Shown: piece after piece, positions 1 to 64,000 of the stretch
Position numbering within the stretch: the stretch's first letter is position 1
How the letters are laid out: the number at the start of each line of letters is the position of its first letter
DNA from: Candidatus Bathyarchaeota archaeon
Lineage (GTDB): Archaea > Thermoproteota > Bathyarchaeia > Bathyarchaeales > SOJC01
Direction: 5' to 3'
Assembly: GCA_026014805.1 (NCBI GenBank)
Contig: JAOZHR010000031.1
Location: 1-64,000, forward strand
Length of the DNA: 64,000 nt
Position numbers and translations under genes: made by a program
The notes under the pieces: generated by a model
The model's input: the letters and a program-made list of their open reading frames with translations, nothing else
Databases searched by the model: none
What the model was told of the DNA's origin: nothing

Positions 1-1134
1 AATGCCTAGTAGTTTTGCTGTGTAAGGGACATAGCTTAGGCTGCTGTACAGCCACACGGAAATGCACTCGTCAACCATGATCTGCTGGGCTCTATTACAC
101 GCGCTTATAGACCCAGCGTAGTTGTCGTTGAACCAGAGTTGTTCCAGTTCATGGTCGAGTTGAGGATAGTTGGGGCCACCTGTACAGTTGAGGCCTGTCA
201 CATAGTTTGCTCCATAAGGATACCAGAAGTCGCGGTGGTAGAGCTGGTAGAGGTAGATGGGCCACTTTTTCACCACCCACCCACTCGTGTAGATGTGAAA
301 GTCTCGCATTCCCATCACCGGATCATAAAGTGCCTGTTTGGGCGCTTCTACTGGATTGACTGGTATGCCATGTTTCCTCATGTTGCTATAAAGGTGCCGT
401 CCAGCCTGAAGTCTTGCCGAGTCGTCGGTTCTGACGTAGAAAATAAGTGGATCCAAGTCCTGTCCTGCCTTGGAATGGCCTGGTGGATAGGTCCGAATGT
501 ACATTGCTGACCCTGGAAAAGCCGGGTCGTAGTATGGGTTCGGAGTTGCACCTTGAGCGAATCCGTCTGTGTCAAGGTATGATGCTGCTGTAAGGAGATT
601 GTAAGCATAGGGATAGTTTACCCCAGTGACGTTTGAGTTCCACCAACCAGACTGTGGATATGGAATGGGCACGTCGATTTTAGACGCGAATCCCCCTTTG
701 GCCACGTCCACTATCCAATCTTTGTCAACTAGAAATGCGAGTGCCTGTCTAAATGACTTGTAAGTCATTGGTGACTGGATGCCTGGATACGTCGAGATGG
801 TGCAGTTGCTGTTAAAATCAAACCCGACAATGTCGTTTCCTGGCAAAGGAGCCAGCACAATGTTAGGATCTGATATTGCATCTACGAACAGATCTGCGGT
901 GGATTGCTTGCCATCATGCAGTGGTAGTCCCACCGACCAGCCTGTGTAAGCCACCAAATCGATTTCATCAGCTTTTAATGCGGCGTATGTACTCTGTACG
1001 TCGCTATAGAAGCGGATGATGAGATCTTCGGTTCTAGGTCCTTGTACCGATGAGACACTGGGAATGTTTGCCAACATCGAAAGCACTAGTATCAGCGTTA
1101 GCACTGAAAGGCTTATCTTTTTAATTCTTTCCAA
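1..1134 (-). CDS. ABC transporter family 5 solute-binding protein (C-terminus beyond window)
   Basis: Extracellular oligopeptide/nickel-type solute-binding lipoprotein or secreted protein feeding an ABC importer. The reading frame is open from a TTG at 1134 to the window edge (378 codons), so the C-terminus is missing. The TTG is chosen because an AAGGAG lies about 11 nt upstream and the first 30 residues form a signal peptide (basic start, then SVLTLILVLSMLA). Family-typical segments follow: ALKADEIDLV, the F-R-Q-A-L-A-F-L-V-D-K helix and a Trp/Tyr-rich C-terminal half. The permease and ATPase genes should lie to the left of the window. The family call is from recognisable sequence style; the substrate cannot be told. 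Confidence 0.8.
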   Translation of the reverse strand, partial: MERIKKISLSVLTLILVLSMLANIPSVSSVQGPRTEDLIIRFYSDVQSTYAALKADEIDLVAYTGWSVGLPLHDGKQSTADLFVDAISDPNIVLAPLPGNDIVGFDFNSNCTISTYPGIQSPMTYKSFRQALAFLVDKDWIVDVAKGGFASKIDVPIPYPQSGWWNSNVTGVNYPYAYNLLTAASYLDTDGFAQGATPNPYYDPAFPGSAMYIRTYPPGHSKAGQDLDPLIFYVRTDDSARLQAGRHLYSNMRKHGIPVNPVEAPKQALYDPVMGMRDFHIYTSGWVVKKWPIYLYQLYHRDFWYPYGANYVTGLNCTGGPNYPQLDHELEQLWFNDNYAGSISACNRAQQIMVDECISVWLYSSLSYVPYTAKLLGI

Positions 1135-1557
1135 TTATGTTTTTTCTCCTTTCTCGGTGGCCACTTTCAGCTCTCCATCTCGAGCTAAGCAGTCTCCCGC
1201 TTCCCTGACTTCTGTCAAGGCTTGAAGAAAGAGGGGGGAACAATTAGAGTTGTATTTAACGCATGCACAACTCGTTTCTAAAAAGTCACCTCTTCCCCTG
1301 CATGCACGCCCTTTGTATTTGGTTATTGCACATGAAAAGTATTTATGATTTCTGGAACTCTCCTCTATGAACTTGAGCAGACAAAGAACGTACTTCAGTA
1401 TGTATCAATCATAACAACGATTCCATGTTCTCCATGATGCACACGCGTGTTTTCAGTGATAAAAGAAGCTGTTCATAGAAGAACAAGCCCGAACCACAAA
1501 AGTGGGAAGTTGCGGGAGACATCTCCACTGCTTATGGAAGAATCTCAATCTGTTGAA
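1135..1557. other. Intergenic region, no gene seen
   Basis: There is no convincing coding frame here. A TTAAATAC-like box on the minus strand near 1248-1256 could be the promoter of the solute-binding protein gene. The right end holds copy R1 of the dispersed palindromic repeat. Confidence 0.5.
1501..1530 (+). repeat. Dispersed palindromic repeat, copy R1
   Basis: One of five related + strand copies in the window (others near 3380, 5037, 38811 and 48547). It shows the core GTTGCGGGAGACATCTCC, in which GGAGA and TCTCC form a perfect inverted repeat around CA (1515-1526). This copy lacks the T-arm-like tail seen in R2 and R4. It sits just downstream of the beta-helix protein gene. Function unknown. 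Confidence 0.5.
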
Positions 1558-3291
1558 TTATGGTAAGTATTCTTCTCCGTAGCTTGAACAGATCATTACT
1601 ATGTCGTAGATGTCTATGATTCCATGCGGCTCAGCTATGTCACAGTGACAGTTCCAATTGGGGTCTGAAGGAGTGGAACTATAGGCGCTACAAGCTAAAA
1701 CAACATCATAAATGTCAACCTTTAAATCATGGTTAACGTCTCCAGGACTCCAATATAGATTCATCAGTGGATAGTTGTCTACTCCTTTCCAAGGAAGATA
1801 AGTATCACCAACGCCATCACCATTCAAATCAGTGCCGTTATAGTCACTCCAAAAGTTTCCTTCACAGCCATTATCCCAAGTGTTGTTTGTGCTGAGTTCG
1901 TCAATCGACATTATGTTAGGGCCTTCATCCACTAAGAAAGAGTTGTGATAGAGAACATTACACTTCGACTCTATGAAATATATGTGCCCTCCAAACAGAG
2001 GGGCGGGTTGCCACATAGTGTTTCCAACAATCGAGTTGTTGCTAGATTTCTCCATAGTGAAGTAAAAAGGCACGAAATGCCCCGACATATAGTTGAAAGA
2101 GATGATATTATTGCTCGAATTGTGCATAACAAGCGCAGAATGGCAGTCCGAGCTCAGATTGTTATCACTGACAACGTTACCGCTGGAGTTTACGAGTTGG
2201 AGCCCGTGAAAGACACAAGAACCATCGTACCCCACAACATCATTATCTTTAACGCTGTTATCAGAGCCCCCCTCAACAAGGATGGCATACACAGCCTTTA
2301 CGATGTTCCCACTTATGACACTTTTCGAGGAGTAATTCAAAGCAATGCCCCAATCTCCCCACGCCATTGAGCAATTCCGTATCTCAAAGCCGCTAATAGT
2401 CACGTTATCTGAATCTACTTGAATCACTGTTCCAGCTCCACCACCATCAATAACTGTGTTTTCTCTATCCTCACCAAGTAGAGATATAGACTTGTTCACG
2501 ACAACATTCTCGTAGTATGTTCCATTTCTAGCAAAGATGCTGTCTCCTTCATTAGCATTGTTTATGGCTTCTTGGATTGTTGGGTAGTCGTCTGGAACTA
2601 TTATTTTTGCGTCAACTATCTTAAAATATGTGGTCAATCCCCATTCTTGCGTGTCCTTTATTATGTAGGTTCCTGGGTTTACGTAGTCATATGTAGACAG
2701 GTCATATTGATCCCAGGTGAAGCTATCACTCTCGCCAGGCTCTAACGACCATGCTAGAAATGAGTAAAACGTGGCAAGTATTTGCTGCTCTTCTGGGTAG
2801 GTGAATATATACCAAGCTGGGTACCCTCCAATTGTCACTGTCGCGCTACCAATGTTGGTTAGTGTGATTGTGATGTTTTCTCCTAGCTTGTAGATATGTT
2901 TGTCAGTTTCCAGCAACAGCTTAGGCGCATACACCCAGGATTGGACGTGAACATAGTAACCCATCATCCCGTAGAGAACTGCGCCATAAATGGTAATAAT
3001 GCTACCATTCAACGGAATCATATATGGTTCAATGTAAACCCACATTCCAACCCAGGGAGAATCCGAGGCTTCTAGGAAAACATTTCCTGGCTGCTCTGGA
3101 ATCTTGAAGACATCCAACCGAACCATTCCAGTCGTTTGGATCAAAATGCCTAGAAACTCTTCTGGGTGTGTTGCCAAATAAGATAAATCAACATGTACAT
3201 ACTCCGCTGAAACTGAAGGCACATTAGACGCCGATGTCAACGCGCCTACTAGAAGGAATGTAAGTAATATTTGGAAATTTTTTTTCTTCAT
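1558..3291 (-). CDS. Secreted right-handed beta-helix (NosD-like) protein with C-terminal dockerin-like repeats
   Basis: A secreted or surface protein of about 577 aa. An ATG start at 3291 is preferred over a TTG at 3303 because GGGGAG precedes it by 4 nt. Residues 1-30 form a signal peptide. A domain of about 200 aa follows, then an Ig-like stretch (DKHIYKLGENITITLTN). From about residue 230, PDDYPTIQEAIN opens a parallel beta-helix with repeated NxxSxNxI/V turns and many N-glycosylation sequons. The last 60 residues carry two calcium-loop-like D-x-N/D motifs (GDVNHDLKVDIYDVV and IIDIYDIVM) like a dockerin type I pair. Such proteins usually bind or cleave polysaccharide; the substrate is unknown. 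Confidence 0.75.
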   Translation of the reverse strand: MKKKNFQILLTFLLVGALTSASNVPSVSAEYVHVDLSYLATHPEEFLGILIQTTGMVRLDVFKIPEQPGNVFLEASDSPWVGMWVYIEPYMIPLNGSIITIYGAVLYGMMGYYVHVQSWVYAPKLLLETDKHIYKLGENITITLTNIGSATVTIGGYPAWYIFTYPEEQQILATFYSFLAWSLEPGESDSFTWDQYDLSTYDYVNPGTYIIKDTQEWGLTTYFKIVDAKIIVPDDYPTIQEAINNANEGDSIFARNGTYYENVVVNKSISLLGEDRENTVIDGGGAGTVIQVDSDNVTISGFEIRNCSMAWGDWGIALNYSSKSVISGNIVKAVYAILVEGGSDNSVKDNDVVGYDGSCVFHGLQLVNSSGNVVSDNNLSSDCHSALVMHNSSNNIISFNYMSGHFVPFYFTMEKSSNNSIVGNTMWQPAPLFGGHIYFIESKCNVLYHNSFLVDEGPNIMSIDELSTNNTWDNGCEGNFWSDYNGTDLNGDGVGDTYLPWKGVDNYPLMNLYWSPGDVNHDLKVDIYDVVLACSAYSSTPSDPNWNCHCDIAEPHGIIDIYDIVMICSSYGEEYLP

Positions 3292-3379
3292 CTTTCTCCC
3301 CAAATATAATGTGCATTAGAAGCTATTAATGCTTTTGAAAGAAACTTCTATTTCGATGAATGCAAAAGCCCAAAAAAAA

Positions 3380-3422
3380 TGGGGTTGACGGTGGATACCT
3401 CAACCTAGGGGAGGGTTCAAAT
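3380..3422 (+). repeat. Dispersed palindromic repeat, divergent copy R5
   Basis: The segment TGGGGTTGACGGTGGATACC continues to GGGTTCAAAT and matches the layout of R2 and R4 (a TGGGG start, a hairpin, then a T-arm-like GGTTCAAAT). Here the hairpin is GTTGA/TCAAC with an inner GGT/ACC. It lies between divergent genes (beta-helix protein and DNA glycosylase). It is the weakest member of the family. Confidence 0.35.
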
Positions 3423-3491
3423 AGTTATATGACCTGTAAAAAGAAGACCATTCAAGTATCGATCTGAACAGAAAAGGATTGACAGTTTTTG

Positions 3492-4094
3492 ATGCAATTA
3501 GATGACCTGATCATGAGAGTTTTGTCACGCAGTTTTTACGCTCGAGACACAGTTGTCGTTGCAGAAGAATTATTAGGCAAAATTTTGGTCAGACGAACAT
3601 CTGAAGGAGATATTTTAGCTAGGATAGTTGAAGTTGAAGCTTATAGAGGAAACGATGACCCAGCAAGTCATGCATACAGAGGCAAGACGCCTAGAAACGA
3701 GCTGATGTTCGGAAAGGCAGGCTTTGTGTATGTATATTTCATTTATGGAAATCATTACTGCCTTAACGTCACGACTGAGAGAGAGGGCATTCCAGGTGCT
3801 GTTCTGATAAGAGGAGTCGAAGTAATTGACGGCGTCGAATTGGCCCATAAAAACAGAAGACCAAGCTCTCGGGTCAACTTGTCAAATGGCCCAGGGAAAC
3901 TGACACAAGCCCTAAACATAACAAAAAAGCAGAACGGCCTAGATCTAACTAAAACAAAAGAACTCCTTATCAGTTATCCGAAGATCAATGAAAATTTCGA
4001 TACAATCACTGCAAGAAGAGTTGGAATAAAACTCGGCAGCGAAAAGCCTTGGCGATTCTACGTCAAAAACAACAAACATGTCTCGAAACCGTAA
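3492..4094 (+). CDS. 3-methyladenine DNA glycosylase (AAG/MPG family)
   Basis: A monofunctional base-excision-repair enzyme that removes alkylated purines (3-methyladenine, 7-methylguanine, hypoxanthine in relatives). About 200 aa, normal for the family. Recognisable in order: FYARDTVVVAEELLGKIL, IVEVEAYRG with the catalytic Glu, DPASHAYRGKTPRN, GFVYVYFIYGNHYCLNVTT, GAVLIRG and the Gly-rich NGPGKLTQAL. The ATG at 3492 directly follows an in-frame TTG. It is a single gene, divergent from the beta-helix protein. The family assignment is strong. Confidence 0.93.
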   Translation: MQLDDLIMRVLSRSFYARDTVVVAEELLGKILVRRTSEGDILARIVEVEAYRGNDDPASHAYRGKTPRNELMFGKAGFVYVYFIYGNHYCLNVTTEREGIPGAVLIRGVEVIDGVELAHKNRRPSSRVNLSNGPGKLTQALNITKKQNGLDLTKTKELLISYPKINENFDTITARRVGIKLGSEKPWRFYVKNNKHVSKP

Positions 4095-4191
4095 GGCAAC
4101 TAGCAAGAGATATCACCACTGCATATGGGTTCAATTTTCTCCCGGTCCAACTTTCTAGGAGCGCAAGCGGTTATGCGGCTCCTTCTTTTTA

Positions 4192-5007
4192 TCATGATTG
4201 TTGTATCCTGTTTGAATACGCTCTGCGTTTGCCGATGGGACAGATGTTTGAACACTCCATGCACCACAGCGCAGAGTATTTTGATATCTCCTTCATGTTG
4301 TTTTCGCAATAGCTGAGGCAAGCCTCTTTATCGTATTTTCCATTGTCAAATGCGTTTGCGGGACAGGCATCAACACATTTGTCGCATTCGTGGCAGTAGT
4401 CAAGGCTTTTCATAATTAGGTCAGGTTTCAATGATGCGTTAGTATTAACAGCGCGTAAGCGTATTCGTGGACCGTATTTTTCTGTTATAAGAAGATTGTT
4501 TTTGCCAATAATGCCTAAACCTGCGAGAGCCCCTGCCTCTTTTAGATAGAGCCCTGGTTCATAATTTGCGGGTTCAGCCCAATACCCTTCTCGTTCAAGC
4601 AAAAGTGAAAGACGTAGTGATACGCCACGCAGGATTTCATCTTCAAATGCACGGTTTGGCTTGCCTTGGTCCTCCCAGGAAGGGGTGTGAAGCCACAGGT
4701 CCAAAATGGGATCTTCCATCCACATCGCCAGAACAATGACCGTCTTGGTTCCTTCAGGAGGACGGTTTTCCTCTGGGTATCGATTGAACCTCTCAAAGTC
4801 CGCAAATCCGACGAGGTCAGCTCCCCACTTAATGGACTTTTCCTGAATAAGACGCTTAAGCTGGTCCAGTTTCTTCGCAGGACTGCTTCCTTGAGACAAC
4901 CAAACACTTCCTTTATGAGAGATTTCTCCATCATTAAAGCACTGAGTTCCATTTATATATAGGTAATCCTGGCAAGTTGAAGCTTTACAAGGGTTACCTA
5001 GATTCAC
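4192..5007 (-). CDS. QueG-like 4Fe-4S double-cluster protein (epoxyqueuosine reductase relative)
   Basis: A soluble iron-sulfur oxidoreductase of 271 aa. The centre shows the QueG-like fold signature (GLYLKEAGALAGLGIIGKNN). The C-terminus carries two ferredoxin-type motifs: C-x2-C-x2-C-x3-C-P (CHECDKCVDACP) and C-x2-C-x3-C-P (CMECSNICP), with one more Cys in CLSYC. Family members reduce epoxyqueuosine or corrinoid-dependent substrates. In archaea many are of unknown substrate and this one is shorter than bacterial QueG. The start is a GTG at 5007; the first 40 residues include CKASTC and a true start further in is possible. Confidence 0.75.
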   Translation of the reverse strand: MNLGNPCKASTCQDYLYINGTQCFNDGEISHKGSVWLSQGSSPAKKLDQLKRLIQEKSIKWGADLVGFADFERFNRYPEENRPPEGTKTVIVLAMWMEDPILDLWLHTPSWEDQGKPNRAFEDEILRGVSLRLSLLLEREGYWAEPANYEPGLYLKEAGALAGLGIIGKNNLLITEKYGPRIRLRAVNTNASLKPDLIMKSLDYCHECDKCVDACPANAFDNGKYDKEACLSYCENNMKEISKYSALWCMECSNICPIGKRRAYSNRIQQS

Positions 5008-5036
5008 AAAACACGCCCCTTCTGAATCAGAAAAAA

Positions 5037-5091
5037 GGAAGAGTTTGCGAGAGATGTCTCCTCTGTGGGAGGATTCAAATCCTACACCCCA
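5037..5091 (+). repeat. Dispersed tRNA-minihelix-like repeat, copy R2
   Basis: A 55-nt copy containing TTTGCGAGAGATGTCTCC (arms GAGA/TCTC), then TGTGGG and a T-arm-like hairpin AGGA-TTCAAA-TCCT followed by CACCCCA. The end resembles the 3' quarter of a tRNA, but there is no complete cloverleaf. It lies between divergent genes (QueG-like protein and flavoprotein), 69 nt before the flavoprotein start. Confidence 0.5.
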
Positions 5092-5159
5092 TCACTTTTT
5101 AGAAGTGGTTGCGCAACATTTTTCATTGCGCTCATATCTCTTAGTTCGAGGTTGTTAGT

Positions 5160-5702
5160 ATGAAAGTTATTGCTATTCAGTCAAGTCCAAACTTGGATGG
5201 GTTGACGTCTAGTCTCGCGCAAGCCGTTCTTAACGGTGTCAGAAATGAGGGTGGGACGGTTGAACTTATTCACCTAAACAAATTGAACCTTGAGCCATGC
5301 ATTGCCTGTGATAACGGATGGGGCAAGTGTAGGGATGAAGGAGTCTGCGCTCATGAAGATGACTTCCAGAATTTGACGGATGAAATAGCTAAATGTGATG
5401 CATTAGTTTTTGCCACCCCTGTGTACTGGCATGACTTAAGCGAGTCCGCTAAGATTTTTTTGGACCGTCTTCGCCGGTGCGAGACCGGTTTAGACTTTAA
5501 GACTTTTGCTGGCAAAAAAGCGATTGGAATAGCCTCGGCTGGTGGAAGCGGTCGAGGTGCAATTCGCGCCCTATATAATCTTGAAGATTATCTTAGGAGG
5601 CTTGGGTTTGACATCTTCGATTTAGTTCCAGTCACTCGGTTCTCAAAGGACCACAAGCTTGAGATGTTAGAAAAGGTAGGTAGACGCCTGATTAGAGGAT
5701 AA
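5160..5702 (+). CDS. Iron-sulfur flavoprotein, NADPH-dependent FMN reductase family
   Basis: A flavodoxin-fold protein of 180 aa that binds FMN (SSPNLDGLTSSLAQ phosphate loop near residues 8-21). It has the compact cysteine motif of Isf-type proteins (C-x2-C-x6-C, then C after 6 residues, near residues 47-63) that holds a 4Fe-4S cluster. FATPVYWHDLSESAKIFLDR is the conserved flavin/dimer segment. Relatives move electrons from ferredoxin to small acceptors or detoxify oxygen species. It is a single gene divergent from the QueG-like protein, so the two Fe-S redox proteins may be co-regulated. Confidence 0.88.
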   Translation: MKVIAIQSSPNLDGLTSSLAQAVLNGVRNEGGTVELIHLNKLNLEPCIACDNGWGKCRDEGVCAHEDDFQNLTDEIAKCDALVFATPVYWHDLSESAKIFLDRLRRCETGLDFKTFAGKKAIGIASAGGSGRGAIRALYNLEDYLRRLGFDIFDLVPVTRFSKDHKLEMLEKVGRRLIRG

Positions 5703-5757
5703 TAGGATCGCTCAAGAGTTTTAATAAAGCCAGGAGAAGAACTATGAAAAAGAGGGG

Positions 5758-5778
5758 GTCTCGGGAGATTACCCGAGG
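5758..5778 (+). terminator. Stem-loop downstream of flavoprotein gene
   Basis: CTCGGG and CCCGAG (5760-5765 with 5772-5777) form a perfect 6-bp stem around AGATTA, extendable by a T-G pair. It lies 57 nt after the flavoprotein stop codon. No T-run follows, so intrinsic termination is not certain; it could be an RNA-processing hairpin. Confidence 0.3.
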
Positions 5779-5880
5779 GAAAACAGATATCGCTTATTAC
5801 TTATTGAATTCTCACGGGTTTCAATTATACAAGCGATAATCTTTTGGATCACAAGTTGTTTTGATGGTTGTAAGTGGCTT

Positions 5881-6255
5881 TTATGTGGTTAATGACATTT
5901 TAGCTTGTTTTTTTAATTCTCTAATTTTGTCTACTGTCGGCATGACCTTTTGAAATAGGTCTTTGCGAGCTTGTATTCCTTCTTTTATAAAGAACGCTGC
6001 AGCTTCAGATCTACTCTTGAAGGCTTCTACTTCAACCAGAGCATCAATCTGCTTGAGGTCTTCATCATTCAATCTGGTCACCACAACATTACCTCGACCT
6101 CCAAGATGCTTGCCCAGTTTCATGAGAATCTTTTCGTGAACTTTTTCAGCATCTTCACCTTCAGGACAACACATTTTTATCATGAGTTTATGTGGTTTTC
6201 CGGATTCACCTTCGCAGCAAGCACCCAACTCTTCATCTTCTTCCTTTTTATCCAT
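5881..6255 (-). CDS. Ribbon-helix-helix-type small protein with Cys-rich N-terminus
   Basis: About 124 aa. The ATG at 6255 is chosen because GAGGTGA lies 5 nt upstream; an in-frame start 17 codons earlier has no such site. Residues 1-45 are acidic with a CC pair (GACCEGE) and a second (MCCPEGE), which could bind metal. Residues 50-95 (VVVTRLNDEDLKQIDALVEV, then SRSEAAAFFIKEGI) look like a CopG/Arc ribbon-helix-helix dimer. The C-terminus is a basic helix. I infer a metal- or redox-sensing DNA-binding protein; no close family is recognised. Confidence 0.55.
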   Translation of the reverse strand: MDKKEEDEELGACCEGESGKPHKLMIKMCCPEGEDAEKVHEKILMKLGKHLGGRGNVVVTRLNDEDLKQIDALVEVEAFKSRSEAAAFFIKEGIQARKDLFQKVMPTVDKIRELKKQAKMSLTT

Positions 6256-6525
6256 CAATCTCACCTCACTCACTTTTACAATTATGTATCTTGTAAGATG
6301 TAACAAAGATACTTAAATCTTTCGAATATATGTTAGTATAAGAAGAAACCAAGATTTTCTCGCGATTCCTAACCCAAAAAACTCAAAAAATCTTTCTTCA
6401 GAATTTTCCCTAACACACTACTAAATTTCCCAAGATCAACGTGTCTCAACAAGTTGAATAGTCCTCCCATTTTCAATGGCCAGTCAAATCAATCTCATTT
6501 ATATCTCTTTCAATATCAACTAGTT

Positions 6526-6745
6526 TGCACGGGTACACTCACGGGCATGCCTTCATAGGCAAAACTGAAACTTTGTGCTCTCGAGCCATTTTTTACGATA
6601 AAGAACGATTCACGGTCTGAATATTCTGTGTCCACGTTTTTAGCCGTGGAACCATATATTCCTCTAAAAGTATGTTATCTCCAAATTTCCTCAGGAGGAG
6701 ATCTGTAAGTTTGTTGGCTAAGTTAACTCGTCCCTCACGATTCAA
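6526..6745 (-). pseudogene. Frameshifted small ORF, unknown product
   Basis: A TTG start at 6745 with AAGGTGA 4 nt upstream and a TATA-like AATATAAATA on the minus strand at 6791-6800 opens a frame reading NREGRVNLANKLTDLLL and on to EEYMVPRLK. That frame stops at 6593. From the run of A residues near 6637 a -1 shift continues plausible protein (VDTEYSDRESFFIVKNGSRA) to a TGA at 6526. Together they make about 75 aa with normal composition. It is either a decayed gene, a sequencing indel, or slippage on the A-run. The product is not recognised. The rest of 6256-6905 shows nothing coding. Confidence 0.4.
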
Positions 6746-6906
6746 CTATTCACCTTCTCATTAATCATTCTACATGCAGAAAATTAAGGCTATTTATATT
6801 AGCTAGGTATATTTCAGAACCCGAATGTTTCCAATGGAACAAGAAAAAAGTAGAAGCAAGGAATATCTTCTAAACGCGCGTGTTTTTGCAGTTTCACAGT
6901 GCCAGA

Positions 6907-6916
6907 TTTTATATAA
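6907..6916 (+). promoter_or_regulatory. TATA box of HTH regulator gene
   Basis: TTTTATATAA lies 34-43 nt upstream of the ATG at 6950, as expected for a short-leader archaeal transcript. Confidence 0.45.
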
Positions 6917-6949
6917 CGCTCCGCTCGGATAATGTTTTGGAGAGCTCTA

Positions 6950-7405
6950 ATGTCCAGAGAACCCGCTTCTGACTTATCTGTTATTGAATCGCAGCTGAAA
7001 GGCAAAACCCTACAAGTTTATTGGTATTTGATCAGATCATCCAACCACAGCGCAGGTGTGCGGGAAATTCAGCGTTCCCTTCACTTTTCAAGCCCCAGCA
7101 TTGCAGTTCATCACTTGGGAAAGTTGCAGGATATTGGACTTGTAACAAAGAATAGAACAGGTGAATATGTTCTGAAAGAAGAGGTTAAAGTAGGTCTCCT
7201 CCGGTTTTTCACAAGGGTGGGACGCTTTCTGGTGCCGCGTTATCTATTTTATTCAGTCTGGCTGAATACTATGCTTATTACCTATCTACTATTTTACGGC
7301 TTGACGGGTAGCGTCCATAACTTCTTTGCCTTAGCCTTCGGTGTTATTGGATGCTCCGTTTTATGGTTTGAGACGATTAGGTTGTGGAGGGAAAAGCCAT
7401 TTTGA
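6950..7405 (+). CDS. Membrane-anchored winged-helix transcriptional regulator
   Basis: About 151 aa. The ATG at 6950 is preferred over one at 6932 because GGAGAG precedes it by 6 nt. Residues 5-75 form an ArsR-like winged helix (LKGKTLQVYWYLIRSS, VREIQRSLHFSSPSIAVHHL recognition helix, wing LVTKNRTGEYVL). Two hydrophobic helices follow (about 95-117 and 122-142), so the DNA-binding domain is probably tethered to the membrane. It is followed at short distance by two small membrane-protein genes on the same strand, its likely targets or partners. Confidence 0.7.
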   Translation: MSREPASDLSVIESQLKGKTLQVYWYLIRSSNHSAGVREIQRSLHFSSPSIAVHHLGKLQDIGLVTKNRTGEYVLKEEVKVGLLRFFTRVGRFLVPRYLFYSVWLNTMLITYLLFYGLTGSVHNFFALAFGVIGCSVLWFETIRLWREKPF

Positions 7406-7478
7406 GTGTGCATCAACCTGTTCTAGAACATAGAACTAAAAGCAACACACACCTACTTAACATGTGGAGAAAACAGTC

Positions 7479-7790
7479 ATGAACAAAGCCATAGCATATG
7501 TTGTCACCGCTATCATTCTGGGCTTGGTCATGACACTTGTTCCAACATGGCTGTTCTTAGTTAAGGCAGGCCAACAGGAAAAACTTTCAGAGGTGTTCGC
7601 ACATTTTTCAAGTGAAGATTTAAGGCCCCCGTTTCTGGACTACTCAGAACAAAATCGTGTGGAAACTGTCTCGCATAGAGAAGTGGAGATTCTCGGCGTC
7701 AGCTTCGTTGTAGCTTCAATAGTTTACATTTTGTTTAAACGAAAAACACCGAGGCACGATTACATTTGGTCTCCAATTCGTCCGTACTAA
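7479..7790 (+). CDS. Small membrane protein, unknown function
   Basis: 103 aa from an ATG at 7479 (GGAG about 9 nt upstream); a GTG at 7464 is an alternative. There is a hydrophobic helix at residues 6-28 (VVTAIILGLVMTLVPTWLFL), a soluble region of about 45 aa and a second short helix (VSFVVASIVYILF) before a basic tail. I do not recognise the family. It sits in a three-gene set with the membrane-tethered regulator before it and another membrane protein after it. Confidence 0.6.
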   Translation: MNKAIAYVVTAIILGLVMTLVPTWLFLVKAGQQEKLSEVFAHFSSEDLRPPFLDYSEQNRVETVSHREVEILGVSFVVASIVYILFKRKTPRHDYIWSPIRPY

Positions 7791-7860
7791 TTTTAGTACA
7801 CGCTGTTCTAAAACATAGCATTATACCAAGCGCTACTCCTTTTTCTTTACTGGATTAAGA

Positions 7861-8559
7861 ATGAAGATAACAAAGAAAGAAATAGGAATTGCCGTGGCTT
7901 TAGCGTTAACTATTGCTGCTTTCTCAGTCTTCTATAATGCTGCTCCACAAAGAGATAGCTTGGAAGGCAGTTATGGTCTGCAATCTGCAGCGAGCCTCGA
8001 ATCCATGTATGGTTTCACGTCTGAGCCCTCAGAACGTGTCCGGATAATGGATGCCGACATTCAAGGGAAACTTAGAAACGGGACATTCGAAACAGTCGTC
8101 CCCTTTATTGAAGCACTGACAAGAGAAAAAGGTGGCTTTATGATAACTGAACGTATGACCTTTAAGGAGGGCTTATGGAGTGGCGAAATTGTTTCAAAAT
8201 TGCCTCCCGAAAACGCAAGCGCCTTTACGATGGGAACTAGAGAAAATATAGATGAAAACGGACGAGTTTTGCTTATTCAAATTAGCATCCGCGAATTTAC
8301 AAGTCAAAACGCAACGGGTGGTGAACAATATTCCACCATCAAGACTTTTCTAAGCGAGGAATTTGAAGAGGGAAAAGAGACGCCTGAACCTGTCAATCAA
8401 CTGATGTCCGTCTTTCCAGTCTTGGTCACAGGTTTAGTTTGGATTACTGGAGGATTAATCGTTGGGGGGCCACTGTGCTTTGCTTCCCTTGGAGTCGTGA
8501 TGCTAATAAAGAGGATAATCATTCCGTTGTGGAAAAAAGAGCTCAATAAATCTATGTAA
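7861..8559 (+). CDS. Membrane protein with extracytoplasmic domain, unknown function
   Basis: 232 aa. An N-terminal helix (residues 8-28, IAVALALTIAAFSVFYNAA) acts as signal or anchor. About 150 aa of soluble domain follow with no recognised motif, then a C-terminal helix (about 188-222) with a basic end. The layout suggests a domain held outside the cell between two membrane segments. It is the last gene of the regulator/membrane-protein cluster. Function unknown. Confidence 0.6.
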   Translation: MKITKKEIGIAVALALTIAAFSVFYNAAPQRDSLEGSYGLQSAASLESMYGFTSEPSERVRIMDADIQGKLRNGTFETVVPFIEALTREKGGFMITERMTFKEGLWSGEIVSKLPPENASAFTMGTRENIDENGRVLLIQISIREFTSQNATGGEQYSTIKTFLSEEFEEGKETPEPVNQLMSVFPVLVTGLVWITGGLIVGGPLCFASLGVVMLIKRIIIPLWKKELNKSM

Positions 8560-8579
8560 CTTCAACACCCTCTCATTTT

Positions 8580-9356
8580 TTAGAGTGCTTTGCGAGCATA
8601 CGTTACATAGCCTGTATGCCCAGTCATGAACGTCTGCGGTCGAGTTTTTCCCCGCGCTACTTGCATTCCACGCATTATACATTCAAATGTGCCTATGTCA
8701 ACAAACCCGTTTTCCTTCAGGGCTTCAACGGTCTTTACGATTTGGTCGATTGTAGGACTGAAGGATACAACGTTTCCACTGCCTTTCAGTGCTGAATAAG
8801 CATGGAGTATCACAAGCCACGGAGTTGCCAAATCCAAAACAACTGCATCAACATCTTTTTCATCGATGCCTAATGTTATGTCTTTGTTTTTGAGCTCGAC
8901 ATACTTTTCGACTTGGGCTTTTTTCAGGTTTTTAAGGGCGACTTCTTGAAATTCTGGTCGAATATCGTAGCTGTAGACTCGTCCTCGTGGCTTAATGTAG
9001 AAAGCTAGAGCGGTAGTTAAAGCACCTGCACCTGTGCCTGCCTCAATGACGCGGTTTCCAGGGCCTATTCCACCAAACATGACTATCAAGGATATGTCTT
9101 TGGGGTATATTATCTGAGTTTTTCGCTGAGCTTTGAAAATGAAGTCGCGAAGAGCTGGTTTTAGAGCTACAAATTCTATGTTTAAGCTACTAAGCAGCTG
9201 TGTACCGTATTTTTTGCCAATTAAATTGTCGAACTGAATATAGCCTTTGTGTGTGTGGAAACTCTTGCCTTTTTCTGCTTTGACCAAGTAGGAGCGTTTT
9301 TTGTTAAGGTATAGGAGAATGTTATCGCCATTTCGAATAATTTGACGCCTAGGCAT
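8580..9356 (-). CDS. trmI: tRNA (adenine-N1)-methyltransferase TrmI
   Basis: A SAM-dependent enzyme that makes m1A at tRNA position 57/58 in the T-loop. 258 aa, normal for the archaeal type. The N-terminal beta domain (to about residue 75) is followed by YPKDISLIVMFGGIGPGNRV, the SAM loop VIEAGTGAGALT, YSYDIRPEFQEVALKNL and the VVLDLATPW active-site strand. The C-terminal RPQTFMTGHTGYVTYARK is also typical. It converges with the upstream membrane-protein gene. Confidence 0.93.
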   Translation of the reverse strand: MPRRQIIRNGDNILLYLNKKRSYLVKAEKGKSFHTHKGYIQFDNLIGKKYGTQLLSSLNIEFVALKPALRDFIFKAQRKTQIIYPKDISLIVMFGGIGPGNRVIEAGTGAGALTTALAFYIKPRGRVYSYDIRPEFQEVALKNLKKAQVEKYVELKNKDITLGIDEKDVDAVVLDLATPWLVILHAYSALKGSGNVVSFSPTIDQIVKTVEALKENGFVDIGTFECIMRGMQVARGKTRPQTFMTGHTGYVTYARKAL

Positions 9357-9448
9357 GCTAGTCTTATTGTAGAGAGAAACTTTAAAAGAATACGGCTCTT
9401 CAACTAAAGAGATCTAATTTGTGAGATTTTCATTATTTTAGACTTGTA

Positions 9449-10309
9449 TCAAGCCGTTTTCTTTGTAACATCTGATTTAACGATTCTGACGACAGCTATT
9501 GCGACGAAAACAATAGTGTAGACTGCGATAAGGGATCCTGCTAAAAGAGTCTGTGTCTCTCCTGCGGAGACAAAGGTGCCCCCAAACAAAGGGACACTTA
9601 TGTTAAGCTCTCTAATCACAAAGTTAGGAAAGTTTGATACGCACCAGTCTGGAAGCCACTTACTAGCCTCTAGGTAAAGCTCTTCTCCCGTGATCATGTG
9701 TACCCCTGTTAGAATACCACTTATAACACTTGAAGCTATGAAAACGCCAACAGTAGAAAGCAGAGCAAGCATTGTTCTCCTAAGAGCTTCGCTAAACATA
9801 AAGGCTAACGACAAGAAAACCAGATTGGAGTAAACCAACGCTAGGTAAACATGTGGAACAAACTGAAGACTATCTTGAGGGCTGAAAAATATAACGGATA
9901 AGATTACCCCAAGAACTGTTGTCAAAGCCATTACAAAACTAAAAAGCGACAATCCACCAAGATACTTTCCAGCTATATACTCCATTCTTGTAATCGGTTT
10001 GGATAATAGTATGTCGGCCGTCCCCTGTTCGTATTCTTCAGACATCGACCCGCCAGCAACCATAATAGCAATAAGCACTGAAAAGAACCCTTGAGGAGCT
10101 AATACTTCCAAAGTCCACATTAAAGGCTTAATTTGCTCCAACCATACCTCTAAACCAAGAGGGGGATTAGTAAAAAGATGATTGAACACTACAAAAATGA
10201 TTATTTGGACAGCAAACACCAAAATAACTAGCGCAAGGAACTTTTTTTTGGCTAGGGCTCTCTTCCATTCGTAACCAATGATTACAGTAACTCTTCTAAG
10301 AGCATTCAT
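9449..10309 (-). CDS. ABC-2 type exporter permease
   Basis: 286 aa with six predicted membrane helices and the ABC-2 hallmark MSEEYEQGTADILLSKPITRMEYIAGK between helices 2 and 3. It pairs with the ATPase gene immediately upstream on the same strand (1-nt gap), so both make one efflux complex. The substrate is not indicated. Confidence 0.88.
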   Translation of the reverse strand: MNALRRVTVIIGYEWKRALAKKKFLALVILVFAVQIIIFVVFNHLFTNPPLGLEVWLEQIKPLMWTLEVLAPQGFFSVLIAIMVAGGSMSEEYEQGTADILLSKPITRMEYIAGKYLGGLSLFSFVMALTTVLGVILSVIFFSPQDSLQFVPHVYLALVYSNLVFLSLAFMFSEALRRTMLALLSTVGVFIASSVISGILTGVHMITGEELYLEASKWLPDWCVSNFPNFVIRELNISVPLFGGTFVSAGETQTLLAGSLIAVYTIVFVAIAVVRIVKSDVTKKTA

Positions 10310-10310
10310 G

Positions 10311-11345
10311 TTATTGACCTCCCCTCAGAGCGCGTAGGTAAGCGTCTTCTAACGTTATCTTGCCCAGGTTAAGACTTAGTAACACGCCTTTTCGTTTGAA
10401 GATTTCTGAGGAAATTTCGCCTCTCAAGTCCTTCTTCTCCTTCAGTTCTATCCTTAGCTTATTTCCCTCCACCTTAACTCCTTCAACGTAATCTAGCTTT
10501 TCAAGATTTGAGACTACCGTTTTCGTTACCTTTTCCAGTTCTGCTTCAACAACCCATCTCTGGGTAAAAGCCTCCAACACCTGTTCCATTGGGCCTGTGA
10601 AGACCATTCTCCCCTTATTTATCATTCCCACATGAGTACAGATGCGTTGAACCTCGTCTAGGAGATGTGAGGATATGAAGATAGTTTTACCTTGTTTTGA
10701 AAAGGTTGTAAAGAGATCTCTGAAGTGAGCTGTGGCTTCTGGGTCCATACCAATCGTAGGCTCATCCATGATGAGAACCACGGGATCATTGATGAGGGCC
10801 AAAGCCATAGAGAGTCTCTGAACCATTCCTTTACTATACTTTCCAACCTTCTTGCTGCCCCACTCTTTTAAGCCAACCAAGTCAAGAAGTTGCTTAACCC
10901 TCTTCTTCCTCGCCATTCCATCTAACCCAAACATCTTTCCCATGATGTCCAGTAGTTGCTCTCCAGTGAAGAAAGCCTGCAAGGTTGGCAGTTCCGGAGC
11001 ATATCCAAGACTTTGGAGGGCTTGAACTGGATCTTCAGACGGGTTGACACCGTTTATTTTGGCTTCACCTTGATCTGGCTTTAGAAGGCCAAGCATGGTT
11101 CTTATGGTTGTAGTTTTGCCCGCTCCATTTGGACCTAGATAGCCATATATCCACCCTTTTTCCACTGTAAAGGAGACAGAATCTAACGCTTTGAAATCTC
11201 CGTAGAACTTTGTGAGATCTGAAACTGCTATGACTGATTGGGGCAAGGCTGTCACCAAGCTGTGAAACAGTTTATCTGATGTTCTTAATAAACTTGAAAA
11301 TGGAAACTCTGTATTTTGGCAGACTTTGATTCTGGACTTTGACAC
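10311..11345 (-). CDS. ABC-2 type exporter ATP-binding protein
   Basis: A CcmA/DrrA-type ATPase. Walker A GYLGPNGAGKTTTIRTMLGL, Q-loop region near YAPELPTLQAF, signature YSKGMVQRLSMALALINDP, Walker B VLIMDEPTIGMDPEA and the switch His in ISSHLLDEVQ are all intact, followed by a C-terminal regulatory domain of about 110 aa. The first about 38 residues before VIAVSDLTKFYG are unusual for the family, so the true start may be an internal TTG or GTG near 11230-11250. It is an operon partner of the permease gene that follows. Confidence 0.88.
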   Translation of the reverse strand: MSKSRIKVCQNTEFPFSSLLRTSDKLFHSLVTALPQSVIAVSDLTKFYGDFKALDSVSFTVEKGWIYGYLGPNGAGKTTTIRTMLGLLKPDQGEAKINGVNPSEDPVQALQSLGYAPELPTLQAFFTGEQLLDIMGKMFGLDGMARKKRVKQLLDLVGLKEWGSKKVGKYSKGMVQRLSMALALINDPVVLIMDEPTIGMDPEATAHFRDLFTTFSKQGKTIFISSHLLDEVQRICTHVGMINKGRMVFTGPMEQVLEAFTQRWVVEAELEKVTKTVVSNLEKLDYVEGVKVEGNKLRIELKEKKDLRGEISSEIFKRKGVLLSLNLGKITLEDAYLRALRGGQ

Positions 11346-11390
11346 ACTAGAGAAAACTTACCTTGCTATTCCTGCTTTTTGCCACGAAAA

Positions 11391-11401
11391 GAAATATAAA
11401 C
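11391..11401 (+). promoter_or_regulatory. BRE/TATA promoter of the ribosomal-protein operon
   Basis: CGAAAA followed by GAAATATAAAC ends 39 nt before the uL22 ATG. This fits an archaeal BRE and TATA pair with a short leader. The ABC exporter is transcribed divergently to its left. Confidence 0.5.
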
Positions 11402-11439
11402 TACATTGATGCTGTTGAACTGCACAGCTGGAAGAAAGC

Positions 11440-11925
11440 ATGCCAAAATTCGGATACTCAATCACAGAATTCGATACTGAAGGAACTGTTAAAGCCAGTG
11501 GACGGGAGCTTAGAATATCCCCTAAACACGCAAGAGAAGTGTGCAATACAATCAAAGGCATGCGTGTGGATAAAGCAAAACGATATCTAAGGCAAGTTAT
11601 GGTAAAAAAACAACCTGTCCCCTTCCGCAGATTCGTGAAAAAGCTGGGCCATAGACATGGAATGCAAAAAGCCATGGTCGGAAAGTATCCGATTAAGGCA
11701 GCAACAAAAATCTTGAAAGTTCTTGAAAGCGCAGAAGGTAATGCTGATTTCAAAGGCCTTGACGTTGAACGCCTTCGCATAATCCACGCATCAGCCTACC
11801 CTGGAATGAAAGTTAAACGCGCTATACCAAGAGCATTTGGGCTCTCAAGCCCGAAAAACAGAACGCTTACACACATCGAAATTGTTCTAGAAGAAATAGA
11901 AGAGAAAACAGAGGGAGTTGCTTAA
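11440..11925 (+). CDS. rpl22: 50S ribosomal protein uL22
   Basis: 161 aa, normal for archaeal L22. Typical stretches are RELRISPKHAREVCNTIKGM, the KKQPVPFRRFVKKLGHR loop that reaches the exit tunnel, and SPKNRTLTHIEIVLEE at the end. It is the first gene of the operon here; the usual preceding block (uL3, uL4, uL23, uL2, uS19) is absent from this side. It overlaps the uS3 start by 1 nt. Confidence 0.97.
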   Translation: MPKFGYSITEFDTEGTVKASGRELRISPKHAREVCNTIKGMRVDKAKRYLRQVMVKKQPVPFRRFVKKLGHRHGMQKAMVGKYPIKAATKILKVLESAEGNADFKGLDVERLRIIHASAYPGMKVKRAIPRAFGLSSPKNRTLTHIEIVLEEIEEKTEGVA

Positions 11926-12614
11926 TGTCTGTAGTTAAACATTTTATCGAAGAATCCATAAAAAAGACAGAAATCGACGAATTTTTGCAGAAAAAACTTG
12001 AACGGGCAGGTTATGGCGGCGTAGACATCGCAAAGACGCCGCTAGGAACACACATAGTGATCTACGCTATGCGCCCCGGCGTCGTCATCGGTCGAGGGGG
12101 AGAAACCATAAAGGACCTCGCAAGCGATTTGGAGAAGTTCGAACTTCCTAATCCCCAAATTTCTGTAGCGGAAATTGAAATCCCCGAACTCAATGCATAT
12201 GTTATCGCTTCACGTATTGCTTCGGGGTTAAGAAGAGGTGTTCACTATAGAAGATCAGGATATTGGGCGCTTAAGCAAATTATGGATGCTGGAGCATTAG
12301 GAGTTGAAATTACTATTAGCGGGAAATTGCGGGGTCAAAGGTCAAAATATGAAAAATTTCGCGCTGGATACTTGCCGAAGAGTGGAGAACCACCATTAGT
12401 ATACACGAGAAAAGCAGAGATGCATGTCCAGTTAAAACCAGGCATTCTTGGAGTAAAAGTACGCATAATGCCTCCCGACGCCAAGTTCCCAGACAAAATA
12501 ATCATACTTCCTCAAGAAGTAAAAGAGGAGACAGCTGAAGCACTTGAAGCAGAAACACCTGTAGAAGCCGAAACACCAATGACGGAAAAAGAGGAAGAGG
12601 AGGCAACCGAATAA
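11925..12614 (+). CDS. rps3: 30S ribosomal protein uS3
   Basis: 229 aa. The KH domain carries the GxxG loop (VVIGRGGETIKDL, near residues 46-58) that contacts mRNA at the entry channel. The C-terminal half holds SGKLRGQRSKYEKFRAGY. The last about 30 residues are an acidic low-complexity tail rich in Glu, Ala and Thr that goes beyond the conserved core. ATG start directly coupled to uL22. Confidence 0.97.
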   Translation: MSVVKHFIEESIKKTEIDEFLQKKLERAGYGGVDIAKTPLGTHIVIYAMRPGVVIGRGGETIKDLASDLEKFELPNPQISVAEIEIPELNAYVIASRIASGLRRGVHYRRSGYWALKQIMDAGALGVEITISGKLRGQRSKYEKFRAGYLPKSGEPPLVYTRKAEMHVQLKPGILGVKVRIMPPDAKFPDKIIILPQEVKEETAEALEAETPVEAETPMTEKEEEEATE

Positions 12615-12617
12615 AAA

Positions 12618-12845
12618 ATGCCCATAATTCGACTCAAAGACATCCGAGACATATCTTCCGAAGAACGGAGAAAAAAAGTTACAGAATTACGAACCGAACT
12701 TGTACGACTAAGAACAATGACGAAGGCAGGGGGTTCTATAGAAAACACCGCACGTATAAGAGAACTTCGCAAAGCCGTCGCTCGCATCCTCACCGTAGAA
12801 CACGAAGCAAAACTTGCAGAGGCAAAAGAGGCGAAAAAACAATGA
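12618..12845 (+). CDS. rpl29: 50S ribosomal protein uL29
   Basis: 75 aa, a two-helix protein near the exit tunnel. It shows the typical DIRDISSEERRKKVTELRTE start and the IRELRKAVARILTV C-terminal helix. It overlaps the RNase P subunit gene by 4 nt (ATGA), indicating coupled translation. Confidence 0.95.
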   Translation: MPIIRLKDIRDISSEERRKKVTELRTELVRLRTMTKAGGSIENTARIRELRKAVARILTVEHEAKLAEAKEAKKQ

Positions 12846-13123
12846 AAGTCACACCTGCGATAATTCAGCATGAGTTTATCGGTCTCAAAGCAAAAATCGC
12901 AAAAGCCTCCAACCCCAGTCACATAGGTATCGCTGGTACAATTGTTAACGAAACACGAAACACGTTTGTAATACTGCAGGACAACAAAAGGAAAACCATA
13001 GCAAAAAGCCAAGCAGTTTTCCATTTCACTCTGCCAGATTCCACAATCGTGGAGATTGATGGGCAGATTCTGGTGGGAAGACCTGAAGAGCGCTTGAAAA
13101 AGCGAATTAGGAGGATCTGGTAG
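12842..13123 (+). CDS. rnp1: Ribonuclease P protein component 1 (Rpp29/Pop4 family)
   Basis: 93 aa. It binds the specificity domain of RNase P RNA and helps 5' maturation of tRNA. It has an Sm-like barrel with HEFIGLKAKIAKASNPSHIGIAG, VNETRNTFVI and the basic IDGQILVGRPEERLKKRIRR end. In many archaea an SUI1/eIF1-like gene stands between uL29 and rnp1; here it is missing and the two genes overlap. Confidence 0.93.
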   Translation: MKVTPAIIQHEFIGLKAKIAKASNPSHIGIAGTIVNETRNTFVILQDNKRKTIAKSQAVFHFTLPDSTIVEIDGQILVGRPEERLKKRIRRIW

Positions 13124-13127
13124 AAGA

Positions 13128-13445
13128 ATGGCATTCTCTTTGAAGAAACCTAAAAAATCATGCACTGACCCTAGTTGTCCCTTTCATGGGAGCCTATCTG
13201 TTAGGGGGCGTTCTTTGGATGGCTTGGTTATTAGTGCAAAAATGGATAAAACTGCTATAATTCGACGTAACTATCTTCATTATTTTCCTAAATTTAAACG
13301 ATACGAGAGAAGACACAGCCACATACCTGCTCACAACCCACCCTGCCTTAATGCGAAAGAAGGCGACAGAGTGAAAATCTCCGAGTGCCGTCCCATAAGC
13401 AAGACTGTTGCCTTCGTGATAGTTGAAAAACTGGAGGAAAAATAG
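13128..13445 (+). CDS. rps17: 30S ribosomal protein uS17
   Basis: 105 aa with the OB-fold core RGRSLDGLVISAKMDKTAI and KYERRHSHIPAHNPPC. It carries an archaeal N-terminal extension with C-x4-C-x2-H (CTDPSCPFH). Follows rnp1 by 4 nt. Confidence 0.96.
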   Translation: MAFSLKKPKKSCTDPSCPFHGSLSVRGRSLDGLVISAKMDKTAIIRRNYLHYFPKFKRYERRHSHIPAHNPPCLNAKEGDRVKISECRPISKTVAFVIVEKLEEK

Positions 13446-13886
13446 TTGGCGGCAAGAGCGAGACCACGAGCGTTATTCGCAAGGGCAATGCTTGGGCAAA
13501 AACCGAAAGTCACAAGGGGCGTCCAATGCGGCACCATGTTGAAATGCGCCGATAACACCGGCGCTAGAAAACTCAAACTTATCCAAGTCATCGGATACAA
13601 AGGACGGCTAAGGCGTGTTCCAGCAGCTGGTGTAGGCGATTTGATAATGACCTCTGTACGGAAAGGGTTGCCAGACATGCGAAAAAAACTTTTCCGAGCA
13701 GTCGTTGTGCGACAGAGAATGCCCTTCCGTCGTGCAGAAGGTATCTGGGTTCAGTTTGAGGACAACGCGGCAGTCATAATGACCACTGAAGGAGAAATGA
13801 AAGGTTCCGAGATTAGAGGTCCAGTGGCGAGAGAAGCAGCAGAGCGATGGCCTAGAATAGCGAGCGCTGCAAGCATAATAGTGTAG
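13446..13886 (+). CDS. rpl14: 50S ribosomal protein uL14
   Basis: 146 aa from a TTG start abutting the uS17 stop. The core [32 protein letters not shown] and the C-terminal [19 protein letters not shown] are typical of archaeal uL14. The basic N-terminal extension of about 20 aa is slightly longer than usual. Confidence 0.96.
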
Positions 13887-14477
13887 GTGAACGCCATGCA
13901 AATTACAAAACCAGGAACACAACGCAAAAAATTGTTTCAAGCTCCTGCTCATCTGCGCTATAAACATTTTTCCGCGGCTTTATCGCCTGATTTGAAGAAG
14001 AAGCATGGAGCAAACGCCATTCCTGTGAAAGTAGGCGATACGGTTCGATTAATGAGAGGCGATCGCAAAGGATTTGAAGGTAAAATCATCAGAGTTGACC
14101 GTGGAAAATACAGAATTTTCGTTGAAGGCGTCACGCGGGAAAAAGTAGATGGAACGTCAATACAGATTCCAATTCATCCATCAAAAACAATGATTATCAG
14201 TCTTGATATGACTGACAAATGGCGCAGAAAGGCGTTAAATCGGAAAGGTGTACTTCTAGAAAAAGAAAGACATCCTCCAGCTGAAGCTGTTGAGGAAAGG
14301 GAAGAAATCAAAGAAAAACCAAAGCCGAAAGAAGTGGCAAAGAAGCCTAAGAGAAAGGAGAAGAAGAAAAAAGAACCAGCAAAGCCTGCGTCAAAGACAG
14401 TGAAGAAAGCTAGAAAAACCGCGAAACCAAGACGGAAAAGAACAAAAAAAGCCAAAGTTGAAGGGAGAAGTGAATAG
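13887..14477 (+). CDS. rpl24: 50S ribosomal protein uL24 with long basic tail
   Basis: 196 aa from a GTG (an ATG three codons later is possible). Residues 1-120 are the normal archaeal protein: KKLFQAPAHLRYKHFSAALS, then the KOW motif DTVRLMRGDRKGFEGKI. The last about 70 residues are a Lys/Arg/Pro/Ala low-complexity tail not present in most relatives; it probably binds rRNA. Immediately followed by eS4. Confidence 0.95.
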   Translation: MNAMQITKPGTQRKKLFQAPAHLRYKHFSAALSPDLKKKHGANAIPVKVGDTVRLMRGDRKGFEGKIIRVDRGKYRIFVEGVTREKVDGTSIQIPIHPSKTMIISLDMTDKWRRKALNRKGVLLEKERHPPAEAVEEREEIKEKPKPKEVAKKPKRKEKKKKEPAKPASKTVKKARKTAKPRRKRTKKAKVEGRSE

Positions 14478-14478
14478 T

Positions 14479-15237
14479 TTGAGAAAGAAAGGTGGAAGCA
14501 GACACCTGAAAAGAAAGCCAGCGCCAAGATTCTGGCCAATCCACCGCAAAGAATACGTCTGGACTGTAAAACCAAAACCTGGTCCTCACTCACTAGCGCA
14601 TAGCCTACCATTAACAATAATTATGAGAGACATTTTGGGGTTTGCAAAAACGCGGAAAGAAGCGAAAACTATTATTTCAAAAGGAAAGGTGCTTGTTGAC
14701 GGAAAAACTCGCAGAGAAGAAGCGTTTCCTGTGGGTTTGATGGATGTCATTTCTATTCCTGACGCAGAGGTAACTTATCGAATTTTGTCGCATAGAAAGG
14801 GACTCATTTTGCACCCTATAGAAAAAGATGAAGCTACATTCAAGCTTTGTCGAATAGAAAACAAGACGGTTGTTTACCATGGCCATATTCAACTTAACCT
14901 TCACGATGGCGCTAACAAATTAGTACAAGTTGCAGACCCTAAGAACCCTGAAGAAGATGTCTACCAGACCCTCAATGTCATCAAAGTCGCCATCCCTGAC
15001 GGCGAGATAATCGGACAAATAAAACTGGCGAAAAACGCAACTGCATTAATCATTGGAGGAAAGAACATGGGAGTCTATGGAAAAATCGTAGACATTGAAG
15101 AAGCTAAAGCGAAAGAACGTCGCTCACTGTTGACGACAATAGAGGATGCCGCTGGGAAACGTTTCCAGACAACTCTAGATTTCATTTTCGCTACAGGTGA
15201 AGGTGAACACTCCATATCGTTGCCCGAGGTGAGATAG
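14479..15237 (+). CDS. rps4e: 30S ribosomal protein eS4
   Basis: About 252 aa. I choose a TTG at 14479 because GGGAGAAG lies 9 nt upstream and the conserved KKGGSRHLKRKPAPRFWPIH begins there; an earlier TTG at 14458 would overlap uL24. It has an S4 RNA-binding region (TRKEAKTIISKGKVLVDGK) and a central KOW-like part (HDGANKLVQV). Archaeal-eukaryal specific. Confidence 0.95.
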   Translation: MRKKGGSRHLKRKPAPRFWPIHRKEYVWTVKPKPGPHSLAHSLPLTIIMRDILGFAKTRKEAKTIISKGKVLVDGKTRREEAFPVGLMDVISIPDAEVTYRILSHRKGLILHPIEKDEATFKLCRIENKTVVYHGHIQLNLHDGANKLVQVADPKNPEEDVYQTLNVIKVAIPDGEIIGQIKLAKNATALIIGGKNMGVYGKIVDIEEAKAKERRSLLTTIEDAAGKRFQTTLDFIFATGEGEHSISLPEVR

Positions 15238-15780
15238 TTGTCGGAAGAAGAGGAAATCCGAAAAAAATGGCGAGAAATTCCTATGCTTAAGCCGAAAATC
15301 CGGAAGGTAACCATTAACATGGCTGTGGGACAGTCAGGGGAGCCCCTTGAAAAAGCTGTGCAGGTTCTCGAACAACTGACAGGCCGAAAACCTGTAAAGA
15401 GGAAAGCCAAGCAAACCATAAGAGATTTTGGAATAAGAAAGGGTGAACCAATCTCCTGCGTTGTAACACTTCGAAAAGAAAAAGCCATAGAATTCCTCAC
15501 CAAAACACTTCAAGCTGTTGACAATAAAATACCAAAGAAACGTTTCGACAAAAATGGCAACTTTTCCTTCGGGATAAGAGAACATATTGAAATTCCAGGC
15601 ACAAAATACACGCCAGAGCTTGGAATCTTCGGGATGGATATCTCGGTTACTCTCGGTCGTGCTGGCTATCGCGTCAAAGAACGAAGACGAACTAGATCAA
15701 CGATCGGCACAAATCATTTGTTAACCCCTGAAGAGGCAATGGTATTCATCAAAGATACTTTAGCGGTTGAGATGACCTGA
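15238..15780 (+). CDS. rpl5: 50S ribosomal protein uL5
   Basis: 180 aa from a TTG adjoining the eS4 stop. It contains the 5S rRNA-binding core: KVTINMAVGQSGEPLEKAV, LTGRKPVKRKAKQTIRDFGI, GNFSFGIREHIEIPG and GIFGMDISVTL. Confidence 0.96.
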   Translation: MSEEEEIRKKWREIPMLKPKIRKVTINMAVGQSGEPLEKAVQVLEQLTGRKPVKRKAKQTIRDFGIRKGEPISCVVTLRKEKAIEFLTKTLQAVDNKIPKKRFDKNGNFSFGIREHIEIPGTKYTPELGIFGMDISVTLGRAGYRVKERRRTRSTIGTNHLLTPEEAMVFIKDTLAVEMT

Positions 15781-15791
15781 GGTGTAGCTGA

Positions 15792-15956
15792 ATGGGAAAA
15801 CAGAGACCTAAGAAAGAACGAAAATTCGGTAAGGGCAGCAGACCTTGTAGAAGATGTGGCTCTTACGGCCCAATAATCCGGCGTTACAATTTATATATAT
15901 GCCGGCAATGCTTTAGGGAGATAGCCCGAAAACTTGGGTTTAAAAAATACGAATAA
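15792..15956 (+). CDS. rps14: 30S ribosomal protein uS14 (zinc form)
   Basis: 54 aa, beginning with an ATG 12 nt after uL5. It reads [19 protein letters not shown] and on. Four cysteines in C-x2-C (CRRC) and C-x2-C (CRQC) hold a zinc ion. The ending [10 protein letters not shown] is typical of archaeal uS14. It is easily missed because of its size. Confidence 0.95.
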
Positions 15957-15970
15957 GGAAGCGGAAGATA

Positions 15971-16357
15971 GTGGCGGATACAATCGCGAATGGCATGACC
16001 ACATTGATAAACAACGAGATGCGCCTAAAGCGAGAATGTATAATCAGTCCAGCCTCTAAACTGCTTGGCAGAGTCCTAAGAGTTATGCAACTAGGTGGAT
16101 ACATCGGCGAGTTTGAATTCATAGATGATGGCATGACAGGAAAGTTCAAGATACAACTTCTCGGAAGAATAAACAAATGCGGCGCAATCAGGCCTCGCTT
16201 TCCAGTACGAGCAGACGAATTTGAGAAATGGGAAAGAAGCTTTCTTCCTTCAAAGGATATAGGTATCCTTGTCGTATCCACTCCCAGAGGTGTGACTTCT
16301 CACAAAACAGCAAAAGAGGAAAAAATAGGGGGCCGTCTATTAGCCTTCGTCTATTAG
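15971..16357 (+). CDS. rps8: 30S ribosomal protein uS8
   Basis: 128 aa from a GTG. ADTIANGMTTLINNEMR opens the protein and LVVSTPRGVTSHKTAKEEKI, the rRNA-binding C-terminal motif, closes it. Position between uS14 and uL6 is canonical. Confidence 0.97.
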   Translation: MADTIANGMTTLINNEMRLKRECIISPASKLLGRVLRVMQLGGYIGEFEFIDDGMTGKFKIQLLGRINKCGAIRPRFPVRADEFEKWERSFLPSKDIGILVVSTPRGVTSHKTAKEEKIGGRLLAFVY

Positions 16358-16373
16358 GAGAAAAAGAAGGAAA

Positions 16374-16922
16374 ATGCGCTTATTGGAAGTCGAAAAAACT
16401 GTTGAAGTCCCCGAAGGCGTGGACGTCAAAATAGATGGCAGAGCAGTAACCATATCAGGAGAGAAGGGAACGTTAACCAGAGATTTCTCTCACGCACCTC
16501 TATCTATTCAAAAGGAAGAAAAACTGATAAAAATTCGAACAGATTGGCCTCGCAAAAAAGAGGCTGCAACAGTTGCAACTATAAGTTCTCACATTCAAAA
16601 TATGATAACGGGAGTAACTAAGGGATTCACATACAAATTAAAAATCGTTTTTTCTCACTTTCCAATATCCGTCAAAGTCGAACAAAAGAAAGTTCTAATA
16701 GAGAACTTTACGGGCGAACGCAGTCCACGCACAGCAAAAATAGTGGGGGACACAGCAGTTTCAGTTAAATCCGACGACGTAATTGTTCAGGGAATCAACT
16801 TGGAAGACGTAAGCCAGACAGCAGCAAACATCGAACAAGGAACAAGAGTCAAAAGAAAAGATCCGCGTGTGTTTCTCGATGGCATATACGTGTATGAGCG
16901 TCTCAAGGGGACAGAAACTTGA
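16374..16922 (+). CDS. rpl6: 50S ribosomal protein uL6
   Basis: 182 aa with two repeated L6 domains: PEGVDVKIDGRAVTISGEKG and the second half ending at DPRVFLDGIYVYE. MITGVTKGFTYKLKIVFSHF is the family's central segment. It overlaps the eL32 start by 4 nt. Confidence 0.97.
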   Translation: MRLLEVEKTVEVPEGVDVKIDGRAVTISGEKGTLTRDFSHAPLSIQKEEKLIKIRTDWPRKKEAATVATISSHIQNMITGVTKGFTYKLKIVFSHFPISVKVEQKKVLIENFTGERSPRTAKIVGDTAVSVKSDDVIVQGINLEDVSQTAANIEQGTRVKRKDPRVFLDGIYVYERLKGTET

Positions 16923-17449
16923 TCAAAAGACCAAGGCAAGAGAAGGCTGCTGCTGAACAAGCAGTAAAGTTGCGGAAGGCCGTGAAGGCGAGAAAGCCCA
17001 AGTTTAGACGCCACGAAAGCTGGCGTTACAAACGCTTGAAGGAAAGCTGGAGAAAACCCCGCGGATTAGACAATAAGATGCGACTTAAAGCAAAAGGTTG
17101 GCCCAAGGCCGTAAATGTTGGCTATCGTGGACCGCGAATTGCTAGAGGACTACACCCGTCAGGATACGAGGAAGTACTAATTCACACACTAGATGAAATA
17201 GTAGAGGTGGACCCTAAAACTCAAGCCATACGAATCGCTCACACTGTAGGAACTAGAAAACGAATTCAAATTGCGTTACAGGCAAGAGAAAGAGAAATTC
17301 ATGTTTTGAATCCACTTGTCAAAAGGGAAATTGAAGAAGAGTTGCTTGAAGAAACGATTTCAGAACCTCAAGAGACTAAGGTAAAACCAGAAAAGAAAAC
17401 GAAACATTCCAAACGCTCCAAACGGAGGAAAGGAAGTGATAACAAATGA
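16919..17449 (+). CDS. rpl32e: 50S ribosomal protein eL32
   Basis: 176 aa from a TTG overlapping the uL6 stop. The core is KPKFRRHESWRYKRLKESWR, GLDNKMRLKAKGWPKAVNVG and GYRGPRIARGLHPSG. The C-terminal about 25 residues are a Lys/Arg/Ser tail. It overlaps eL19 by 4 nt. Confidence 0.95.
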   Translation: MIKRPRQEKAAAEQAVKLRKAVKARKPKFRRHESWRYKRLKESWRKPRGLDNKMRLKAKGWPKAVNVGYRGPRIARGLHPSGYEEVLIHTLDEIVEVDPKTQAIRIAHTVGTRKRIQIALQAREREIHVLNPLVKREIEEELLEETISEPQETKVKPEKKTKHSKRSKRRKGSDNK

Positions 17450-17889
17450 GTCTCAAAAGCCAACGCCGCCTTGCTGCTGAAATCCTTAAAATAGGGCGAA
17501 ACAGGGTTTGGATAGATCCTGAGAGAATAGACGAAGTTGAGGTAGCAATCACCAGAGAAGAAATTAGGAAACTCATTCACGAAAGGACCATACGATCCCT
17601 TCCCGAAAAAGGAGTTAGCCGATCACGCGCCCGTGTTTTACATAGACAGAAGAAGAAGGGGTTAAGAAGAGGTCCCGGCAAAAGAAGCAAGCCAAGAGTG
17701 TCTAAGAAAGAGGTTTGGATGAAGAGAATTCGAGCGTTGCGAAGAAGGCTACGAGAGTTGAAAGAAAAACGTGTAATTACAGAAAACACGTATCGTAAGT
17801 TTTACCAAATAGCAGGAAGTGGTGCCTTCGAATCAATCGCTGAACTTGAGCGCCGTATAAAGGCTAAAAGCTTATGGAGAACGCGTTGA
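17446..17889 (+). CDS. rpl19e: 50S ribosomal protein eL19
   Basis: 147 aa. SLKSQRRLAAEILKIGRNRV and the basic RRGPGKRSKPRVSKKEVWMK are diagnostic, followed by a long C-terminal helix. Its last codons overlap the uL18 start. Confidence 0.96.
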   Translation: MSLKSQRRLAAEILKIGRNRVWIDPERIDEVEVAITREEIRKLIHERTIRSLPEKGVSRSRARVLHRQKKKGLRRGPGKRSKPRVSKKEVWMKRIRALRRRLRELKEKRVITENTYRKFYQIAGSGAFESIAELERRIKAKSLWRTR

Positions 17890-18533
17890 TGGCAAAAGGT
17901 CCATCCTATTGTGTTCCATTTCGGAGACGCAGAGAAGGCAAAACGGACTACAAAGCAAGAAAGGCACTGATACTCTCAAGACTTCCTCGCATGGTAACGA
18001 GAGGGTCACTGAAACACATGAACGTTCAAATTATAGAAGCTACCACAACAGGTGACAAAGTCATTGTCTCAGCTAACTCGCAAGAGCTAAAAAATTATGG
18101 TTGGCAAGCTGCATGTGGAAACTTACCTTCTGCATATCTAACTGGCCTATTATGCGGTACGAGAGCAGTGGCTAAAAATATGAAAAAAGCCGTTGCGGAC
18201 ATAGGACTTCATCAACCTACAAAGGGAGCTCGTGTTTTTGCCTCTTTAAAGGGCGTTTTAGACGCTGGTATTAGTGTTCCACATGGCGTAGAGAAACTGC
18301 CAGATGAAAAACAATTAAGAGGACAACACATCGCCGATTATGCTAAAAGTTTAGCCTCTTCAAATGTTGAACTCTATGAAAGAACATTTTCTAAATACTT
18401 AGAAAGAAAACTTGCTCCAGAAAAACTAGTGGAACACTTTAATGCAGCAAAAGAAAAAATAGCAGCCCCACCCAAGAGAAAGAAGGCGAGAAAGGCAAAG
18501 AAGAAAGTTAAAAGGAAAGTTAAAAACCTATGA
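17874..18533 (+). CDS. rpl18: 50S ribosomal protein uL18
   Basis: About 219 aa; the ATG at 17874 or the ATG at 17889 (giving MAKGPSYCVPFRRRREGKTD) may be used. It binds 5S rRNA. Typical parts: LPRMVTRGSLKHMNVQII, the Tyr/Gly-rich AYLTGLLCG and DAGISVPHG. The final about 25 residues are almost all Lys, Arg and Ala. Overlaps uS5 by 4 nt. Confidence 0.95.
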   Translation: MENALMAKGPSYCVPFRRRREGKTDYKARKALILSRLPRMVTRGSLKHMNVQIIEATTTGDKVIVSANSQELKNYGWQAACGNLPSAYLTGLLCGTRAVAKNMKKAVADIGLHQPTKGARVFASLKGVLDAGISVPHGVEKLPDEKQLRGQHIADYAKSLASSNVELYERTFSKYLERKLAPEKLVEHFNAAKEKIAAPPKRKKARKAKKKVKRKVKNL

Positions 18534-19192
18534 GAAGACGAAGTCGAAGACGACGTATAAGAAGAAGAAAACGCGAAGTAAGCGAAACGTGGACGCCAAA
18601 AACCTCCCTTGGCAAAATGATCCAAGAAGGCCGCATTTCTTCTATGGAAGAAATATTTATGGAAGGATTGAAGATACGCGAGTCAGAAATTGTAGATCTT
18701 TTGCTTCCTGATTTACAAGAAGAAGTTATTAACATAAATTTGGTGCAAAAACAAACCGACGCTGGAGAGAAGTCGCAGTTTAAAGCAATAGTAGCAGTTG
18801 GTAACCGTGATGGCTACATAGGGTTAGGCGGTGGGAAAACAAGACAAGTACGTGCAGCAATTGAAAAAGCAGCTGTGAACGCACGGCTCAACGTGAATTT
18901 TGTCCGTAGAGGTTGTGGCAGTTGGGAATGTGGATGTGGAAAGCCACATTCAATGTCATTTCAGACAACAGGCAAATGTGGTGGTGTAGAAATTGTTTTA
19001 ATTCCAGGACCTAGGGGTCTCGGCTTAGTTGCAGGTGAAACAGCGAAGATAATTCTAGGGCTTGCAGGAATAAAGGACTGTTGGACAAGGAGCTTCGGTT
19101 CGACAAGAACTATTCCATCGTTTGCCTATGCTGTTTTTGACGCCCTTAAAAAAACTTACAGCCTTATTACACCTGAAGACTGGGTGAGGTAA
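18530..19192 (+). CDS. rps5: 30S ribosomal protein uS5
   Basis: 220 aa with a strongly basic N-terminus. The double-stranded RNA-binding-like domain (FKAIVAVGNRDGYIGLGGGK) and the C-terminal GLVAGETAKIILGLAGI match archaeal uS5. An archaeal/eukaryal Cys-rich loop (GCGSWECGCGKPHS) is present. Only 1 nt separates it from uL30. Confidence 0.97.
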   Translation: MRRRSRRRRIRRRKREVSETWTPKTSLGKMIQEGRISSMEEIFMEGLKIRESEIVDLLLPDLQEEVININLVQKQTDAGEKSQFKAIVAVGNRDGYIGLGGGKTRQVRAAIEKAAVNARLNVNFVRRGCGSWECGCGKPHSMSFQTTGKCGGVEIVLIPGPRGLGLVAGETAKIILGLAGIKDCWTRSFGSTRTIPSFAYAVFDALKKTYSLITPEDWVR

Positions 19193-19193
19193 A

Positions 19194-19673
19194 ATGGCTG
19201 AAAAACGAGAATGCTTGGCAGTGGTTCGAGTTCGAGGAACAGTTGGTGTATCACCTGAAATGAAGAAAACTCTTGGAATCCTTCACCTAAACCGAAACTG
19301 CCACATAACCCTTGTCGACAACCGCCCCAGCTTCTTTGGTATGTTAAAGAAGGTTAGACACTTTGTTGCTTGGGGTGAAATAACAAAAGAGAATATACTT
19401 CTGCTACTCAGCAAGCGGGGGAAACTCATCGGCAATAAAAAGCTTGACGAGGAGTATGCTCAGAAAGTTGGCTATAAGACTTTGGAAGAGTTAGCTGGGG
19501 CTATATGCGAACTAAAAGTCGATTTTCGACATCTACCAGACATCAAACCGGTTTTCAGAGCGCACCCTCCAAGAAAAGGATACAAAGGAAAAATAAAGAA
19601 GAGCTATGCTGCTGGCGGAGTTACTGGGTACCGTGGCAAGGCAATTAACAAACTTGTAGAAAACATGATTTGA
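19194..19673 (+). CDS. rpl30: 50S ribosomal protein uL30
   Basis: 159 aa, the long archaeal form. CLAVVRVRGTVGVSPEMKKT starts the conserved ferredoxin-like fold; the C-terminus ends with HPPRKGYKGKIKKSY and the lysine-containing VTGYRGKAINKLVE. Confidence 0.95.
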   Translation: MAEKRECLAVVRVRGTVGVSPEMKKTLGILHLNRNCHITLVDNRPSFFGMLKKVRHFVAWGEITKENILLLLSKRGKLIGNKKLDEEYAQKVGYKTLEELAGAICELKVDFRHLPDIKPVFRAHPPRKGYKGKIKKSYAAGGVTGYRGKAINKLVENMI

Positions 19674-19730
19674 CAGAGAAAGATTTTATGGACGGTTTAT
19701 CATCTATTTTAAAAAAAGCGTGGTTGAAAA

Positions 19731-20180
19731 ATGCCTCACAAACTTCGAAAGACTCGCAAAAGTCGAGGTTCAAGAACAGTAGGATGGGGTAGGGTGGGTC
19801 AGCATCGCAAAGGCGGTCAAAAAGGCCATACGAAAGCAGGTCGGCATAAACACTTATGGTCCTACGTGCTGAGATATGAACCCGATTATTTCACCAAGAA
19901 AGGATTCTATTCCCCAAACCGTAAGAAAGTCAATGTAGTAAACGTTGGGAAATTGGAAGAGTTGGCGCTGAAGCTTTCTACCGAAGAAGGCTTAGAGGAA
20001 AAAGAAGAGCTATTTTTTCTAGATTTAGGCAAGTTCGGTTACAGCAAACTTTTGGGCATGGGCAACGTAACTAAACCTTTTTCAATAAAAGTCGCATCTC
20101 ATTCAGAGTCCGCCGCCAAAAAGGTGGAAGAAGCAGGCGGCAGATTTATCACAGAAAAAATCAACCAGATACGTGCATAA
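19731..20180 (+). CDS. rpl15: 50S ribosomal protein uL15
   Basis: 149 aa. The Gly/Arg-rich start HKLRKTRKSRGSRTVGWGRV and GQHRKGGQKGHTKAGRHKH are diagnostic. A 57-nt A/T-rich spacer precedes it, the longest gap within the operon so far, and might hold an internal promoter. Confidence 0.95.
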   Translation: MPHKLRKTRKSRGSRTVGWGRVGQHRKGGQKGHTKAGRHKHLWSYVLRYEPDYFTKKGFYSPNRKKVNVVNVGKLEELALKLSTEEGLEEKEELFFLDLGKFGYSKLLGMGNVTKPFSIKVASHSESAAKKVEEAGGRFITEKINQIRA

Positions 20181-20230
20181 CTACTGTGAGAGGCTCAATA
20201 GCTTAAAGAAAAAATCGGAGGAAGGAAAAA

Positions 20231-21727
20231 ATGGCGGGCAGATTTCTCGGAATTTTCAAACCCATGGCGAGATTCTTGCCGGAGGCGACACCGCCTAGAA
20301 GAAGAGTTGCGTTTAACCAGAAGCTGTTGTGGACCGCTCTAGCGCTAATTATCTACCTTATCATGGCTGAAATCCCGCTTTATGGCTTGCAGGCGGGAGA
20401 AAGCGGCTTTGAAATGAGTTATCTCAGAATCATATTTGCCTCTAACAGAGGGACACTACTGGAACTTGGCATAGGTCCAATAGTGACTGCGGGTTTGATC
20501 CTTCAGCTTTTAGCTGGTTCAGGAATGATAAATGTCGACATGTCTAACCCTGAAGACCGCGGGCTCTTCACAACTGCGAGTAAATTCTTTTCAATACTAC
20601 TCACAGGAGTTCAAGCGTCCGCTTACATAATCGGCGGCGTCTATGGGTCACTGCCAGTATCGATAAGCATCATCATTTTTCTCCAACTTCTGTTTGCAGG
20701 GATAATAATCATGCTGCTAGATGAGATGATTCAAAAAGGTTGGGGAATAGGAAGCGGAATTAGCCTTTTCATTATGGCTGGAGTAGCCCAGAGAATATTG
20801 TGGGACAGCTTCGCTTTGACACCAGGGCTAGCTGATCAAAAGAGTTACGGCGCCTTTCCAGCATTATTGCAAACCATTACATCAGGTCAGCCAGTGTTTT
20901 CTTTTGCTCTAAAATATGTGCCATTCAATGCTACTTCTGGCACTGTTGCACACCTCATCCCAGCAATTGATAATGCTTTCATCAGATCTCAAAATCTGCC
21001 TGCACTACTGGGATTTTTCACAACAATTGTGGTGTTTCTTGTCGTCATATATGTGGAAGGCATCAGAGTAGAGCTACCTGTTTCCCATGCTGACTACAGA
21101 GGTTACCGCGGCAGATACCCCATCAAGCTTCTATATGTTTCCAACTTACCTGTAATCTTTACTTCCGCTCTATTCGCCAACGTATACTTCTTTTCGCAGA
21201 TTATCTGGCTCAACTTCAACCGAAACAACTCAAACTTTTTCTTCAATCTTCTAGGAACCTATTCAGCAGCGGCTGGGCAACAACCTCAACCTATAGGCGG
21301 TTTAGTTTACTATGTAATAGCGCCGCGTAGCATCCTAGATGTAACTTTGGATCCAATGAGAGCAATGGTTTTTGCTGTTTTTATGATAATATTTTGTGTA
21401 ATCTTCTCACTCACTTGGCTTGAGGTAGGCGGTCTAGGGCCATCGACCGTTGCGAAACAATTGGTGGATTCAGGCATGCATATTCCAGGGTACAGAAGAT
21501 CAGCTGGACCTATAGAGACCATGCTGAAGCGCTATATCCCAGCAGTTACAGTTCTCGGAGGAATTGTTGTTGGCACTATTGCGGCCTTTGCAGACTTTTT
21601 CGGGGTTTTTGGGACAGGCATGGGCGTGCTGCTTTCTGTCGGCATTATTTATCAGTATTATCAACAGTTAATGCAGGAACGGGTTGCAGAGATGTATCCA
21701 GCATTCCGCCGCTTATTTGGAGGCTAA
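20231..21727 (+). CDS. secY: Preprotein translocase subunit SecY (Sec61 alpha)
   Basis: 498 aa, ten membrane helices, the protein-conducting channel. Visible: the plug/helix 2 region (GIGPIVTAGLILQLLAGSGM), the ribosome-binding cytosolic loop VELPVSHADYRGYRGRYPIK and the C-terminal loop GMHIPGYRRSAGPIE. GGAGGAAGG lies just upstream of the ATG. The adk gene that often follows secY in archaea is absent; a DUF106 gene follows. Confidence 0.97.
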   Translation: MAGRFLGIFKPMARFLPEATPPRRRVAFNQKLLWTALALIIYLIMAEIPLYGLQAGESGFEMSYLRIIFASNRGTLLELGIGPIVTAGLILQLLAGSGMINVDMSNPEDRGLFTTASKFFSILLTGVQASAYIIGGVYGSLPVSISIIIFLQLLFAGIIIMLLDEMIQKGWGIGSGISLFIMAGVAQRILWDSFALTPGLADQKSYGAFPALLQTITSGQPVFSFALKYVPFNATSGTVAHLIPAIDNAFIRSQNLPALLGFFTTIVVFLVVIYVEGIRVELPVSHADYRGYRGRYPIKLLYVSNLPVIFTSALFANVYFFSQIIWLNFNRNNSNFFFNLLGTYSAAAGQQPQPIGGLVYYVIAPRSILDVTLDPMRAMVFAVFMIIFCVIFSLTWLEVGGLGPSTVAKQLVDSGMHIPGYRRSAGPIETMLKRYIPAVTVLGGIVVGTIAAFADFFGVFGTGMGVLLSVGIIYQYYQQLMQERVAEMYPAFRRLFGG

Positions 21728-21802
21728 GAATGAAAATAGTTAAAAGCCTTGACGATAAACAAATTGGAATAATGAAGAAAAATTGAACTGGAGCATCAAA
21801 AC

Positions 21803-22273
21803 ATGTTTATAACCTTGTTCATAGATTGGCTGTTAGCACCGCAAGCGCCAGCAGCAACAATTTTTATCATTATACTCTGCGTGTCTCTAACCTTTCTTAC
21901 TTCCTTAGTTAACCGTTTACTTACTAATCCGGAGCAAATGCGTGCTTGGAGAAAGGAGATTAAGGAGTGGACGAGCGAATTTAAGGAAGCTCAACGAAAC
22001 AAGGACAAGAAAAAACTCGCTAAAGTGGAAAAACAAAAAGCCAAAATAATGAAGCTACAACAGAAAATGTCATGGCAGTCAATGAAAATATCACTGCTTT
22101 TCTTTATTCCTTTTATTCTTATGTGGCAGGTGCTTTGGGGCATTTACCAAGGGCCTATTGCATTTCTTCCAGGTTTCGGACCACTTTCAATAGTTTATTG
22201 GTATCTTCTATGCTCCTTGTTCTTTAGCACTCTATTCTCTAGAATCTTTGGCGTCGGAATAGGAGCGGAATGA
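21803..22273 (+). CDS. DUF106/EMC3-type membrane insertase (Oxa1 superfamily)
   Basis: 156 aa. Three hydrophobic segments (about 14-36, 92-113 and 125-150) flank a cytosolic coiled coil rich in Lys and Glu (LTNPEQMRAWRKEIKEWTSE and on). This is the archaeal Ylp1/DUF106 pattern, related to YidC/Oxa1/EMC3, which inserts membrane proteins and binds ribosomes. Its location next to secY agrees with that role. Confidence 0.88.
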   Translation: MFITLFIDWLLAPQAPAATIFIIILCVSLTFLTSLVNRLLTNPEQMRAWRKEIKEWTSEFKEAQRNKDKKKLAKVEKQKAKIMKLQQKMSWQSMKISLLFFIPFILMWQVLWGIYQGPIAFLPGFGPLSIVYWYLLCSLFFSTLFSRIFGVGIGAE

Positions 22274-22274
22274 A

Positions 22275-22541
22275 GTGCCACGCCCTGCATTGAGAACGAG
22301 AAGTAGAAAGCGAAAATATCGTTCTTTACCTGGCGGACGCAGCAAGGTACTATACAAAAAAGAAAAGACAAACAATCCAAGATGTTCTAATTGTGGACGC
22401 TATCTCACATTTCTACCCCACTCAGCCTTGAAGATACGCAAGCTTCCTAAGTCCCAGAAAAGAATCAGCCGCATCTTCGGCGGACAACTCTGCCACATTT
22501 GCCTCCGAAACTTGCTGAAGCAAACATCACGAACACTTTGA
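22275..22541 (+). CDS. rpl34e: 50S ribosomal protein eL34
   Basis: 88 aa from a GTG. RKRKYRSLPGGRSKVLYKKE, then C-x2-C (CSNC) and C-x2-C (CHIC) zinc ligands. Canonical place before cmk. Confidence 0.93.
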   Translation: MPRPALRTRSRKRKYRSLPGGRSKVLYKKEKTNNPRCSNCGRYLTFLPHSALKIRKLPKSQKRISRIFGGQLCHICLRNLLKQTSRTL

Positions 22542-22562
22542 CACTGAAGGCGAGAAGCTGAA

Positions 22563-23153
22563 ATGGCGACATCGTCCGACAATTCGAAAAAGAAGATTGT
22601 TCTGTGCATATCAGGGATGGCTGGATGCGGCAAAAGCACCGCAGCCAAGAAAATCGCGGAAAAATATGAGTTGCGCTATTTTTCAGGAGGTGATGCACTG
22701 AAAGCTTTGGCGTTAGAAGCAGGTTCCAAATCTGTCGATAGAGGGTGGTGGGAAAGCGAAGAAGGAATGAATTTCCTCAAGAAACGAACGGAGGATTCGT
22801 CCTTTGACAGAAAGGTTGACGAAAAATTGTTGGAATGGGCAGGGCAAGGAGATGTTGTTCTTGATAGCTGGACTATGCCATGGCTTCTAGAAACGAGCTT
22901 CAAAATCTGGTTGGAAGCATCGCCTAGAGAAAGGGCTCGGCGAATTGCACAACGAGACAAAATAAGCATTGAAAAGGCGTTTGCAGCTTTGAAGGAGAAA
23001 GATGCGAAAACCAAAGCTATCTACAAAAGACTCTACGGATTTGACCTTGGAGAAGATTTTTCTCCTTTCAATCTCATTCTAGACGTAAACGATCTAAGTT
23101 CAGATGAAGTTCTCAAAACACTGAGCCTCGTTATAGATCGTATGTTCCTTTAG
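22563..23153 (+). CDS. cmk: Cytidylate kinase
   Basis: 196 aa, archaeal-type CMP/dCMP kinase. P-loop ISGMAGCGKSTAAKKIAE (residues about 16-33), YFSGGDALKALA nucleotide-binding region, DSWTMPWLL and the lid with RARRIAQRDK. In archaeal genomes this gene commonly stands between eL34 and eL14, as here. Confidence 0.9.
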   Translation: MATSSDNSKKKIVLCISGMAGCGKSTAAKKIAEKYELRYFSGGDALKALALEAGSKSVDRGWWESEEGMNFLKKRTEDSSFDRKVDEKLLEWAGQGDVVLDSWTMPWLLETSFKIWLEASPRERARRIAQRDKISIEKAFAALKEKDAKTKAIYKRLYGFDLGEDFSPFNLILDVNDLSSDEVLKTLSLVIDRMFL

Positions 23154-23532
23154 AATCAACAGTGAAACTATAAATATCAGTTTCTTAAGCGGCAACATCC
23201 ATAGCACAATTCCCTTTTCACACTCTTAGAAATCCACCCAGAAGCAAGGGGGGAGGGGGTAGGTGATTAAGTTTCATTGATTTTTTTTGGGAGGTTCAAA
23301 GTATTCATGAGCGTGGAGTAGAAACTCAAACGTGTCAGTCCGTGGTAAGGCGTTGACGTTGAATTCAACCTCTAAGACTGTGCTGTTTCAAGAGTCTAGA
23401 GTGGCATCTCACAGCACTAGTACAGCCAAATGTGCTCCGTGTACACATGAGAAACAATTGCTAATGATGAAAAATGGGTACTGTTAAATATCAGTTGCTG
23501 CATCTCTTTCAAAACCAGCGGAGTGATTTCCA
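23154..23532. other. Intergenic region before eL14
   Basis: 379 nt with no coding frame I can support. It has a G-run (about 23250-23262) and a T-run with GGGAGGTTCAAAG after it, and short inverted repeats around 23380-23440. A structured RNA is possible but not shown. The right end carries the eL14 promoter. Confidence 0.4.
23484..23491 (+). promoter_or_regulatory. TATA box for eL14-cbf5 transcript
   Basis: TTAAATAT lies 42-49 nt upstream of the eL14 ATG after a gene-free stretch, so eL14 and cbf5 are likely transcribed apart from the main operon. Confidence 0.4.
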
Positions 23533-23817
23533 ATGTCTGCAGTTGAAGTTGGGAGAATCTGTGTGAAAGTCGTCGGTAGAGAGGCGGGACGCAAATGCGT
23601 GATCGTAGACCTGATTGACAAGAACTTCGTCCTCTTAACTGGACCCAAGGAGGTTACAGGAATAAAGCGCAGAAGAGTCAACATAAGTCACATAGAACCA
23701 ACAGGAGAAAAAATTAAACTCGACCGAGGGGCAACCGACGAAGATGTGGCTCAAGCACTGGAAACGGCTGGGAAAACTGAAGAAATGAAAGAACTTGTCA
23801 AACCTCAAGTTGTGTAA
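23533..23817 (+). CDS. rpl14e: 50S ribosomal protein eL14
   Basis: 94 aa with a KOW-type fold: VGRICVKVVGREAGRKCVIV, LIDKNFVLLTGP and KRRRVNISHIEPT. GGAGTG lies 9 nt before the ATG. The C-terminal quarter is an acidic helix. Followed by cbf5 after 54 nt. Confidence 0.94.
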   Translation: MSAVEVGRICVKVVGREAGRKCVIVDLIDKNFVLLTGPKEVTGIKRRRVNISHIEPTGEKIKLDRGATDEDVAQALETAGKTEEMKELVKPQVV

Positions 23818-23871
23818 GCTCAACTTTTTTAACCTTCAACAGTCTATTTTGCTTTTTGAAGGAGGAAACTA

Positions 23872-24905
23872 ATGCAAGGAATTAATGCACCGTGGAAGAT
23901 CAAAAGGAAGCTGCTAGTTAAGGCTGAAGAAAAAACCGATGCCCAATATGGTTGCAGGCCTGAAGAACGCCCTATCAAAGACTATGTTCGGCTTGGAGTA
24001 ATAAACTTAGATAAAACATCAGGGCCATCCAGCCACGAAGTTACAGCTTGGGTTAAGCGTATCTTAACCATCGCACATGCTGGTCATGGTGGGACCCTAG
24101 GGGCTTCCGTTTAGCAAGCCAGGGAAATCCCAAGGTGACTGGTGTTCTACCTGTTGCTCTAGAGGAATCCACAAAGGTGGTTCAAGCGCTTCTTTTAAGC
24201 GGAAAAGAATACATCTGTGTAATGCGGCTTCACCATTCAATGCCAGAAGAAAAAGTGGAAACTGTTCTAAATGAGTTCCAAGGAAGAATCTTCCAGAGAC
24301 CTCCGGTGCGGTCTGCTGTGAAGCGAAGGCTGCGGGTAAGAACGATTTACTACCTGGATTTTTTGGAAATCAGAGAGAAACACGTTCTGTTCAGAGTAGG
24401 ATGTGAAAGCGGCACCTACATTCGCAAACTTTGTTTCGATATAGGGGAGGTTCTCGGATGTGGCGCGCACATGCAAGAGCTTCGCCGGACTCGTGCTGGG
24501 CCTTTCACTGAAAGCGAGGGGCTCGTGACACTATACGACCTGTTATATTATGTTTCTGAATGCCAAGAAACTGGTAACGAAGAGAGTCTTAGAGAAATTA
24601 TCTATCCGATGGAGAAGGCTTTAGAACTCCTTCCTAAAATTTTCATACGTGATTCTGCAGTGGCTGCTGTTTGTCATGGGGCTTATGTAGCTGCACCTGG
24701 AGTTCTGTCTATAGAAACTGGGATAAAGAAGAAGGATGGAGTAGTTATTTTCACTCAGAAAGGCGAGGCAGTGGCTTTCGCGAGGGCATTGGCTTCATCG
24801 GAGCGAATTTTAAATATGGATCACGGGTTTGTGGCCAAGACAGTTAGGGTTTTAATGGATAGAAATGTTTATCCAAAGATGTGGAGCATGAGCAGCAGTA
24901 CTTAG
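23872..24905 (+). CDS. cbf5: H/ACA RNP pseudouridine synthase Cbf5, interrupted by an archaeal intron
   Basis: Catalytic subunit of H/ACA guide RNPs and tRNA Psi55 synthase. Coding parts are 23872-24100 and 24127-24905, together 335 aa; GGAGG stands before the ATG. Read straight through, the frame stops at 24114 just after AHAGHGGTL. Removing 24101-24126 joins ...CTA-G with AT-CCC-AAG to give GTLDPKVTG, where Asp77 (its codon split by the intron) is the catalytic aspartate. Exon 2 has KEYICVMRLHH, FQRPPVRSAVKRRLRVR, GCESGTYIRKLC and the C-terminal PUA domain (IFIRDSAVAAVCHGAYVAAP). Protein-gene introns at cbf5 are established knowledge in crenarchaea. Confidence 0.93.
24101..24126 (+). other. 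26-nt BHB intron in cbf5
   Basis: The flanks fold as a canonical bulge-helix-bulge. Outer helix GGGA 24091-24094 with TCCC 24128-24131; central 4-bp helix CCCT 24095-24098 with AGGG 24121-24124; 3-nt bulges AGG 24099-24101 and AAA 24125-24127; inner helix GGCTT 24102-24106 with AAGCC 24116-24120; 9-nt loop. The splicing endonuclease cuts after the second bulge base, predicting exactly the boundaries that restore the reading frame and the catalytic motif. The two lines of evidence are independent. Confidence 0.95.
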
Positions 24906-24983
24906 TTTCAATTAAGACGTGGCTTTCAAACATTTTATTAGCTTTGTTATGACTACACTCTTTAACTAAGGGCGGATAGCTTT

Positions 24984-25238
24984 TTGGAAAAAGAGCGGAA
25001 GTATCACAGGAAAAGTGCGTTTACAAATGGTTTAGCAGTAGGTTTTGGCATCGGCTGCTTCGCTACGTTTGGTGCTTTACTGATTACCGCCCTATATTAT
25101 ACTCAAATGGGCAGTCAAACCTTTGAACAGGCATTATCAAGTTTTTCCCTTCCGCTCACCTACTTTTTCGTATTAGGCGTCCTCTTCCTAATTATCGGTC
25201 TCATCTGGGAGCGCCACGAAAAACAACTTAAACTATAA
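24984..25238 (+). CDS. Small two-helix membrane protein
   Basis: 84 aa from a TTG. Two hydrophobic helices (about 15-39, GLAVGFGIGCFATFGALLIT, and 52-77) are separated by a short polar loop, with charged ends. No family is recognised. It lies between cbf5 and a methyltransferase on the same strand. Confidence 0.55.
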   Translation: MEKERKYHRKSAFTNGLAVGFGIGCFATFGALLITALYYTQMGSQTFEQALSSFSLPLTYFFVLGVLFLIIGLIWERHEKQLKL

Positions 25239-25293
25239 CAACCTACGATATTGTTTTTAGTCTCTTGATAGAAGTTGAAAGAGGCAGCTCTAA

Positions 25294-25911
25294 ATGAAGC
25301 ATGAACATAGCGAGGATGAACACTATTATGCCAAACAACCCAAATCGAAGCCTCAACTTGGATTAATACGCACCCACCTTCGCGGGCACTTCTTTGAGTT
25401 CTTAACGTCTTCAAGTGTTTTTTCAAAGAGACGTATCGATTTAGGAACACGACTTTTAATTGAATCAATGATTTTGCCGAAAAAAGGCTACGTGTTGGAT
25501 CTGGGTTGCGGCTATGGTCCGGTTGGGATAGCAGCTGCCACATTCAATTCCGATTTACATGTAATCATGGCTGATGTGAATGAACGGGCAGTATGGTTGG
25601 CCAAAGAGAACGCAAAACGTAATAGAGTAGATAATGTTGAGATTCGCCACGGATTTCTCTACGAACCAGTAGAAAATGCGAAGTTTGCTGCCATTCTGTG
25701 CAATCCTCCAGTAAGTGCCGGAATGCAAATAGTATCACCTATAATCACAGATGCCCCCAAACATCTCCGGGAAAATGCAGTGTTTCAGATGGTTGTAAGA
25801 TCAAAGATTGGAGGAAAACGCCTTCTAAACGAATTAAAAAAGACTCTTGGCAATGTAGAAGTTCTGGCGAGAAAAAGCGGTTACAGAGTGCTTCTCTCCA
25901 AAAAGCCTTAA
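25294..25911 (+). CDS. RsmC-type class I SAM methyltransferase (MTS domain)
   Basis: 205 aa. Motif I VLDLGCGYGPVGIAAA (about residues 68-83), ADVNERAVWLAKENAKRN and motif IV CNPPVSAG indicate an N2-guanine RNA methyltransferase of the RsmC family. The IRTHLRGHFFEFLTSSSVFS start is shared by archaeal members. It is probably an rRNA or tRNA modifier, in keeping with its translation neighbours. The exact target is unknown. Confidence 0.85.
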   Translation: MKHEHSEDEHYYAKQPKSKPQLGLIRTHLRGHFFEFLTSSSVFSKRRIDLGTRLLIESMILPKKGYVLDLGCGYGPVGIAAATFNSDLHVIMADVNERAVWLAKENAKRNRVDNVEIRHGFLYEPVENAKFAAILCNPPVSAGMQIVSPIITDAPKHLRENAVFQMVVRSKIGGKRLLNELKKTLGNVEVLARKSGYRVLLSKKP

Positions 25912-25942
25912 AATGATAGGGGTGCTTATTTCAGAGCTTAGT

Positions 25943-26093
25943 GCCGGGGTCTCCTAGAGCATAACAGACAACTGTTACGCGGGGAGCCAGGTATGGAGCA
26001 GATCTGTACGTTACAGAGCTCAAGCCTGGAAAAGCTGCTTGAAAGCCTGTGGTCCTTTGGGCCACGTGGGTTCGAATCCCACCCCCGGCGCCA
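25943..26093 (+). tRNA. tRNA-Ser-like gene (probable anticodon TGA) with two insertions; attachment site in 3' end
   Basis: Acceptor GCCGGGG (25943-25949) pairs with CCCCGGC (26083-26089), discriminator G and encoded CCA. T arm GTGGG-TTCGAAT-CCCAC (26066-26082). A variable arm of class II type (TGGTCC/GGGCCA) and G73 indicate serine. CTTGAAA followed by GCCTG at 26038-26049 reads as an anticodon loop with TGA, whose stem partner CAGGT lies at 25988-25992. That leaves about 45 nt of insert before the anticodon loop. A perfect hairpin TAACAG/CTGTTA (25962-25977) enlarges the D loop. I could not draw a canonical BHB for either insert, so function and exact intron borders are uncertain. Confidence 0.65.
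26065..26093 (+). repeat. attL: tRNA 3' end direct repeat
   Basis: Spans the T arm, acceptor 3' strand and CCA of the tRNA. Identical over 29 bp with 36439-36467; the flanks differ on both sides (CCA before and CAG after here; CAG before and AAC after there). Confidence 0.85.
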
Positions 26094-26119
26094 CAGTTCC
26101 ACCTACGGTGTTTTCTGGA

Positions 26120-26611
26120 TTATTTGCGTTTTTTGAAGATTTTGATTCCTTGTTTCCGGAACTCTGTGATGTAATCATATCCGAGTTCTATGAGCGCACA
26201 AGCTTCTTCAACTGTCTTGGCAACTTTTGAGATGAATTCATCGTCATCGATCTCTATGAGTTGAGTGTACCTCAACGTGTTGCTGATGTTCTTGTGACCC
26301 AGCATTTTCATGACATGTAGGATGTCCTTGGTTTTGTGGTATTCCATCGTGGCCTTCCAATGCCTGAAGGTGTGGAATGTAATCCGTTTCAACCGTAGAT
26401 TCTTGGTGATTTCTGTTATTCTTGCGCGCGAACCCTCAAAGGTTCTGGTTATCGTCTTCAGTTTTGCCTTCCATATCCTTTCGTCTTCTCTCGGTAAAGC
26501 ATTAAGCATCGCTATGAGTTTTCCACTTACCTTGAACTGTCGAGGGTTGCTTCCCTTTTCAGGTGTGATGGTCACGATGCAATTCTCAAAGTCTACGTCC
26601 GTCCATTTCAA
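26120..26611 (-). pseudogene. Tyrosine recombinase (integrase), C-terminal catalytic part only
   Basis: 163 aa from a TTG at 26611. The catalytic core has a Lys-turn region (ITPEKGSNPR), HTFRHWKATMEYH (H-x2-R), LGHKNISNTLRYTQL with the second His and the nucleophile Tyr. It lacks the N-terminal arm/core-binding domain and box I arginine; the frame runs upstream only to a stop near 26655 and shows no TGxR. The C-terminus points to attL, so this is not the SSV arrangement in which att splits the gene. I infer truncation, so the element is probably no longer self-mobile. Confidence 0.8.
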
Positions 26612-26687
26612 ATCTAAAAGAGTTGAACAAAAGGCTAAAGCACAAAAATATCGAGTTCAAGTATCATCGAATAGAGAAGGTGGAATC

Positions 26688-26993
26688 ATGGTTGAAGAGA
26701 TTACTCAAATTCAATCTCTTAAAGAACTGATGGAATACGTTGAAAGAGAAGCAAAGAAGAGAGTTAGAGAGACAACGGGTAAGTATAGGCAATTAGCCGA
26801 AACAGAGGCATACGATCAAGTCATCCTGAAAGTTCTGAGAGAGGCAAAAGAGCCCTTAAGCGTAGATTTGATCTCTTTCTTAACCGGCATCAACAAAACA
26901 CGGTGTTGTCAGACGCTGAAAAAGTTGGAGAAGAAATGGGACATGGTTAGAAAGGTAACCGTCCGCGAATGTGCATATTACACGGTGATCTAA
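26688..26993 (+). CDS. Winged-helix DNA-binding protein
   Basis: 101 aa; AGGTGG precedes the ATG. An N-terminal acidic/basic helix (SLKELMEYVEREAKKRVRET) is followed by a winged helix: ILKVLREAKEPLSVDLISFL, recognition helix INKTRCCQTLKKLEKK and wing DMVRKVTVRECAYYTVI. It is divergent from the integrase and may control it. No specific family recognised. Confidence 0.6.
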   Translation: MVEEITQIQSLKELMEYVEREAKKRVRETTGKYRQLAETEAYDQVILKVLREAKEPLSVDLISFLTGINKTRCCQTLKKLEKKWDMVRKVTVRECAYYTVI

Positions 26994-27164
26994 TCTTTCA
27001 GGATTTCTTTCACTTTTTCTTCTAATCTTTTCAATCATTTCAGCGTAAACTTCGGACTGAGAGAAAGAGTGAATATCATCATTGCCACCCTTGTATAAGA
27101 CGTCTCCATCGTGTTCTTGCGATTTTTCGCCTCTCGATTATTGTTTGTATCTTACTCTTATTCG

Positions 27165-27410
27165 GTCTCCCTAAGTCAGAGCGAAGGTCATCCAATTCAT
27201 GCTGGATATCGTTTTTTACTCCTAGTATCCCAAACTGCCGAAAAGAAAACTAGGATGGCGTCTGGTATGTTGTACAAGGAGTACTGCAAACTTGTCTCAA
27301 AGCCTGTTGTGGCTAGGGCTTATAGAAATTACATGAAGAAGATAGTCGACCTTGGCTTGGTTAGAGTGGAAGGTTCTGGAAGATGGAAAAAATACGAGAT
27401 TACTCTTTAG
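27165..27410 (+). pseudogene. Probable Orc1/Cdc6 C-terminal winged-helix remnant
   Basis: The frame PIHAGYRFLLLVSQTAEKKT leading to SGMLYKEYCKL, RAYRNYMKKIVDLGLVRVEG and GSGRWKKYEITL resembles the C-terminal winged-helix domain of Orc1/Cdc6 initiators (helix, ...Y..Y..L..., R..Y...L...GLV, Gly-Arg turn). No AAA+ domain precedes it, so it is a fragment; a short protein from the ATG at 27255 (51 aa) could still be made. If right, the element once carried its own initiator. An unrelated winged helix is the alternative. Confidence 0.4.
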
Positions 27411-27498
27411 CCGTTATCGTGTAGTGTTTGTTCATTTTTTTGACTAATTATGTAAGAACATTTATAAAAGAATAGCTATCTTAAGACCCTAGATAAAC

Positions 27499-27508
27499 AT
27501 TTAAATAT
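27499..27508 (+). promoter_or_regulatory. TATA box of the winged-helix/HEPN/HNH operon
   Basis: ATTTAAATAT ends 30 nt before the ATG at 27538, which has GAAGGAG 4 nt upstream. No other comparable promoter is seen before 31838, in keeping with a single transcript. Confidence 0.45.
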
Positions 27509-27537
27509 TGGCGTCCAATTAAGAGTGAAGGAGCAAG

Positions 27538-27942
27538 ATGTCAGACGAATTAAAAACTCTCAAAAGCATCGAGCAAAAACTAGACCGACTCTTGAAGTGG
27601 ACAAAGTTTGCCGGAGTGCAACAACTACGTACTAATCTAACTCAAAATTTGACAACGGACACCGAGATGTTAATATATGAATTATCAGACGGTGAACGTA
27701 CCACAAGGGAAATTGCCAGACTCGCTGGCGTAGGAAGCAATGCTACCATTGTTAATTATTGGAAGAAATGGAGCAAAGTTGGCATTGTTGAACCGTCCGA
27801 AAAACGTCGAGGCCGTTACCAACGAATTTGCTCTTTAGAGGAGGTGGGTCTCACTGTGCCGCCCATGCTGCAAACAGGAGAAACTCCAATAGAAACTGAA
27901 CAGCCTATAGAGGAGGTTACAAATGAACAAGCAGAACCTTGA
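27538..27942 (+). CDS. Coiled-coil/winged-helix protein, KFAG family copy 1
   Basis: 134 aa. An N-terminal amphipathic helix (LKSIEQKLDRLLKWTKFAG) is followed by a linker, then a winged helix beginning LIYELSDGERTTREIARLAG with recognition helix SNATIVNYWKKW and wing GIVEP...RGRYQR. The tail is acidic. Paralogous to the proteins at 27923 and 29892. The helix could serve to dimerise with sister proteins. First gene of the array; overlaps the next by 20 nt. Confidence 0.65.
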   Translation: MSDELKTLKSIEQKLDRLLKWTKFAGVQQLRTNLTQNLTTDTEMLIYELSDGERTTREIARLAGVGSNATIVNYWKKWSKVGIVEPSEKRRGRYQRICSLEEVGLTVPPMLQTGETPIETEQPIEEVTNEQAEP

Positions 27943-28336
27943 ACGAATGATTGAACTTCTTGAAGAGATGCTGAAGTGGATCAAATTTGCTGGAGCCAGA
28001 GAAGTGAGAACTGTACTGATGAATATTCTGGATACTGAACAAAAACGCTTAATCTATCACTTGAGTGATGGCGAACATGGCAGCGTTGAAATTGGTAAGG
28101 CTGCTAATGTAAGCGATAGAACAGTCAGGCGATACTGGGAGTCGTGGGCCCGATTAGGAATTGTCGAGCCCTTAGGAGTAAGAGGTGGGGTCAGATATAA
28201 GAAATTCTTTGAACTGGAGGATTTCGGATTTACGATTCCCCAAATAAAGACTAAAACCACGAATATAAAGAGTGGATCTTTCAAAAGCATATCTTACCTA
28301 AGAGGAGAGACGAATGATGTCGAGGAGAATCAGTAA
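27923..28336 (+). CDS. Coiled-coil/winged-helix protein, KFAG family copy 2
   Basis: 137 aa. LERMIELLEEMLKWIKFAGA, then LDTEQKRLIYHLSDGEHGSV, recognition helix SDRTVRRYWESWARLGIVEP and the wing VRGGVRYKKFFELEDFGFTI. The last segment (xLEDFGxxxP) is shared with copies 1 and 3, so it is a real domain end and not tail. Overlaps both neighbours, indicating coupled translation. Confidence 0.65.
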   Translation: MNKQNLERMIELLEEMLKWIKFAGAREVRTVLMNILDTEQKRLIYHLSDGEHGSVEIGKAANVSDRTVRRYWESWARLGIVEPLGVRGGVRYKKFFELEDFGFTIPQIKTKTTNIKSGSFKSISYLRGETNDVEENQ

Positions 28337-29102
28337 GGAATTAATGCAAACACTTATGGAAAAGACCAGTCTTAAACGGCCAACCATCTATGCAAAGATA
28401 ACAGAGATAGCGCAAGCTGATGGACGAAGTTGTTCAAACCTGGTGTATGCTCTTGAATATGCTCATCGGAATGGGTTGGATCCGCGTAGATATGCAGGTA
28501 AAGAAGCTTTGAAAGAATATAGAGAATATAGACGTTCTCATCCTCGGGATCCCATAGTAGTCACAAAAACTCGAACAATCGCCAAAAGAAGAGTTGCTGG
28601 AGTGAAGTTCAGTTCTCGTCCTGACATACCTGAAATAGCTCTTCCATCAGGAAAAGTTCGAGAAGCAAGGCAAATGGCTACTGTTTATCCGTTTCTGTAC
28701 GTATTCGAAAACTCAGTAAGGGAATTCATTAGAACAACACTAGAAGATATTCACGGAAAAAACTGGTGGGACACATCCGTCTCAACAGAAACAAAGAGCA
28801 AAGCTTCGGGTCGGCAAGGCAAACAGGGCGCGTCGCGATATTATGGAAAAAAAGCACCACATCCCCTTTATCTTGTAGACCTTGACGACCTAAGAAATAT
28901 AATAATACGAAACTGGAAGGATTTTGAACCAAAGCTTCCCAAACTTCCGAACACCCAAGCATGGATTATCAACACCATTCAAATGATTGAGGAGATCCGA
29001 AACATCGTCGCACACAACAATCCGATTTCAAAAGACGATGAACAAAAACTGAAAGTCAACATCAAGGAATGGGTCAAGAGAATCTATCATGAGGCGAATT
29101 GA
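28314..29102 (+). CDS. Swt1-type HEPN domain protein with N-terminal helical domain
   Basis: 262 aa. Residues 1-60 look like a small helical DNA-binding domain (KTSLKRPTIYAKITEIAQ). From about residue 120 the pattern YPFLYVFENSVREFIRTTLE, GKNWWDT, PLYLVDLDDLRNIIIRNW and IEEIRNIVAHNNPI matches the Swt1/HEPN family; R229-x4-H234 is the HEPN RNase motif. HEPN proteins of this type act as RNases in toxin and phage-defence modules. It stands inside the operon of winged-helix proteins, overlapping neighbours by 23 and 14 nt, so it probably works with them. Confidence 0.75.
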   Translation: MMSRRISKELMQTLMEKTSLKRPTIYAKITEIAQADGRSCSNLVYALEYAHRNGLDPRRYAGKEALKEYREYRRSHPRDPIVVTKTRTIAKRRVAGVKFSSRPDIPEIALPSGKVREARQMATVYPFLYVFENSVREFIRTTLEDIHGKNWWDTSVSTETKSKASGRQGKQGASRYYGKKAPHPLYLVDLDDLRNIIIRNWKDFEPKLPKLPNTQAWIINTIQMIEEIRNIVAHNNPISKDDEQKLKVNIKEWVKRIYHEAN

Positions 29103-29430
29103 GTTGAGTCAAACAGATAAATTATTAACCGAAATTTCCGGCAAGTTGGACAAAATGCTTAGACTTCTTGTGATAGATACCGTAAAGGGGCTTGATAAGG
29201 AACAAGATAAGATCAGCTTGCTGGACGAACTAGGATTCAGACCGTCTGAAATAGCCCGCCTCCTCAACAAGAGCCCTGACAATGTCAGTGTCCAACTAGG
29301 TATTATTCGAAAGAAGAGAGAGTCTAGGACTAAACCGAAAGCAACCGGTCAAACACAAACTCCAGAGAGTAGTGAAAAGGATACAACAAGTGTAACTACA
29401 TCCGACTTATCCAAAACTGAAGGTAATTGA
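29089..29430 (+). CDS. Small helix-turn-helix protein of the array
   Basis: 113 aa. N-terminal helix TDKLLTEISGKLDKMLRLLV, then a short HTH (LDELGFRPSEIARLLNKSP, DNVSVQLGIIRKKR) resembling a sigma-like or LuxR-like HTH, and a Ser/Thr-rich tail. Same architecture (helix plus HTH) as its neighbours but a different HTH subtype. Overlaps the HEPN gene by 14 nt. Confidence 0.55.
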   Translation: MRRIELSQTDKLLTEISGKLDKMLRLLVIDTVKGLDKEQDKISLLDELGFRPSEIARLLNKSPDNVSVQLGIIRKKRESRTKPKATGQTQTPESSEKDTTSVTTSDLSKTEGN

Positions 29431-29431
29431 A

Positions 29432-29911
29432 ATGAATGCGTCAAAAAAAGAAGACAATGCAACATTGCGCGAACTAAGAAAGATATCGAAAATACTGATA
29501 CTCGCCAATGCATCTATCATCGAGAAGGAACTTTCAAAGATTGCTAATAGTGATGCCCGCAAAAAGATATGGGTTCTTATAGATGGCAAAAGAATGCCAA
29601 AAGACTTGGCGAAAGAAGCTGGCGTGACCCAAATGGCAGTCTCCTACTTCCTTAATGCCGCAGCATCTGCTGAATTCATCGAGTACACTAAACGTGAACC
29701 TCCATGCAAAATACTGGATTATGTTCCTCCTTCTTGGATAGATCTAGTCATGGAGGAAAGAGGTGAGGCTGAACAAGAGGCATCGAAAGAGGTTGAAGAT
29801 ATGAAAGACAAAACAAATGAGAAAGAACTCGCTCCTCAAACTGTGGAAGCAGATTCAACAATAATACCCAAACAAGAAAAAGATGGTGAAAATGAGCAAG
29901 GAAAAGAATGA
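29432..29911 (+). CDS. Coiled-coil/winged-helix protein, divergent member
   Basis: 159 aa. N-terminal helix (ELRKISKILILANASIIEKE), then IWVLIDGKRMPKDLAKEAGV, recognition helix TQMAVSYFLNAAAS, and an acidic Glu/Lys tail of about 50 aa. The L-x-DGxR-x4-LA-x2-AGV pattern repeats that of the KFAG family (LSDGERTTREIARLAGV), so it is a distant paralogue. Overlaps the following gene. Confidence 0.55.
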   Translation: MNASKKEDNATLRELRKISKILILANASIIEKELSKIANSDARKKIWVLIDGKRMPKDLAKEAGVTQMAVSYFLNAAASAEFIEYTKREPPCKILDYVPPSWIDLVMEERGEAEQEASKEVEDMKDKTNEKELAPQTVEADSTIIPKQEKDGENEQGKE

Positions 29912-30311
29912 GCAGACTAAACTGCTAAGAGAGATTCTCAAATGGATCAAATTTGCAGGAATGAAAGAAGTAAAGAACACGCTTGTTGGTGTCTTGGATA
30001 CCGAACTGAAGAGACTTGCTTATCACTTGAGCGATGGTACCCGTGGAACAGTGAAAATAGCCAAACTTGCAGGGATAGGTAGCACCAGTACAGTTTTTGA
30101 CATGTGGCAGGCCTGGTTGAAATTGGGTTTGGGAGAGAGCATTCCGGTCAAAGGAGGATCGCGCTTCAAACGTTCTTTTGATCTAGAAGATTTTGGTATT
30201 GAAGTGCCTAGGGTTAAAGAGGTTGAGAAAGAAGAAAAGCAAGTAGCGGAGTCAACTACTCCTGACAAGACTGAGGGTTCTAAACAATTACAGGAGGAAT
30301 CTTATGCCTGA
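29892..30311 (+). CDS. Coiled-coil/winged-helix protein, KFAG family copy 3
   Basis: About 139 aa (ATG at 29892, or ATG at 29883 three codons earlier). TKLLREILKWIKFAGMKEVK, LDTELKRLAYHLSDGTRGTV, recognition segment STSTVFDMWQAWLKLGLGES, then GGSRFKRSFDLEDFGIEVP. Closest to copy 2. The acidic C-terminal tail overlaps the next gene by 8 nt. Confidence 0.65.
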   Translation: MSKEKNEQTKLLREILKWIKFAGMKEVKNTLVGVLDTELKRLAYHLSDGTRGTVKIAKLAGIGSTSTVFDMWQAWLKLGLGESIPVKGGSRFKRSFDLEDFGIEVPRVKEVEKEEKQVAESTTPDKTEGSKQLQEESYA

Positions 30312-30609
30312 AGAATTAGAAAAGGAATTATTGAGAAAAATACAAAGATCTTTAGAGGAAATCAAGGCGATTCTTACTCTTACAAATCAGGATAAACTTG
30401 CTGAAGTGAAGAAGTCACTGCTCAAAGAGGGAACGGTCAAATTGCACGTTTACAACTTGTGCGACGGAGCAAGAACAACCCAAGATCTAGCTCAAGCCCT
30501 CCAAAAATCAACAGATTATGTTAACTCCTACCTTAGCATACTGAGGCGTGAAGGTCTGATCAGGACAATCGAGAAAGATGGCAAACAAGTTCACGAGCAA
30601 ATATTCTAG
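30304..30609 (+). CDS. Coiled-coil/winged-helix protein, CDG family copy 1
   Basis: 101 aa. N-terminal helix (LRKIQRSLEEIKAILTLTNQ), then LKEGTVKLHVYNLCDGARTT, DLAQALQKSTDYVNSYLSIL and the wing REGLIRTIEKDGKQVHEQ. GGAGGA precedes the ATG. About half of its residues match the next gene, so the two come from a tandem duplication. Confidence 0.62.
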   Translation: MPEELEKELLRKIQRSLEEIKAILTLTNQDKLAEVKKSLLKEGTVKLHVYNLCDGARTTQDLAQALQKSTDYVNSYLSILRREGLIRTIEKDGKQVHEQIF

Positions 30610-30635
30610 GCGATAGAGATGGCGGAGAACAAGAA

Positions 30636-30929
30636 ATGAGTGAAGATATATTCAATGAGATGAAGAGTCTGTTGGAAGATATCAAGGCATTGCTTCTTAT
30701 TACTAATCAAGACAAACTTGAGGAAACGAAAAAGAAAATATTGAAAGAGGGTTCTATTGAAAGTCATGTTTACGAGTTATGCGATGGTGTAAATGCGACT
30801 CAAGATATTGCCAACGAAATAAAAAAATCACAGGCATACACTCGCGCAGTTCTAAGTTCATTGCGACGCAAGGGATTAGTGAGAACTGTAGAACGAGATG
30901 GTAAGAAGGTACATGAGCAAAGATACTAG
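30636..30929 (+). CDS. Coiled-coil/winged-helix protein, CDG family copy 2
   Basis: 97 aa. MKSLLEDIKALLLITNQDKL, ILKEGSIESHVYELCDGVNA, recognition helix SQAYTRAVLSSLRRKGLVRT, end KKVHEQRY. Tandem paralogue of the preceding gene; the recognition helices differ more than the rest, as expected if each reads a different site. Confidence 0.62.
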   Translation: MSEDIFNEMKSLLEDIKALLLITNQDKLEETKKKILKEGSIESHVYELCDGVNATQDIANEIKKSQAYTRAVLSSLRRKGLVRTVERDGKKVHEQRY

Positions 30930-30937
30930 GTGATCAA

Positions 30938-31342
30938 ATGTCAATTCATCCTGATACTCATGAACGGATTACAAAACTGCAGAAAGACGTAGAAGAAATC
31001 AAAGAGGAACTTGAAGACCAATGGCACGAAAGAAGATCTAACTACGAAAGTAGGATAAGAAAGGCTCTCGAAGGCGACAAGAATGCCACAATCCTGTACC
31101 TGGAAATAGATGGCGTGCGTTCAATAAAAGAGATTGAGAAAAGTTTGGCAAGCCAAGGAAATAGAATTCCAACTATGTCCTTATGGCGTGCCTCCAAGAG
31201 GCTACTGAAAAATGGTTTAATTAAGAAAGTAGGTGTTAAGGGTAAAAGCCCTATCTATGCAAAGAAACCTTGGGCTAAGGCATTGGATCTTGATAGCTAT
31301 GTTCGGACAAAAATCCTCCAGCAAGAGAAATCGTCTAATTGA
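30938..31342 (+). CDS. Coiled-coil/winged-helix protein, last member
   Basis: 134 aa. A longer N-terminal coiled coil (ERITKLQKDVEEIKEELEDQ and on to about residue 50), then ATILYLEIDGVRSIKEIEKS, recognition helix TMSLWRASKRLLKNGLIKKV, and a basic wing GKSPIYAKKPW. The E-I-DGVRS motif mirrors the DGxRT of its neighbours. It overlaps the HNH gene by 44 nt. Confidence 0.58.
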   Translation: MSIHPDTHERITKLQKDVEEIKEELEDQWHERRSNYESRIRKALEGDKNATILYLEIDGVRSIKEIEKSLASQGNRIPTMSLWRASKRLLKNGLIKKVGVKGKSPIYAKKPWAKALDLDSYVRTKILQQEKSSN

Positions 31343-31838
31343 AGACATAATAAGTGTCGAAGACATACTCCTAGAATACATTATCGATAATGGGTGGAAA
31401 GATTACAACAAGTTTGCTAAGAAACTGACTGAGAAAATAGTTGAAAAACAGCCATCGACGCAGGAGGACCTAGTAAGACTGGTAGGCAACTTTGCCCATC
31501 CGTTTTTTGCTTTCAATGGCATTACTAAAGAACAATTTGTGGTTCGATTCCCTCTAACTGAGTTGTTAAGGCAATCCAGAATTCCAAGGCAATCGGTTAC
31601 TCTAACTACAACAAAAAAACGCTCAACACCTAAACGTAGAGCGATCTCTAAGAAGCTTCGCCTACTTATTCTTGAAAGAGATGGTTATAGGTGTTGTACG
31701 TGTGGCAGAACTGCGAAAGAAACGAAACTTGAAGTAGATCACAGAATACCTGTAGCAAAGGGAGGCACGGATAGTCTCAACAACCTTTGGACTCTTTGTA
31801 TTGATTGCAATAGAGGCAAATCTGACCTCTATATTTAG
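31299..31838 (+). CDS. HNH endonuclease domain protein
   Basis: 179 aa from an ATG at 31299 inside the previous gene's end. Residues 1-90 are a helical N-terminal domain with no family recognised. The C-terminal HNH zinc-finger nuclease has C-x2-C (CCTCGR), the catalytic VDHRIPVAKGG, Asn in SLNNLWTLC and C-x2-C-x4-K (CIDCNRGKS). Last gene of the array. HNH domains act in restriction, homing and defence; with a HEPN RNase in the same operon a nuclease-based conflict role is plausible. Confidence 0.75.
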   Translation: MFGQKSSSKRNRLIEDIISVEDILLEYIIDNGWKDYNKFAKKLTEKIVEKQPSTQEDLVRLVGNFAHPFFAFNGITKEQFVVRFPLTELLRQSRIPRQSVTLTTTKKRSTPKRRAISKKLRLLILERDGYRCCTCGRTAKETKLEVDHRIPVAKGGTDSLNNLWTLCIDCNRGKSDLYI

Positions 31839-31923
31839 AGTCCAACCATTTTTTTTAATACTAAACAGCTTTCTAGAGTCATGTAAATATAAAAACAGGG
31901 ATCAGAGGAAATTTCCATGCACG

Positions 31924-34380
31924 TCACGAACTGAACAGGGAGGAGACGTTGAGCGGTTTTATGTTCTTCTTGGTCTCAGTTACTTTCTTAAGAATATATA
32001 AGCCAGTCTTGGTCATCCTCTCTTCCATCTCAGGATTTCTCTCCACGTTAAGTGTCTTATACATAGCCAAACAGACTTGTGGATTGCGTGGGTCTTGAAC
32101 CAAATCAATGATGTAATCAAGGAATTGTGGCAGCCGTAAATAGTCGAACCTGTCTGCGGCTTCATCCAATAAGATGGGAAGGCCAAAAGCCTTTGCTATC
32201 GACATCATAATTCCCAAGCTGATCACTGCTCTTTGAGCACCAGAAGGATGAGTGATGGGGTCTTCTTTCAATGTGCATCTAAAGAGACCCTCTCCAATAT
32301 GCTCAAACATAAGATTCTCATCGGAAAGAATTCTTTGATAAGTCAGCTTAACATTCGCTTCAATATTTTGTGCTAAGCGTTCCACAATCTCTTTCAAATT
32401 GCTTTTTCTACGAACGATATCAAAAATCTGTACCCCAAGGAGGCAAGCTATTTCCGACATCCCAATCGTTTGAAGTTTTTCTTCGATTCCTTGAATCTCG
32501 CCGAAGTTTTCATCAACCCATCCTCTAGCCTTTTGAAGTTTCTCACCTCTTTCTTTTAACTTGTCAGCCTTCTCCTCTAGAAGATCCAATATTCTCTTGA
32601 TGGAGTCTTTGTCGATTTTTTCGGGAATTACGATCTTCTCATAGTCTTTCAGTTGCTCGGTCAGGTCTTGCTTGAGCTTTTTTCGGGCAGTCGTTAACGC
32701 ATCTTTCACGGTTTCAACTGAATCTTCAAACTGTTCAATATCTGTCAGGTCGATAGCTTTCTTGGTTATCTGGAAAGGTTCACATAGAAGAGAATATGCA
32801 CCCATCCATTTGCTGTTTAAGTCAGTTATCTTATCCTTTCTGTAGTCTATTTTTCTCTTGAGCGATTCGATTTCACGCTGCAGATAGGCCAATTGTTCGG
32901 TTTTTATCTCAGAATATTTTCTCCGTGCGTTTTTCAAATCTTTCAAAGAGTCTTTCAGTTCTTTGATCGCATCTTTCAACGTTGCGACATGTTTCTCATG
33001 AAGTTTCATCAATTCCTTACTGACCTTCTTTGGTTTGAAGGCCCGCGGAATTGGAGAAATGCGGATATACTTCAGTTCCTTGACTAATTCATCCAGCGCT
33101 ATTCCGACTTTTGCTTCTTCCTTGGCGAAGAACAGAATAGCCTGTATCCCATCTGGCTTCTTAATCGGTTTCTCGATCGTTTTCAAAAGCCCGCTATACT
33201 CCTTCCTAGTATTCGATAAATCGGATGGGGAAGTGTGATATTTGTCAGCGACCCTACAAACACCTGCTATTGTTGTCCGGACCGAAGAAAGACCCTCAAG
33301 AATTTTTTCTACCTCATCCGCATGTTTCAGAACCGAGAAATTGAAGTCCTTGTACTCAGGAAGGTCGAAGTCTTTAAGAATCTCAACCTGCTCTGCGTCA
33401 GGCAGAGTACTCAGTTTCATGTTCCACTCATTCAGTTTTTCCTTTGCTTCTTCCAGCTTTTCTTTTTCTTGCAGTGCTTTTCTGAATTCCTCTTCCGCTT
33501 CAACCAATTCACTCAGGTGTGAGACGGCTTTCGTTTTTGTGTTTATTTGTGTTGCCAATCTCTCTATGTTGAGTGCGACCTTCTCGGTTTTTTCTGGAAT
33601 TTTCTTCATTTCCGCCTCGATCTTTTCTTTGAAATTATTTATGCCCTCAGATCCTCTTCGGAAATACTCCTCGATCTCCTTCTCCTCTTCAACTTCCAGA
33701 TTGACAATTTCCTCTTTTAATGACTGCTTTCTTCTGTTAAGAAGTTCCCTTTCTCTTATGCCTAGATCATGAAGATTGCTGAGGTGTCTGCCGTATTTCT
33801 CTGCTGTACTTCTTATGTTCTCAATCCTTTTCTGAATCAGTTCAGGTATGGAAACAACCTCTTTGTTCATGGCTCTGGAAAAGTTTGCAACATTAGAAGG
33901 TGCAATCAGAATGTCGAGAATCTCCGGATATATCCTCCGCTTCTCTAACTCGCTTCTTATTTCTTTGACGCTTGTTGTTACAGGACGCCCCCAATCAATC
34001 TGTTCCAGAAACTTCTCTATTCCACTTTCAGGAAGTTTCTCTTCCTTTATGTAAAGGAACTGTTTGCTACTGATGTGTTTGCCCTTTCTACGAAAATCAT
34101 ATCTTAGCTTGAGAAGAGTGTTCCCTTGGCTGAAATAGAATGCGGCAGAGCCACGATTCAAAGGAGATATAAGAATCTCGTCTTTTCCAAGTTTTTTGTC
34201 TTCGGAGTATCTGGTTTTTCGTCGTCCGAGTGGTGGGTCGATGCAATAACGGAATGCGTTGATGATATTTGTTTTTCCGGATAAGTTCTCTCCATAAAAT
34301 ATGACCGGTTGCTTGCTGACAAAATCTACATTGCCGTATAGACCCAGCATACCGTCGAAATTCGCAAATAGTAGTCTCAT
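31924..34380 (-). CDS. Rad50/SbcC-like SMC ATPase without zinc hook
   Basis: 818 aa. N-terminal Walker A GENLSGKT (residues 30-37), long heptad-rich coiled coils (about 180-660), C-terminal signature HPSGAQRAVISLG (711-723, SGAQ in place of LSGGE) and Walker B LPILLDEAADRFD (734-746, Glu740). There is no CxxC at the coiled-coil turn, where Rad50 normally binds zinc. Its start overlaps the Mre11-like gene by 4 nt (ATGA), so they form one operon and presumably one complex. It is too divergent to be the housekeeping Rad50. Confidence 0.85.
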   Translation of the reverse strand: MRLLFANFDGMLGLYGNVDFVSKQPVIFYGENLSGKTNIINAFRYCIDPPLGRRKTRYSEDKKLGKDEILISPLNRGSAAFYFSQGNTLLKLRYDFRRKGKHISSKQFLYIKEEKLPESGIEKFLEQIDWGRPVTTSVKEIRSELEKRRIYPEILDILIAPSNVANFSRAMNKEVVSIPELIQKRIENIRSTAEKYGRHLSNLHDLGIRERELLNRRKQSLKEEIVNLEVEEEKEIEEYFRRGSEGINNFKEKIEAEMKKIPEKTEKVALNIERLATQINTKTKAVSHLSELVEAEEEFRKALQEKEKLEEAKEKLNEWNMKLSTLPDAEQVEILKDFDLPEYKDFNFSVLKHADEVEKILEGLSSVRTTIAGVCRVADKYHTSPSDLSNTRKEYSGLLKTIEKPIKKPDGIQAILFFAKEEAKVGIALDELVKELKYIRISPIPRAFKPKKVSKELMKLHEKHVATLKDAIKELKDSLKDLKNARRKYSEIKTEQLAYLQREIESLKRKIDYRKDKITDLNSKWMGAYSLLCEPFQITKKAIDLTDIEQFEDSVETVKDALTTARKKLKQDLTEQLKDYEKIVIPEKIDKDSIKRILDLLEEKADKLKERGEKLQKARGWVDENFGEIQGIEEKLQTIGMSEIACLLGVQIFDIVRRKSNLKEIVERLAQNIEANVKLTYQRILSDENLMFEHIGEGLFRCTLKEDPITHPSGAQRAVISLGIMMSIAKAFGLPILLDEAADRFDYLRLPQFLDYIIDLVQDPRNPQVCLAMYKTLNVERNPEMEERMTKTGLYILKKVTETKKNIKPLNVSSLFSS

Positions 34381-35714
34381 TCTTTCACCTTCTTTACAAA
34401 TTCCTCCAAGTGTGTCTCAAAGTTTTTCGGCTTCTTCATCCCTTCTTTCTTTTGAATTATCTTTGTCACGCGTTCCACAAAGTTCCTCAGCATAACCGTT
34501 ATTTTTGGCGTAGGTCCTTGGAACATATTGGAATCCTCTTTGAGTACAGCATCTATTACTCCTCTAACAGTCTCCAAGCTGATTTTGCTAGGTAACTTTT
34601 CGTTGATCAACTGCAGAATCTCAGAATCCAGTTTCCGCACTTCCTTCCATATTTGCTCAGGGGAAACAATAGGCGCGAGTGTTTCTTCTCCAACCAAGAA
34701 CGGTGTTTTTCTGGTGAACTCTTTCAAGATTTCTGTCACAAACAGATCGGGATACTCATGCGGAATATCTTCCAGAAACACGGGGGAGAATTCAAGCTGA
34801 CCAGAGACAGCTGGCAATACGATTAGTTCTTCTTTACCCTTTCTAGCGTTCAGCTCATCAAGAACTGATCTTAATCTTCTTCTCGCTTCCTCCAGCTTTG
34901 TATTCGAGAATTCAAAATGGAGTAACAAAATCTTTCTTGAAGGATTAAAACGGTGAAACTTTAGCTTTCGCTTCTCTGAATCGAAAATGACAAATCCAAA
35001 AGGAGATGGTCTTTCTTCCTTGATGTATTTACTATCTTCTGGTCCCCATCTGTATCTTTCCATCCAATATTTTCCCCACACAACCCGCGATGGCAACAGT
35101 GAGGGCAGAATGACAGTCTTTTCTTTCCGGTACGTTTCCGCATCGTAATAATGCATGTGACCATTGAAAACGTGGTTGAATGCTGGACCACACTTTTCGA
35201 TTATTTGTGGTGGCACCGCATTATCGAATGGTGCAAGCGTTTCGTGCATTACTAGCACAGGAGCGGAATAATTGCTTGCTTCTTTCACAACGGTCTCGAA
35301 GACGGTCTTAAGTCGTTTCGTATCGTATCCACTGGTCTCATAACAAGTCTCAAGAAAATAAACGTCGAGTTCCCCTATTTTCTCCCATTCGTTTTCTCTG
35401 TAATGAAAATTTTCAACCGTCTGATCCAAGCTCATAAGAACTTCTGACTTTTCATGGTTCCCTCTAACGGCAAATATAGGTACATCAATTGTGGTCAGAA
35501 GCTTCCTTATTCTTATCATGGAAGCTTCACCTTCATAGTGACGAAGATATGTAGTAGCTGTTTTCTTGTAGTCGAACATATCTCCAGCCAGAATGATCGC
35601 ATCAGGCTTAAGCTTCGCAGCAGAGTTCAAAACTTGTGCAAAATCCGATAGCGGATCATATTTTTCCATGTAGGTCTGAAATAGGTGTGCATCACTCAAA
35701 AAACACAGCTTCAT
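34377..35714 (-). CDS. Mre11/SbcD-like metallophosphoesterase nuclease
   Basis: About 445 aa from an ATG at 35714 (GAAGGG 7 nt upstream); the frame extends to 35813 but only this start gives an N-terminal MKLCFLSDAHL. Calcineurin-like phosphoesterase motifs are all present: D8-x-H10, GD (44-45), GNHE (85-88), VMHE and NGHMHYYD. About 200 residues C-terminal to the phosphatase are probably the capping and Rad50-binding parts. The pair is predicted to cut or process DNA ends with ATP control. Confidence 0.87.
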   Translation of the reverse strand: MKLCFLSDAHLFQTYMEKYDPLSDFAQVLNSAAKLKPDAIILAGDMFDYKKTATTYLRHYEGEASMIRIRKLLTTIDVPIFAVRGNHEKSEVLMSLDQTVENFHYRENEWEKIGELDVYFLETCYETSGYDTKRLKTVFETVVKEASNYSAPVLVMHETLAPFDNAVPPQIIEKCGPAFNHVFNGHMHYYDAETYRKEKTVILPSLLPSRVVWGKYWMERYRWGPEDSKYIKEERPSPFGFVIFDSEKRKLKFHRFNPSRKILLLHFEFSNTKLEEARRRLRSVLDELNARKGKEELIVLPAVSGQLEFSPVFLEDIPHEYPDLFVTEILKEFTRKTPFLVGEETLAPIVSPEQIWKEVRKLDSEILQLINEKLPSKISLETVRGVIDAVLKEDSNMFQGPTPKITVMLRNFVERVTKIIQKKEGMKKPKNFETHLEEFVKKVKE

Positions 35715-35746
35715 GGGGTTTCCCTTCTTTATAAGATCTTGGTCTG

Positions 35747-35758
35747 ATATGTATAAGC
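35747..35758 (-). promoter_or_regulatory. TATA-like box for the Mre11/Rad50-like operon
   Basis: Minus strand CTTATACATAT lies about 33-43 nt before the ATG at 35714, in the short divergent spacer shared with the PD-(D/E)XK gene. Confidence 0.35.
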
Positions 35759-35827
35759 ATGTTGTCAAAGAATTAATATTCAAGGATGGCTTTGTCAAAT
35801 ACGTAAAATTCAAAGGGATGAAAGACT

Positions 35828-36409
35828 GTGGCCAAATCTTTCAACGAAAGAGTTGAGGATTGCATTTTAAGGATAATCAGCACATTCAGGAGAAATCCAG
35901 AACTGTTCCTAACGGAATCCGACCTCAAGTGCAGACTGTTCATGGAACTCAATAATGATCCCTTGTTTTCGCAAGAAGAAGTGACCAAGGATGGAGCGAA
36001 AAGGACAAACTACGTACACTCTGAGAGTTCATATTTCGTTTTCGGAAAACTGAACAAAAAACGTGTTGATGTAACTGTCGTTAAACCGTCTAACTACGAC
36101 TTTGAGAATGAAGAAGTTGTGTATAGAAAGGGTTATTATTTTTCCGAGCCTAGCATCGGTATTGAGCTAAAACTCAATAAAAATAAGTCTAAAAACAGAA
36201 TGCAAAAAGAGTTGAAAGAGGTTTTAGATGACTTGAGAAAATTGAAACGTAGTAGACCTGAATCTAGCTTCTACGGATTATTACTGGACAAAAGGAAAGT
36301 ATTTTCCGAGGAAGAGATCAGTGACGTTCAAAATGAGTATAACGGAATCAGAGTTTTCTATGCCTCAATGGGTTCTGCTTCAGAGAAACAAGCCACTAGA
36401 AAAAAATAG
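35828..36409 (+). CDS. PD-(D/E)XK-like nuclease domain protein
   Basis: 193 aa from a GTG. The motif pair D81 (KKRVDVTVVKP) and E113-x-K115 (SIGIELKLNKNK), with an alpha/beta pattern and a helix ahead containing Glu, fits the PD-(D/E)XK restriction-endonuclease fold; the last third has FYGLLLDK and IRVFYASMG strands. No family is recognised. It is divergent from the Mre11/Rad50-like operon with a 113-nt spacer and ends 30 nt before attR. It may be a third nuclease of the same system. Confidence 0.6.
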   Translation: MAKSFNERVEDCILRIISTFRRNPELFLTESDLKCRLFMELNNDPLFSQEEVTKDGAKRTNYVHSESSYFVFGKLNKKRVDVTVVKPSNYDFENEEVVYRKGYYFSEPSIGIELKLNKNKSKNRMQKELKEVLDDLRKLKRSRPESSFYGLLLDKRKVFSEEEISDVQNEYNGIRVFYASMGSASEKQATRKK

Positions 36410-36438
36410 GGCGCAGAGGATTTCTTTCCGTAACGCAG

Positions 36439-36467
36439 CGTGGGTTCGAATCCCACCCCCGGCGCCA
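36439..36467 (+). repeat. attR: second copy of the tRNA 3' end
   Basis: Exact 29-bp copy of 26065-26093, without the rest of a tRNA upstream. The sequence after it (AAACTCTACG and on) should be the original downstream flank of the tRNA gene before insertion. Confidence 0.85.
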
Positions 36468-36526
36468 AACTCTACGTACTACGTTTAAATCCTTGGTGGC
36501 GCGCGCTTGCGCATAAAAGGCACAGT

Positions 36527-36740
36527 ATGAGGGTGGAGGCGGGTAGGGATATTTTACTTGGGTGTCAGTGTTATTTGGTGATGATTGGGAAGATTAAGTC
36601 TAATGAATGCTCGTTGTTTTTGGGCGCTTGCACACCTGAGTCGCCGAAAGGAGCTTGTATGGTTTCAGTTGAGGGTACTTGCAATATTTGGGCGACGTAT
36701 GGTGTAGAGAAATCGAAGTGCGTTTCGTTTGGGCTCAACT
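36527..36740 (+). pseudogene. HypD C-terminal fragment
   Basis: The frame from ATG 36527 reads LLGCQCYLVMIGKIKSNECS, then LFLGACTPESPKGACMVSVE and EGTCNIWATYG. These are the closing motifs of the hydrogenase maturation protein HypD (C-x-C...G.I...EC-LF...CTPE-P-GACMVS-EG). The normal preceding about 300 residues are absent; the frame begins next to attR and runs on to 36802 over the 3' end of the convergent surface-protein gene. I infer a remnant cut by recombination; a free-standing small protein is less likely. Confidence 0.5.
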
Positions 36741-38222
36741 CTTTTCTACAGGTTTCAAGGGCGTGTGTTTTGCTTTATGTTTTCTCTTGTATAGTGTTTT
36801 GATGGATGCTGCCGCGAAGACTGCGGATACGACTATAATGGGTGAAATCCAAGACGCTGGCAATGTAATCTTCTTTATAGAAACAGATACGCCGCCCACC
36901 ACAGTGAAACCCGCATCATTCACGTCCAAGTCGTCAAGAGGATCACAGGATTTGTTATATTTTCGATCCCTATTCACGTCGACAACGATGTCAAATTCTC
37001 CACTCCTAGCTGATTCCCATATTAGTGCTGGTGGGGTTCCGGATCCCTCTAAGTTGCTGTACGCAATGTCTCCGTTGCCATCAGTTGTGACGTTCTCAGC
37101 GGTCCCGTCGACACGGTCTGGAATATCCATTCCATTGGTCCACGTTGTGTCGTTGACCACGTAGATAGGATAGGTTGTGTATGGGGCATAATTGCTGCCA
37201 TATACGTACACCGATTCGTCCTTATCGAATACGTCTTTCCTGTTTCCCTCAAAGTCCGAAGATTCTATAACTGGTAAAGGTAACACCTCGAAGCCTGCAC
37301 CGTCTACGTCGTTGTCATCGAGAGCGTCTATAGTCTCGTTGTACAATCCGTCATTATTCACGTCTACTATGACATCGTATGCCCCTGTGACTTTGACGGC
37401 GGAAGGCCATATTAGTGCGGGTGGGGGCCCAGGTGGCTCCAAGTTGCTGTAGGCAATGTCTCCGTTGCCATCAGTTGTGACGTTCTCAGCGGTCCCGTCG
37501 ATAGGGTCTGGAATATCCATTCCATTGGTCCACGTTGTGTCGTTGACCACGTAGATAGGATAGGTTGTGCTTGGGGCGTAGCCAGAGCCATACGCATACA
37601 CTGATTCACAATAACCGAAGCTGTCTTTTGCGCGCTCGCCCTCGAGATCCGAAGATTCCACTTCTGGGGTTGGTTGCGTGGGATACGCTGTTGTTGGGCC
37701 AGTTCCTATTCCTGGACCTGCTGCTGCGTAACCGCTGGGGCTTTCGCTTGCGTTAACTGGCTGCCAAGCTGGATCTCCAGGCTTGTAGCTCGTCTTCACA
37801 GGCCAGTACCATACCGCTGACTCGTACTCAATTTCTACATAGAAGTAGAGTCCAGAAAGACCCCCAGCAGGATGAATGTCGCACACCGCTCTGCCATGTG
37901 TATAATTCGGGTTCCAATATCCGCTGAATATTGGGTTCTGCCTAACGTCAGCAATTTTGTCATAAACATATGTTCCTGCTCCGTCATCTGCAGGCATGAC
38001 AGTGAAATTACCAGTGGTTGAGTTTGCCCAATAGATTGTTAAGCTGGCATTGTCTATCGGTGTGCCAGAGACTTCTGTGACGTACCAGCTCACCTCAACC
38101 GGGCTAGGCGAGAGCGTCGCAGGGGGAGATGTCGCATTGACCAAAGTGGCTGTCAATATTATCCAAAACAATATAGATAAAGAGAGAGGCATAGACCACT
38201 TTAGCAATGTCTGATTAACCAT
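36735..38222 (-). CDS. Cell-surface protein with duplicated repeat and C-terminal anchor
   Basis: 495 aa. Signal peptide at residues 8-31, an Ig-like N-terminal domain (VEVSWYVTEVSGTPIDNASL), then two tandem repeats of about 110 aa (each with ESSD, YPIYVVNDTTWTNGMDIPD, GTAENVTTDGNGDIAYSNLE and a D-x-N-x-D calcium-like loop ending DDxDVxxAGF). A C-terminal hydrophobic segment (ISPIIVVSAVFAAASIKTLY) with a basic tail anchors it. Many N-glycosylation sequons. The repeats are nearly identical at DNA level. Probably an S-layer-associated or adhesion protein. Confidence 0.75.
   Translation of the reverse strand: MVNQTLLKWSMPLSLSILFWIILTATLVNATSPPATLSPSPVEVSWYVTEVSGTPIDNASLTIYWANSTTGNFTVMPADDGAGTYVYDKIADVRQNPIFSGYWNPNYTHGRAVCDIHPAGGLSGLYFYVEIEYESAVWYWPVKTSYKPGDPAWQPVNASESPSGYAAAGPGIGTGPTTAYPTQPTPEVESSDLEGERAKDSFGYCESVYAYGSGYAPSTTYPIYVVNDTTWTNGMDIPDPIDGTAENVTTDGNGDIAYSNLEPPGPPPALIWPSAVKVTGAYDVIVDVNNDGLYNETIDALDDNDVDGAGFEVLPLPVIESSDFEGNRKDVFDKDESVYVYGSNYAPYTTYPIYVVNDTTWTNGMDIPDRVDGTAENVTTDGNGDIAYSNLEGSGTPPALIWESARSGEFDIVVDVNRDRKYNKSCDPLDDLDVNDAGFTVVGGVSVSIKKITLPASWISPIIVVSAVFAAASIKTLYKRKHKAKHTPLKPVEKS
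37045..37168 (-). repeat. Intragenic direct repeat, unit B
   Basis: Nearly identical at DNA level to 37435-37571 in the same gene, including synonymous positions, with a block of over 100 nt differing at only a few sites. This suggests recent duplication or gene conversion. Confidence 0.75.
37435..37571 (-). repeat. Intragenic direct repeat, unit A
   Basis: Partner of 37045-37168. Both encode YPIYVVNDTTWTNGMDIPD and the GTAENVTTDGNGDIAYSNLE turn. Confidence 0.75.
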
Positions 38223-38518
38223 TTCTCCTCCTCTCTCCTAAATACTACTATGTTTTGTTGCACTTAAGATTTATGAATGTTTCTTCTATGCGACGTTTCA
38301 CAGAAAGCGAAAAATAGGTCGCTGAACGCGATTTTCAACAGCAACGCCGAGCGAACAGAGTAATTTTAGGTGAAATCGTAAAGATGCATTCACGGGAAAT
38401 CATGAATAATTTAAAGTGTTAAGCAATCAGCAAATGACGGCTGAGGTTGTGGCTATTATGGTTGAAATTCATATGTGAGTATGGCTGATTTTGCGCACGC
38501 ATGGAAGTATAAGTAGCC

Positions 38519-38599
38519 TCAACGTTTCTCTTTGCGCTTTTTCCTTTTCTCTTTTCTTTCCTTCTTGGTCATTGGCTTTTTCTTAGAGCTTTTTCCCAT
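38519..38599 (-). CDS. Possible very small basic peptide
   Basis: Minus-strand ATG at 38599 opens 26 codons (MGKSSKKKPMTKKERKEKRK and six more basic residues) to a TGA. AGGTGGG lies just before the ATG but closer than usual. The extreme Lys/Arg/Glu content is like small nucleic-acid-binding peptides of archaea. Low confidence without conservation data. Confidence 0.3.
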   Translation of the reverse strand: MGKSSKKKPMTKKERKEKRKKRKEKR

Positions 38600-38810
38600 A
38601 CCCACCTAATTCACGCCATATTGAGGTTATGGCAGAGCAACATTAAACTTACGGCCAATACGCGCGTTTTTCCATAGCCTGCGCCTACTTACGCCGTCAA
38701 TTTCTACGACAATCATTTAGGATACCACTCTCAACGACTGAAAAATCATGCAACAACATATGGAGTTTGCACACCCACATCTGCTTAGGTCTTACGACTT
38801 ACATGAAAAA

Positions 38811-38868
38811 TGGGGAGTTGCGGGGGATATCTCCACTGTGGGTAGGGTTCAAATCTCACCCCCCACAC
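38811..38868 (+). repeat. Dispersed tRNA-minihelix-like repeat, copy R4
   Basis: The most complete copy: TGGGGAGTTGCGGGGGATAT then CTCC, TGTGGG, a T-loop-like TTCAAAT and CACCCCCCACA. TGTGGG (38837-38842) can pair with CCCACA (38862-38867) around the T-arm-like part. The palindrome core is 38823-38834. Confidence 0.5.
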
Positions 38869-39050
38869 AATTATTTTTATCCTAACTCTACATTTCAGTT
38901 TATAGAAGATGCATACATTGCCAAAGCTTCTTCAGAATCAAAGCCTTTCTTGACGGTGATTTTTTCTTTCTTTCGTGTGTGCGCAAAAGAAGAAAAGATA
39001 AAAAAAAGAAAAAGGATTGTGAACGAAGAATAGGAAGTCAGCTTGTGAGT

Positions 39051-39209
39051 TTAATATCTATTTCTTCTTGGGGGTCTTCTCTTTGCATAGCATTCTCGGC
39101 AGTATACGGGTCTGCTTCCGTCAGGTTTGAACGGAACTTCACATTCTTGTTTACATTCCGCGCAAACTGCCTTATGCATTTCTCTTGGTTCTCTACTTCC
39201 ATACGACAT
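39051..39209 (-). CDS. CxxC/CxxC zinc-ribbon protein
   Basis: 52 aa, minus-strand ATG at 39209 to TAA. Reads MSYGSREPREMHKAVCAECK, then CEVPFKPDGSRPVYCREC and a basic RRPPRRNRY end. The C-x2-C...CEVPFxPxxxRPVYCxxC pattern is a well-known small zinc-binding domain found in archaea and bacteria, often linked to nucleic acids. The other reading frames over this stretch are not protein-like. Upstream sequence leads back to the degenerate att copy. Confidence 0.8.
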   Translation of the reverse strand: MSYGSREPREMHKAVCAECKQECEVPFKPDGSRPVYCRECYAKRRPPRRNRY

Positions 39210-39598
39210 CTAGACTGCACCTCCGATTCGCTGAAAGAACTAGTTTCGTCAGAACACTAATTCTGGAATGCTTACCTTAGAGTTGCTTATAAACTGCGCG
39301 GCGCCTTGACACTGCACTTTCATTCGAGCAAGTCAGCCCTCAGTTCGCAAAATGTGTGTGTGGGGGGTTCAAATCCCACCCCCGGCGCTAAACTGCGCAA
39401 ATTGCGTCTAAATCCTCGGCTACGTACGCACGTTGGATAAAGAAACACGGTGGGCCATCTCTTCTGGTGTTGTATTGGATAATATCATGTATTCTAGGCG
39501 GGATTTGATTCAACGTAGCTCCTGCCATAACAAAATTGCTTGGGACTTAGAACCTCCCTTCACCACAGTTTTTGCGTCTAACCAAAAGGGTTTTGTGG
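39210..39598. other. Intergenic region with decayed att copy
   Basis: No gene seen. It carries the third tRNA-3'-end-like sequence at 39363-39390 and A/T-rich DNA before it that may be the zinc-ribbon gene promoter. Confidence 0.45.
39363..39390 (+). repeat. Third, degenerate copy of the tRNA 3' end
   Basis: Matches attL/attR at 25 of 28 positions (TTCAAAT in place of TTCGAAT, final CTA in place of CCA, one change at the left). The next 30 nt also resemble those after attR: AACT, 12 variable bases, then TTTAAATCCTTGG against TCTAAATCCTCGG. So the flank was copied as well, not only the att core. Confidence 0.65.
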
Positions 39599-40390
39599 CT
39601 AGAGCATTTCCCTGCGCCTCGCGAAAAATATGCTCAAAAAGAAACATGCTACGAGGTAAGCTGCCATTGCGGCGGCGGATAGACCTATATCGTACTCGAG
39701 AGCTCCTGCCGGCATGCCAATCCCCATGCCTGCCGTCATCATAGCCTTGAATCCTGGGTATACCATAATGATGGCGTCGCCAGCACGTGATAAAAGGAAC
39801 CAGCTTGGCTGATCAGCCATCATGAGAACTCCATCGATAGTGCCGGATATTAGCATAATGAAGGCAAGCGTCATGACCGTGGCGCCCATGGCTCCCTTAG
39901 ATATTGAGCTGAAGAAGAAAGTTAGGGAGAGGATGCTACCCGCAAAAAGAAGGCATAATGCAAATGATGTCCCTACTTCAATTGGAATCTGACCATAGAT
40001 CCTCAAGAGGGAGACGCACACGATCCCATATCCAAGAAGGACGATTAGCGCTACTGACACGTAGCATGCAAGATATTTTCCGATGACCATGGTTGTTCGC
40101 TTGACTGGGGTTGGAAAGAGTATGTAACCCGTTTTATTCTCAAACTCTCCAGCTATGGCATCGCCAGCAAAGAAAACCGCCCCTATGGATGCAAAGGTAG
40201 CGCTGATCGAGAGCATGCCGGCCATTGCCGTTATGTCATCTGGATAATCAACACCGAAACCGGGCAGACCTACGAGGATCGATAACTCGACAGCAATGAC
40301 AATCCCCATGACAGCATACAGCCGCTTCCTGCGCAGGTGCTTCAGAAACTCATACTTCGTGATTATCTTCAGTTTCTCGAACTCGCTCAA
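39599..40390 (-). CDS. ABC-2 type exporter permease
   Basis: 263 aa with six membrane helices. FFAGDAIAGEFENKTGYILF and TPVKRTTMVIGKYLACYVS are the ABC-2 hallmark between helices 2 and 3. Overlaps the ATPase gene by 4 nt, so translation is coupled. GC content appears higher than in the neighbouring intergenic DNA. Confidence 0.88.
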   Translation of the reverse strand: MSEFEKLKIITKYEFLKHLRRKRLYAVMGIVIAVELSILVGLPGFGVDYPDDITAMAGMLSISATFASIGAVFFAGDAIAGEFENKTGYILFPTPVKRTTMVIGKYLACYVSVALIVLLGYGIVCVSLLRIYGQIPIEVGTSFALCLLFAGSILSLTFFFSSISKGAMGATVMTLAFIMLISGTIDGVLMMADQPSWFLLSRAGDAIIMVYPGFKAMMTAGMGIGMPAGALEYDIGLSAAAMAAYLVACFFLSIFFARRREML

Positions 40391-41109
40391 ATGGCCGCCT
40401 CCGTCAACTTGAGGTACGCACGTTCCAGTGACCGATACTTCCTCTTTAAACGGGCGACACTGTCATACACGCGTAGTCGCCCATGATCGATTATCGCTAC
40501 CTTATCGCATACTTGGGCGACCTCAGTGAGCAAATGCGAGGCGTAGAAGACCGTTTTCTCCTTTCTCGCCTCTTTAAGGATTTTCCGCACCTCCATCATG
40601 CCCCTAGGATCGAGACCCAACGCCGGCTCGTCGAGGATCAAGATCGGTGGATCATGGAGTAAGGCCTGTGCGACCGCAAGGCGTTGCTTCATCCCGCGCG
40701 AAAACTTCTCTATCTTGACCTTAGCCCATCCCTCGAGCCTGACGAGTTTAATTACCTCCTTTATCCTGCTCTTTAGCCCGCGCCCACGCATCCCACGAAG
40801 CCTGCCGAGGTAGCTGAGCGTCTCTTCAGGGGTGAGGTAGGGATAAAATTCGGGAGTCTCTACTATGGCGCCAACTTTCGAAAGCGCTAGCTCGCGCTCC
40901 TCAACGATGTTAATGCCCTCGATGTGAGCTGTACCCGAGGATGGGCGAAGGAGTGCGCATAAGATCTTGATGGCTGTGGTCTTGCCAGCACCATTAGGGC
41001 CAAGGAGCGCAACGTCCTCGTTCTCTTCTATCTTCAGCGAGAGGTTATCGAGGGCTAAGAAACCGCCGTAATATTTGGTGAGGTTCTCAATAACGATGGC
41101 TTCGCGCAT
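40387..41109 (-). CDS. ABC-2 type exporter ATP-binding protein
   Basis: 240 aa. Walker A LLGPNGAGKTTAIKILCALL, signature FSRGMKQRLAVAQALLHDP, Walker B ILILDEPALGLDPRGM and switch ASHLLTEVAQ. No extra N-terminal sequence. It pairs with the permease after it. Second exporter of this class in the window, not closely similar to the one at 9.4-11.3 kb. Confidence 0.92.
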   Translation of the reverse strand: MREAIVIENLTKYYGGFLALDNLSLKIEENEDVALLGPNGAGKTTAIKILCALLRPSSGTAHIEGINIVEERELALSKVGAIVETPEFYPYLTPEETLSYLGRLRGMRGRGLKSRIKEVIKLVRLEGWAKVKIEKFSRGMKQRLAVAQALLHDPPILILDEPALGLDPRGMMEVRKILKEARKEKTVFYASHLLTEVAQVCDKVAIIDHGRLRVYDSVARLKRKYRSLERAYLKLTEAAI

Positions 41110-41390
41110 GTTTGGTGATTAGTCGACGAGGATTTAAAATTATCGCGCGCACAATCTCTAATTGGGTTTCTGGATCCATGCAAAAACCAAGGATTTAAAC
41201 CGCGTTTGAACCTAACCCCCGCCAAAATTTTTTAGTGTGGCCTTAATTCTCTCTTTCAACTTACGCGCCTTTTCTTCAAGTCTTGAGATGTGTACTGAAT
41301 GGTGAATTCTAAAATCTTATAAGACGAAATTCACTGTTTTAGAAGGTTTTAAATTTGGAAACCAATTTGTAGTTTAGGAGAAGTGATTGT

Positions 41391-41681
41391 ATGACTGAAG
41401 CTGCAGAGGAAAAGTCAGTTGATCAACAATCTGAAAAGCTACCTATCTCGGAATTTTACAAAGTAGTTGATTACATGACAATCTTTAAAAGCGGTAAATG
41501 GTGGGAAGCTATTGTGGCCATTGAATCTTTTGGTAGACGTTCCATCGCTATGTACATGTGGGAGTTTAGAGATGGGAAGTGGAAGAGAAAGCACAAGTTT
41601 AGCATTAGAAGCGTGGATGAGTGGAAAAAAGTAAAAGATTCCGTTGAGAAACTTTTGCCAAAAATCACAAAAGAGAAATAG
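41391..41681 (+). CDS. Conserved-looking small protein, unknown function
   Basis: 96 aa. A short acidic start, then a compact alpha/beta region rich in Trp and aromatic residues (FKSGKWWEAIVAIESFGRRS, YMWEFRDGKWKRKHKFSIRS) and a C-terminal helix. The composition suggests a folded domain, possibly nucleic-acid binding. Not recognised. A TTTTAAATT box lies about 40 nt upstream. Confidence 0.55.
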   Translation: MTEAAEEKSVDQQSEKLPISEFYKVVDYMTIFKSGKWWEAIVAIESFGRRSIAMYMWEFRDGKWKRKHKFSIRSVDEWKKVKDSVEKLLPKITKEK

Positions 41682-41884
41682 CGTTACTTTGTTTTCTTTT
41701 GCTTGCCTTTATAAGCAAATTAGTTGTAACCTAACATTTTACGATATATTTACATGTTATAATGAAAACCTTTAGTTTATGCTTTTCTGTCAAATACAGC
41801 AAGTATCTTGACCCTTTTTATCAAAGTTTGCCTATTTAAAGGTTATTTTGAGTTTCAACCTTAACTGGGATGCGGTGTAAGTGA

Positions 41885-42634
41885 TTGATTTCGTGGAAAT
41901 ATTCATTGGAGAAAATAGATGGCGAATTAGAGCTCGCCAAGAAAAAGAAACAAGCTTTAGATAAATTGTTTGAAGAAGGAAAAGTTTCGCAGCCCACTTA
42001 CGACTCGTTTAGCAATGAAGTTGCCGATGCCATAACTGAGATCGAGGCAAAACAGATTTCCTTGGGGGAAAAGATGAAGACAAAGATAAGTGAACTAGAG
42101 CAGCAACTGAAAACGTTGGAGTTCCTACTTGTAAACTCTGAAATTCGTCACGTCTCCGGAGAAATTGAAGAAGAGGCATACAATCGTGAATGCAACGTGC
42201 TTTCATTGGGATTGGAGACAACAAGGCAAGAACTCAACGAAATTAAAGAAGCAATCTCTGACCTCAGCGAGCGAAACATAGGTCTTTCACCACCCCCGCC
42301 ACTTCAAGTTGAAGAAGCAGAAGCAACTCCTGTTGAACCAGAAACTGAGGAGAGCCTTGAGATAGTTATGGACTCCGAGACAACAACTTCGTTAGAAACA
42401 ACCTTAGAGGAACAACCAACGATCCCAGAAGAAACCGAAGCAGTGCCGGTGGAAACAGTTTCGGAACAAGAAGAGCCTCCAGTGGAGGAGGCCCAAAAGT
42501 ACTTTCGAAACGAAGAGACCCCATCATCAGAAGAAGCAGAGACGTCAGAGACTTTGGAAGACACGCAAGAAACCCAAGAGGAAGTCTCGCAAGAAGTCCC
42601 GGTCGAAGACGAAACGGAGCAAGCGCAAGAATAA
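41885..42634 (+). CDS. Coiled-coil protein with acidic low-complexity tail
   Basis: 249 aa. Residues 1-135 are coiled coil; the start (LDKLFEEGKVSQPTYDSFSN) resembles SHOCT-like short helical pairs, and a second similar pair appears at GEIEEEAYNRECNVLSLGLE. Residues 140-249 are Glu/Thr/Pro/Ser-rich and disordered after PPPPLQVEE. Archaeal proteins of this look sometimes join cell-division or cytoskeletal assemblies, but no family is shown. Confidence 0.55.
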   Translation: MISWKYSLEKIDGELELAKKKKQALDKLFEEGKVSQPTYDSFSNEVADAITEIEAKQISLGEKMKTKISELEQQLKTLEFLLVNSEIRHVSGEIEEEAYNRECNVLSLGLETTRQELNEIKEAISDLSERNIGLSPPPPLQVEEAEATPVEPETEESLEIVMDSETTTSLETTLEEQPTIPEETEAVPVETVSEQEEPPVEEAQKYFRNEETPSSEEAETSETLEDTQETQEEVSQEVPVEDETEQAQE

Positions 42635-42693
42635 GCGTTAAGAAAACACTTTAATCCTTCTTTTTATTTTGCCAGCTTACTTCCTAGCTACTG

Positions 42694-43809
42694 ATGTTTT
42701 TTATAGTTGTACGTTTCGATATTGAAAAAGAAGTGCAATTGTTGCGTGTTGGAATAGCTTTTCACGAAAAATATAGGCAGTACGACTTTGGACCTGGGCA
42801 TCCCTTTAGAGGCGACCGTTTTGACAATGCTATGAAGCTTTTTAAAGAAAAGGGACTACTAGGTTTGCCTAACGTCAGCATTTTAAAACCTGAAATCGCT
42901 ATGTTGAAAGATTTGTTGTGGGTTCACGACAAAAGCTACGTTGACTTAATTTTCGACTTTGCAAAAAAGGGTCGACCTTATGACGTTGACACGCCCTTAT
43001 CGCCCAGCATACTTGAAGCAGCACTGCATATTATGGGTGGAGCGTTGAAAATTGGAAAGTCTCTTTATAGCGGAGAGATCGAACGCGGAGTTTCACTTGG
43101 TGGTGGGCTTCATCATGCAGGGAATAACTTCGGTGGTGGATTCTGCATCTTCAACGATGTCGCCATACTGGCCAAGTATCTTCAGGAGAAACATGGGGTT
43201 AAACGTGTTTTGATTTTGGATTATGATGTGCACGCTGGAAACGGCACTAGTGACATTTTCTATTCTGACCCTTCGGTGCTGTTTATTTCAGTGCATCAAG
43301 ACCCGAAAACTCTTTTTCCAGGCACTGGTTTTGTTGGTCAGATTGGTAGGGGTGAGGGCGAGGGGTTTAATGTTAATGTGCCTTTGCCGCCTGGAACTGG
43401 TAATGTGACGTATTTCCTTGTGTTAAAGGAGATTTTTGTTCCTCTTGCTAAGGAGTTCAAGCCGGATGTTGTTCTGGCGAATGGTGGGAGTGATCCGCAT
43501 TTTGCTGACATTCTTGGCAGTTTGGGTTTGACTGTGAAGGGTTTTTTTGACTTGTCGAGGCTTGTTGTGGATGTGGCGGAAGAGGTCTGTGGGGGTAAGG
43601 CTGTTCTGTTGGTGGGTAGTGGTTACAATCCTCGAGTTCTGCCTCTCTGTTGGTATGCTCTTGCAGCGGGGGTTGCAGGTGTGGAAAGGATAGAGGTGAC
43701 CGATCCTTCTGAGCCACCGGTTGAGCCTCCTTGGTGTCATGAGCGTGTTGAGGCCACGGTGAAAGAGTTAAGGCAGATTCTAAAAAAATATTGGAGATGT
43801 TTCAGGTAG
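42694..43809 (+). CDS. Histone deacetylase/AcuC-family amidohydrolase
   Basis: About 371 aa; the first 17 residues before LRVGIAFHEKY may not be translated. Zinc-dependent deacetylase fold: GGGLHHAGNNFGGGFCIFND, LDYDVHAGNGTSDIFY (Asp and His metal ligands), VSVHQDPKTLFPGTG and LANGGSDPHFADILG, in which Asp is the third ligand. Archaeal members may act on acetylated proteins, polyamines or acetoin-related substrates. Followed 7 nt later by an aminotransferase gene on the same strand, so co-transcribed. Confidence 0.9.
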   Translation: MFFIVVRFDIEKEVQLLRVGIAFHEKYRQYDFGPGHPFRGDRFDNAMKLFKEKGLLGLPNVSILKPEIAMLKDLLWVHDKSYVDLIFDFAKKGRPYDVDTPLSPSILEAALHIMGGALKIGKSLYSGEIERGVSLGGGLHHAGNNFGGGFCIFNDVAILAKYLQEKHGVKRVLILDYDVHAGNGTSDIFYSDPSVLFISVHQDPKTLFPGTGFVGQIGRGEGEGFNVNVPLPPGTGNVTYFLVLKEIFVPLAKEFKPDVVLANGGSDPHFADILGSLGLTVKGFFDLSRLVVDVAEEVCGGKAVLLVGSGYNPRVLPLCWYALAAGVAGVERIEVTDPSEPPVEPPWCHERVEATVKELRQILKKYWRCFR

Positions 43810-43816
43810 GCAAAAA

Positions 43817-44938
43817 ATGATGGATATTCAACAGATTCGTGAGAAGTTCCCAGTGACGCAGAGTAAGGTGTTTTTGAATCACTCTGCTTACTCGCCTCTT
43901 CCGCAGCCCGTAGTGGATGTGATGAGGAAGTATAATGAGGACCTTTGTCGCTTTGAGATTGACGATTCCGAGTATAGTCTTGGGCAAGAGTTTTTTGCGA
44001 AGCTTATAGGTGCTGAAAAAGGTGAGATTGCCTTGGTTCCGAATACTTCTACGGGGCTGAATGTAGTTGCGAACATGCTTGACTATCCGAGAGGGGCTAA
44101 TGTAGTCACTACGGATTTGGAGTATCCCTCGGTGGTGTATCCTTGGCTTAAAAGGAAGCTTGGCGCGGAGGTGCGGTATGTTAAGAATGTTGACGGGAGG
44201 GTTCTTGTTGAGGATGTGGAGAAGGCTGTTGACGACCAGACTGCTGTGGTTACCATTAGCCATGTGGAGTACGTGAACGGTTTTAGACATGACTTAAAGG
44301 CGTTGGCTGAGATAGCGCATGAGCATGGGGCCTATCTTGTAGTGGATGCTATTCAGTCGCTGGGTGCTATGCCCGTTGACGTAATGAGAGATAGCGTGGA
44401 TTTTTTGACGGCGAGCTGTTACAAATGGCTGTTGGGCCCTGCTGGGGCAGGATACTTGTATGTTCCCAAGGAGCTTGTGGAAAGGTTTGAACCGCCCTTT
44501 ATCGGTTGGGCAAGCGTGAAGCCCGAGGTTTTTGAGACAATTGAGTTTTGGGACATTTGGCAACTACAGCTTTCCAGAACTGCCAGTCGTTTTGAGGTAG
44601 GTTGTCCGAGTTTCATAAGTTATGTGGGGGCGGCGGTTGCCATTCAACTTCTCCTAAATGTGGGCATTGAGAATATTCAAAAGCGTGTTTTAGGTCTGAC
44701 AGAGTTGCTTATGGATTCTGTGAAGAGTTTGGGATTCCGGCTTACCACTCCAGAAGATAGGGAGTGTCGTTCGGGTATAGTTCATTTTCTTGCTGATAGG
44801 GCGCAGAAGAGGGCTGAGAGTCTAAGGGAGAAGAGGATTATAGTTTCAGCGCGGTCGAATGGGCTGCGTGTTGCCCCTCACTTCTACAACACCGAAGAAG
44901 AAATTGAACGGTTGATTCAAGAACTTAAAACTACGTGA
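43817..44938 (+). CDS. Class V aminotransferase (cysteine desulfurase/isopenicillin N epimerase-like)
   Basis: 373 aa PLP enzyme. LNHSAYSPLPQPVVDVMRKY, ALVPNTSTGLNVVANML, SHVEYVNGFRHDL, VDAIQSLGAMPVDV and the PLP lysine in TASCYKWLLGPAGAGYLYV. No C-terminal Cys loop of true IscS-type desulfurases is seen, so the reaction is unsure. Pairs with the deacetylase-family gene before it. Confidence 0.88.
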   Translation: MMDIQQIREKFPVTQSKVFLNHSAYSPLPQPVVDVMRKYNEDLCRFEIDDSEYSLGQEFFAKLIGAEKGEIALVPNTSTGLNVVANMLDYPRGANVVTTDLEYPSVVYPWLKRKLGAEVRYVKNVDGRVLVEDVEKAVDDQTAVVTISHVEYVNGFRHDLKALAEIAHEHGAYLVVDAIQSLGAMPVDVMRDSVDFLTASCYKWLLGPAGAGYLYVPKELVERFEPPFIGWASVKPEVFETIEFWDIWQLQLSRTASRFEVGCPSFISYVGAAVAIQLLLNVGIENIQKRVLGLTELLMDSVKSLGFRLTTPEDRECRSGIVHFLADRAQKRAESLREKRIIVSARSNGLRVAPHFYNTEEEIERLIQELKTT

Positions 44939-44945
44939 AAATAGC

Positions 44946-45167
44946 TTATACTAGCTGCCTAGTCTGTGTTTCCCTCAGTTTGGAAACGAAACCGTCTCTA
45001 TCCTCTGCAAGACTCTTCTTTACCTTTTTCCAAGTAGCTGAACAACTCTTATACTCCACACTAACAATGCCATGAATAACTCTGTCAATCTCTTGCTTGT
45101 TCTCTTTAGTGACTTCTATCCCCGCTTTCTCAAAAACCTGTTTAAGATGCCTAAAATAGCAAGTCAT
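44946..45167 (-). CDS. Small helical protein, unknown function
   Basis: 73 aa, helical and charged (VFEKAGIEVTKENKQEIDRV; SATWKKVKKSLAEDRDGFVS). Looks like a small cytosolic protein with a conserved IHGIVSVEYKSC segment. Not recognised. Converges with the aminotransferase gene. Confidence 0.5.
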   Translation of the reverse strand: MTCYFRHLKQVFEKAGIEVTKENKQEIDRVIHGIVSVEYKSCSATWKKVKKSLAEDRDGFVSKLRETQTRQLV

Positions 45168-45239
45168 AACAAACTTCCCTCAACATGTAAACGAGCTTTC
45201 TAAACCTGTAACTTACTAAACTAATTTCGAAAAAGAAAC

Positions 45240-45725
45240 TTAACACACACGGCTCTCATTAATTTTACCTCCAGTCGAGATATAAAACGCTATAGCTCTC
45301 TGGATAGCATCTTTACCTTCAGGATTGAAAGGCGTTACCTTGGCCACTTTCATCCCATGGTTCTTTAACCATTGCAGAGCGGTCAATAGAAGAGTTGTTC
45401 CGATGTGTTGCCTTCGGTATTTAGGGAGAACGTGAACTCCACCATCAAGAATTCCAACCTTTGACTCTATGTCTAGCCTTGGACTAACACAACCCACCGG
45501 CTTGTTTTCTGAATAGGCAATGAAAGGTTGCTCCAAACCTGCTGAGAGATACGGACCTACTCGTCTTTCAGTCACTTCTGGACTCTTTATGAACCCTCCC
45601 CACGTGACAACCAAGATATTGCCCACCTCTTCTAGTTGTTCCTTGGAAATGGGCTTTATGACAACCTCCTTGTTCACTAACTTTTCTGGTTGGGGTTCTG
45701 TTAGATCCCAGACAATCGTCACCAT
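45240..45725 (-). CDS. GNAT-family N-acetyltransferase
   Basis: 161 aa. Beta4-loop of the fold with VHVLPKYRRQHIGTTLLLTA, a variant of the acetyl-CoA-binding Q/RxxGxG/A signature (R-R-Q-H-I-G-T), preceded by VGCVSPRLD and followed by ALQWLKNHGMKVAKVTPFN. Substrate unknown. Separated from the DUF72 gene by 24 nt on the same strand. Confidence 0.8.
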   Translation of the reverse strand: MVTIVWDLTEPQPEKLVNKEVVIKPISKEQLEEVGNILVVTWGGFIKSPEVTERRVGPYLSAGLEQPFIAYSENKPVGCVSPRLDIESKVGILDGGVHVLPKYRRQHIGTTLLLTALQWLKNHGMKVAKVTPFNPEGKDAIQRAIAFYISTGGKINESRVC

Positions 45726-45749
45726 GCCTTCTCTCTACACCTCAAAGTT

Positions 45750-46946
45750 TTAGGCTATGGGCTTAAATTCCCATTTCTCCCGTTCCCTCGCTATCTGCTT
45801 CATAATCCCTACTGCCTTCTCTTTCGAAATACTCATCATAACCTTGCCAACATGCTTGCAGAATTGTTTTGCGGGTGCACATCGACTCCAATCTGCACAG
45901 TCATGAAGCATCACGCGTTTTTTGATATCAAGGGAGAAATGGTAGTTGCGAATTGATGCCTTAACAAGGTCGTCTGAGACTTCTTCAATTCTAACCTCTC
46001 TATCGCTGATGCCTTTTGCTCGTTTAATTCTACCTTTATCCATGAACGTACTAAGCAGCTTCTCGAAACTCATCTTCTCAATCTCCTCAGGTATATACGC
46101 CGCCAATGTCATACCTCGCTCTTTCATCTTTTTCTTTGCTGCCACCTCAGCCTTCCTGAAGTATTTTTCAATACTCACCTTAGCGTCTCTCTTCTCCTCC
46201 GTCAACTCACCAATCATCTCTGTAAATTGAAGACAATTCTTAACAGCATACCCATGATAATGATTATTAAAATAACCAAAAACCTTCTCAGCTTGCCCTT
46301 CCGCCTCCTTGATCTTCTCCACCCACGGCTCAAGCTCGCTTGGCTCATAAAGATAATAGTACCAAGGACGCTCCCCACGTCCATGCCACCTCACATAAGC
46401 AATGTCCGAAGTGACTTTCACGATAGATGGCAGCAAAGGCTCATCAACAACAGTGTACGCTGCGTCATACTGCTCTAAAAGCCTCCATGTCTCTTCTCTT
46501 AGCCACGACTCATGCCGAAACTCAACCGCAAGTCTAAACTCAGACGGAAAAATTGCGAGAAAGCTTTCCAACAAAGCAACATCATATTTCAAGCTTGGAG
46601 GTAACTGTGCAAGAAGACAGGCGAGCTTACCGCCAAGTTGTAAGGGCTGCATCAAATCGCAAAACCTTCTTAGCTCGGATCCTACCGATTTAGGGTCAAG
46701 CTTGCCTTTATGAGTAATTTGCTTGGGCAGTTTCGCTGCAAAAACAAAATCTGACGGTGTGTACCTGAGCCAGCCCATCACCATACCTTTACTGGGAAAG
46801 CGGTAGAAAGTGGAATCGATTTCAGCAGTCTTGAAAACCTTCGAGTAAGCCCTTAGTTTGCTTTCTCCATGCATCTTGTAAAAAGGTCCAACCCAATCCT
46901 TATAAGACCACCCAGAAGTGCCGAGAAAAATCTTACGCATTGGCAA
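45750..46946 (-). CDS. DUF72 protein with C-terminal Cys/His extension
   Basis: 398 aa. Residues 1-245 are the DUF72 TIM-barrel family (FLGTSGWSYKDWVGPFYK, KTAEIDSTFYRFPSKGMV, AVEFRHESWL, YVRWHGRGERPWYYYLYEPS, FGYFNNHYHGYAVKNC). An added domain of about 150 aa ends with CADWSRCAPAKQFCKHVGKV, a SWIM-like zinc motif. DUF72 alone is about 240 aa, so this is a fusion. Function unknown. Confidence 0.82.
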   Translation of the reverse strand: MPMRKIFLGTSGWSYKDWVGPFYKMHGESKLRAYSKVFKTAEIDSTFYRFPSKGMVMGWLRYTPSDFVFAAKLPKQITHKGKLDPKSVGSELRRFCDLMQPLQLGGKLACLLAQLPPSLKYDVALLESFLAIFPSEFRLAVEFRHESWLREETWRLLEQYDAAYTVVDEPLLPSIVKVTSDIAYVRWHGRGERPWYYYLYEPSELEPWVEKIKEAEGQAEKVFGYFNNHYHGYAVKNCLQFTEMIGELTEEKRDAKVSIEKYFRKAEVAAKKKMKERGMTLAAYIPEEIEKMSFEKLLSTFMDKGRIKRAKGISDREVRIEEVSDDLVKASIRNYHFSLDIKKRVMLHDCADWSRCAPAKQFCKHVGKVMMSISKEKAVGIMKQIAREREKWEFKPIA

Positions 46947-46956
46947 ACAACCGAGC

Positions 46957-47799
46957 CTAGAATTTTCTGCCAGTCAACCGCTCATAAGCCTCAACATACT
47001 TCCTTGAAGTCTCAAGAACTACATGCTCTGGCAGTCTTGGCGCGGGAGGCTGCCTGTTCCACCCAATTGACGTAAGATAGTCGCGCACATATTGCTTATC
47101 AAAGCTCGGCTGGCTTTTTCCAACTTCGTATTTCTCCTTTGCCCAAAACCTAGACGAGTCAGGGGTCAGCAGCTCGTCTATGAGGATGAGCTCGTCGTCG
47201 AGGACGCCGAACTCCATCTTTGTATCTGCCACTATAATGCCGTTGACTTCCGCCTTCCGGGAAGCCTTTTCATAAATCTTTAAGCATACGTCTTCAATTT
47301 TTCTAACCATATCTCCTCCAATTTTCTTCGCTACCTCTTCATCTGTCATTTCCATGTCGTGCCCCACTTCTGCTTTTGTTGTAGGAGTTAAAATGGGGTT
47401 AGGCAGCTTTTCAGCTTTTTTCAATCCCTTAGGCAGGTTTGTTCCGCAGATGGGCTTGCCTTTTCTGTAGTTTTCCCATGCTGAGCCATAGAGATATCCT
47501 CTTACGACGAATTCAACTTTTATTGGTTTAGTCTTTTTTACTAGAACTGTTCGCGGGTCAACCACTTCTAGAATGTGGTTTGACACTATGTCTTTTGTTT
47601 CGTTGAACCAGTAGGCTGAGAGTCTGCTGAGGGCCTCACCTTTGTAGGGGATGCCATTAGGGAGAACCACGTCGAAGGCGGAGATGCGATCAGTGGAGAC
47701 AATTAACAGTTTTTTACCTAGGTCGTAAAGGTCTCTAACTTTTCCCTTTTTGAAGGATGAAAGTGGAAGATGTGTGTTGAGGACGACGTCGAAGCTCAT
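46957..47799 (-). CDS. purC: SAICAR synthetase
   Basis: 280 aa purine-biosynthesis enzyme (CAIR + Asp + ATP to SAICAR). KVRDLYDLGKKLLIVSTDRI, SAFDVVLPNGIPYKGEALS, VEFVVRGYLYGSAWENY, DTKMEFGVLDDELILIDELL and TPDSSRFW are diagnostic. Follows purE on the same strand with a 5-nt gap, forming a purine operon. Confidence 0.96.
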   Translation of the reverse strand: MSFDVVLNTHLPLSSFKKGKVRDLYDLGKKLLIVSTDRISAFDVVLPNGIPYKGEALSRLSAYWFNETKDIVSNHILEVVDPRTVLVKKTKPIKVEFVVRGYLYGSAWENYRKGKPICGTNLPKGLKKAEKLPNPILTPTTKAEVGHDMEMTDEEVAKKIGGDMVRKIEDVCLKIYEKASRKAEVNGIIVADTKMEFGVLDDELILIDELLTPDSSRFWAKEKYEVGKSQPSFDKQYVRDYLTSIGWNRQPPAPRLPEHVVLETSRKYVEAYERLTGRKF

Positions 47800-47804
47800 T
47801 TATT

Positions 47805-48290
47805 TTAATCCCGCTCTAGCCTTTGAGCTTTAGCCCTTTCTTTGAGTCTTCGCATGTAAGCCTCAACTTTTCTCTGCAAGCTCCTGTCAAAGAGCGCGAG
47901 AATCTTTACGGCCGCGAGGGCGGCGTTTTCAGGTCTAGGAACATAAGCCACCGCAACACCTTGAGGTGTTACTGCTGAAGAAAAGAATTTGGCCCACCAA
48001 AACTTTTCTGAGTCAGGCGGACAGGCAATGACTGGATACTTTGAGGCGCCAGCCACAACTCCTGATAGAGCATCCGACAAGCCAGCAACTGTTATAAAAA
48101 CCACGTGCCCGCTTAAATTCTCGTATTTTTCAACTTCTTCTAACAGTATTTTGGGAGTTTTGTGAGCAGACGCGATTACGTGTTCGCATTTTAAACCAAA
48201 ACCTTCTTCTTGCAGGAATTTGTTGATGCGAGAGGCAAACTCGTAATCTCTCTTCGAACCCATAAAAACAACGACTTTTCCTTGTGGCAT
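47805..48290 (-). CDS. purE: N5-CAIR mutase / AIR carboxylase catalytic subunit
   Basis: 161 aa. VVVFMGSKRDYEFASRINKF, ASAHKTPKILLEEVEKY, VVFITVAGLSDALSGVVAGA and PVIACPPDSEKFWW follow the PurE order. The usual GSxSD loop reads GSKRD and the usual L-P-G after AG reads L-S-G, so it is a somewhat divergent (possibly class II-like) enzyme. It feeds PurC directly. Confidence 0.88.
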   Translation of the reverse strand: MPQGKVVVFMGSKRDYEFASRINKFLQEEGFGLKCEHVIASAHKTPKILLEEVEKYENLSGHVVFITVAGLSDALSGVVAGASKYPVIACPPDSEKFWWAKFFSSAVTPQGVAVAYVPRPENAALAAVKILALFDRSLQRKVEAYMRRLKERAKAQRLERD

Positions 48291-48627
48291 AGTTCATATA
48301 TTACACAAAAAACGATTTAAAGCTTAATGGTAGACCTTTTTCGCTTCCGTCAAGAAAGCGCACACTTGACGACTACCACTATACCCTCGATACATTGATA
48401 AAACTGACGATTCACTGAATCGAAATCCGCAATCACGACAGATAAATGCGCGTGCACATTGTCAATCGGTGGTAAAGCCCACCCTGCGCTTGAATAAGAA
48501 TTCTACTAACTGATACTGTTAAGTTTGTTGACCTAGAAAGCAAAAAAGGGAAAGAATGCGGGAGATGTCTCCTTTTCTGATGGGTTAAAGCTTAATTATG
48601 AAGGCATCCTTTATTTTCGGTTAAGAT
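48291..48627. other. Intergenic region between purE and DUF885 gene
   Basis: A divergent promoter region with TATA-like ATTTAAAG near 48312; no coding frame seen. Contains repeat copy R3. Confidence 0.4.
48547..48588 (+). repeat. Dispersed palindromic repeat, copy R3
   Basis: Core GAATGCGGGAGATGTCTCC; GGAGATGTCTCC at 48561-48572 has perfect 5-nt arms. The tail (TGATGGGTTAAAGC) only faintly recalls the T-arm-like part of R2 and R4. Confidence 0.5.
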
Positions 48628-50274
48628 GTGATAACTTTGAGTGCAGACGAAAAGTTTGATGAACTCAAAAAGGGAATGTTCGACAAGTTCTTCGAGAAAA
48701 ACCCTCACTTCGCAAGCTACTTAGGCCTTCACGATCCCTATGATTATCTGCTTCCAAAAGGCGATACCGCGCACGTCCTTGGAAACCTGAAGATGCTTGA
48801 AGAATCTGTTAAACGCATGAAAGAAGCAATAGACTTCAACGCGTTAACTGATGCTAATAGGATAGACTGGCAAGTATTAGAAAAAGCTCTCGAAATGAAC
48901 AAATTCGAAGTTTACAAACAACGCATGCACGAACTAAACCCCGATGCTTTCGGGGAAGTCGGCGGAATATTCTTTGCAATGGTCACCAGAGACTATGCGC
49001 CATTAGAGAAACGAATAGACGCAATCACTGCAAGACTTCAAAAACTCCCCCAATATTTAGGGGAGTTTCGGTCAAGGTTCGAAAATTCAAAACCCGTGAA
49101 GCTATGGACTGAAGTCGCCATCGAATCAGCCCAGCAAATTCCCGGTCTATTCCAATTTATAGTCGCATCGACAAAGGGCAAGGTTTCTGAGGAACTTCAC
49201 GGAAGACTAGTAAAAGCCTCAATGGACTTGAAGCAGCCACTTCAAAAGCATATGCAGTGGCTTCAAGGTCTAAAGACAAAGACGACTGAAAACTGGGCTT
49301 TAGGCAAGGAAAAGTTTGAGAAGCTAGTTCAGCTACGCGATTTAGGAATGACCTCGGAAGAAATCTGCCAACTCGGCGTCAGATATCTCAAAGAGTTGAA
49401 GGAGGAGAGAGCGCGCATTGCAGCACAGATTGCACCCGGTAAAAGTGTCAAGGAAGTCATGAAAACGATTGAAGGTAACGCTCCAAAAACCTTCGAAGAA
49501 GCCTTAAGAGCGACAAGAAAGGCGATGGAAGAGGCAAAAGAATTCATAATCGAAAACAACATTGCCACCGTTTATGAAGAAGACAAGTTGATAATTGAGG
49601 AAACTCCAGCATTCTTGGCGCCCCTCATCCCTTTTGCAGCTATGATGATGCCATCAAGATTTGACAAGCCCATGATAGGGGTCTACATAGTCACTTGCCC
49701 CAAAGACATAGCAAACATCGGCAACCATTTAAACTACGCAAGCATCCGAAACACGGCCGTTCACGAAGCTTTTCCGGGGCACTTCCTTCAAGGTACAGCC
49801 TCAAACAGAAGTTCTCTTATACACATCCTTGCCAATGGAACAGAGACAATTGAAGGTTGGGCACATTATTGTGAGCAAATGATGATGGAACACGGATACG
49901 TAACAAGCTTGGAGTCCAAGATTATGCAAATCAATGATGTGATCTGGCGTGCCGTAAGGATAATTGTAGACGTTAAACTGTCACGTGGTGAGATGAGCTT
50001 CGATGAAGCTGTCGACATGTTGATAAAAGAGGCTGGAATGTCAAAGGAAGGTGCTGTTGCAGAGGTACGTCGCTATACACAAACGCCAGGCTATGCTCTC
50101 TCATACCTCCTAGGCAAACATTTGATACTACAGTTGCTAGAGGAAGTAAAGCAGAAAACGGGCGAAAAATACAACGAGAGATTCTTCCACGACACCATCA
50201 CAGCAAACGGGTACTTGCCAATTTCGATGCTAAGAAAAGTGTTCGCCAAAAAAATAGCGGAACTTAAGGCTTAG
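48628..50274 (+). CDS. DUF885 family protein (putative metallopeptidase)
   Basis: 548 aa. The family's metal site appears as [10 protein letters not shown], followed about 25 residues later by [16 protein letters not shown], and near the end a [12 protein letters not shown] segment, all typical of DUF885. N-terminal half is helical. The start (GTG at 48628, or a TTG three codons on) is unsure. No signal peptide, so cytosolic. Converges with the chelatase-like gene (4-nt overlap of stops). Confidence 0.85.
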
Positions 50275-52697
50275 TCAAACCTTCTAAGAGATGCTTCATG
50301 CGCAATTAAGCGCTGATCCTCCCCTATTTTTTCTATAATTCTCTCAACCAGTTCCGGGTCAGTAGCCAATCTGCCCACTGTATGAAGCCTTCCGTTTGTA
50401 TTGGTGGCTATAAGTTCAGTTACTGCAAAGCCGTACGTTTCTCGACCGTACATGTGGGGGTTTGTGTTGATTACTATCGTGTGGATTCCTTCTTTTCTTA
50501 TCATCTTGGAAACGGACAAAGCATCGTGAATGGCAAGGCCTTCGTATTCTCGAACTATTATGCGCTTTTCTTCTATGGACCGAACTTCACCAGTCTCTAA
50601 GCTTCTCACCAAGGGCACGTTGGCGCTTCCATCAGTGATAACGATCATTGCAGGTATTGTGGAAGGGGAGCGCCTTTTCGATTCTTTCAGAACTTCCCAA
50701 GCTTTTAGCATTCCAGCAGCAAGAGGCGTGTATCCACTGATTTTCAGTCCTAAAAGCTTGTTAGCCACAACTCTCAGGTTTGTGATGGGATGTTGAGCCA
50801 CAACAGCTCCCGTATCTTTCAATGCCACAATTCCAACGCGATCTCTATAGCGGTAAGCATCTCCATGCAACTTTAGTATGGCTTTCTTCACAGCGTCGAT
50901 GCTAAGCATCATGGAGCCACTCAAGTCTAGAACAAAAATTATCGTCATAGGTGCTTTGTAACGCCTTAGCTTTTCACGAATATCTTGAAGGCTTATATCG
51001 AGGGCGGTTTCGAGTCTTTTCTTTTTGTGTTTTTGTTTTCTTGCCGCCGCTCGGATGGTGGCTGGAAGATGTATATCTCGGGGTTTGCCGTGGGGCAATC
51101 TCCATCCACTAGTTCTGCCTCGACCGAGCGTCGTTGTAGCTTCTGCTCTTTTGCCTGCCAAACTACTTGTAGCCTTACGTGTTTTCCTTACTTTGAAAGA
51201 TAGTTTTGAAAGGACGCCTGAATCCTTCGTTGAACCTTTGAAGATTTTAAAAAGAGAAAATCCTTTTTTTAGTTTAGGAGTTTTTGCTGCATGGCTGACT
51301 GATGGTATTCCCTTCATTTTCTTCAGAAAAACCTGTTTTCCTTCGTCTTTGTCATCCGCTTTGAGGGGTTTGTCGCTTTTTGCTACGGCTTTCACGCTTG
51401 GAATGTCTTTGACCTGTTTTTTAAATCTCCGCCCAAAAGCAAATATTACTTGGCCAAACAGTCTATTTATAGTAGCAAAAAATCGCGATAACCTTTTCCA
51501 AGCTTCGAATAACCCTTTGTTCTTTTCTAAGAATTCTTCAAGCTTCTTGCTCACATCGCCTTTGATGAAGACAATAGCGCGTCCCTCTTTCCTCTTCTTT
51601 TTCTTTCCCCCCGCGCCGCCTTCCTTTTGGGTTTTTTCTTCGGTTTTCGATGGCTTATAGCCCACGGCTTTTGCTGTGGTGAGGAGTGCTTGTTTGATTT
51701 CTTCTGGTGTTGCGGGTTCGAGGAATCCACCTTCTCTTGTACGATGGCTTAAGGCAAGTTCTGAGGCGATGAGAATGTCCTCTAATGAGACTTCCTTTCT
51801 ACCTTCAAAAGCGGCAAGGGTAGTGGCTGCCTTGCTGATAACTATGTCAGGTCTTAAACCGTCAACCTTCAAATCTAAACAAGTCTTGCATACTGCTTCG
51901 AGGAGTTTTTCAGGTATCACAACGTCAGGAAGCATCTTTCGTGCTTGCGCAATTCTATTTTTCAATTCGTCTTGCACGGGTTCATATTTTCCAATAAAGA
52001 ATTCTGGGTCTGCTTCGAACTCCAAGTTTCGCCTCACAACCTCCATTCTTCCTTCAACTGACGCTATTCTTTTGACAGTAACGGATAGTGGAAAACGGTC
52101 TAGGAGTTGAGGGCGGAGTTGCCCTTCTTCGGGGTTCATTGTTCCTATGAAAATGAAGCGTGAAGGGTGGCTTACCGAGATTCCTTCTCTTTCAACGACG
52201 TTCCATCCTGTTGCGGCAGCGTCGAGCAAATCGTCTGCGATGTGGTCGGGTAAGAGGTTGATTTCGTCCACGTAGAGTATGTTCTGGTTTGCTTCTGCCA
52301 AAATGCCGGGTTCCAAAGCTTCTACGCCATGTTTTATGGCTTTTTCAATGTCTAAGCTTCCAACCACGCGGTCTTCTGTTGCGCCCAGAGGAAGATCAAC
52401 TACCCTCATCTCTCTTTCCTCTATCTGGAATTTTCCGTTTTTTTGATAGGTTGCACTGCATTTCTTGCACATGTTAGACGGGTCAGAGGGGTTGCAATTG
52501 AAAGTGCAGCCTTTCGCCACTTGTATTTTTGGCAAAACGTCCCTTAAGGCTCGAACAGCAGTGGTTTTGCCAGAGCCTTTCGGTCCTCGAATCAGCAGTC
52601 CGCCGATATTCGGGTTGACCGCGTTGATTATCATGGCAAGTTTCAGCTTATCCAGTTCAACTATGGCTGTGAAGGGAAACAGAACTCTACGTTGCAA
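50271..52697 (-). CDS. Mg-chelatase-like AAA+/VWA fusion protein
   Basis: 808 aa from a TTG with GGAG 8 nt upstream. AAA+ part: Walker [15 protein letters not shown], a Cys cluster after it ([13 protein letters not shown]) that can bind zinc, Walker [15 protein letters not shown], sensor [21 protein letters not shown] Lys-rich linker of about 200 aa follows. The VWA domain at the C-terminus has the MIDAS loop [12 protein letters not shown] and TDGSANVPL. Resembles BchI/BchD in one chain; in archaea such proteins serve cobalt/nickel-tetrapyrrole insertion or unknown remodelling. Confidence 0.87.
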
Positions 52698-52858
52698 CTG
52701 TTTTCTCCGATTAATTTAAGGAATGTGGAATGATATAAGCTGTAACCTAACCTGCAATCTTGCAACTCTCAAGACAGCTTTTTGTATATCTTGCTGCAAG
52801 GGCCTGAGATTAGACTTAAATTAAGTCATGTAGAAATAAGAAAGGCGAGGACTCGAAA

Positions 52859-54238
52859 GTGGAGGATTTACAATTTCTAATTGACCACGGTTTATCACGA
52901 GGCGCTGACTTCGTAGAGGTAAGATACCAAAAGCGATCAAGAACGATGGCAAATGTCAAGAAAGGCGAGTTAGATAGTGCTACTTCAGGTGTTTTGGAAG
53001 GTTATGGGATTAGAGCGTTGAAAAATGGGAGTTGGGGATTCGCTGTTACAAGCTTGCTTGACCGAGCGACCCTTCTTCATAAGGTTGAAGAAGCTGTGAG
53101 ACTAGCCGTAAGCTCAGCACCCGCAAAGACTACAAAGAGCGAACTCGCCACCGCTAAGGCAACAAAAATAAAAGCAGTGTCAGAAGTAAAAGATGACCCA
53201 AAAGATCATTCTCTTGAAGAGAAAATCAAACTTGCACTTGAACTCGACAAGTTTATAACAGGATATTCAAACGAGATAGCTTCAACATCAGTCAGGTACG
53301 ATGAGAATTTGGTAGAAAAACGCTACATAAATTCTGAAGGTTCTGATTGTTACCTTTTCGATGTTAAACCCGAGCTTTTTATGATGGTGATTGCCAAAAA
53401 AGGCGACGTCATGACTGAAGTCTTCGAAGGAGTTTGCCGTACAGGAGGATGGGAGATCTTTAAGACAAAAGACCCTCAGGCAATGGCTAAGAGGGCATGC
53501 GAAAGAGCTGTAAGATTGCTTTCAGCAAAAGTTGTACCCTCTGGTACACATGTGGCTATTTTAGATCCTGAACTTGTAGGCTTGTTGAGTCACGAAGCTA
53601 TAGGGCATACTGTTGAAGCAGATCTGGTTATCTCTGGCACCGCAGCAACTGGAAAGATTGGAGAAAAGGTGGCAAGTGACATGGTAACATTGGTTGACGA
53701 TGGCACGATTCCTTGGTGTGCGGGTTGGGTTCCCTTCGATGACGAGGGAGTAGAAGGGAAAAAGACGGTAGTTATAGAGAAAGGCGTTTTGAAAAGCTAT
53801 TTACACAGCCGAGAAACTGCTGCCAAATTCAACGTGGAGCCAACAGGTAATAGCCGGGCATGGAATTACCGTGATATACCTCTGATTAGAATGAGGGCAA
53901 CGTATATTGAAGCGGGAGATTGGGATAGAGAAGAAATAATTCAAGACACAAAGGACGGACTTGTTCTATTCGGTTCTGGCAGTGGGCAAGCTGACAGCAA
54001 CGCTGAGTTTATGTTTGGCGTTCAAGAAGCCTGCAAAATACACAACGGAGAGATTGGAGAATCTTTCAGAGGAGTAACTATTTCTGGCAGTGCTTATGCT
54101 GTGCTGAAAAGTGTAGATGCATTGGGCAAAGATTTCAGCCTTGAGTTGGGAAGAGGTTACTGTGGAAAGATGCAGATAGCTAAAGTGGACGCTGGAGGTC
54201 CAACTGTACGCTGCAAAATGCTTTTCGGCGGAGTGTGA
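52859..54238 (+). CDS. tldD: TldD-type metalloprotease subunit
   Basis: 459 aa from a GTG. Zinc site HEAIGHTVEADLV (H-E-x3-H, residues about 245-257) is intact; N-terminal FVEVRYQKRSRTMANVKKGE and C-terminal FGSGSGQADSNAEFMFGVQE are family segments. With TldE it forms a heterodimeric protease that unfolds and cuts peptides. Overlaps the tldE start by 4 nt. Confidence 0.94.
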   Translation: MEDLQFLIDHGLSRGADFVEVRYQKRSRTMANVKKGELDSATSGVLEGYGIRALKNGSWGFAVTSLLDRATLLHKVEEAVRLAVSSAPAKTTKSELATAKATKIKAVSEVKDDPKDHSLEEKIKLALELDKFITGYSNEIASTSVRYDENLVEKRYINSEGSDCYLFDVKPELFMMVIAKKGDVMTEVFEGVCRTGGWEIFKTKDPQAMAKRACERAVRLLSAKVVPSGTHVAILDPELVGLLSHEAIGHTVEADLVISGTAATGKIGEKVASDMVTLVDDGTIPWCAGWVPFDDEGVEGKKTVVIEKGVLKSYLHSRETAAKFNVEPTGNSRAWNYRDIPLIRMRATYIEAGDWDREEIIQDTKDGLVLFGSGSGQADSNAEFMFGVQEACKIHNGEIGESFRGVTISGSAYAVLKSVDALGKDFSLELGRGYCGKMQIAKVDAGGPTVRCKMLFGGV

Positions 54239-55626
54239 TGAAAATGGAAGTCTCAATAATTGCAGAAAAAGCTGTTCGATACGCACGAAAACTTGGGGCT
54301 GACGCTGCTGAAGCATACGTGCTAAAACAGAAAAGCATCATGGTCCATGTTGAACAGGGCACTATCTCCAATGAATCTGTCCAAGAAATTGGCGGAGTCG
54401 GGATTAGAATAATAAGAGATAATGCATGTGGCTTCTCGCATATCGACAAGCTGGCAGAAAAGAAAGTCAAGCAAATAGTTGAAAACGCCTACCACATAGC
54501 TAAAGCCAGTATTCCTGACCCCAACAATATCCTACCACATCCGAAACCTTTCCTAAAAACTGAAGGAATCTACGACAAGAGAATTGTGGATTTTCAAGTT
54601 GAAAACGTTGTGGAAATGACGAAAAACATGCTTGATGCAGCATTGAATTATGATCAACGAGTGAGAGCTGATATGGGTGGAATGGAAATTCGAGTCGAAG
54701 AGGAGGCTTTGGCAAATACTGAGGGCGTAAATGTGGTTGAAGAAGGAACATTTATGGGAGTCTTTATATGGGGTCTAGCAAGAGAAAATGGTGAAGTCAC
54801 ATCTATCGCAGGAGAAGAGGGTTACTCACGCCAACTAGATCTAAACGTTGAGGAGATCGGAACAACTTTTGCTGAAAAAGCAGTGAAGCAGTTTGGAGCC
54901 AAAAAAATAGATTCCTTCGAAGGCACCGTTATTTTAGATTTCGCTCCAGCGGCAGAACTGATAGGCGGGACCTTAGCCTTCGGCGTCAGAAGCGATAACG
55001 TCCAACGAAATGCAAGTCCTCTTAAAGGAAAGATTGGAAGCGAACTGGCGGTTCCACAACTGAATGTGATCGACGATGGCCTACTGGAAGGAGGGATGAT
55101 GACCAAGACTTTTGACGATGAGGGTAATCCAAGAAAGAGAACGTCGATTCTGGAGAAAGGAGTTTTGAAGAACTTCCTCTTTAACACCTACACCTCAAAG
55201 AAAGAAGGAACAGAAAGCACGGGCAACGCTTCAAGAAGGCGACTAGGTTTATTCTTTGTTCCATCGTTACCATTCGAATCTCCTCCACAATTGATTCCCA
55301 GCAACCTTATCATAAAATCAAGCGACCGGACAAAAGAGCAGCTCATCGAAGAGGTTGATAAAGGAGTCCTTGTAGGGCGCTTCTCAGGCAATACAGAGCT
55401 CAGTAACGGTAACTTCTCTGGCAGCGTTAAGCAAGGTTTCTTGATTGAAAATGGAGAAATAAAGCATCCTCTTATTGGAACTATGATTTCAGGCAACTCA
55501 TACGAACTTATGAAGAACATCTCTGGCATAAGCAGAGAGTTCAAAATCCTCGAGTCACGGGGAATACCATCCGTTCAAAGCCCCATAATAAGAGCCGAAA
55601 AAATGAAAATAACCGGAAAAACCTAG
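54235..55626 (+). CDS. tldE: TldE/PmbA-type metalloprotease subunit
   Basis: 463 aa, paralogue of TldD lacking the HExxxH motif, as usual. GADAAEAYVLKQKSIMVHVE, GGVGIRIIRDNACGFSHID, VILDFAPAAELIG, DDGLLEGGMMTKTFDDEGNP and the Gly/Ser-rich GNFSGSVKQGFLIENGEI match the family. Non-catalytic partner that shapes the TldD chamber. Confidence 0.94.
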   Translation: MMKMEVSIIAEKAVRYARKLGADAAEAYVLKQKSIMVHVEQGTISNESVQEIGGVGIRIIRDNACGFSHIDKLAEKKVKQIVENAYHIAKASIPDPNNILPHPKPFLKTEGIYDKRIVDFQVENVVEMTKNMLDAALNYDQRVRADMGGMEIRVEEEALANTEGVNVVEEGTFMGVFIWGLARENGEVTSIAGEEGYSRQLDLNVEEIGTTFAEKAVKQFGAKKIDSFEGTVILDFAPAAELIGGTLAFGVRSDNVQRNASPLKGKIGSELAVPQLNVIDDGLLEGGMMTKTFDDEGNPRKRTSILEKGVLKNFLFNTYTSKKEGTESTGNASRRRLGLFFVPSLPFESPPQLIPSNLIIKSSDRTKEQLIEEVDKGVLVGRFSGNTELSNGNFSGSVKQGFLIENGEIKHPLIGTMISGNSYELMKNISGISREFKILESRGIPSVQSPIIRAEKMKITGKT

Positions 55627-55773
55627 GACATAGTCCAGCATCCTTACGCCCCGATTTTTAACGCGACAAATTCCAAACACAAACTACAAGGCATCAAGAA
55701 TATACAATAAGGAACAATGACATATCAATCTAAGAACACTCGAATATAATGACAATAGGGCGGTGAAACCAGA

Positions 55774-57456
55774 TTGACGAACCCGCAAGATTCCAAATAT
55801 CTCAAAGGGAAAAAAGAGAAATGGAAAAAAAAGACAGTAGAAAAAACTCTAACGCGTCTTCCAGAAAGAAAGAACAAGTTTCAGACCAGCTCAAACATTA
55901 CCGTTGAAAGACTCTATACTCCCCTTGAAACAAAAGACTTGGACTACATTCAAGATTTAGGCTTTCCAGGCGAATATCCTTACACTCGCGGCGTCTATCC
56001 AACAATGTATCGTGCTCGATTTTGGACTATGCGGCAATACGCAGGCTTTGGGACAGCAGAGCAGACAAATCAGCGTTTTAGATACTTGCTTCATCAGGGC
56101 CAGACTGGCTTAAGCGTGGCTTTTGACTTTCCTACACAGATTGGATTGGACTGTGACTATCCTCTGGCGCTGGGTGAAGTTGGAAAAGTAGGGGTAAGCG
56201 TTGGCACATTGAAGGAAATGGAGCTTTTGTTTGAAGAGATATCTCTAGATAAAGTATCGACGAGCATGACGATAAACGCGCCCGCCGCAGTGCTTCTGGC
56301 CATGTACGTCGCCATAGCACAAAAACAAGGAATCTCCCCGTCGACCCTAGGTGGCACCGTTCAAAACGATGTTCTCAAAGAATACGTGGCTCGTGGCATG
56401 TACATTTACCCTCTTAAACCAAGCATGAAACTTGTTACGGACATTTTCGAATACTGTAGCAAGAACATGCCCCGCTGGAACACGATAAGCATAAGTGGTT
56501 ACCACATTCGCGAGGCAGGCGCAACAGCGGTTCAGGAAGTTGCCTTCACTCTTGCTAATGGCATCGCTTACGTGCAAGCGGCAATTGACCGTGGCTTGAA
56601 CGTAGACAACTTTGCCAGAAGACTCTCCTTCTTTTTTGCATGTCACAACAATTTTCTTGAAGAAATCGCCAAATTTCGAGCTGCCCGGCGATTATGGGCG
56701 CGTATAATGCGAGAAAGATTTGAAGCTGGAAAGCCTTCATCTTGGCAATTACGCTTCCACACACAGACCAGCGGCGTGGCGTTAACTGCACAGCAACCCC
56801 ACAACAACATCGTTCGCGTTGCACTTCAAGCCCTTGCAGCAGTGCTCGGCGGAACACAAAGCTTACACACCAACAGTTTCGACGAAGCATACGCATTACC
56901 AAGTCAAAAGGCTGTAACTGTCGCTCTGCGCACACAGCAAATTATTGCCTGCGAAAGTGGTGTTGCTGACACTGTTGATCCAACAGCTGGAAGCTATTGC
57001 ATTGAGGCTTTAACCACTCAGATTGAGGAAGATGCTATGCGCTACATTGAGGAAATCGACCGACAGGGAGGCGCAGTGAATGCCATAGAGAAAGGTTACA
57101 TGCAGCGTGAAATTATAGAAAGCGCCTACAAATACCAGAGAGAAGTTGAGAAAAAAGACCGCACAATTGTTGGTTTAAACGAATTCATAACTGAAGAGGA
57201 AGTGCCTATCAAGATTTTGCGGGTTGACCCTGCTATTGAAATGAAAGTAGTTGAACGGTTGAGCCGCGTGAAAAAGGAAAGAAACAACCGAAAAGTCAGG
57301 GACGCTCTTGAAATTTTGCGTCATTTGGCTGAAGAGGAAACAGAAAACCTTGTGCCACCTATCTTAGAGGCTGTCAAAGAATATGCTACAGTAGGCGAAA
57401 TATGCGACGTTCTACGGGAAGTTTATGGCGAATACAAGCCATTAACTATCTTTTAG
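55774..57456 (+). CDS. mcmA1: Methylmalonyl-CoA mutase large (catalytic) subunit
   Basis: 560 aa from a [83 protein letters not shown] and [20 protein letters not shown] are diagnostic. The B12-binding domain is not fused, so a separate small subunit is needed and is not in the window. Interconverts methylmalonyl-CoA and succinyl-CoA for propionate or amino-acid use. Single gene. Confidence 0.95.
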
Positions 57457-57691
57457 TCAACCGATAAGCTATGAAGAGAGCGCAGAAGGGAAATTAAAGG
57501 AAAGAACCGCTACGAACGTACATACGGCGTTAGTTGAAGAAGCGAAAGTCCAACAGAGAAATTTTTCCTACAACGTTGGATGCTAATGGGAAAAATATTC
57601 AATTGAGTTCCTAGAAAACAGAGAGCGCTTCAATCTAAATGGCCAACTGTTTGCTAGTCATTTAGTGAGAACCGATAAAAAAAAGAAGAGT

Positions 57692-58864
57692 TTAGAGAGT
57701 TTGAAGTGCTTCGTCTGTCCGTGTCAAGGCTTTTTCAATGTTAGGAATAGAGTTGGCAAATGAGAATCGCATGTAGCCTTCACCATACTCGCCGAAAGCC
57801 GTGCCTGACAACGTAGCCACGCCTGCCTTATTAAGCAGAAAGTCCGGTAGTTTTCGGCTGTCCAAGTTTACTCCTTTCACGTTTGGGAAGACGTAGAACG
57901 TAGCTTGAGGTTTATTGCAGGTTATGCCCTCTATTCTGTTTAAGCCAGATACTATGACTTCGCGTCTTCCCTTTAACTCTTCCACCATCCTTTCCACCTC
58001 ATCTTGAGGGCCACGTAAAGCTTCGACGCCCGCCATCTGTGAGAAGGCACAAGTGCAAGAGTTAGAGTTTATCATGAGCTGCGTGATTTTTTCCGCCAAG
58101 TTCTTTGGCATAACTCCGTAACCCAGTCGCCACCCAGTCATAGCGTATGTTTTTGAGAACCCGTCTATTATCACTGTTTTGTCTTTTATTCCTGGAAGCG
58201 AAGCAATGCTTCTATGCTCACCTTCGTAAATCATCCGACTGTACACTTCATCTGAAACTATAATCAAATCGTCTCTGTCTTTGACTTTGTCAGCGATAGC
58301 TTCCAAGTTCTCTTTTATTAACACGCCGCCTGTGGGGTTTTCTGGGAAGTTAAGAATAATCATCTTGGTTTTGTCTGAGATTTTTTCCACTGTGTCCACG
58401 GTGTCTAGTGCAAAATCGTTTTCTTCTTTCAGTGGCATGGGCACTGGTTTTGCGCCGAGGAATTTTATCAGAGATTCATATATCGGGAATCCCGGGTTTG
58501 GATACATCACTTCGTCACCCATTTCGACGCAAGCCAGTATGCTGAAGAATATTATTGGCTTGGCGCCAGGTGTCACAACAACTTCTTCAGGGTTTACTGT
58601 GATGTTTCTTGTTTCTGAGATGTGTTCTGCTATGGCTTCTCTCAGTTCAGGAATTCCAGCAGCAGGAACATAATGCGTATAGCCGGAGTTCATGGCTTTT
58701 GTTGCTGCGTCTCTGATATTTTTAGGTGTATCAAAGTCTGGCTCACCAATTTCGAGGTGGATTATTTCGCGACCTTGTTTTTCTAGGGCTTTAGCTTTTG
58801 CAAGAACCTCAAATGCGGTTTCTGTGCCTAGATCTTGCATTCTCCTCGCAAATATTGAAGACAT
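57692..58864 (-). CDS. Class I aminotransferase (aspartate aminotransferase-like)
   Basis: About 390 aa; ATG at 58864 chosen since GGAGAG precedes it by 9 nt. PLP enzyme of fold type I: IIHLEIGEPDFDTPKNIRDA, GYTHYVPAAGIPELREAIAE, NFPENPTGG, SDEVYSRMIYEG and the lysine in IDGFSKTYAMTGWRLGY. Probably transaminates aspartate or aromatic/branched amino acids; exact substrate not set. Confidence 0.92.
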   Translation of the reverse strand: MSSIFARRMQDLGTETAFEVLAKAKALEKQGREIIHLEIGEPDFDTPKNIRDAATKAMNSGYTHYVPAAGIPELREAIAEHISETRNITVNPEEVVVTPGAKPIIFFSILACVEMGDEVMYPNPGFPIYESLIKFLGAKPVPMPLKEENDFALDTVDTVEKISDKTKMIILNFPENPTGGVLIKENLEAIADKVKDRDDLIIVSDEVYSRMIYEGEHRSIASLPGIKDKTVIIDGFSKTYAMTGWRLGYGVMPKNLAEKITQLMINSNSCTCAFSQMAGVEALRGPQDEVERMVEELKGRREVIVSGLNRIEGITCNKPQATFYVFPNVKGVNLDSRKLPDFLLNKAGVATLSGTAFGEYGEGYMRFSFANSIPNIEKALTRTDEALQTL

Positions 58865-58986
58865 TCCCGTTCTCTCTCCAGAGAAGACTACTAAAAGCAA
58901 TAAACTATTTAACGTTTACATTTGGCAAGATGCTACGCTGATTTTGTGGGCGTTCCGCTTAATGCGCGAGCACCGCGCAGGGTTCT

Positions 58987-59607
58987 CTAAAGTTTAGGTT
59001 CTCTGGACTTTCTGAATAGGGCGTGCCACTCGTCTTGTTTAGTAAGGACTCTGAGGGCTTCGGCGTATATCTTTACTTTTAGGGTCTCAGCGTTTTCTAC
59101 TGGTCCCTCTTTTGAGTATTTTCGGCCGGTATTCTCAAGTTGCTTGAGCATCATCAGAGCCAATTTTTCGAGGGTTGCCGGTGAGACGCCAAAGAAACGG
59201 TGTTGCAGCTGGAAAGCGATGAAGATTCCTCTTAGATTCACAATCTGCATCTGTATAAAGAATCTCTTAACATCCTTTGGTATACGATCGCAGTTTACTA
59301 TGAAGAAAGCCGCTACAGGGCTGTAAAATTTCTGTAAGATGCCGTGTTCCTCGGGCTCAACTCTTTCCAAGTAAATAAGTTGAGCCTTCATCAGCAGCTT
59401 GAGGTGATAGCCAATCGCGGCTCTTGTCAGACCGAGTTCGTCGGAGAGTTGAGCCTCTGTCATAGGATGTTCGCACAGTAACTGTAAAATTTCCGTTCGC
59501 GTGAAGTCGGCGAGTAATCGGATCTTGTCGGGGGCATCTACGATGCAAACGCTCATTTTGAGGGGTTTAGACGTGCTCTGTTTTCCTCCATTATCGTTTT
59601 CATACAC
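58987..59607 (-). CDS. ArsR-like winged-helix transcriptional regulator
   Basis: 206 aa. Residues 25-95: IRLLADFTRTEILQLLCEHP, MTEAQLSDELGLTRAAIGYH (HTH) and a wing KAQLIYLERVEPEEHGIL. C-terminal 110 aa is helical with no family recognised (perhaps ligand-binding). TATA-like ATTTAAAT lies about 45 nt upstream, where it is divergent from a non-coding stretch. Confidence 0.8.
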   Translation of the reverse strand: MYENDNGGKQSTSKPLKMSVCIVDAPDKIRLLADFTRTEILQLLCEHPMTEAQLSDELGLTRAAIGYHLKLLMKAQLIYLERVEPEEHGILQKFYSPVAAFFIVNCDRIPKDVKRFFIQMQIVNLRGIFIAFQLQHRFFGVSPATLEKLALMMLKQLENTGRKYSKEGPVENAETLKVKIYAEALRVLTKQDEWHALFRKSREPKL

Positions 59608-59910
59608 TTATGAAATTACATGATATTTATTCTTTAAAAATATTCACCGATATTAGATATTTAAATGATGGCAACGTTTGCGCCTGTGTCTGAACAACCA
59701 ATTCGGTTGCAACCTTTAACATCTAGCTTTGGCTTTATCTTTTATTCGTGCCGTGTTTATCTAGAAAAGTTGCTGTTAGAAGAAAGCTCATCAAAAAACA
59801 TCAACTTAAGGCGATTAGGCACTTTTGTTTGCTACAAGTCGTACATGTTGTCCCCACATTTGTGGGCCCAAAATTTGGGTGACTTGAAGGCGATTTGGTC
59901 GGTAGAAAGG
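59608..59910. other. Intergenic region
   Basis: About 300 nt. A frame of 87 codons starts at 59665 on the + strand but its residue make-up is unlike the proteins around it and it runs into the 3' end of the VIT-type gene on the other strand; I treat it as non-coding. Confidence 0.4.
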
Positions 59911-60510
59911 TTAAATGGCGCTCAGTAGAAGAACTATGGCTACTGTGACTATTCCAGCGGCAACCGTCTGGGCGCCGTATAACAAAATGTTCGCCTTCGC
60001 GATTCTCCCCAGATAAAGGCCTAAAGAAAACAATGTGATTAAGGTGAGAATGACCGAGACCATGTAAGCTTCCCAGATGAGAAATGTTCCAGTCAACGCG
60101 AGAATGAAGGGGACAAGAGAAATCACCCCCGTCAAAATAGGTGATGAACCATCAATAAATGCGGCATACACAGAAACAAAGTTAGAAGCATCATTGTGTA
60201 TTGAGCCGCTGAGATCGGTGAGCATGGCAGCCTCGAGCGTTTTAAGCTGTCTCTGTCTCTCAGCTTTTTCGGTCATGTAGGCGCCGAAAAGGCCGGATAT
60301 CCCCATAGCTAGACATGCCCCTAACCCTGCGGTGACGATTATTTCAGGCTTTGTGACTCCCACGCTCCAAGAGCCTATAATAATGCCCAGCATGGTCATT
60401 GAGCCGTCAAAACCGTTCTTGATAAAGTATCTTCTGGCAATAGGGGTCATTTGCGTAATCTGTAGATACTGTCTAGTTCTCCGGAAGAAAGTTTTAACGC
60501 GTTCTATCAT
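59911..60510 (-). CDS. VIT1/CCC1-family membrane transporter
   Basis: 199 aa with five hydrophobic helices. FIKNGFDGSMTMLGIIIGSW (family helix 1 with the conserved Asp-Gly) and MGISGLFGAYMTEKAERQRQLKTLE (helix 2 and the charged metal-binding loop) match the VIT/CCC1 iron/manganese transporter type. Likely moves Fe2+ or Mn2+ out of the cytosol. Confidence 0.8.
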   Translation of the reverse strand: MIERVKTFFRRTRQYLQITQMTPIARRYFIKNGFDGSMTMLGIIIGSWSVGVTKPEIIVTAGLGACLAMGISGLFGAYMTEKAERQRQLKTLEAAMLTDLSGSIHNDASNFVSVYAAFIDGSSPILTGVISLVPFILALTGTFLIWEAYMVSVILTLITLFSLGLYLGRIAKANILLYGAQTVAAGIVTVAIVLLLSAI

Positions 60511-60840
60511 GCGTCAACCACGTTGAGAAGACGGTGCTTTCATCTTCCGCACTCATTTGCATTATAGCAGTACGTTTAGCTTAATATAAATTTTCACATG
60601 TCTCTAATCGCAGGTTCGCGCGCATTTCAATTTGATAGGATTCCATTCCTAAATATTTGTCAGAAACGCGCGCGCAGATCATACGCACGTGTATTGCGCA
60701 TACCACTTCATTGTCACACTGAGACGACTAACATTTCTGTGATGACCCTGCGGATTTGCGGAATAAAATATCCCTCTCTCTTGCGAAGGATTTCACCTAA
60801 AACAATCAGTTGCATGCATGCATTACGAAACGTATGCACC
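60511..60840. other. Intergenic region
   Basis: Divergent to neither gene: it holds the minus-strand promoter of the VIT-type gene (TTAATATAAATTTTC near 60580-60594) and otherwise GCGC-rich short palindromes; no gene seen. Confidence 0.4.
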
Positions 60841-61323
60841 CTAAACTATGAAGTATTTGGGGCAAAGGGAAGATTTCTCGACCCAAAAGGAAACCTGAAT
60901 GTCCTTCACGCCTGGTATTCGTGCGATTTCATGGGTCATGTGCATCAGATGCTCAAAATCCATTGCCACTCCGATAGCTAACAAGTCATGATCCCCGACA
61001 GTTTTTGTGGCTAGAATTATGTTTGGCATTGAAATCAGTTTGTCCAGAATCAGTGATGAATCGACTGGATTAGCCTCGTTTCCTAATATATGTAGGGATA
61101 ATGCATCAATAAGAAATGCAGCCATACAATGATACCCAACTTTCTTCGGATTGATTACTACTGTGGATCCTCGAATTACACCTTTCTCTTGTAGTTTTTG
61201 ATACCTGTTTATCACCGTGTCAGGAGATATTTTGAGTTCCTCAGCAATTTTTCGGAAAGACATGCGAGCATTCTTCGTCAGTTTCTCGATTATGTGTAGG
61301 TCAATTTCATCCATCATAATCAC
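60841..61323 (-). CDS. Lrp/AsnC family transcriptional regulator
   Basis: 160 aa. DEIDLHIIEKLTKNARMSFR, KIAEELKISPDTVINRYQKL (HTH) and the RAM/ligand domain with GDHDLLAIGV near residue 115. Starts at the base where the preceding paralogue stops, so the two make an operon and may form mixed oligomers. Confidence 0.92.
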   Translation of the reverse strand: MIMMDEIDLHIIEKLTKNARMSFRKIAEELKISPDTVINRYQKLQEKGVIRGSTVVINPKKVGYHCMAAFLIDALSLHILGNEANPVDSSLILDKLISMPNIILATKTVGDHDLLAIGVAMDFEHLMHMTHEIARIPGVKDIQVSFWVEKSSLCPKYFIV

Positions 61324-61799
61324 TACTTTCTGAGATGTTTAAATTCGAAATTTTCAGGGCATAGTAATATTTCGTCAACCCAGATGCTAGTAGTTACATT
61401 TCTAACCAGAGGGTGCCCCTTTATTAGATCCTTTATTTGGCTGAGCTTGCCAATGTTCTTAAGAACTGCGATGCAAAAGATGTCTTCTCTGCCTATAGAA
61501 GTAGTGAAGAAGACAATTTCCGGGATAGTTTGGATTAGTTCAACAACTTCGTTGAGACGTGGATAGCTTACGTCTACACCTATGCTCGCAACGCAGTCAT
61601 ATCCGAAGCTTTTGGGATTCAATAGTATGGTTGTTCCCCTGATAATTCCCGCTTCTTTCATTTTTCTAAATCTCTTGCTTATCGTATCAGTTGAGACACT
61701 GCAATTCTTTGCGATGTCAACGAAATTATGACGCGCGTCTCTCTGAAGAGCCCTAAGAATATTTACATCAATCTCATCAACTTGTGTCCCACGAGTCAT
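61323..61799 (-). CDS. Lrp/AsnC family transcriptional regulator
   Basis: 158 aa. VDEIDVNILRALQRDARHNF, DIAKNCSVSTDTISKRFRKM and the RAM domain with IGREDIFCIAVL. Paralogue of the gene after it (same NPKxxGYxC segment: LLNPKSFGYDC against INPKKVGYHC). First gene of the pair. Confidence 0.92.
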   Translation of the reverse strand: MTRGTQVDEIDVNILRALQRDARHNFVDIAKNCSVSTDTISKRFRKMKEAGIIRGTTILLNPKSFGYDCVASIGVDVSYPRLNEVVELIQTIPEIVFFTTSIGREDIFCIAVLKNIGKLSQIKDLIKGHPLVRNVTTSIWVDEILLCPENFEFKHLRK

Positions 61800-62019
61800 G
61801 AAAATATCCCTTTTTCAGAAAGGTTGCGCTTAGAGCTTATAAATTATACTATTCTTGACGAAAAATCTTACGGTGTCGAGTGCAACGCCTATGGCTGAGG
61901 GTTGCCCCACACTTCCGCCACTTTATGCCTCTAATATCTTAATATGTCGAGAATCGTGCTTCTCTTTCAGACAAAAGGAATAAATATCAGGCAAATATTC
62001 TTAGAATGTGTGATGTTGG

Positions 62020-62355
62020 TTGCAGATAACAGAAATCATCAAGGAGATTGAAGACAGAAGGAAAACAGGAGAGTTGAGCAGGAAAAGGGTTGCTTGTGCT
62101 CACTGTGGAACCACGTGGGTTGAGCTAGTTGGATTGATCGTTGGACAAAAAGAGGGGGTCGAGGATCTTTGTCTTCGAATTGGTATGGAATCCGATAATT
62201 GTCAAACTTGTAGATACAGACCTCTGGAATGTCGAGAATGTGGCTCAAAAGATGTCTATGAAATAATGTCTGCTGAGGGAGCTTGTGAAGAAGTGCCACT
62301 AAGCTTCAAGGGCATAAAAAAAGTTACCAGAAACTCAGATGCCAAGACTTCATGA
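62020..62355 (+). CDS. Zinc-ribbon protein preceding Nuo-like genes
   Basis: 111 aa from a TTG without clear Shine-Dalgarno. Cys pairs: C-x2-C (CAHC), a C-x2-C (CQTC) and a C-x2-C (CREC), enough for one or two metal sites; acidic helical start. No family known to me. Lies 58 nt before the NuoE-like gene on the same strand and may be part of that operon. Confidence 0.6.
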   Translation: MQITEIIKEIEDRRKTGELSRKRVACAHCGTTWVELVGLIVGQKEGVEDLCLRIGMESDNCQTCRYRPLECRECGSKDVYEIMSAEGACEEVPLSFKGIKKVTRNSDAKTS

Positions 62356-62416
62356 AAAACCTCACTCTGGTGACATGGAGAGTAGATGATTGACCTGCCG
62401 GGAGTTATGAAGTTTG

Positions 62417-62899
62417 ATGGAAAATGTTTCTGAACACAGTAAAGTCGACAAGATTATTGAAGGTTATTCTCGTGAAAAGTCAGCATTGATTGCTGTATTG
62501 CAAGAGATTGAAAATTCGTATGGTTATCTTCCGGCTTGGACGTTGAGACAAGTATCCGAGAAACTTGAAGTTCCTCTGATCCAAGTCTACGGCGTCGCTT
62601 CCTTCTACGATGCATTTCACCTGACACCCCGTGGCAAATACCTCATTCGTGTTTGTCTTGGAACGGCATGCTACTTGAGAGGCTCAACTCGGGTTCTTGA
62701 GGCTTTAGAAAGAGAGTTGAACATAAAAGATGGCGAGACAACGCCTGACCTAGAGTTTAGTATTCAATCAGTCCGGTGTCTTGGTGCATGCGCGTTAGCG
62801 CCCGTTATGATCATTGATGAGCGCTACTTCGACAAGATGACCCCGACGAAAATCAATAGTGTGTTGAAACGGGTACAGGAAAAAAATGAAAACAGTTAG
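62417..62899 (+). CDS. nuoE: NuoE/HndA-like 2Fe-2S subunit
   Basis: 160 aa. Helical N-terminus (LIAVLQEIENSYGYLPAWTL), then the thioredoxin-like fold with four Cys ligands: CLGTACYLRG (C-x4-C) and VRCLGACALAPVMII (C-x3-C). Passes electrons between NADH/FMN and Fe-S clusters in complex I-like or electron-bifurcating hydrogenase enzymes. Overlaps the NuoF-like gene by 14 nt. Confidence 0.93.
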   Translation: MENVSEHSKVDKIIEGYSREKSALIAVLQEIENSYGYLPAWTLRQVSEKLEVPLIQVYGVASFYDAFHLTPRGKYLIRVCLGTACYLRGSTRVLEALERELNIKDGETTPDLEFSIQSVRCLGACALAPVMIIDERYFDKMTPTKINSVLKRVQEKNENS

Positions 62900-64000
62900 A
62901 ACTCACCAAGAGCTTGTAGCTCTGCGAAACTCTTTGCTGGAAAACAGAGATCCGAATAAGCCTTGTGTAAGAGTATGCGTCAGTACGGGGTGCCGAGCAC
63001 GTGGTAGCTTAGATGTTCTCGAGGCTTTTCGGGACGAGGCCATGAAGCAAGGCTCTGGGATCGATGTGGATGTCAAGCAAACAGGGTGTCATGGCTTCTG
63101 CGAAAGAGGTCCTGTGGTTGTAATAGGGCCCAAAGAAATTTTCTACCAAGGAGTAAAGCCAAGTGATGTTCCTGAAGTCGTTTCGAAAACACTGCACAAC
63201 GGGGAGGTCGTTGACAGGCTTTTGTATGTAAATCCTGCAACGCACCAAAAAGTTCTTTGTGAAACTGAAGTGCCTTTCTACAAAATGCAGACAAGACGAA
63301 TTCTTGCTAACAACGGACGAATTGACCCCACAAACATACTTGATTACATCGCTGTTGGAGGTTATCAGGCTCTCGCGAAAGCTATTACAGCAATGTCTTG
63401 TGGGAAAATTATTGATACTGTCGAAAAATCTGGGTTACGCGGTCTCGGCGGCGGAGGTTTCCCCACTGGACGAAAATGGAGATCGTGCCGAGAAGCTGAG
63501 GGGGACATTAAATTCGTGATCGGAAATGGTGATGAAGGTGATCCTGGAGCCTTCAGTGACAGAAGCCTCATGGAAGCGAATCCCCACAGCATTCTGGAAG
63601 GCATGATCATAGGAGCCTACGCCATAGGAGCGAATCAAGGTTACCTTTATGTTCGTACCGAGTATCCCCTAGCATTGAAGCACCTTCAGATAGCAATAGA
63701 CCAAGCAAAAGAATACGGGTTTTTGGGAAACAGCATATTTGGTTCTAGGTTCGACCTAGTCATCAAGATAATCCGCGGTGGGGGCGCATTCGTATGTGGC
63801 GAATCTTCTGCATTAGTCGCTTCCATAGAAGGCAAAGTGGGTGAGCCAAGAGCAAAATACATCCATACAGTTGAGCGGGGTTTATGGAGCAAACCGACTA
63901 ATCTGAATAACGTTAAGACATGGGCCTGCGTCCCTTTAATTATCAATAATGGCGCGGATTGGTATGCAAAAATAGGAACCGAGAAATGTAAAGGAACAGC
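62886..64000 (+). CDS. nuoF: NuoF/HndC-like NAD(P)H- and FMN-binding subunit (truncated by window end)
   Basis: ATG at 62886; 371 codons seen. N-terminal thioredoxin-like 2Fe-2S domain (CVRVCVSTGCRARGSLDVLE, then QTGCHGFCERGP), then the NAD/FMN domain: SGLRGLGGGGFPTGRKW, GNGDEGDPGAFSDRSLMEAN and GGGAFVCGESSALVASIEG. The extra N-terminal domain is typical of the HndC/HydB type found in NADP-reducing or bifurcating hydrogenases and formate dehydrogenases, not plain complex I. The 4Fe-4S C-terminus lies outside. Confidence 0.93.
   Translation, partial: MKTVRTHQELVALRNSLLENRDPNKPCVRVCVSTGCRARGSLDVLEAFRDEAMKQGSGIDVDVKQTGCHGFCERGPVVVIGPKEIFYQGVKPSDVPEVVSKTLHNGEVVDRLLYVNPATHQKVLCETEVPFYKMQTRRILANNGRIDPTNILDYIAVGGYQALAKAITAMSCGKIIDTVEKSGLRGLGGGGFPTGRKWRSCREAEGDIKFVIGNGDEGDPGAFSDRSLMEANPHSILEGMIIGAYAIGANQGYLYVRTEYPLALKHLQIAIDQAKEYGFLGNSIFGSRFDLVIKIIRGGGAFVCGESSALVASIEGKVGEPRAKYIHTVERGLWSKPTNLNNVKTWACVPLIINNGADWYAKIGTEKCKGT

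Follow-up and report, generated by a model that had tools for sequence, protein, structure and literature searches.

A split cbf5 gene and its junction

The window, i.e., the whole 64-kb stretch of DNA analysed here, comes from the genome of an uncultured archaeon whose nearest named relatives are Candidatus Bathyarchaeota. It contains cbf5, the gene for an essential RNA-modifying enzyme (pseudouridine synthase), in an ordinary archaeal chromosome context, together with secY, a cytidylate-kinase-like gene, and two genes which we take, from our own reading of the sequence, to be ribosomal L34e-like and L14e-like. About 380 nt between the cytidylate-kinase-like and L14e-like genes (23154-23532) contain no convincing ORF and gave no Rfam match. 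The ATG of cbf5 at 23872 has AGGAGG just upstream, and the frame of exon 1 terminates at a TAG within an insert of 26 nt. Taking these 26 nt out gives a single 335-codon ORF containing GHGGTLDPKVTG, and the joined product aligns over its full length with solved archaeal Cbf5 structures (3lwo_A, E 6e-116). The insert, which has no ORF of its own, lies between the first and second letters of the codon of the catalytic Asp77, which is rebuilt as G/AT. The frame break, its repair by removal of the same 26 nt, and the splitting of the catalytic codon had been proposed in a sequence-only reading of this DNA, and all were borne out. The features of the locus are listed in Table 1.

Table 1. Features of the split cbf5 gene and of its junction in the window
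Feature	Position	Strand	Basis or remark
cbf5 exon 1	23872..24100	+	ORF from ATG; 76 codons and first base of Asp77; DKCLD domain PF08068, E 1e-21
BHB intron, 26 nt	24101..24126	+	Unique strict BHB in the window; introns at the same position in relatives
cbf5 exon 2	24127..24905	+	Last two bases of Asp77 to stop; part of TruB_N, TruB_C_2, PUA; continuous with exon 1 once the intron is removed
Outer helix, 5' strand GGGA	24091..24094	+	Pairs with TCCC 24128-24131
Central helix, 5' strand CCCT	24095..24098	+	Pairs with AGGG 24121-24124; covariation in relatives
5' bulge AG^G	24099..24101	+	Predicted cut after 24100, from BHB geometry
Inner stem GGCTT/AAGCC and loop	24102..24120	+	Fold and strict scan
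TAG stop in exon 1 frame, inside intron	24112..24114	+	ORF reading; also counted across relatives
Central helix, 3' strand AGGG (intron)	24121..24124	+	Fold, strict scan, covariation
3' bulge AA^A	24125..24127	+	Predicted cut after 24126, from BHB geometry; AA^A in 86/145 junctions
Outer helix, 3' strand TCCC (exon 2)	24128..24131	+	Fold, strict scan, comparison with intronless genes

The junction reads GGGA-CCCT-AG^GGGCTTCCGTTTAGCAAGCCAGGGAA^A-TCCC, with the intron between the carets. Its minimum-energy fold is a bulge-helix-bulge (BHB) with 4-bp outer, 4-bp central, and 5-bp inner helices and two 3-nt bulges. The fold energy alone is not unusual (z -1.05), and geometry and covariation were therefore used as evidence instead. 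A strict scan of both strands of the 64 kb (Watson-Crick pairs, 4+4+4 bp, 3-nt bulges, intron of 14-120 nt) returned only one match, the cbf5 junction, with borders identical to those that repair the frame; the geometry and borders described earlier agree exactly with both the fold and the scan. When G-U pairs were allowed, 85 and 73 matches per strand were obtained, which is the chance level, so no further introns are claimed in the window. An Rfam search of the window found nothing, and ARAGORN found no tRNA in it; as this program is poor with archaeal introns, a tRNA intron elsewhere in the genome was examined by hand.

Constraint on the junction and the stop rule

We compared 145 distinct intron-bearing cbf5 junctions, read from loci picked to cover families and not at random, with a reference of 150 intronless genes. 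Phase and position were identical in all 145 junctions. The central helix, which pairs exon with intron, was fully paired in 138 of them, while redealing the intron 3' ends among the sequences gave 90 on average and 100 at most (2000 shuffles, which ignore relatedness). The wobble base of the exon Thr codon and the opposite intron base covary (C-G, T-A, and A-T), as do the bases of the next pair in this helix (C-G and T-A). Differing pairings were observed in separate families and more than one pairing type within several families, and these several families indicate that the covariation is not a single inherited change. In intron-bearing genes, the flanking codons are skewed to GGG ACC CTA GAT CCC, which is not the case in intronless genes. 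For example, the codon CTA was present in 114 of the 145 genes with the intron as compared to 14 of the 150 without it, and all four pairs of the outer helix could form in 82/145 and 3/150, respectively.

The intron had been called very short in the sequence-only reading, a description that does not hold: 26 nt is not unusual, as crenarchaeal cbf5 introns, which are likewise small, were reported to span 16-44 nt (Yokobori et al., PMC2738675) and those of the relatives compared here span 13-67 nt. The longest of these (67 nt; L261, G558) has a long stem, and the shortest (13 nt) were found at L278 and L285.

Reading on from exon 1, we found an in-frame stop in 100 of the 145 introns, compared with 39 (sd 5) when the intron insides were shuffled; in 54 of those 100, the stop was the third read-through codon. 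All 40 introns with a length of 3n contained a stop, as compared to 60 of the 105 with other lengths (p 3e-8). The same was seen when similar introns were merged (29/29 vs 28/61, p 6e-8) and with looser merging (14/14 vs 18/31, p 0.004), while at the loosest clustering, with 16 clusters, the test loses power (p 0.53). None of the 145 introns could be read through to the full protein. Among 113 stopless full-length Cbf5 matches, none had an insertion of more than two codons, which indicates that no stopless 3n introns had been missed in that set. The reading frame is maintained across some of the cbf5 introns of crenarchaea (Yokobori 2009, PMC2738675), and the 3n introns of 39 and 36 nt in our set contain stops. 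It is plausible that ribosomes in archaea can reach the intron before splicing, and that extra residues at the active site would make the resulting Cbf5 detrimental or a waste of resources. Stopless 3n introns are depleted in eukaryotes, which is a parallel to the stop rule of cbf5. The rule suggests that translation of mRNA that retains the intron does harm, or else that it acts as an off state, a possible regulatory role.

Splicing machinery and alternative explanations

The host genome has two EndA genes, L001 and L002, whose sequences suggest the roles of alpha and beta subunits, respectively. L001 is closest to the catalytic subunits of A. pernix and S. tokodaii (E 4e-43 and 3e-41, respectively) and retains the Tyr, His, and Lys residues; in an alignment, its Lys-bearing loop, YYGKPLGIPKPK, coincides with the stretch of the A. 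pernix enzyme that holds the Crenarchaea-specific loop treated in PMC12397907. L002 is closest to M. jannaschii EndA and has no catalytic His, as expected for what is presumably a structural subunit. Both subunit types, a crenarchaeal-type alpha and a beta without His, were therefore found in the genome that carries the intron, and the endonuclease of the host is predicted to be hetero-oligomeric and of the crenarchaeal type. RtcB is also present in this genome (E 4e-176). EndA was found in all 47 Bathyarchaeia genomes searched, 43 of which have two EndA genes irrespective of the intron, and two EndA genes are present in 12 of the 14 intron-bearing Asgard genomes. A tRNA gene of the host genome (contig 3, 10783-10874), probably for Glu(CTC), has a 17-nt intron with the same canonical BHB geometry as in cbf5. 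Several further tRNA matches in this genome span 92-175 nt, which suggests additional tRNA introns.

The feature in the window is almost certainly a pre-mRNA intron of the type known from archaeal cbf5, with predicted excision by the endonuclease and joining of the exons by a ligase. In the pathway that we infer, exon and intron bases of the cbf5 transcript would fold together into the BHB, both bulges would be cut by a heteromeric (alpha-beta)2 splicing endonuclease, a tetramer predicted from the two paralogous genes of the host, and a ligase, most likely RtcB, would join the exons and thereby restore the catalytic Asp codon. An unspliced message would end at the stop a few codons into the intron, so that active Cbf5 would be made from spliced mRNA only. 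The dependence on the tRNA splicing endonuclease that had been claimed earlier is supported by the BHB geometry and by the putative alpha and beta genes.

The assembly is a draft of 32 contigs, and the 26 nt could accordingly be an assembly or sequencing artefact that is absent from the real genome. However, the genus mate (G189, L084) carries the identical 26 nt, and many genomes that were assembled independently have diverged versions at this position; the possibility of an assembly error, which had been raised before, is refuted by these relatives, and an artefact has practically no probability left. A frame break with an in-frame stop is also what a decayed cbf5, broken by a small insertion, would present, but both exons are conserved to the end (exon 2 is 97% identical to that of the genus mate), cbf5 is a housekeeping gene, and the insert not only folds into a BHB but is found again at this site in relatives. 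No other full-length cbf5 copy was found among the matches listed in a protein search of the own genome, and we consider a pseudogene exceedingly improbable.

Ribosomes that skip the insert by translational bypassing, with no RNA splicing, would be another explanation, since the combination of a stop and a hairpin close to the junction might be reminiscent of a bypass element, and earlier work had mistaken crenarchaeal cbf5 for translational frameshifting (PMC2738675). The covariation nevertheless matches the BHB of the endonuclease with its 3-nt bulges, EndA alpha-beta and RtcB genes are present in the genome, and splicing of homologues at the identical site was demonstrated experimentally in Aeropyrum and Sulfolobus (Watanabe 2002, as described in PMC2738675), which makes bypassing very unlikely.

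Distribution and origin of the intron

Previous reports on crenarchaeal cbf5 introns (Watanabe 2002; Yoshinari 2006; Yokobori 2009, PMC2738675) describe the same gene, the same site after the first base of the Asp codon, and a BHB that is cut after the second bulge base. The known hosts are Desulfurococcales and Sulfolobales, whereas the host here belongs to Bathyarchaeia, and most crenarchaeal cbf5 BHBs were called unconventional (PMC2738675), whereas that of the window is canonical, with a perfect 4-bp central helix. Archaeal tRNA and rRNA introns share the recognition structure, and presumably the endonuclease, but the intron of the window sits in a protein-coding message and its removal restores a reading frame. 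The crenarchaeal cbf5 mRNA was considered the sole reported archaeal BHB intron besides those of tRNA and rRNA (PMC7714728). The BHB sites in the 5' UTR of Haloferax HVO_1309 (PMC7714728) are likewise a case of the splicing endonuclease acting on an mRNA, which is predicted from sequence here; those sites lie in the leader, while in the window the coding sequence of cbf5 is split.

In remoter Bathyarchaeia, the introns at this point have diverged and differ in length, and the intron was found in 22 of the 26 sampled families (85 genomes with it and 40 without). Outside Bathyarchaeia, the intron was found in 32 of 45 further families of the phylum, four of which (p51, p63, p70, and p73) were called by eye from the broken frame; Culexmicrobium and a 'Thermoprotei' MAG (L055, L060) are named examples. 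The intron is also present in 14 genomes and absent from 65 of a phylum that we regard as Asgard, as it includes a Jordarchaeia genome; one doubtful contig was left out of these counts. This 4-kb contig (G751 contig 131, L402) contains an additional Cbf5 copy, interrupted by a 17-nt intron, while the main copy of that genome is intronless, and it was set aside as probable contamination. In addition, the Asgard Cbf5 proteins of L395 (G592) and L393 (G650), and also those of G652, G613, and G748, have an in-frame insert of about 500 residues directly after GTY(V/I)RKL. The insert contains LAGLIDADG-like stretches, ends in ...SN/C at its C-terminus, and resembles an intein within the pseudouridine synthase.

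In the 2009 survey, the intron occurred only in Desulfurococcales and Sulfolobales, with none in Thermoproteales, two thaumarchaea, and Korarchaeum, and its gain was assigned to the ancestor shared by the two orders that have it (PMC2738675). An extension of the range beyond classical crenarchaea had been anticipated for this locus; Bathyarchaeia lie outside the orders of that survey, and the extension is larger than first guessed. A full-text literature search, which covered papers other than subscription ones, found no report of a cbf5 intron in Bathyarchaeia or Asgard. The intron of the window is confirmed as canonical and as belonging to a known kind, in a lineage for which that kind had not been listed, and its range in Bathyarchaeia, the wider phylum, and Asgard is new with respect to the searchable literature.

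In an unrooted tree of 86 Cbf5 proteins, in which deep branches are weak, Bathyarchaeia group together whether or not they have the intron (support 90), and Asgard intron-bearers are found in several places, including two clades with intronless Asgard sisters (support 94 each). This placement argues against whole-gene spread between Bathyarchaeia and Asgard, and a transfer from the former to the latter is not supported, as far as the weak deep branches allow. We tentatively propose that the intron is ancient, was already carried by an ancestor shared by Thermoproteota (including Bathyarchaeia) and Asgard archaea, was repeatedly lost, and has otherwise been retained as a gate by which splicing controls the production of Cbf5, read-through versions being selected against. 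It is about as likely, though we would not presume it either, that real introns were gained independently many times at a hot spot, which competes with an early origin and not with splicing. The distribution is patchy, with at least 13 changes of intron state needed on the 86-protein tree, and the helix letters differ between Asgard and Thermoproteota introns. Against repeated gain, phase and position are always the same, a splice-side motif is shared, and 22 of the 26 sampled Bathyarchaeia families carry the intron. A hot spot that exists because intronless genes already hold the outer helix was tested and found weak, as the full helix is ready in just three of the intronless genes, which offers little pre-made target.

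The wider pattern of range, exon constraint, and stop rule lifts this case above routine annotation. Many cbf5 genes in metagenome-derived genomes have probably been annotated either in two pieces or with a start downstream of the catalytic residue. The wide range, which takes in Bathyarchaeia, several clades of Asgard, and many other families of the phylum, reopens the question of the age and the cause of mRNA introns in archaea, and does so in lineages near the eukaryotes.
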